Positions 1-22,552 of a stretch of 22,552 nt of DNA are shown here, one piece after another. The notes under the pieces are model-generated. The model was not told where the DNA came from. It saw nothing but the letters and a program-made list of their open reading frames with translations, and did no database searches. The DNA comes from a virus. The translations under genes were made by a program, and so were the position numbers. The stretch is from the IMG/VR virus record IMGVR_UViG_3300023210_000245, positions 1-22,552 of that record; one strand, written 5' to 3'. The stretch's first letter is position 1; every line of letters starts with the position of its first letter.

Positions 1-322
1 TTGATTGAGTTGGTGTAATACCTACTTTAGCATTGTTAGTAGTAATATCCGCTGATTGTTGTGCGGTTATTGTATTTGGCTTATTTAATATTTCTGAAAC
101 ACCACTTGTAGAATCCCAATCAGAATTTACTTGAGGAACTACATCAATGTTAGTCCAAGATTTATTTCTTCTACCATAAGTACTACCATCAATTGGTGCT
201 TCAGTAACAAAGTCAGTTCCAACCTGATCTTTAATAAAGGTAGTTATTATTTCTTGATAATCAGTTACCGTAATTTTTATTACCTCTGGTGTATCAGTAA
301 CTATGATATTAATAGTTTCCAT
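1..322 (-). CDS. Tail-fibre/tail-tip protein, partial (cut by left window edge)
   Basis: An open minus-strand frame starts at the ATG at 322 and runs out of the window with no stop; about 107 codons are visible. The N-terminal ~30 residues form a V/T/I-rich strand pattern. Next comes a segment with NSDWDSTSGVSEILNKP, then ITAQQSADITTNNAKVGIT. Both phrases are of a type common in collar and shaft parts of phage tail fibres and other virion surface proteins, often just before long repetitive or coiled-coil stretches (family knowledge). The start lies 2 nt after the stop of the preceding tail gene, so the two are probably co-translated. As the last gene of the visible tail module it probably encodes a fibre or fibre-attached protein. 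The C-terminal domain, which would show the receptor or enzymatic role, is outside the window. Confidence 0.72.
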   Translation of the reverse strand, partial: METINIIVTDTPEVIKITVTDYQEIITTFIKDQVGTDFVTEAPIDGSTYGRRNKSWTNIDVVPQVNSDWDSTSGVSEILNKPNTITAQQSADITTNNAKVGITPTQS

Positions 323-324
323 TA

Positions 325-690
325 TTATTGAGTTTTTGTTATAATACCTATAACATTCATAGTTCCTCTAACATGAGTTTGAAGAACACCATCGCTTAAT
401 TTTATTCTAACATCATAATAATAAGTTCCTGCACACCAATCTAATTCAAGTATTTGGTTTAAACGTAATTGACCAGTAGCTATATCTACCCAGTCAAGTC
501 CATTACCTATTGAAAAGTCTCCTTGAATATAACCTTTAGCACTTCCTTCTCTAAATTGAACAAAAGCTAATGCTCCAGTCATATCTCTTTGTGTTCCATC
601 TTCATTGAAGAACTCAAATAATACTGGTCTTGATGTGTTTCCTACTTTTCTGTCTAATAAATCACTTACTGCTATTACTTGATTTCCCAT
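325..690 (-). CDS. Small Ig-like/BppU-N-like tail-tip protein, 121 aa
   Basis: A 121-residue protein that looks like a single beta-sandwich. The pattern 'FEFFNEDGTQRDMTGA' (residues ~26-41), a middle 'DIATGQLRL', and 'AGTYYYDVRIKLSDGVLQT' followed by G-T-M-N-V matches the small Ig-like domain seen at the N-terminus of baseplate upper proteins and many tail-associated proteins of phages. That assignment is by pattern, not by a search. A linker, stabiliser or decoration of the tail tip is the likely role. A TAACTTTG box lies exactly 5 nt upstream of the ATG, in the 28-nt gap after the 67-aa gene. The fibre-like gene begins 2 nt after its stop. No signal peptide or membrane segment is seen. Confidence 0.75.
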   Translation of the reverse strand: MGNQVIAVSDLLDRKVGNTSRPVLFEFFNEDGTQRDMTGALAFVQFREGSAKGYIQGDFSIGNGLDWVDIATGQLRLNQILELDWCAGTYYYDVRIKLSDGVLQTHVRGTMNVIGIITKTQ

Positions 691-695
691 AATTA

Positions 696-703
696 CAAAG
701 TTA
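696..703 (-). promoter_or_regulatory. Candidate Bacteroidota -7 box (TAACTTTG)
   Basis: The minus-strand sequence TAACTTTG fits the Bacteroidota -7 consensus TAnnTTTG and is followed by 5 nt (TAATT) and then the ATG of the 121-aa gene at 690. It lies in a non-coding gap. No clear TTG -33 element is present at the usual distance, so strength is uncertain. If used, the transcript would start at or next to the ATG, giving a leaderless mRNA. Confidence 0.35.
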
Positions 704-718
704 CTATTTTTATTTATT

Positions 719-922
719 TTATTCTATCTCATCTGGAACTATTCCATTTTCTATTAAAATCTCTATCCACACATCCTTATCTAAATAAGTATTCATTACT
801 GGTTGTCCCGTTTGCATTGTTTGGTTTGGATAAACAGAACCGTAACTCATTAATATTGTACTATCTGTATTCCATAATATAAAGTAAGTTATTTGACTTG
901 GAAAAACTATTTCATTATTCAT
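719..922 (-). CDS. Small tail-region protein, 67 aa, unknown function
   Basis: A 67-residue acidic protein starting at 922 after an (AT)n run. It has hydrophobic/aromatic strands at the N-terminus ('YFILWNTDSTILMSYG', residues ~13-28), a central Q/T/G-rich turn with 'QTMQTGQPVMNTY', and a C-terminal 'DKDVWIEILIENGIVPDEIE'. Short proteins of this layout, with a final 'D..W...L', occur among tail-fibre genes of Bacteroidota phages and may be fibre-associated or chaperone-like (inference). It sits between the large LRR protein (18 nt upstream) and the Ig-like protein (28 nt downstream) in the same orientation. The opposite-strand reading of this stretch is weaker. No firm family is recognised. 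Confidence 0.6.
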   Translation of the reverse strand: MNNEIVFPSQITYFILWNTDSTILMSYGSVYPNQTMQTGQPVMNTYLDKDVWIEILIENGIVPDEIE

Positions 923-940
923 ATATATATATATTATTTA

Positions 941-2566
941 TTAAGCAACCCCACCACCATCTGTTATTGTCCAATTATAAGTGCTTATAATTGATGCTCT
1001 AGCAGTTGCAGCAGAACCAAAAGCTGAATATTGTGAATTCCCAAAAGCTGCGGTAACATTACTTTGTAATGATTGAGATTCCCAAGATATTAAAGTAGCA
1101 TTGTAATTTGCTATTGATAAACCATTAGCACTACTCATAAAAAAATTAAAATTTGTTGCACTAGTTACATCCCAAGAAGCTAAACTATAATCAAACAAAT
1201 CACAATCTCTTAACATTCCTTGAAAGTTTGTTCCGCTTGATACATCCCAACCAGAACAATCAAAAGTTGTAGTTGATAAATATTCAAATGTATTTTGAAA
1301 GGTTTCTACTAAAGATGTATCCCAACTTGTAACGTTTAAAGATGATAAGCTTGTGCAACTTGCAAATAAACTTGTCATATTTTCAGCACTTGATGTATTC
1401 CAATTTGAAACATCTAAAGCAGTTAAGTTTGTACATTGTAAAAACATAGCTTGAAAATTTTCTACAGAAGATACGTTCCAACTAGAAACGTCTAAAGATG
1501 TTAAATCTTCACACCTATAAAAAGTTAAAAGAAATTTTTGAACACTTGATACGTTCCAATTTGAAACATCTAAAGTTGTTATATCTCTACATTCATAAAA
1601 CATTTGTTGCATATTAGTAACACTACTAACGTCCCAATTTGTTGTCGAACCTACTGTTGTTAAGTTTTGACATTGATAAAACATACCTGTTGTATTTGTC
1701 ACACTACTCATATCCCAATTAGTTGTAGTTAAAGTTGACAAACCTTGACATTGATAAAATATATAAGAAGCATCTAATAAACTTGATGTATTCCAAGATG
1801 AAACATCTAAACTTGTTAATTGATTACAAGCTCTAAAAACACTATTTAAACTTGTAACCGATGATACGTTCCAATTTGAAATATCTAAAGATGTTAAACT
1901 TGAACAATTAAAAAATAAAAATTGCATAGCAGTAACACTTGAAACGTTCCAATTTGCTACATTTAAAGTTGTTAATTGACTACATCCTCTAAAAGTATTT
2001 GTCATTGTCGTAACTGATGATACATCCCAACTTGAAATATTTAAAGATGTTAAGCTTGAACAATTAAAAAAAGAATCATTTAAATTTGTTTGACTACTCA
2101 AATCCCAATTTTGAATATTTGGTATTGATGTTAAAGATGAACAGTTATAAAACATACCCGAAAAACCAGTATTAAGTGTAAATCTTGGAACGTCAGTTGC
2201 AGTTATTGTTAAGTTAGTACAACCCGAAAAAGTACTTCCTTTTGAAACATTAAAACCACCCCAATTAGAAATGTTTGTTATTTTAATAGCATCAGTACCA
2301 GTAGCATTATTACGTAATCCTTTTACGTTCCCCGTAACAGTTATGTTGTAAGTACCACCCGATGAATAAACGTGAGTTGCTTCGGATTGAGTAGGACTTG
2401 TTATTAAATCACTTTGACCATCTCCCCAATTAACAAACCAACTAAAATTTCCAGATTCTAATGGTATTTTATAACTGCTTGAATTAGTTGTTTGGGCATT
2501 TACTAAAGTAGTATCAATAGTAAATGCAAAAGCTTGTTCGTATCTATGTGAATTTACAAAATTCAT
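941..2566 (-). CDS. PKD + BspA/DUF285-type leucine-rich repeat protein, putative tail adhesin (541 aa)
   Basis: Residues ~43-80 look like a PKD domain: WGDG at 47-50, then 'THVYSSGGTYNITVTG'. From ~113 to ~480 there is an array of 26-residue units with consensus hFxxCxxLTsLDVSsWNVSSV. The unit tryptophans fall at 154, 180, 206, 232, 258, 284, 311, 337, 363, 389, 415, 440 and 465. This is the BspA-like leucine-rich repeat (DUF285/PF03382) type, known from surface and secreted proteins that bind host or matrix partners. The C-terminus 'ASIISTYNWTITDGG' is the closing segment often seen on such proteins in flavobacteria. There is no signal peptide, so it is more likely a virion component than an exported protein. 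It starts by a TAATG overlap with the upstream tail gene. Receptor binding is the best guess for its role. Confidence 0.85.
   Translation of the reverse strand: MNFVNSHRYEQAFAFTIDTTLVNAQTTNSSSYKIPLESGNFSWFVNWGDGQSDLITSPTQSEATHVYSSGGTYNITVTGNVKGLRNNATGTDAIKITNISNWGGFNVSKGSTFSGCTNLTITATDVPRFTLNTGFSGMFYNCSSLTSIPNIQNWDLSSQTNLNDSFFNCSSLTSLNISSWDVSSVTTMTNTFRGCSQLTTLNVANWNVSSVTAMQFLFFNCSSLTSLDISNWNVSSVTSLNSVFRACNQLTSLDVSSWNTSSLLDASYIFYQCQGLSTLTTTNWDMSSVTNTTGMFYQCQNLTTVGSTTNWDVSSVTNMQQMFYECRDITTLDVSNWNVSSVQKFLLTFYRCEDLTSLDVSSWNVSSVENFQAMFLQCTNLTALDVSNWNTSSAENMTSLFASCTSLSSLNVTSWDTSLVETFQNTFEYLSTTTFDCSGWDVSSGTNFQGMLRDCDLFDYSLASWDVTSATNFNFFMSSANGLSIANYNATLISWESQSLQSNVTAAFGNSQYSAFGSAATARASIISTYNWTITDGGGVA
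1127..2230 (-). repeat. Tandem 78-bp (26-codon) coding repeats
   Basis: About 13 units with a 78-bp period encode the LRR array; for example the 'ttcca' Trp-codon context recurs at 1398 and 1476. Most units are 26 codons; one is 27 and the last two are 25. Units are diverged at the DNA level but keep the F..C..LT.LDVS.WNVSS frame. Such arrays can gain or lose units by recombination. Confidence 0.8.
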
Positions 2567-3243
2567 TATTGTGCAAAAGGTATATTATAAGTAATTGTTC
2601 CTTTTAACCCAGAACCTGGATTAGTAGAACCTATTTGAGTTACGTGAACAGAAACTATATCTCCAATGCTAAAAGACCCGTTTTGAACAACTGATGGTTG
2701 AGTCGCAGAAGCATAAGTAGTAAGTACTCCTGCATCAATTGTAGCTAATGTAAACATAATACTTACGTTATTTTTTTTCACATCAATTATAATTCCGCTT
2801 CCCGTTGGTGCTTCAGTTACGCTAAATGCAACACTAGAAATATAATTATAACTTCTATTACAAGTCATGGCAAAAACTCTTTGAACTGCTAAATCACTAC
2901 TTTCGTCACTTGCTGCAAAATCAAAATAGTCTGGACTAAATTCCAAACCATTCTCACTTGCATTAACTTTAACGTTTTGCCCTGCTTTTAAATTATAACT
3001 TGTAGGTGTATCCGTTAAATCTAAAAAGCTACTTGCTCCTCCTCCGCTAGTAAGAGCAGCTACTTGTTCCGCAGTACAACTTACTGTTTGTCCAGTAGAT
3101 GCTATTCTTAAAAGAAATAAATCAGCATCTTGTATTCCTACACCAACAGTTAATACTGGTAATTCATTTAATTGTTTTGCCTGATCTATTAAAGTTTGTA
3201 TTGCAGTTGTGTTTTGGTCTACTTGTATTTCTACTCTTGCCAT
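2566..3243 (-). CDS. Tail-tip/virion surface protein, 225 aa
   Basis: Three parts are visible. Residues 1-35 are a heptad-like helix (VDQNTTAIQTLIDQAKQL), a likely trimerising coiled coil. Residues ~72-102 carry 'SFLDLTDTPTSYNLKAGQNV' and 'ASENGLEF', a linker seen in many phage fibre and neck-appendage proteins. Residues ~115-225 form a beta-rich domain with 'APTGSGIIIDVKKNNVSIM', typical of C-terminal domains of virion surface proteins. The role is probably a short tail fibre or an attachment platform for the LRR protein, whose start codon overlaps this gene's stop (TAATG). Family is by pattern recognition only; the exact role is inferred from position in the tail-tip module. Confidence 0.72.
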   Translation of the reverse strand: MARVEIQVDQNTTAIQTLIDQAKQLNELPVLTVGVGIQDADLFLLRIASTGQTVSCTAEQVAALTSGGGASSFLDLTDTPTSYNLKAGQNVKVNASENGLEFSPDYFDFAASDESSDLAVQRVFAMTCNRSYNYISSVAFSVTEAPTGSGIIIDVKKNNVSIMFTLATIDAGVLTTYASATQPSVVQNGSFSIGDIVSVHVTQIGSTNPGSGLKGTITYNIPFAQ

Positions 3244-3247
3244 AATT

Positions 3248-5365
3248 TTATATTTTTATTGAACCACCTAAATTGGTTTTTGTTAATCCTGGAATGTATA
3301 AAGTTCTATAGCTTTCATCATTTCCAATATTTGAATTTATAAATGAGTTAAAATTCTCTCTACTTCTTAATAATGTAACGTTTATTCTATAAAGATTTGT
3401 ATTTAGAATTGGCTCAATTTCAAGATTACTTTCCTTTACATAACCTAAACCATTAACAAATAAATTTTCACTTGACAAAGCTAATGATATTTTCATCATA
3501 ACTTTATATGTTACTTCCGCAAAAGATATGTTCATACCAGAATGAACAATTGATTCTGAAAGATAAGTATTAGTATCTCCTCTTATAACTTGAACACTAT
3601 CATCTATGGTTGAATTAGAGAAAAGAATTTCAGCACGTATAAAGTGTTTTATTCCATAAATGTAAAATACACTTCTATTGTTATTATTTGAATAATTAAT
3701 TGAAACATATTTATTTAAATCATAATTATCTTCAGTCTTTATTATTTCAATCCAATTTGAATAATAATTTCTTGCATCATAAAGATTATCTGTATTAGTT
3801 AATTTAAGTCTAACAGTTGGCTCTAATCCTCCTTGAATAATTATATTATTAAAATCTACATTAAATTCATAAACTTCAAAGTTTAAAATATCATAATATG
3901 ACCTTGCTGTAACTGTTATTGGATTTGTACTAAGATTTCCATATTCAAATATAATAACTCTTTTTTCAATTGTTTCATCATAAAGAATATCTGATATAGT
4001 ATGAACACCTCCAGTTCCAGATGTTTGAATTTGTATATCAACAGTATTTCCAATATATGCAAAGTCTGGAAGATTACCATTTAAATCATAAGTTCCAGTT
4101 ACAACACCCGTTTCATCATAAATATTACCAGTAAGAAAATATATTGCAGTAAGTCCTGGTCCATAGCTATACATTTCTGCATCTAATGCTTCAAATAAAT
4201 TCATATTATTTGACATCTTTTCAACTGTAATTGTTTCTGAAATATCAACTCCTTCACAGTTTTGCATTTTAACTATATTACTATCAAAATTTGATTTAAA
4301 CTGAATCCTAACATTATCTTCTTCTCTAAATATTAATCTTTCATCAAATAATATATCTTGTGTATCTGTTTTAGCTAAAACATTTTCTGGGTTTTTATTA
4401 ATACCATCTTGTGTTCCATTCCATACTTGACTTTCAGCAAACCCAATTGAATTTAAATCTGAAATAAAAACAAATGGCTCTCTACTACTTGAGCTTGATG
4501 AAACTGTATAATCTTTTTGAACTGTACATCCTAAATTATCTTTAACATACATAGTATAATCTCCATCTGTTTGTCCTGTAAAGATATTACTTGCTTGAAA
4601 ATTAACATTATCAAGACTATAAACTAATGATTCTGTAAATGGTTGTTGAGATAATTGATTAATATAAAATATATTTGTTGTAACAGTTGCTCCAAGTAAA
4701 GGATTAGGCAATACTATTATTTTAAAACCAGCAGGCAATATTTTTCTTATATAAATATAATCATCTCCCCATTTTAATTGAGCAACATCTAGACTTGGAC
4801 TTCCTCCTTTGTGAACGTATATTTTTGTGGGTATTGTTCTTGTTACTGGTACTTTAAATGGATTTGTTGTAACTGCAATTATAGGAGCGTTTCCAAGTGC
4901 ATAAGAATAACCAGTAGCTTGTTCGCTTGTAGTTATTTCAACATCTATTAAATCACAAGGTGTTGTTGGATGAACTGCTAAACTTGCTTGTGTAAGAGTA
5001 AAGGTTTCGGGTACTGGTGCATCAATAGATGATGTTGCTCCAGTAGTTGTTGTAAAAGTTTCGAATGACCAAGCTAAATCAATTTCAATTGTAACAACAT
5101 TTGAAACTCTTGAAATAGTCATTAATTTTCCAATATTGTTATCTACATTAAAATATTTTTCATAAGCAATTGCTTCAGCTTCTCCTAATGTTGGTAAAGG
5201 ATTATTTATAGGTATTTGATTATTTTGAGTTCTTGATGTAGTTACAAATGTGCTTAATAACTCAACAGTAGCTAAACTTGATGTTTGTTTTCTAAAGAAA
5301 GAAATTGTTTCTCCGTTTAATGCTGACCTATTGAAAGTTATTACTATATTCCCTTTTTGTGACAT
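3248..5365 (-). CDS. Large tail-tip/baseplate protein with SprB-like repeat (705 aa)
   Basis: A 705-residue beta-rich protein with no signal peptide. Residues ~1-100 are a compact N-terminal domain. Residues ~120-187 form one strand-rich unit (ATGYSYALGNAPI). Residues ~246-288 read 'LVYSLDNVNFQASNIFTG', 'GDYTMYVKDNLGCTV', matching the SprB-type repeat of flavobacterial gliding adhesins. A serine run at ~289-294 then links to a long C-terminal part (~296-705), where 'PFVFISDLNSIGFAES' and 'VRIQFKSNFDSNIV' start a series of Ig-like or jelly-roll segments. The gene follows the 787-aa tail protein after a 39-nt gap and precedes the coiled-coil tail protein by 4 nt. The likely role is a central tail-tip or baseplate protein; enzymatic motifs were not seen. 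The tail role is inferred from position. Confidence 0.75.
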   Translation of the reverse strand: MSQKGNIVITFNRSALNGETISFFRKQTSSLATVELLSTFVTTSRTQNNQIPINNPLPTLGEAEAIAYEKYFNVDNNIGKLMTISRVSNVVTIEIDLAWSFETFTTTTGATSSIDAPVPETFTLTQASLAVHPTTPCDLIDVEITTSEQATGYSYALGNAPIIAVTTNPFKVPVTRTIPTKIYVHKGGSPSLDVAQLKWGDDYIYIRKILPAGFKIIVLPNPLLGATVTTNIFYINQLSQQPFTESLVYSLDNVNFQASNIFTGQTDGDYTMYVKDNLGCTVQKDYTVSSSSSSREPFVFISDLNSIGFAESQVWNGTQDGINKNPENVLAKTDTQDILFDERLIFREEDNVRIQFKSNFDSNIVKMQNCEGVDISETITVEKMSNNMNLFEALDAEMYSYGPGLTAIYFLTGNIYDETGVVTGTYDLNGNLPDFAYIGNTVDIQIQTSGTGGVHTISDILYDETIEKRVIIFEYGNLSTNPITVTARSYYDILNFEVYEFNVDFNNIIIQGGLEPTVRLKLTNTDNLYDARNYYSNWIEIIKTEDNYDLNKYVSINYSNNNNRSVFYIYGIKHFIRAEILFSNSTIDDSVQVIRGDTNTYLSESIVHSGMNISFAEVTYKVMMKISLALSSENLFVNGLGYVKESNLEIEPILNTNLYRINVTLLRSRENFNSFINSNIGNDESYRTLYIPGLTKTNLGGSIKI

Positions 5366-5404
5366 AATTTTATATTATACAAATTTATTAAAATATTATT
5401 GATA

Positions 5405-7768
5405 TTAAATGGTTTCATTTGCTTTATAAAAACTAAAGTTTCCGCTTTTAGGTTTTAATGAAATTAAATACCCAGTTTCTGCTTCTTCATTTTCATTTAT
5501 AAACTCAAACTTAAAATACCAATTTGGCACTTCTTCAACTTCTCCATCAATTAAAACTTCTGTTGTTCCTAAAATTAAATTCATTAATTCATCATTTACT
5601 GGATGTGTAAAAGTAATAATCTCTGGTTTTAATATTGGTGTATCAAATCTTCTAACATCAAAAGGCTCTCCCTCTCTTACGTTTCCAGATTGTTCTCTTG
5701 GAGCTACACTTGGTAAGTATTCAGTTTGTAAATTTACATTAGCAGTAGAAGAACTTAAACTAACTAATTTATTTAAATTTACTTCTTCATTCATTCCAGA
5801 ACGTAAAACCCAACCATGTCTAAACATAGAACGTTTTGGTGTAAATCTCCAATTATGATATGTATCTGGACTTTCAATTCCAATTGGTTCGTATGCTAAT
5901 GCATCTTCCCATTCTAATTGATTATATATATTTTCTTTTATATTATACTTTAAATCTAAAAACCAAATATCATTATCTCCTTTTGCATCTGCTGTTTCAT
6001 CTAAAAATTGTGGTTGTCTTCTTGACAATTCCATTCCAGTTTCATCGCTTCTTATACTTGTTACTTTAGTAAATTTATTAGTTGTTTTTTTAATAGGAAA
6101 TACATAGTCTGATATTATATTAGGCTCATCTAATCCTAATTGATATTCATATTCTCCTGCTTTTTCATTACCAAATTTTCCAGATGAATTAAACATTTTG
6201 TCATCTACTTCTCTTGAAACTTCTTGAATTTGATTTGGTAATTTAATAACTACTGTTCTTCTGTAATAATGGTCTAAAGGTTCAAATCTTAATCTTTGAC
6301 CTTCGTTAGAAGCTTCAACGCCAACTCCAATATTAAATGTAGAACTTAAAGAATCAATAAGTTTTTTTAAACTAAAAGTAATATTTTTATAAAGTGGATT
6401 TGTTTGTGAAAAATCTCTAAGATTAAAGCCATTAATTAAACCTATCTGTGACCATTCTCCGCTTACTGGATATTGATAATCTTGATATTGTGGTGGGTTT
6501 CCTGATGATGTTGAAGGAAAATCTTCATTTGCTCTTCCAAAAACTCTTGAATAAAACTTCTTTTGTTTACCAGTAATAATTTCTGTTAATCTACTTGCAA
6601 GTTCATTAACAAAAGCAAATCTATAAGGTGTATTAGAATTATAACTTGATGTTTCTTTAACATCTATTTTATACTTTGAAACTGAATATCTAGGCGTAAA
6701 TTTTCCTGCATTTGGAGGATTAATAACACTAAATCCTTCACAATAAAATACAACAGCCATTGCCCAATAATTTGTAATTCCAGTTGCAAAAGTAAAATCC
6801 CCATTATAAACAAAAGGAACTCCTGGGTCAAGATAACCAGTTATAGGAGTTCCACCTACTGGAGGAATTACATCTTCACGTGCAATTGTATATTCTTCAG
6901 TTGATTCATTAAAATTATAGATAACAAGTTTTGCTCTATATCCTGGATTTCCAGTATTTATGTCATAACCCCAATTTACAGTAACATTTATATCAAGACT
7001 TACTTTAAGTGATGATTCAGTAATAACTTCTCCTTGTGTTAATGAATCGTTATAAAAAAAATTAGACTGCCAACCAAGTGATGAATTTTGGTCAAATAAC
7101 ATATCTGTTACTTCAACGTGCCTTCCAAATCCTTTAACTCCAAAAATTGTAGGTATTGTAAATTGATTACTAATTAAATCTCCAACGTTATTAAAATCTT
7201 GAAAATCAGATTGTGATTGAAATGCATTTTCTGCATATCCTTTACCTGATAAATCTCTTCCTTTAATACTTGTTTTATTACTATAATAATTTGATAATTG
7301 ATTGTTATTTAAATCTTTTAATCTTGACAATGAAAATTCATCTGATTGATAAGATTCTAATAACACTTCTAACTCTTTAGAATTGAAATTAAGCGTTACA
7401 GCACCATTCTTTTCTTTTTTAGTTGCAAAGTCAGCTATACCTCTATATTGTTGCTTAAACTTGATTGTATCAATTGTATCGCCAACAACATAACTTTCTC
7501 CTGATCTTAATTTAAATCTTGATAAATATAAATCAGCATTGATACCAAATATTCTATAAGTATCATTAATAAAATCTTTAGCTCTTCCTCTAAAAGATAG
7601 ACCACCAGTAAATTCAGTAATTATACCATGATATTTTTTGTCACGAACAATTTCTAATTCATCATCTTGCCATCCCTCTGGCTCTCTATCCATTATATAA
7701 GTTACTTCGTTTCCTCTTTGTAAAACGTAATAAACATAATCACTATTCTCTATTCTTAATTCGCTCAT
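5405..7768 (-). CDS. Tail-tip/distal tail-like structural protein (787 aa)
   Basis: First large gene after the tape measure, the position of distal-tail and tail-associated (baseplate hub) proteins in siphoviruses. The N-terminus has 'VYYVLQRGNEVTYIMDREPEG' split by turns, then 'KKYHGIITEFTGGLSFRGR' and 'DFINDTYRIFGINADLYL'. This suggests a beta-barrel domain that packs on the tail tube end, followed by 'GIADFATKKEKNGAVTLNF'. The middle and C-terminal parts are strand-rich with no recognised enzyme motif. The C-terminus (~700-787) has 'LKPEIITFTHPVNDELMNLI' and 'VPNWYFKFEFINENEEAETG'. It begins 11 nt after the tape measure stop. Function is inferred from order and size; I recognise the general type from Bacteroidota phages but cannot name a family. 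Confidence 0.72.
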   Translation of the reverse strand: MSELRIENSDYVYYVLQRGNEVTYIMDREPEGWQDDELEIVRDKKYHGIITEFTGGLSFRGRAKDFINDTYRIFGINADLYLSRFKLRSGESYVVGDTIDTIKFKQQYRGIADFATKKEKNGAVTLNFNSKELEVLLESYQSDEFSLSRLKDLNNNQLSNYYSNKTSIKGRDLSGKGYAENAFQSQSDFQDFNNVGDLISNQFTIPTIFGVKGFGRHVEVTDMLFDQNSSLGWQSNFFYNDSLTQGEVITESSLKVSLDINVTVNWGYDINTGNPGYRAKLVIYNFNESTEEYTIAREDVIPPVGGTPITGYLDPGVPFVYNGDFTFATGITNYWAMAVVFYCEGFSVINPPNAGKFTPRYSVSKYKIDVKETSSYNSNTPYRFAFVNELASRLTEIITGKQKKFYSRVFGRANEDFPSTSSGNPPQYQDYQYPVSGEWSQIGLINGFNLRDFSQTNPLYKNITFSLKKLIDSLSSTFNIGVGVEASNEGQRLRFEPLDHYYRRTVVIKLPNQIQEVSREVDDKMFNSSGKFGNEKAGEYEYQLGLDEPNIISDYVFPIKKTTNKFTKVTSIRSDETGMELSRRQPQFLDETADAKGDNDIWFLDLKYNIKENIYNQLEWEDALAYEPIGIESPDTYHNWRFTPKRSMFRHGWVLRSGMNEEVNLNKLVSLSSSTANVNLQTEYLPSVAPREQSGNVREGEPFDVRRFDTPILKPEIITFTHPVNDELMNLILGTTEVLIDGEVEEVPNWYFKFEFINENEEAETGYLISLKPKSGNFSFYKANETI

Positions 7769-7779
7769 TTAAAATTTTG

Positions 7780-10700
7780 TTAATCCCACATTGACATTTT
7801 ATCTCTGTAAGAATTTGTTTCATTAAGTACAGTAACGTTACTATTTACTTTTGCTTTATTAAACCCTGCTTTTATTTCTTCTTTTATTCCAAAAGCTAAG
7901 TTAAAATCTTTTTCTGAAACCTTTTCTCCTCCGCTTGTTAAACTTAAAAGCATTGATTGTTTTTGTAAAGTTTCAAAATCTTTGTGAATAATATCTCCTT
8001 TCTTTAAATCTACAACCGCATTTGTTTGTGATGATGTTAAAAGCTGACCATTTCTTTCAACGTATTCTTGTCTTCCGCCATCATTTATTTGTGCTTTACC
8101 ATCATATTCCATTATACCACCTTCTGCAAATTGTGGTATCGGTGTTGCTACTATGGTTGCAATTTGTGCTGCTCCTGCCGCAGCTACTAAACCTGCATTT
8201 GCTATTGAAAGCCATGTCGGTTGTGCGGGTTGAGCTAAAGCCATAATAATTGCTGTTGCAGTACTTGAAACTGCTTGACTAATTCGTAAAGCTTTATCTA
8301 ATTTAGCTTGTTTCTCTTGCTCTATTGCTTTTTTTCTATTTAACTCTTTTAATCTTAAAGCTTTATTCCTTTCTATTATTTTTGTTTCCTCTTCATCATT
8401 TTTAGCAAGTTCTAATAATCTGTCATACTTTTCTGTTTCCTCATCAATTTCTCTTTGAATATTATCAATCCTATTTTGAAAGACTTGGTCTGCTATAGAT
8501 ATAAGCTCGTTTGCTGTGTTTTGAGCTCCATTAATAAGTTCAACTGCATCGCCTGCTTTTTCAGGGTCAATAATAGCTCCCCCTTCTCCATTACCAGTAC
8601 TTGTAACATTAAAATCTTCTGATGGTTTTGTTTTTATTCCTGCTTTAAGGTCACGTATTTCTTGTAATATTTTTTTCTCTTCATCTAAACTTTTAACATA
8701 TTTTAATTGACGTTCTAATTCATCTACCTCTAATAGTATTAATTCATTTTGAATTTTTACTTTTAAATCTGCAAGTTCAAGTAGTAATTTGCTTTCTTCA
8801 TTACTTCCTTTTCTTGTATTTGCTAGTTTAAGATTTATTACTCTTATCTCTTCTTGTAATTCAGTATTTAGTAAATCTTTTTTAACTATAAATTTATCTG
8901 TTTGAATCTTTTCCCATTCTACACCTCCTTGCTCAAGATTTTTTTGTAATTGTTCAGAATATTGTTGGTTAATTAAAGCTTCTTTTTCTTTAAATTCTAT
9001 TTGATTATATTCACGTTGTTTATTATTTTCTTCTTCTTGTTTTGCTAAAGCTTCGGCATTACCTTTATGCTTTGTTAAATTTTCTTCTAATTTTATGTCT
9101 TCATTTCTTAACCAAAGTTTATTTGCTTCTATTCTATCTTCTTTTTCTAATTCAGCAATTCTTTGTAAATTTTCTGCATTTTCAAAAGACATATCAATTC
9201 TTTTAACAATACCAAATTCTTCATCTTTAGCTAATTCTTTATTTAGTCTTACTCTTTCTTTTAATGTATTAATAAGAAATTTATTTGTTCCTATAAATTC
9301 TTTAGCTAATTTTATTTTCTTTTGTGAAGCATCGCTATCTGGTTCTAAACTTCCACCATTACTTGAAATAAGCAATTCATTTGTTTGTTTCCATATTTCA
9401 AGCTGTAGAGTGTATTGTGCATTTAATTCTTCGTACGCTTTTGTTTTTTTATCAATTTCAATTGAACTACCTTTTTCCATTCCAGTATTTGCAGTACCAA
9501 GACCAGTTAATGCAGAAGCTTGACGATTTGAATCTTTAAGTTTTTCAGCATTTAATTCATCTAGTGCAGCTTGAGTTGCTTTTTCTAAAGCATCCTTAAT
9601 TTTAGTTTGGTCTTCCATTTGTTGTATTGCATACAAATGTCCTTCTTCAGCTTTCTGTTTTCTTAAATCACTTAATTCTTTTTCTTTTTTTAAAACGTTT
9701 TCTGTTGCCTTTAATCTTTCGTCACTTTCAGATTCAGTAGCAGCTTGAATTATTTCTAATGCTTTTACCTCGTCTAATAATTGTTGTTCTGTTTTTTCAA
9801 GAACTCCTGCTAATTTTAATCTTGCTTCAATTCTATCACTTAATGTTTTAGTTGCTATATCTCCAAATAATGCTCCAGATGTTCTATTTGCTGTTTGTTC
9901 AAATGTTTCAAGAAAATTTGTAAGTGAGTTTATACCTAAAGTAATAAGTGACATTGTGCCTCCTATTATTGTTGTAATAGCACTATCTCCCTCTGTTATT
10001 GTTAAAACAAATCTATCCCAAGCACCAGAAAGTTTTCCAACACCAGTAGCTAAATTGTCAACAGATTCTAAAGAATCAATTCCGTAAGCTTTTTCTAATT
10101 CTTTTGCAAATTTTGGTAATGCAGTTGATGAAAGAACTTCTCCTTTTTTAAGCATTTTGTCTAATTGACTAACTGATACTCCAACTGCTTTTGCCATTAT
10201 TCCCATAGCACCTGGTAATCTTTCTCCTAATTGTCTACGTAATTCTTCAGTTGTAACTTTTCCTTTAGATAACATTTGTTCTAATGCTAAATAAACACCT
10301 TTTAATTCATCTGTTCTTAAACCTAATACTGATGATGCTTTTGTAACAGACCTAAATATGCCCATTGTTTCCTTTAAACTTATATTAGAAGCCATTGCTG
10401 CGGCTCTAAATTTTAACCATCTTTCTGCTGTTACACTAATTTTAGCTCCAAATTTATCATTTAATTCTATTAAAAATTCCATAGACCTTTTAACTTCAGC
10501 CATATTACCTTTTGAAATTTTTTCCATTGCAAAACCTAAACTTTGAAATTTTATTGTTAGACTAGCAATACTAAGTAATGCTTTTCCTATAGTAGCTATA
10601 ACTCCTACTAGACCTAAAGCTCCTAACAAACCTTTAAAACCTTTCATCATTCCGCCCATTGCTGAACTATTTTTTTTCTTAGCAACAGTACTTTTATTTG

Positions 10701-11052
10701 TTGCTTTAGCTTCTCCTAATAATGCTCTTGTATTTTTATTAGTAGCAGTTGTATTTTGTCTTTTATTTTTTGAATTAGTTTTAGTAAGGTCTGAATTTCT
10801 TTTAATTTCATTAGAATTTCTTGTTAATCTTTTAGAATTAGTTTTTGTTAAATCTCCTAATCTTTTTATACTATTATTTAATTCTGTTATTTTAGATTTA
10901 AAACCACCCATAGAACTTGCCATCTTATTAAAAGCTGCAACATTTCCAGTTGACATTTTGCCTAAAGTTTTATCTAATAATTTAAGCTCAATTATTAATT
11001 GCTTAATTTCTTTAACTGCTTCGTCTGTTGATAGTTTTACTTTTTCTGCCAT
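7780..11052 (-). CDS. Tape measure protein (1090 aa)
   Basis: Sets tail length and is ejected with the DNA in long-tailed phages. Residues 1-130 are a basic, helix-rich head with an N/K/T-rich linker containing LTKTNSK twice (68-74 and 89-95). Residues ~141-165 are a hydrophobic segment (GLLGALGLVGVIATIGKALL). Residues ~165-350 match the tape measure N-terminal domain (TIGR02675-like), with 'RWLKFRAAAMASNISLKETM', 'VTTEELRRQLGERLPGAMGI' and 'LPKFAKELEKAYG'. A second hydrophobic stretch lies at ~357-380. Residues ~400-930 are a long charged coiled coil. A further hydrophobic segment near ~930-985 precedes 'FAEGGIMEYDGKAQINDGG', the G-rich ending common in these proteins. It starts 1 nt after the preceding stop. 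Confidence 0.93.
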   Translation of the reverse strand: MAEKVKLSTDEAVKEIKQLIIELKLLDKTLGKMSTGNVAAFNKMASSMGGFKSKITELNNSIKRLGDLTKTNSKRLTRNSNEIKRNSDLTKTNSKNKRQNTTATNKNTRALLGEAKATNKSTVAKKKNSSAMGGMMKGFKGLLGALGLVGVIATIGKALLSIASLTIKFQSLGFAMEKISKGNMAEVKRSMEFLIELNDKFGAKISVTAERWLKFRAAAMASNISLKETMGIFRSVTKASSVLGLRTDELKGVYLALEQMLSKGKVTTEELRRQLGERLPGAMGIMAKAVGVSVSQLDKMLKKGEVLSSTALPKFAKELEKAYGIDSLESVDNLATGVGKLSGAWDRFVLTITEGDSAITTIIGGTMSLITLGINSLTNFLETFEQTANRTSGALFGDIATKTLSDRIEARLKLAGVLEKTEQQLLDEVKALEIIQAATESESDERLKATENVLKKEKELSDLRKQKAEEGHLYAIQQMEDQTKIKDALEKATQAALDELNAEKLKDSNRQASALTGLGTANTGMEKGSSIEIDKKTKAYEELNAQYTLQLEIWKQTNELLISSNGGSLEPDSDASQKKIKLAKEFIGTNKFLINTLKERVRLNKELAKDEEFGIVKRIDMSFENAENLQRIAELEKEDRIEANKLWLRNEDIKLEENLTKHKGNAEALAKQEEENNKQREYNQIEFKEKEALINQQYSEQLQKNLEQGGVEWEKIQTDKFIVKKDLLNTELQEEIRVINLKLANTRKGSNEESKLLLELADLKVKIQNELILLEVDELERQLKYVKSLDEEKKILQEIRDLKAGIKTKPSEDFNVTSTGNGEGGAIIDPEKAGDAVELINGAQNTANELISIADQVFQNRIDNIQREIDEETEKYDRLLELAKNDEEETKIIERNKALRLKELNRKKAIEQEKQAKLDKALRISQAVSSTATAIIMALAQPAQPTWLSIANAGLVAAAGAAQIATIVATPIPQFAEGGIMEYDGKAQINDGGRQEYVERNGQLLTSSQTNAVVDLKKGDIIHKDFETLQKQSMLLSLTSGGEKVSEKDFNLAFGIKEEIKAGFNKAKVNSNVTVLNETNSYRDKMSMWD

Positions 11053-11053
11053 T

Positions 11054-11710
11054 TTAAAAATTTTGTTTTGCTAATTTACTTTTATTAGTTTCAAGTAAAT
11101 TAACCCACCTTAAAACACTTGTTGTTTTTATATCTATTCTATAACCAGTTTCTAAATTACCTTCAAGCATAAGAGCTTGTGAATCTAATGATTTTTCAAT
11201 ACCAGTAACACTTGTAATTTTATCTTCTTTTAATTCCTGATCTGTTATTTTATATTTTATTTTAAAATTAGAATTAAGTATGTTAATCTTATTTTTAAGA
11301 TTCATAATTACTCTATTTGCACTTTTTAATTGTTTATTAATCTCTTTTGATTTGTCAAATTTACATCCTAATTCATTAAGAATATCTAAAACTAATATTT
11401 CATTAGTTTCAATATATAAATTTAAAACTTTAACAATAGCATTGTGTTGTGATTCTAAATAAATCATACGTGCAAGTTCCTTTTGTTTTGCTAATTCTTT
11501 TTTATCAAAAGTAATAGCTTTATATTCCTCTTCAATTTTATTAAATTTAATAGTCAAGTCATTAATGTTTTTTTCTACATATTTATTAACTTGGTCATCT
11601 GTAGAATCATTTACATTAAGTATAAGGTACATTAGGTCATTTTGGCTTACGCACATCATAAAATTATAGATAGGCATATCTGAACAACTACTGTAAGTTT
11701 TAAACGTCAT
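11054..11710 (-). CDS. Protein in tail-assembly-chaperone position (218 aa)
   Basis: The gene lies directly upstream of the tape measure, where tail assembly chaperones are encoded. The protein is mostly helical and charged, with likely coiled-coil stretches at ~50-75 (IKFNKIEEEYKAITFDKKEL) and ~120-150 (INKQLKSANRVIMNLKNKI). Its N-terminus has 'YNFMMCVSQNDLMYLI' and its C-terminus 'VLRWVNLLETNKSKLAKQNF'. Unlike classical chaperones it is a single frame with no overlapping long second frame. An A-AAT-TTT slippery-like heptamer just before the stop would add only about six codons after a -1 shift. It overlaps the upstream gene by ATGA. The chaperone call rests on location; no family was recognised. 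Confidence 0.6.
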   Translation of the reverse strand: MTFKTYSSCSDMPIYNFMMCVSQNDLMYLILNVNDSTDDQVNKYVEKNINDLTIKFNKIEEEYKAITFDKKELAKQKELARMIYLESQHNAIVKVLNLYIETNEILVLDILNELGCKFDKSKEINKQLKSANRVIMNLKNKINILNSNFKIKYKITDQELKEDKITSVTGIEKSLDSQALMLEGNLETGYRIDIKTTSVLRWVNLLETNKSKLAKQNF

Positions 11711-12198
11711 AAATCTATCTCTATATTAGTTTGAAATTTTTTTTCTAAATATTTATATAATTGTTTAAAAATAATATCCTCAAATTGATTTAATTCTTCA
11801 TTTGTAAATTCCATTATTGCTTCGCCATAACCTTTAAAATTAGAATTTTCTTTTGACTCCCCATCAATTAATTTATTAGTTAAAAGAGTATCTGTACTTT
11901 TCATAAATAACATTCCATCTTCAATAGCTACAAATAAACTTTTATACCAATTACCTGTGTCCCTTAATGTAATATGGCTAGTTCTTGAATATGGAGATTT
12001 CTTTTTAAGTTTAATTGTATATTCAGCATACTGACCACCACCAATTAAAACACCATCTCCATCAACACCAAGATTGTAAAAACGTCTTTTTGCAGCTCCT
12101 AATAAATAACCAGAATTATTTTTAACAAACTGTTTTACAAGTTCTGGGACTGCTCCACTAAATGCTTCTAATTGTTTTATGTATTCTTCTAAACTCAT
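11707..12198 (-). CDS. Neck/tail-completion-like protein, 163 aa (start set at 12198)
   Basis: The reading frame stays open to an ATG at 12228, but that codon lies inside the terminator hairpin. Its first ten residues would be encoded by the T-tract, so I place the start at the internal ATG at 12198 (MSLEEYIKQL). The protein has a helical N-terminus, a central 'HITLRDTGNWYKSLFVAIED' and a C-terminal 'GYGEAIMEFTNEELNQFEDI'. The layout 'L+DTG...SL....', then 'YG.AI..FT.EE' resembles small head-tail joining and virion morphogenesis proteins of Mu gpG/HK97 gp10 type, which act in tail completion (inference). A TACTTTTG box lies 5 nt before this start. The stop overlaps the next gene by ATGA. Confidence 0.68.
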   Translation of the reverse strand: MSLEEYIKQLEAFSGAVPELVKQFVKNNSGYLLGAAKRRFYNLGVDGDGVLIGGGQYAEYTIKLKKKSPYSRTSHITLRDTGNWYKSLFVAIEDGMLFMKSTDTLLTNKLIDGESKENSNFKGYGEAIMEFTNEELNQFEDIIFKQLYKYLEKKFQTNIEIDL

Positions 12199-12203
12199 TA
12201 AAG

Positions 12204-12211
12204 CAAAAGTA
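12204..12211 (-). promoter_or_regulatory. Candidate Bacteroidota -7 box (TACTTTTG) after terminator
   Basis: TACTTTTG fits the TAnnTTTG consensus, sits directly after the T-tract of the terminator and is 5 nt (CTTTA) upstream of the ATG at 12198. A clear -33 TTG is not seen at the standard distance because the terminator hairpin occupies that space. If real, it would restart transcription of the tape measure and tail-tip genes independently of read-through. Confidence 0.35.
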
Positions 12212-12212
12212 C

Positions 12213-12244
12213 AAAAAAACCTCCACATTATTTGCGGAGGCTTT
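12213..12244 (-). terminator. Rho-independent terminator after the tail tube gene
   Basis: On the minus strand, GCCTCCGC-AAATAAT-GTGGAGG folds into a stem with one G-T wobble and a 7-nt loop, followed by TTTTTTTG. A-T pairs at the base can extend the stem. It starts about 26 nt after the tail tube stop codon. In the plus direction the hairpin lacks a good T-tract. This is the clearest terminator in the window. Confidence 0.88.
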
Positions 12245-12270
12245 AATATGGTAAAATATATATTTAACTT

Positions 12271-13191
12271 TTACGCAATCGTATCAGTTAATACATTTGA
12301 ACGTAATAAAACTCCACTATTATCAACTACATCAGAAGCTAATGTTTGAAATTGAACTTTAATTACATCAGTTGAAACCATTGCACCAACAGTTAACACA
12401 TAATTTCCATCAACTGCTCCTGCAACAACTGTAGCTGATTCTGCAACATCATTGTTATAAACAGTAAAAGCAGTAATTCCTACTACTGCTGTTGAACGGT
12501 CTTGTGCTAATTTTGCAGTTACATTAATTGTACTTCCTGCTGTTAAAACGCTAGTAAACTCTAAATTAACTCCATTAACCAATGGCACATCCATTGAAAC
12601 AAAAGTTAATTCCTCTTGATGCAAAATTGCATAGTTTCTATCAAATTGACTTCTTTCTAAGAATTGAATTAATACAGATTTGCTTTCAGCATCTCCACCT
12701 TCTACTTTACGTTTTGTAAGTTCTGGTGTTGTGTGTCCTGCTGCAAACCCACTATAACTTCCATCAGAGTTTGTTGCCAACATCCAATTTCCTTCATTAT
12801 CTCCTATAATAACATCAAAGTTTTTGTAACCTCCTAGTTTGTCTATTTGGCGATAAAACTCATGTCCTTCTTCATACATAAATTTGTATTCTGGTAAACC
12901 TTTAAGGTTTAATCTTTTTATTCCACTTGAATTTGTAGAATAAGTATCTTCTGCTGATAAATCTTCAAAAGCACTTGCACCCATTAATGGAATAATTGTT
13001 CCATCCATGATAAGTGGTTTTAAATAAGTTAAATCAAATGCTTGATTTCCTGGTATTTTAAATCCTCTTTTTAGAAGAAGTAAATTGTCTGGTGTTCCGA
13101 ATAATGATAAACAACCAAGTTTACCAGTGTTTGCAGAGATATCTCCTCCACAAGCAACTTTGTCAGCGATTTCGCTAATTGTTAAGCTCAT
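12271..13191 (-). CDS. Putative major tail (tube) protein with C-terminal Ig-like domain (306 aa)
   Basis: Placed between head-tail joining genes and the tape measure, where the tail tube gene is expected. Residues 1-200 contain 'KRGFKIPGNQAFDLTYLKPL', 'EFYRQIDKLGGYKNFDVIIG' and 'GHTTPELTKRKVEGGDAESK'. The last is a tube-like strand/loop layout ending at ~'HQEELTFVSMDVP'. Residues ~201-306 form a separate V/T/A-rich beta domain ('NLEFTSVLTAGSTINVTAKL', 'DGNYVLTVGAMVSTDVIKVQ'), like the Ig-like decorations fused to tube proteins in several siphoviruses. A strong terminator follows directly, fitting a highly expressed structural gene. No conserved signature is decisive; a minor tail protein remains possible. 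Confidence 0.68.
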   Translation of the reverse strand: MSLTISEIADKVACGGDISANTGKLGCLSLFGTPDNLLLLKRGFKIPGNQAFDLTYLKPLIMDGTIIPLMGASAFEDLSAEDTYSTNSSGIKRLNLKGLPEYKFMYEEGHEFYRQIDKLGGYKNFDVIIGDNEGNWMLATNSDGSYSGFAAGHTTPELTKRKVEGGDAESKSVLIQFLERSQFDRNYAILHQEELTFVSMDVPLVNGVNLEFTSVLTAGSTINVTAKLAQDRSTAVVGITAFTVYNNDVAESATVVAGAVDGNYVLTVGAMVSTDVIKVQFQTLASDVVDNSGVLLRSNVLTDTIA

Positions 13192-13198
13192 AACTTTA

Positions 13199-13399
13199 TT
13201 ATTTTATTTTATTAATTTTTTGTAATCTTATTAATTGTTTGAAAATTCCTTCGTTTGTAGTAGAGTAATTATCTCCACGAGCATACTTTTCATTTTCAAT
13301 CTTAAAGCCAATCATTACAATTCCATTATACCTTTTAACTTTAGGTTTTTTTGCAATTTTAACAATTGTCTTTTTCTCATCTTTATTTTTATCTGACAT
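13199..13399 (-). CDS. Small basic head-tail region protein (66 aa)
   Basis: A 66-residue lysine-rich protein. Residues 1-22 are mainly charged (DKNKDEKKTIVKIAKKPKVK). The rest has a strand 'GIVMIGFKIENEKYARGD' followed by a helix 'EGIFKQLIRLQKINK'. This beta-turn-helix layout resembles that of the 49-aa protein at 14640-14789. Both sit among connector genes, so both may be small head-completion or decoration proteins, but no family is recognised. It is 3 nt after the tail-completion gene and 7 nt before the putative tail tube gene, in the same orientation, so it is part of the operon. Confidence 0.6.
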   Translation of the reverse strand: MSDKNKDEKKTIVKIAKKPKVKRYNGIVMIGFKIENEKYARGDNYSTTNEGIFKQLIRLQKINKIK

Positions 13400-13402
13400 A
13401 AT

Positions 13403-13939
13403 TTAAAAAAATTTAATTGGTTTTATACAAGTATCTATAATTTCTAAGTCAACACTAAATCTTAAAGCATCCCATATTGCAATTGTTCCAGATTCATCTC
13501 GTGATTCAGTATTGCTATAATTAGGATATTTAATGCTTTTAAAACTTTCGTTTTCGCTTTGTATTGTCAAAACGTTTGATTGTTTAAAAGCAGTTCTAAT
13601 ATTATACAACAAAGGCATAAGTACTTTTCCATAAGTGAGTTTAATTCTCTCTCTGTTTTCCATACTTTGATTTGTTGTAACTGCTAAAACAAATGTTACA
13701 TTAGTAGCAACTAACATAGTTTTTTGATGGTCTTCGTCTAAAGGGTAAAGCATCCAAATTAAAGGATATGTTGTGCTTCTATCTCTATTAGCTAAAAATG
13801 CATTTAACTCTACCTGATCTCCATAACCAAATGTTACTGGATAAGTTTCGCTATTTACATTAAAAGACATATCGGGCAAGTAAGAAAAAATATTTTCTAA
13901 CACGTCCTCTATTACTATTGTTTTGCTTGATACTGGCAT
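13403..13939 (-). CDS. Putative tail-completion/head-tail joining protein (178 aa, start at 13939)
   Basis: The frame extends to an ATG at 13969. I prefer the internal ATG at 13939 because it forms a TAATG overlap with the upstream gene's stop, the junction type used repeatedly here. The protein (MPVSSKTIVIEDVLENIFSY...) has a helical N-terminus, 'VTFGYGDQVELNAFLANRD' and 'TTYPLIWMLYPLDEDHQKTM', then strands 'NVTFVLAVTTNQS' and a C-terminal 'IAIWDALRFSVDLEIIDTCI'. This alpha-beta order, with 'YPLIWML' and a late beta-strand, is like tail terminator (gpU-like) proteins that end tail tube growth (inference). The position between a putative adaptor and the tail tube agrees. No direct family recognition. 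Confidence 0.62.
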   Translation of the reverse strand: MPVSSKTIVIEDVLENIFSYLPDMSFNVNSETYPVTFGYGDQVELNAFLANRDRSTTYPLIWMLYPLDEDHQKTMLVATNVTFVLAVTTNQSMENRERIKLTYGKVLMPLLYNIRTAFKQSNVLTIQSENESFKSIKYPNYSNTESRDESGTIAIWDALRFSVDLEIIDTCIKPIKFF

Positions 13940-14640
13940 TAAATTGTAAATTGATTTATTTGTCCCCAATCTTTAGGGTTGAAATTCATATAAGTATCAG
14001 CTACAAGCTCGTTTGTATCACGTATAAATTGATACAACGTTGCATCAAACTGGTCTTGCCCATAAAAGTAATCTACACCGTATCCACCTAAAATACCATC
14101 TCTAAAAACAATTGTATTTTTTGTGTTATCTCCTTGAACAGTATTAAAAAAGCTTCTCCATGCTTTAGTAACTTTAAAATTTGGCATTACAGTTTCAGAG
14201 TTAGCAGATTTATTTTTTCCGCTTCCTGCATCTCCTCTTGTTATAAAAGAATTACTTTCATAATAAAAATAGACGTAATCAGCTAAAAAGCTTTTATCGT
14301 GCTTACAATTTATTACTGGTTCTCCTAATGAAACAGTACCTCTTCTAATACCTTTCCAAACAACAACATCGCCATTTGCTTTAGTATAAGTGTGACCGTT
14401 TAATAGTCTATCCCATTTAACATCTTCCCCAACCTTAATAAAAGTCGGGGTTGATGAATCTAATGTATTGAAAAACTCTGTGGCTAATCTAATTCCTAAA
14501 CATTTTTCAAGACAATCTTGCTCATATTCGTTTATAAAGTCAACCACTTTACTTTCAACATCAGTTATTGAATCTGATATTCCAGGCTTTGCGTGTGGCA
14601 AATAAATGTCCCCTTTAAAGTATGTTGTATTTATAATCAT
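13939..14640 (-). CDS. Putative head-tail connector adaptor (233 aa)
   Basis: The gene lies after the capsid gene, where connector adaptors (gp6/gp15-like) are coded. The N-terminal half is helical and acidic with 'SITDVESKVVDFINEYEQDC' and 'CLGIRLATEFFNTLDSSTP', like adaptors that bind the portal with short helices. The middle has 'WDRLLNGHTYTKANGDVVVW' and an aromatic stretch 'SFLADYVYFYYESNSF' (~136-151). The C-terminus has 'LYQFIRDTNELVADTYMNF'. Length is above that of lambda- or HK97-type adaptors (~100 aa) but usual for Bacteroidota phages of this layout (general impression). It is coupled by 1-nt TAATG overlaps both to the 49-aa gene upstream and to the next gene. Role is by order only. 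Confidence 0.65.
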   Translation of the reverse strand: MIINTTYFKGDIYLPHAKPGISDSITDVESKVVDFINEYEQDCLEKCLGIRLATEFFNTLDSSTPTFIKVGEDVKWDRLLNGHTYTKANGDVVVWKGIRRGTVSLGEPVINCKHDKSFLADYVYFYYESNSFITRGDAGSGKNKSANSETVMPNFKVTKAWRSFFNTVQGDNTKNTIVFRDGILGGYGVDYFYGQDQFDATLYQFIRDTNELVADTYMNFNPKDWGQINQFTI

Positions 14641-14789
14641 TATTCAGCTTTTTTTGTCTTTCCTTTTGTCAGAATTCCATGCTTTATTAAAGCATCGTAA
14701 GTAGATTTTGCAAATGTAGCTTCATCTCCCTTTTTACAAGTTCCATGGTCTATTGCGTATCTACCTTTAATTAGTCCTTTACTACTCAT
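14640..14789 (-). CDS. Small protein between capsid and adaptor genes (49 aa)
   Basis: A 49-codon frame fills the gap between the capsid and adaptor genes. Its ATG (14789) overlaps the capsid stop as TAATG, and its TAA overlaps the adaptor ATG in the same way. This exact double coupling is strong evidence that it is a gene. The protein is basic: 'GLIKGRYAIDHGTCKKGDEA' then 'KSTYDALIKHGILTKGK'. The pattern 'Y...G..KKGDEA....S....LI..G' is like small head-associated proteins often encoded next to capsid genes. The function could be decoration, head completion or assembly aid; unknown. Confidence 0.72.
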   Translation of the reverse strand: MSSKGLIKGRYAIDHGTCKKGDEATFAKSTYDALIKHGILTKGKTKKAE

Positions 14790-15985
14790 TATACAGCAGT
14801 AATTGCAGTTTTAACTGTAGCAATATCGTCATAGATAAATGCTTGTCTGTCTAATTGCTTAACAAATTGGTAGTATCTTGATTCCCCTACCATTGTAAAC
14901 ATATTTGTAATAAATTGGTCATTAATCCAACCCATTCTAATAGAATAAGGAACGTAGTTAATTACATTCATCATTTTCATATCAGCTACAAATATTTTTC
15001 CTGCTGGTATCTTTTCCCAAGGCTTGATTGTTACTCCACCAATAGAAACTTGGTTAAATAATCCTGCTTGTGGGTATAATGGGTAACCATCAGTTCCTTT
15101 TGCAGATACTAATTGTAGGTAAAAATCAACTGGGTTGATAAGAACAACATTAGCTTCGTAAGCACTTTCGTCAGTATAATTATGAGTTGTATAAATATCA
15201 GTAATACAAGCATTAACTACATCCATAAAGTTAGGGTTAGTTACAGCTAAAGCCATACTTCCTGCAACAAAAGCTCTACCAACAACTGTTGAACCTTCTG
15301 GCTCTCCTGCTGCTCCCGTACCAAAGTATAATTTATTCGCTTTGAATAGACCATGCTTTTTATTTAAGTATTCTGTAGCAACAGATTCTAAACGTGCAAC
15401 ATCAGTTACAGCTTCTTCTGTTAATATTTCGTGAGCTGCAATTTTAAATGGTTGAGCAAAACGATTTACCCAATTGAAATCAATTTGTGGCTTTGCCGCT
15501 CCTTCAGCTACAAAAGTATAATCCCCATCTTTAGGTGCTAATTCTGAATAAGAATAAACTGGACTTGATGAAGAACTTACAGATGCCATACTAACTAATA
15601 AGTCATCATTTCTTAAATTAAAGTTTCCTAAATCATTGTGTGCTGTTGCAGGAAATGCTACTGGGTCTGTTCCGTTTCCAGTTGTAATATCTGCTACTGC
15701 TTTAGGAGTAAATTCAATTGAACCACTTCCACTATCAAACATAGACTTAATTTCTGATGATTTCTCAACAAAAAATTCTTTAAGTTGTTGCTTGTAAGAT
15801 TTTAATTCTGCTTTTTCTTGACCGCTAATAAATTCTTCTAAAGCGTTTCCACTTTTTTCAATTTGTGCAGTTAATTTTAAAATTTCTTCTCTACTTGTGT
15901 TTGCATCTTTTTGTGCTTCTTGTAAGTCTGTTTGAAATCCTTTGAACTTTGCGTCCAATGCATTTTGCATTTCTTCTGGTGTCAT
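14789..15985 (-). CDS. Major capsid protein, HK97 fold (398 aa)
   Basis: Forms the capsid shell. Residues 1-~80 are a charged coiled coil (FQTDLQEAQKDANTSREEIL), the delta/scaffolding region usually removed by the prohead protease. The shell part begins around residue 90. HK97-family features include 'YTFVAEGAAKPQIDFNWVNR' (~155-175), 'FKIAAHEILTEEAVTDVARL', 'LYFGTGAAGEPEGSTVVGR' and a C-terminal 'FTMVGESRYYQFVKQLDRQA'. A serine run (SMASVSSSSSPVYSYSE, ~132-148) lies in the N-arm/E-loop area. The gene directly follows the protease after a 92-nt gap holding two tandem hairpins, and its stop overlaps the next ATG. The cleavage site was not identified. Confidence 0.92.
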   Translation of the reverse strand: MTPEEMQNALDAKFKGFQTDLQEAQKDANTSREEILKLTAQIEKSGNALEEFISGQEKAELKSYKQQLKEFFVEKSSEIKSMFDSGSGSIEFTPKAVADITTGNGTDPVAFPATAHNDLGNFNLRNDDLLVSMASVSSSSSPVYSYSELAPKDGDYTFVAEGAAKPQIDFNWVNRFAQPFKIAAHEILTEEAVTDVARLESVATEYLNKKHGLFKANKLYFGTGAAGEPEGSTVVGRAFVAGSMALAVTNPNFMDVVNACITDIYTTHNYTDESAYEANVVLINPVDFYLQLVSAKGTDGYPLYPQAGLFNQVSIGGVTIKPWEKIPAGKIFVADMKMMNVINYVPYSIRMGWINDQFITNMFTMVGESRYYQFVKQLDRQAFIYDDIATVKTAITAV

Positions 15986-16026
15986 TTTTTAATTTTAAAA
16001 GATTATTAATTTATTTATTTAATTAC

Positions 16027-16079
16027 AAGAGTGATTGCTCGGCTCTTATTTATAAATAGAGTGATTACTCGGCTCTATT
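16027..16079 (-). repeat. Two tandem near-identical stem-loops between protease and capsid genes
   Basis: Plus-strand units AAGAG-TGATTGCTCGG-CTCTT (16027-16047) and AATAGAG-TGATTACTCGG-CTCTATT (16055-16079) share almost the same 11-nt loop but have different stems that still pair. The second overlaps the protease stop codon. A smaller alternative stem GAGT-AATC-ACTC exists in the minus-strand RNA of the copy nearest the stop. No T-tract follows either hairpin, so they are not ordinary terminators. They lie 42 nt or more upstream of the capsid start. Confidence 0.75.
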
Positions 16080-16866
16080 AACTTTTTAACCATTTTTCAA
16101 TAGCTGATTTTTCTTCTATAACTTCTACTACTGTTTCTTTAGTAGTTGATGATATTGTAGGAGTAAATGAATTACTTCCCATTAATACTGCTGAACCTTC
16201 AATTGCTTTTGCTTCTGTAATTGCGTAGAACATTTTAGTTCTTTCCAATTCTTCTCTATTTGCAACCATTGGTGCGTATTTTTCATAGTTTTGTTTTTGT
16301 TCTGGGTAATCATCGTGATTAATACAAACAAATAATTTTACATATTGCATTCCAACAGAATGTTCAGTAATAGCCCCTTTCATATATTCATCAAACATTT
16401 GTTTGTTCTGACTTTCTTTAACTAAACTATCAAAAGTTAAAATCTCTGTATTTCCTTCCATATCAAAACCTAAAGATTTCCAACTTACTGTATCTGTATA
16501 AGCTTTTAAATCTTCTCCTTTTGATATAACGTGGTCAAATTTTCTTATGTGTTCTTGTAGGTGTAGCATATTGCTACCTCTTTCTTTTAATGATTTATCC
16601 CATATTCCTGGAATATGTACATCTTCGTGAGAATCTAAAATATTAGTAGAGTTAATTGCAATCTTAACTAGTATTTCTTTTGCATTAGTATTTACATTAT
16701 GTTCTTTAGCAGTAAAATCCTTTTTTAGCAAAGTTGTTGAAAAACCAAATCCATCTGCCATTTTCATTTCAGACTTTTTAGTATCAATAATTAATTTTTC
16801 ATTATTAACAATAAAATCAAAATATTCTTTTTCTGTTTCGAATGACTTACCTATTACATTATACAT
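16078..16866 (-). CDS. HK97-type prohead protease (262 aa)
   Basis: Cleaves capsid delta domains and scaffold during maturation. The herpes/HK97 protease core is visible: 'NSTNILDSHEDVHIPGIWDK' (~72-91) is the substrate-loop/strand region, 'NMLHLQEHIRKFDHVI' has the catalytic histidine candidate H106, and 'EHSVGMQYVKLF' has the nucleophile candidate S170. The C-terminal ~60 residues (ISSTTKETVVEVIEEKSAIE) are acidic and may bind capsid or be removed. Total length is above the ~220 of HK97 gp4 because of N- and C-terminal additions (residues 1-65 and 200-262). The gene stands between portal and capsid, the expected order, 47 nt after a possible 26-aa ORF. Confidence 0.88.
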   Translation of the reverse strand: MYNVIGKSFETEKEYFDFIVNNEKLIIDTKKSEMKMADGFGFSTTLLKKDFTAKEHNVNTNAKEILVKIAINSTNILDSHEDVHIPGIWDKSLKERGSNMLHLQEHIRKFDHVISKGEDLKAYTDTVSWKSLGFDMEGNTEILTFDSLVKESQNKQMFDEYMKGAITEHSVGMQYVKLFVCINHDDYPEQKQNYEKYAPMVANREELERTKMFYAITEAKAIEGSAVLMGSNSFTPTISSTTKETVVEVIEEKSAIEKWLKS

Positions 16867-16913
16867 AATTATTTATTTATTGTTTTTTTTTCAAGTGATA
16901 ATAATTTTTTTCT

Positions 16914-16994
16914 TTATTGATCGATTTCAATTGGGTCTGAATTATTACCTTCTATTGTTTTTCTTAAATTATTTTTTACTGTTTCTAAACTCAT
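16914..16994 (-). CDS. Possible 26-aa peptide overlapping portal stop
   Basis: An ATG at 16994 overlaps the portal stop as ATGA and opens a 26-codon frame (MSLETVKNNLRKTIEGNNS... ending in IEIDQ). It ends at a TAA 47 nt before the protease start. The start/stop overlap matches the coupling used elsewhere in the operon, and the peptide has a plausible amphipathic helix. A random short frame in AT-rich DNA cannot be excluded. No function is known. Confidence 0.35.
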   Translation of the reverse strand: MSLETVKNNLRKTIEGNNSDPIEIDQ

Positions 16995-18307
16995 ATCTCT
17001 TGATTTATTACTTGTCTTATTTTTTCTTCCTGATCATCAGTTAAATCTTCTTCTTCTATATTTTCTTCAGTTGGATTTGATGTTGATTGTAATGGTGCTA
17101 AATTAATATTTTTATCCATACCAACCATTTCTAATGCAATTTCATCAGGCAGTCCTGATACTCGTAACATATTTAACGCATTTCCTCTTTCCCATACACC
17201 TTTATATCTTTCAATTAATATAAATTGCATAATAGGTAGATGCTCATAATCTCCTTGTAACTCAAGTCCTTCTTCTGTTAATACTTTATTAAATACTGCA
17301 CAAAAAGCATCTAAACTTGATTGCATTTCATTTTGCAAATAAGAAACCATTGATTCCTTAAAGTTATTATATGTAGTTTTTTTAGCTTCTAAACTTATAA
17401 TATCTTTTGGTATATGTAAAGCTGTATATATTATATTACCATCAGTTTTAACAGATTCATCTAATCCTAAATCACGTAATGCAATGTGTAAAGATTTATG
17501 AGTTACACTTGCACTTAATACAAGTCCTCTTTTTCTATTAAAACCTAAACCATAATTATCTTGGTAATTTCTTTCTATCTGGTCTTTTTCTTCTTTGTTT
17601 AACGGGAAACCTTCCTTTACACCGCTAATCATTTCTTTACCATTAGATTTAAGTATAATGTTTTTGGCAATTAAACTATCTTTTGTATTTAGTAAAGTTT
17701 GTCTTAATCCTGTTAATCTACTTTCAGCTAAATATGGATTCCTATGCATTGCATTTGGTAAATCATAAAAGAACATTAAATCTCTTAATTTAATTTTTAT
17801 GTTCTCTTCGTCTTCATCATATATTATTTCTGTATTTAAATATTTTTCTGTTTGACTTTTGTTTATATAATTATTTTTATCTAAACTATCTGGAAAAGTA
17901 ATTAATGAATAATCAAGTACATAAATTGAATTTACTGTATCTGTAAATACATTCTTTTTTGTATATAATACTCCAACGCCATTTGCAATTTGAGTAAACA
18001 TTAAAGATTCTAATAAATCAGCTCTTGTTTGCTGAACATTTGGATTATCTAATAATTTAAGTAATGGAGAGTTTTTAAATTCTGCTCTTGTAGATTTCCT
18101 TATTACTCTAAAGTTAGCTTGACTAAAAAGTTTAGAAACAAATAATAAAGCAGGTGTTAATATTGGATGGGTTTGTGCAATTCTAAGGTTGTCTGTATCT
18201 TTTGTCCAGTTGTTAAATTCTTTAACATCATAGAAGTTAGTTCCGTTGTTATTCCTGTTCCATATAGGAAAAATAGGAAATTTTACGTTTAAACCGAGAA
18301 AATTCAT
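16991..18307 (-). CDS. Portal protein, HK97 type (438 aa)
   Basis: Forms the dodecameric ring at the packaging vertex and binds terminase and adaptor. The sequence follows the HK97 portal (Phage_portal, PF04860) pattern: 'AQTHPILTPALLFVSKLFSQ' (~45-64), 'SPLLKLLDNPNVQQTRADLL' (~80-99), 'FTQIANGVGVLYTKKNVF' (wing strands), 'SGVKEGFPLNKEEKDQIERN', and 'LVLSASVTHKSLHIALRDLG', then 'FCAVFNKVLTEEGLEL'. The C-terminus is acidic and disordered (ENIEEEDLTDDQEEKIRQV). It lies between terminase and protease genes. The start at 18307 is preceded by a palindromic region and overlaps the stop of a four-codon ORF. Confidence 0.92.
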   Translation of the reverse strand: MNFLGLNVKFPIFPIWNRNNNGTNFYDVKEFNNWTKDTDNLRIAQTHPILTPALLFVSKLFSQANFRVIRKSTRAEFKNSPLLKLLDNPNVQQTRADLLESLMFTQIANGVGVLYTKKNVFTDTVNSIYVLDYSLITFPDSLDKNNYINKSQTEKYLNTEIIYDEDEENIKIKLRDLMFFYDLPNAMHRNPYLAESRLTGLRQTLLNTKDSLIAKNIILKSNGKEMISGVKEGFPLNKEEKDQIERNYQDNYGLGFNRKRGLVLSASVTHKSLHIALRDLGLDESVKTDGNIIYTALHIPKDIISLEAKKTTYNNFKESMVSYLQNEMQSSLDAFCAVFNKVLTEEGLELQGDYEHLPIMQFILIERYKGVWERGNALNMLRVSGLPDEIALEMVGMDKNINLAPLQSTSNPTEENIEEEDLTDDQEEKIRQVINQEI

Positions 18308-18312
18308 AAGCT

Positions 18313-18346
18313 ATTCATTAAGCTACAAAGCTAATGAATTTTTTTT
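18313..18346 (+). terminator. Hairpin between terminase and portal; terminator-like on plus strand
   Basis: ATTCATTA-(A)-GCT, loop ACAA, AGC-TAATGAAT pairs over 11 bp with one bulged A (18313-18339) and runs into eight Ts on the plus strand. This is terminator-like in the antisense direction but AT-rich, so weak. The minus-strand version lacks a downstream T-tract. The dyad also contains a TAGCTTTG (TAnnTTTG) box at 18333-18326 facing the portal gene, so an operator role is an alternative. Confidence 0.45.
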
Positions 18347-19643
18347 ACTTAAACCTAATCCCGAGCCAACCTATAAGATAACTTAATATATATCCAGTTG
18401 CATCCATTAAATGGTCTTGACATTTCGGGTCTATATCGTCAGTAACAAGTTGGTATCTATCTAATTTATAAGAGTAACTATAATATTCTTCTTCTAAATC
18501 TAAACTTGAATCAGTATATACAATCTTAAAACTTTGAACTTGAGTTATTCTTCTGTCAATACTTCCTGCACCTTTTACAGCAGGAACAGCTTTAAGCCCA
18601 GCATATTTAAGTTCGTCAACCATTACTTTTTTTGCTGAATCACAAACAATTAATGATTCATCAGATATTTCTGGACTCATCATTGTTCTTATATATTCGT
18701 AAAGTGGCATCCTCATTATAGATGATGGTTTGTATAATCTTTGATGTAAATAAAAAGTTCTATCCCCATCCCATTTAACCTCAACAATTGCAGTAGGACT
18801 ACTTATTCCAAAATCTAAACCAAAATAACTTTCTTGTGGTAAATTATTGAAAAACTCATCAGTACAAGTTGACCATTCTCTATATACACGATTAGGTTTT
18901 TCAGCTTTTAATCCTAAAGCATAAACCAGGTGCATATATAAATTTGATGTTTTATTTTCAATATTAAATTTATTTGGTGGTGGTATATTAGTATCGGATA
19001 CTTCTAAACCATTATGCATTAATTTACCATTTTCTACATAAGTACTTCCGTTTTCATAAGGATTATATGATTCTAAATCAGCAACAATACCATCACTTAA
19101 AAAATCTATATTATCTTTATAAGTAGACCTAATAAATTTACTTGATTCATGATGTTCGTATTTCTGAATAAAAAATTCTCTTGATGGATTAAAATCAGAA
19201 AATATTAAATCTGTTGTTCTTTGTTTTATTTGTAGAAAAACATCTTCTGAAAAATGCGATATTTCATTAAAGAAACTAATATCTTGTGTCATTCCTAATA
19301 CTTTAGAAATAACATCTGTACCCATAAAATGAATTATTGAACTTGTTTTTTTGCAAGTAAATGTAGCGTCTTTTTTATTAAATACAAATCTTTGGTAAAG
19401 ATAAGGGTCTGTTGATATTACTGATTTAAAATCTTCCAGGATTGTACCTACTGCATCAACTCTTGTTCCTCTCCAAACTGTAATTTTGTAATTTTTTTTT
19501 TGCATTAATATCATGCAAAACAATTGCATAATAGAGTAAGACTTACCGCTTCTTGAACTTCCAAAAGCAACTATTAATCTATATAAATTAGACGTATATG
19601 CTTCGTAAATTCCATCAAATGTTTTACTAACCTTAAATGTCAT
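18345..19643 (-). CDS. terL: Terminase large subunit (432 aa)
   Basis: Packaging ATPase and nuclease. The ATPase domain has a Walker A motif GSSRSGKS at 28-35, a Walker B-like 'DISFFNEIS' at 121-129 (E127 as catalytic acid; the usual D is N126) and a coupling-type motif 'FSDFNPS' at 148-154. The nuclease domain starts near 270: 'YFGLDFGISSPTAIVEV' (D277), 'LIVCDSAKK' (D335) and 'QDHLMDATGYIL' (D410/D414) give the acidic cluster of the RNase H fold. This order is that of PBSX/Terminase_3 proteins (PF04466 plus the 3C nuclease domain). Length 432 aa is usual. It follows the putative small terminase after a 76-nt gap with an inverted repeat. Confidence 0.95.
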   Translation of the reverse strand: MTFKVSKTFDGIYEAYTSNLYRLIVAFGSSRSGKSYSIMQLFCMILMQKKNYKITVWRGTRVDAVGTILEDFKSVISTDPYLYQRFVFNKKDATFTCKKTSSIIHFMGTDVISKVLGMTQDISFFNEISHFSEDVFLQIKQRTTDLIFSDFNPSREFFIQKYEHHESSKFIRSTYKDNIDFLSDGIVADLESYNPYENGSTYVENGKLMHNGLEVSDTNIPPPNKFNIENKTSNLYMHLVYALGLKAEKPNRVYREWSTCTDEFFNNLPQESYFGLDFGISSPTAIVEVKWDGDRTFYLHQRLYKPSSIMRMPLYEYIRTMMSPEISDESLIVCDSAKKVMVDELKYAGLKAVPAVKGAGSIDRRITQVQSFKIVYTDSSLDLEEEYYSYSYKLDRYQLVTDDIDPKCQDHLMDATGYILSYLIGWLGIRFK

Positions 19644-19655
19644 ATATTAAAAATA

Positions 19656-19721
19656 AAGGGAGGCAGCTCCTATGAAAAAACTATAATTATTAAACCTTAA
19701 ACTAAAATAAACGCCTCCCTT
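19656..19721 (-). repeat. Inverted repeat spanning the small/large terminase gap
   Basis: AAGGGAGGC at 19656-19664 is the perfect complement of GCCTCCCTT at 19713-19721, with 48 nt between. On the minus strand the distal arm is followed by TATTTTTAAT, so the whole can act as a long-loop terminator. The distal arm can also pair locally as GGAG-CTGC-CTCC, an exclusive alternative. The proximal arm overlaps the stop of the 82-aa gene. Confidence 0.6.
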
Positions 19722-19968
19722 ATTCTTTTTCTTTCCTAAATGTATGTTCTATTGTTATTGTAGAATCTCTTTCTTCCTCAATTATTTCTCTTCTTTGTAA
19801 TTTTGGAGAAACATATTCTAATATTTTAAAATAATTTACCATAAAAGCTTCTTCATCTCCTTCTCCTTGAGTTAGCAAAATAGCATTTACTCTTTTAGAA
19901 TGCTTTCCTTTAACATCATCTAAAAGTAATTCAAAATTGCTTTTTCTTGTGTTTTTTTCTTTACTCAT
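19720..19968 (-). CDS. Putative terminase small subunit or packaging cofactor (82 aa)
   Basis: An 82-residue charged protein directly before the large terminase. The N-terminus is basic (MSKEKNTRKSNFELLLDDVK). The middle 'EEAFMVNYFKILEYVSPKLQ' is a helix-rich segment of a kind seen at the C-terminal end of small terminases and small-terminase-like proteins of Bacteroidota phages. The tail is acidic to mixed (REIIEEERDSTITIEHTFRK). A DNA-binding HTH is not evident, so if it is the small terminase it may be a truncated form or share the job with the RHH protein just upstream. Its ATG lies inside the last codons of that gene (8-nt overlap). Call rests on position and the C-terminal pattern. Confidence 0.55.
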   Translation of the reverse strand: MSKEKNTRKSNFELLLDDVKGKHSKRVNAILLTQGEGDEEAFMVNYFKILEYVSPKLQRREIIEEERDSTITIEHTFRKEKE

Positions 19969-20131
19969 TTATTAATTCTTTAATATCATTTTCAATATTT
20001 GGTTGTTTTAACCATTTTATAAGTAATAAATCCATTACATCCCCCTGATTTACATTGTGAACTGCACAAGCTATTTTTAACTTTTTCCTTGTACTATCAC
20101 TTACCCAACAACCCATAAATACTTTATTCAT
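19961..20131 (-). CDS. 56-aa ribbon-helix-helix-like protein
   Basis: A 56-codon frame with ATG at 20131 and TAA at 19961 fills the gap between the membrane protein and the 82-aa gene. The pattern is a short strand 'KVFMGCWV', then helix 'SDSTRKKLKIACAVHN', turn 'VNQGD' and helix 'VMDLLLIKWLKQ'. This is the beta-alpha-alpha order and charge pattern of MetJ/Arc/CopG DNA-binding proteins. Such proteins dimerise and insert the strand into the major groove. Possible jobs are autorepression of the operon or cos/pac recognition for packaging. It starts 2 nt after the upstream stop and overlaps the next gene by 8 nt. A TATCTTTG box lies 5 nt upstream, though inside the end of the preceding gene. Confidence 0.65.
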   Translation of the reverse strand: MNKVFMGCWVSDSTRKKLKIACAVHNVNQGDVMDLLLIKWLKQPNIENDIKELINE

Positions 20132-20133
20132 AT

Positions 20134-20505
20134 TTACAAAGATAATAATTTTACTGATAACAATAATAATGTAGGTAAAAACGTAAATAATGCATCTATT
20201 ACATTAGGTGGACTAAATCTCATCTTTGCATCTATAATTTCTTTTCCTATTGATATAAATATCATAAAGCCTATAGCTTCCATTGTTGTACCCCATATTA
20301 CTAATGGTGTTGCAATAATAGTTCCATAGAAAAAGTGTAATAACTTGTCTTTTTGTATTAATGCCATCTCTAATAATATTCTTTTAATTAATTTTTTCAT
20401 ACTTTTAATTTTTTTATTTTTAACTTTTACCCATAATATAATATAAAATGGTATAAATAATAATGATGTAATAATATTTAAAAATCCAAAAAATATTTTT
20501 TTCAT
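20134..20505 (-). CDS. Small multi-pass membrane protein, holin candidate (123 aa)
   Basis: Hydrophobic segments lie at ~5-27, ~58-71, ~75-88 and ~104-122. They are separated by a strongly basic loop (KVKNKKIKSMKKLIKR, ~27-42) and polar turns. The second half carries DKLLHF (53-58), GKEIIDA (87-93) and 'SPPNVIDALFTFL' (98-110). This arrangement is like small YfiM/DUF2279- or VanZ-like membrane proteins that phages carry; some are suspected holins (inference). Met36 (20400) has the same upstream sequence as Met1, so a shorter 88-aa form lacking the first segment may be made. The ATG overlaps the previous stop as ATGA. No endolysin is visible nearby. Confidence 0.7.
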   Translation of the reverse strand: MKKIFFGFLNIITSLLFIPFYIILWVKVKNKKIKSMKKLIKRILLEMALIQKDKLLHFFYGTIIATPLVIWGTTMEAIGFMIFISIGKEIIDAKMRFSPPNVIDALFTFLPTLLLLSVKLLSL

Positions 20506-20870
20506 ACTTTTAATTTTGTTTCAATACAATAACCTTGATTATTAAATTTTTTAACTAAAATGTTAATTAAGTCATTAGCATAAATTTTATTTTTTCTACA
20601 CAATAACATAAAATTATTCCAGTTTTCAGAATCTAAATCTACAATTTTATATTGAGTTATATCATCTTTTGTTCTTAATCTTTCATTTTCAGTTATTTTG
20701 CTATAAAAATCTTTAAAGTTTTTTTCAATACATAAATAGTCTACCCACAACTGAAACATTAATCTTCCATTATATTTACCTTTTTTTTCTTTCCATTCTA
20801 AAAAGTTTATTTTATCTATCTTAGACATATAATTAGTTGTTGTGTTCATTTTTTTAAAAGTTTGGTTCAT
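20502..20870 (-). CDS. Hypothetical protein, 122 aa
   Basis: A mostly helical, basic protein with aromatic residues: 'INFLEWKEKKGKYNGRLMFQ' (~22-41), 'LWVDYLCIEKNFKDFYSKI', and a C-terminal 'FMLLCRKNKIYANDLINILV'. I do not recognise a family. The start at 20870 overlaps the helicase stop by 17 nt; an internal Met (20849) would remove the overlap and is also possible. The stop overlaps the next ATG. Its place between a helicase and a membrane protein gives no strong hint; a DNA-metabolism accessory is as likely as anything else. Confidence 0.6.
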   Translation of the reverse strand: MNQTFKKMNTTTNYMSKIDKINFLEWKEKKGKYNGRLMFQLWVDYLCIEKNFKDFYSKITENERLRTKDDITQYKIVDLDSENWNNFMLLCRKNKIYANDLINILVKKFNNQGYCIETKLKV

Positions 20871-22389
20871 ATTTATTTATTATTGATTTTTCTGGTAATT
20901 CGTAATATTTATTAAGTACTCTAAAACATCTTGTTTGTACGTGCCTTTCCATTTCGTCAATAAGTGGATTAACTGTTTTTGAATCCATTTTCATCTTTAA
21001 TTCATTTCTTAATACATCTCTAATGTATGAAACAGAATAATTTGTTCTTTCAAAATATTTTCTATGCAAATCCTCATGTCTAAAATATATATACTCTTTA
21101 TTAGTATGTTCTTTCATTTCCTGCTCTAACCTGATCAATATATCTTTATGTGCTCCAGTTCTACTATTTTCTTTAGTTTTAATTAATATGTTAGTATTAA
21201 TTTCTTCTTGTGTAAAAACCATTCTTGACTTAGTAAAATCAACTGCATCCATTTGTTCCAAATACTTTAAGAACTTTGGTATCTCTTTTGTTAAATCAGA
21301 TAATATATTATGATTTGCCTTCCCTTTTAACGTTGGTATCTTTAAAACCCAATACCTATTCTCTTCTTCATCAATCCTAACAAATCTATCTTCGTGATTA
21401 GAAAACATAACTACTTTACCATAGAAATCAAGCATATATTCCTTAACGTGCTTTGGATTAACAGATATTCTCTTCATTGTTGATATTGTCTTAATCTTCT
21501 CCAAATCAGCAGCTTTGTCAATCTTAGTTTCCTCTATTATTAAAATATTCTTATCCGCATAAGTAGAGTTGTGACTTGAACTTATATCACTCGGACCGAT
21601 TACACAAACATTTCCACCATATAAAATACCAAGCCAATCCCCGTATGTACTTTTACCAGTTTCCCTTTCACTACTTACTAAAGATAAAATTGGTAATATT
21701 TGTTTAGGATGCAAATAAAGTACTTTCATATATATTAAACCAAGCTCCCATTGCTCTCCCCATAAATGTTTAATCAAATTTATACTCCAAGGAATATCAT
21801 CTTCAGAAACATCCCCATCATAAGCTACGTGAGAAAATTCAGAATATTGATTATATTTTCCGTATTTTGTTTTTTCAAAATTCTTGTTGTCTGGATATAA
21901 TCCAAAACCAATATATTTAGGCATTGTTTCAAATATCTCCTTTGAATAGTCATCAATTATTGTAGCTTTACTCCAGGGAATTAATTCTGTTCTTAAAACA
22001 TTTCTGTTGTCAACAGTTTCATTACTCCTAAAATAATCAACTCCAACTCTAATATATGGAGGCTTAATACTCAATAGTCTATTATTCAAAATAGTTAAAG
22101 CATTTAAAGTATTTCCATGACAATTTACTTTTTCATAAATATCAAAAGGAGTTAATGTCTGACCCTCTTTAACTTCCCAAATGTTTTTTTCAGACGAAAC
22201 TATTTTTGTGCTTTTCTTCACTTTCCATCCATAAACACTTTTTACAAAGTAAACGTCTTTGTTTACTTCGTTTAATGCTACAGTTATTTTTCCTCTACCT
22301 AAATCCTGTAGTCTTTTGTCCCTCATGAGTAAACCCAAAGCTTCGTCAGCGAACTTTAAATTATACAAATTAATTGCGTTAATAATCAT
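20854..22389 (-). CDS. Superfamily 3 (D5/DUF5906-like) helicase (511 aa)
   Basis: A replication helicase/NTPase. The core has Walker A 'SLVSSERETGKSTYGDWLG' (GKST at 245-248), Walker B 'NILIIEETKID' (E286/E287) and a motif C segment 'KVVMFSNHEDRFVRID' (S330-N331 as sensor), then 'EEENRYWVLKI' with R345 as candidate finger. The C-terminal ~130 residues (EEINTNILIKTKENSRTG, 'YIYFRHEDLHRKYFE') look like a winged-helix DNA-binding region. The N-terminal ~200 residues show no recognised primase centre, so the primase is either absent or encoded elsewhere. This is the usual partial architecture of Bacteroidota phage 'primase-helicase' genes. A four-codon ORF (MKNV) ends in ATGA overlap at its start. 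Confidence 0.85.
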   Translation of the reverse strand: MIINAINLYNLKFADEALGLLMRDKRLQDLGRGKITVALNEVNKDVYFVKSVYGWKVKKSTKIVSSEKNIWEVKEGQTLTPFDIYEKVNCHGNTLNALTILNNRLLSIKPPYIRVGVDYFRSNETVDNRNVLRTELIPWSKATIIDDYSKEIFETMPKYIGFGLYPDNKNFEKTKYGKYNQYSEFSHVAYDGDVSEDDIPWSINLIKHLWGEQWELGLIYMKVLYLHPKQILPILSLVSSERETGKSTYGDWLGILYGGNVCVIGPSDISSSHNSTYADKNILIIEETKIDKAADLEKIKTISTMKRISVNPKHVKEYMLDFYGKVVMFSNHEDRFVRIDEEENRYWVLKIPTLKGKANHNILSDLTKEIPKFLKYLEQMDAVDFTKSRMVFTQEEINTNILIKTKENSRTGAHKDILIRLEQEMKEHTNKEYIYFRHEDLHRKYFERTNYSVSYIRDVLRNELKMKMDSKTVNPLIDEMERHVQTRCFRVLNKYYELPEKSIINKYEPNF

Positions 22390-22430
22390 ACGTTTTTCAT
22401 AGTTTTAAGCCATTCCTAAAGGAACAACCA

Positions 22431-22460
22431 TTAGCAAAAACCCCAACAATACTGGGGCAT
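22431..22460 (-). other. Nine-codon leader ORF across the terminator hairpin
   Basis: ATG at 22460 opens MPQYCWGFC and stops at TAA 22431. The codons run through both arms of the hairpin (22441-22457) and its T-tract. The ATG is 3 nt downstream of a promoter-like box. The arrangement is like a leader peptide of an attenuator, but a nine-codon frame can occur by chance, so only the geometry supports it. Confidence 0.3.
22436..22457 (-). terminator. Terminator-like hairpin upstream of the helicase
   Basis: On the minus strand CCCCA-GTATTGT-TGGGG has a 5-bp GC-rich stem with a 7-nt loop and is followed by TTTTTG. It may end transcription from the right, or act as an attenuator because a TAnnTTTG box is only 6 nt before it. 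There is no T-tract in the plus direction. Confidence 0.65.
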
Positions 22461-22463
22461 AAA

Positions 22464-22471
22464 CAAAGATA
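22464..22471 (-). promoter_or_regulatory. Candidate -7 box (TATCTTTG) before the helicase leader
   Basis: TATCTTTG matches TAnnTTTG. It is the last such box before the helicase, about 75 nt from its ATG, and the terminator-like hairpin lies between. No convincing -33 TTG is at the standard distance. A 10-bp palindrome, CCTGATCAGG (22501-22510), lies about 30 nt upstream and could be an operator. Confidence 0.4.
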
Positions 22472-22552
22472 GTGAAAAAGAACCCACATACCTAATAGTC
22501 CCTGATCAGGTTATAAACATTCCAAAACTTAGCAGTCTGAAGCCGAAGACAA

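Follow-up and report, generated by a model that had tools for sequence, protein, structure and literature searches.

The window is a 22,552-base IMG/VR contig that encodes a terminase, a major head protein, a tape measure protein and two tail proteins, all upstream of, and on the same strand as, a gene for a leucine-rich repeat (LRR) protein. The LRR ORF lies in the tail module, downstream of the tape measure and two tail structural genes, which bears out the tail-operon placement proposed in a preliminary description of this sequence. The genes concerned are:

7780–11052, minus strand: tape measure protein (PF20155, E 1e-24)
5405–7768, minus strand: tail structural protein, first after the tape measure (phrog_15220, E 2e-62)
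3248–5365, minus strand: tail structural protein, second after the tape measure (phrog_26672, E 1e-39)
2566–3243, minus strand: connector, or carrier, 225 aa, with homologues in 13 viral loci; its N-terminal third belongs to the backbone
941–2566, minus strand: PKD-like plus 13-unit BspA/DUF285 LRR protein, 541 aa, putative tail-tip adhesin (profiles, AlphaFold2)
719–922, minus strand: 67-aa ORF, third cassette member, 42% identical to its counterpart after the LRR gene of contig L184; similar small ORFs in L188–L193
325–690, minus strand: 121-aa backbone gene after the cassette (phrog_1084), 93% identical in the sister contig L006

The carrier stop codon and the LRR start codon overlap by 1 nt. 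The first tail protein has its relatives mainly in Polaribacter, Cellulophaga, Leeuwenhoekiella and Tenacibaculum phages, and in Cellulophaga phage phi19:1 its homologue, the next gene and four further downstream genes are annotated as virion proteins by MS/MS. Together, these relatives suggest that the host of the window phage is probably a marine flavobacterium.

In profile searches, the LRR protein matched PF03382 (DUF285) at E 5e-98, with 323.6 bits against a curated cut-off of 25, and the 26-residue repeat TIGR02167 at E 5e-76, with 249.6 bits against a curated cut-off of 30. Successive W[DN]xS motifs are spaced by 26, 26, 26, 26, 26, 27, 26, 26, 26, 26, 25 and 25 residues, and residue identity at a lag of 26 is 0.349, whereas 1000 shuffles gave no more than 0.168 at any lag. 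The 13-unit BspA-type array read from the letters at the outset is thereby confirmed. The accompanying PKD call is less firm. Its WGDG motif is invariant in an alignment of 28 viral proteins, and PKD_4 was matched in 18 of the 28 at E 0.01 or better (best 6.7e-9), but the match of the window protein itself is weak (E 4.6e-5, 23.8 bits) and falls under the gathering score of 27. The protein divides as follows:

2540–2566, minus strand: N-terminal tag MNFVNSHRY, proposed docking peptide (likeness to the tags of cassette relatives and of unrelated adhesins that follow this carrier domain)
2267–2533, minus strand: PKD-like domain with WGDG, residues ~12–100 (weak PKD_4 match; WGDG alignment)
1157–2167, minus strand: 13 LRR units of 25–27 residues each (W[DN]xS spacing)
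944–1156, minus strand: C-terminal cap ending NWTITDGG, common to many viral relatives

An AlphaFold2 model built from 28 viral sequences reached a mean pLDDT of 93.7 and a pTM of 0.88, with residues 1–7 below a pLDDT of 50. Foldseek searches with this model returned LRR proteins in the PDB (LGR5 and TLRs at E about 1e-5, VLR more weakly at E 0.05, TpLRR at TMt 0.50–0.55) and BspA/DUF285 proteins of other viruses in BFVD. The likeness to lamprey VLR and TLR-type receptors lies in the solenoid fold and is one of analogy only: the window protein carries the bacterial BspA-type repeat, and no comparable diversification was seen. In repeat sequence, period and architecture it belongs with the DUF285/TIGR02167 proteins (PARCELs, or "BspA family leucine-rich repeat surface protein"), which are annotated in many phages and large viruses. 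Unlike BspA surface proteins, it has neither signal peptide nor anchor and is encoded in a tail operon. A crude hydrophobicity test found no signal-peptide-like stretch in it, as the first reading had it, and the same kind of test found none of 80 viral relatives with more than seven hydrophobic residues in any 10-residue window near the N-terminus. Palindromic repeat-coding DNA has been described for PARCELs (PMC2996958). In the LRR gene we counted 1 near-palindrome against 0.47 expected by synonymous resampling; with no enrichment, this likeness to PARCELs was dropped.

The DUF285 phage protein family is itself not new. Similar repeats occur in 131 annotated phage isolate records (tblastn), all at less than 60% identity, and at least 506 viral contigs encode LRR relatives when scanned with an alignment-derived pattern; patterns drawn from the window LRR protein by itself picked up no close relative among viral contigs. 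DUF285 was matched in 28 of 28 aligned viral members. Most of the genes around 61 non-redundant viral LRR genes carry no functional name; those that do include portal, head-tail adaptor, baseplate wedge, tail fibre, holin and endolysin genes. Of 110 nearest neighbours of viral relatives, 99 lie on the same strand. A literature search of open-licence papers found annotations but no functional study of phage DUF285/BspA genes. There is precedent for DUF285 proteins in virus particles: AaV_052 and AaV_382 of Aureococcus anophagefferens virus (AaV) were found in purified particles (PMC7507832). Bacteria do have signal-peptide versions, as in Aquimarina (L107); close cellular relatives are thinly sampled, most genome matches being of the distinct BspA/LRR_5 type. 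The idea of a host-type adhesin scaffold therefore keeps its bacterial counterpart, but a family so widespread among viruses gives no indication of recent capture from a host. In very long phage proteins of 1857 to 3109 aa (L016:7792–13365, which is PAU gp103, and genes of L083 and L097), at least two WGDG plus DUF285 blocks share one chain, which suggests adhesin fusion.

The sister contig L006 (IMGVR_UViG_3300025276_000233, 22,549 bases) is 92.8% identical to the window in DNA over 14.7 kb. L006 carries neither the LRR gene nor the small ORF. Its connector, whose C-terminus has diverged, is followed directly by the homologue of gene 325–690. No DUF285 match was present anywhere in this 22.5-kb contig, a partial one, so that an LRR gene could sit elsewhere in the genome. 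In a codon-level alignment, divergence between the two is confined to the stretch from about connector codon 61 to within about 30 bases upstream of gene 325–690. This block of ~2.3 kb, comprising the connector C-terminal domain, the LRR gene and the 67-aa ORF, is the cassette. Its limits are:

3045–3064, no strand: left exchange boundary, inside the connector gene, where DNA identity to L006 falls; the homology between L184 and L188 begins at the equivalent place
698–726, no strand: right exchange boundary, just upstream of gene 325–690, where DNA identity to L006 returns

At window positions 698–712, exactly at the right boundary, the sequence AATAGTAACTTTGTA is conserved with L006. The Bacteroidota promoter element is TAnnTTTG. 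Since TAACTTTG, in the same 698–712 interval, resembles it, the cassette may end at a promoter. The fibre gene that follows the cassette (window 2–322; L006:15690–17762) has repeats of type NNSKVGITPTQASDITT. Both contigs stop inside it, and in the window the break falls where the array begins; the repeats may have interrupted the assembly.

The same cassette is found on other backbones. L184 (IMGVR_UViG_3300025108_000196) has a window-type tape measure (40% aa identity) and terminase (59%). Its connector (223 aa), LRR protein (509 aa) and small ORF (81 aa) occupy the same position as in the window, and its carrier stop and LRR start overlap by 8 nt. L188, L189, L191, L192 and L193 differ in their portal, lack a window-type tape measure and have a terminase that is at most distant (~25%), and yet their LRR proteins are 83–87% identical to that of L184. 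Their DNA is 80% identical to L184 from about connector codon 69 across the LRR gene and the small ORF; beyond the cassette, what they share with L184 is limited to a downstream exonuclease gene and one short patch. A third backbone, that of L195 and L196, bears divergent versions of the carrier domain and LRR gene. The window carrier C-terminal domain is 50–53% identical to those of the LRR carriers L184 and L188–L193, 48.8% to L195, 45.6% to L006 and 44.8% to L196. A window-type carrier domain is followed by the LRR gene in every locus whose contig extends to the next gene (window, L184, L188, L189, L191, L192, L193, L195, L196), a linkage favoured by the fact that several carrier loci were found by querying with the carrier. 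From these comparisons, connector N-termini are backbone-specific, unrelated across backbones, and the C-terminal domain travels with the adhesin. The same block thus sits on unrelated backbones with sharp boundaries, as an exchangeable cassette should. Judged from the alignments, carrier C-terminal domain, LRR gene and small ORF changed together in two separate phage comparisons. What is new here is the cassette, moved as a unit between otherwise unrelated viruses.

Change within the array follows two patterns. Related viral LRR proteins can be separated by gaps of whole units, 24–26, 49, 75 or 125 residues (for example in the pairs L041/L084, L037/L090, L039/L063 and L091/L099), and the LRR proteins of L195 and L196, at 425 and 476 aa, differ by 51 residues. 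In seven of seven copies of one cassette (the L184/L188–L193/L199 set, two backbones), unit number is constant over 506 aligned residues. Among these seven copies 138 of the 506 sites vary, the PKD-like part being less variable than the later units and C-cap. The LRR gene has a dN of 0.086, higher than its neighbours gp189 (0.025) and gp163 (0.014), with the LRR set spanning more phages than the neighbour sets. Its dN/dS is about 0.21, which denotes purifying selection, and we therefore do not claim hypervariability under diversifying selection. Of the earlier proposal that repeat number or exposed positions may tune host range, the shift by whole 25/26-residue units between some related phages survives; the constancy in the seven copies and the low dN/dS speak against it. 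The small ORFs of 83–84 aa behind the LRR gene in L188–L193 gave a mean dN/dS of 0.78 across five phages, an uncertain value for so short a gene.

The part of the carrier that travels with the adhesin is:

2569–2946, minus strand: carrier C-terminal beta-sandwich (jelly-roll-like) domain, proposed socket (low-confidence model)

The carrier model is poor, with a pLDDT of 52 overall and ~60–79 in the core, and its Foldseek matches to the lambda gpJ fibre and C1q-like beta-sandwiches were set aside on that account. The cassette LRR proteins begin alike, with FVNSHRY in the window and LTNSYRY, FINSYRY, LVNSYRY or FLNTFWY in relatives. Searching isolate phages with the carrier domain returned S-CRM01, MD05, Carli, Mwe-JY26, Tiera and MinM2, in each of which the carrier overlaps the next gene by 1 or 4 nt. 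That gene starts IINPFRF in S-CRM01, IINPYVF in MD05, MIQPSRF in Carli, IINPFRA in Mwe-JY26, LLNPWRF in Tiera (after 11 residues) and LLDPYRF in MinM2; the motif arose from the first two of these isolates and held in the four that came after. These pairs share with the window a related C-terminal carrier domain, an overlap of 1–4 nt and a hydrophobic-N/D/Q-P-aromatic-R/V-F-like tag. They differ in what the tag is attached to: in the same order, an unassigned domain, Fib_succ_major, a weak F5/8C-like domain, peptidase S11 plus LamG, LamG and an unassigned domain, versus PKD plus LRR in the window.

The general form of the tag is hydrophobic-hydrophobic-N/D/Q-P/S-aromatic-R-F/Y. Of 1489 distinct ORFs of 100 aa or more in the phage loci examined, 16 have the tag pattern, which was written after most examples had been seen; all 16, about nine of them independent lineages, lie directly behind a carrier. 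Four carriers (L077, PB119, Pokken and a second one in S-CRM01, with a partial FILGRYG) have no clear tag behind them. In L077 (6520–10049), another viral LRR gene is separated by a 187-aa gene, itself without a clear tag, from the gene of a protein whose C-terminal domain is of carrier type (34% identity). The tag DNA pattern gave 23 matches in 765 cellular genomes, none at a gene start behind a carrier domain, a count that says nothing on prophages. The tagged tail-associated protein of Microcystis phage Mwe-JY26 (L204:3345–4919) combines a D-alanyl-D-alanine carboxypeptidase/beta-lactamase-like domain with LamG and may be a peptidoglycan-acting adhesin. Synechococcus phage MinM2 and Planktothrix phages Pag-Yong1 and Pra-JY27 (L206, L210, PP438419.1) agree in length (65,014 bases) and in match scores, and may be a single phage that was deposited with different host names.

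We think it likely that the LRR protein is a phage tail-tip adhesin delivered in an exchangeable cassette; this reading comes from sequence comparison, and its tag docking, presence in the virion and receptor binding are what we infer. The carrier N-terminus would be held in the tail tip and its C-terminal beta-sandwich would offer a socket, on which the LRR protein would dock through its FVNSHRY-type tag. The PKD-like domain would then act as a spacer, and the surface of the 13 LRR units would bind a structure on the host cell. Swapping the cassette would bring a new receptor contact with the tail untouched, and gain or loss of whole units, together with sequence change in the array, may alter binding more slowly. 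More tentatively, and with somewhat less than even confidence, we propose a general plug-and-socket arrangement, in which adhesins of unrelated fold (LRR, LamG, Fib_succ_major and others) dock by a short N-terminal tag in the C-terminal beta-sandwich of the tail protein encoded just upstream, and whole cassettes carry binding modules from one backbone to another.

Carrier domain and adhesin gene might also travel together through adjacency only, without binding each other, as homologous recombination in conserved flanks would carry neighbours along. The left boundary falls inside the carrier gene in both comparisons (window/L006 and L184/L188), however, and it is the C-terminal domain that stays with the adhesin while the N-termini are unrelated across backbones; we regard adjacency alone as doubtful, if the most serious of the alternatives. 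A different role in the tail is rather unlikely in our judgement: an accessory or reversible adhesin, or a decoration binding sugar, mucus or particles, which raises encounter rates while the fibre beginning at 2–322 gives specificity. Window and L006 both keep this separate fibre gene downstream, and because the L006 contig has the fibre and lacks the LRR gene, this lineage can probably do without the LRR protein; the packaged AaV proteins (PMC7507832) also fit an accessory role. In L184 and L188, by contrast, nothing resembling a fibre gene is seen between the LRR gene and the holin/exonuclease-type genes, so there the LRR protein may be the main binder. Very improbable, finally, is that the gene is cargo, with a product that the infected host displays or that works within the cell and never enters the virion. 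Such a role would suit an accessory, patchily distributed gene of a family best known from bacterial surface proteins, but the product lacks a signal-peptide-like stretch, its start overlaps a tail gene, it is exchanged with a tail-protein domain, and its relatives have structural and lysis genes among their neighbours, most of which share their strand.

Tailed phages have exchangeable receptor-binding modules, fibre tips and adhesins on a conserved carrier. The arrangement that we favour, an adhesin delivered in a cassette, resembles these in that the adhesin is swapped and the tail backbone stays, with the partner domain and a small ORF exchanged too. It differs in that the binder would be an LRR array that forms a polypeptide of its own, marked by a short tag at the N-terminus, and in that unrelated backbones are spanned. 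The case also shows putative binding modules crossing between unrelated phages, with boundaries inside a structural gene. The window and L006 form a natural pair with and without the module, in which the contribution of an LRR adhesin to a phage can be examined directly. In uncultured phages, receptor-binding proteins are not easily recognised, and a rule combining carrier domain and tag would flag the binder in many contigs, whatever its fold.
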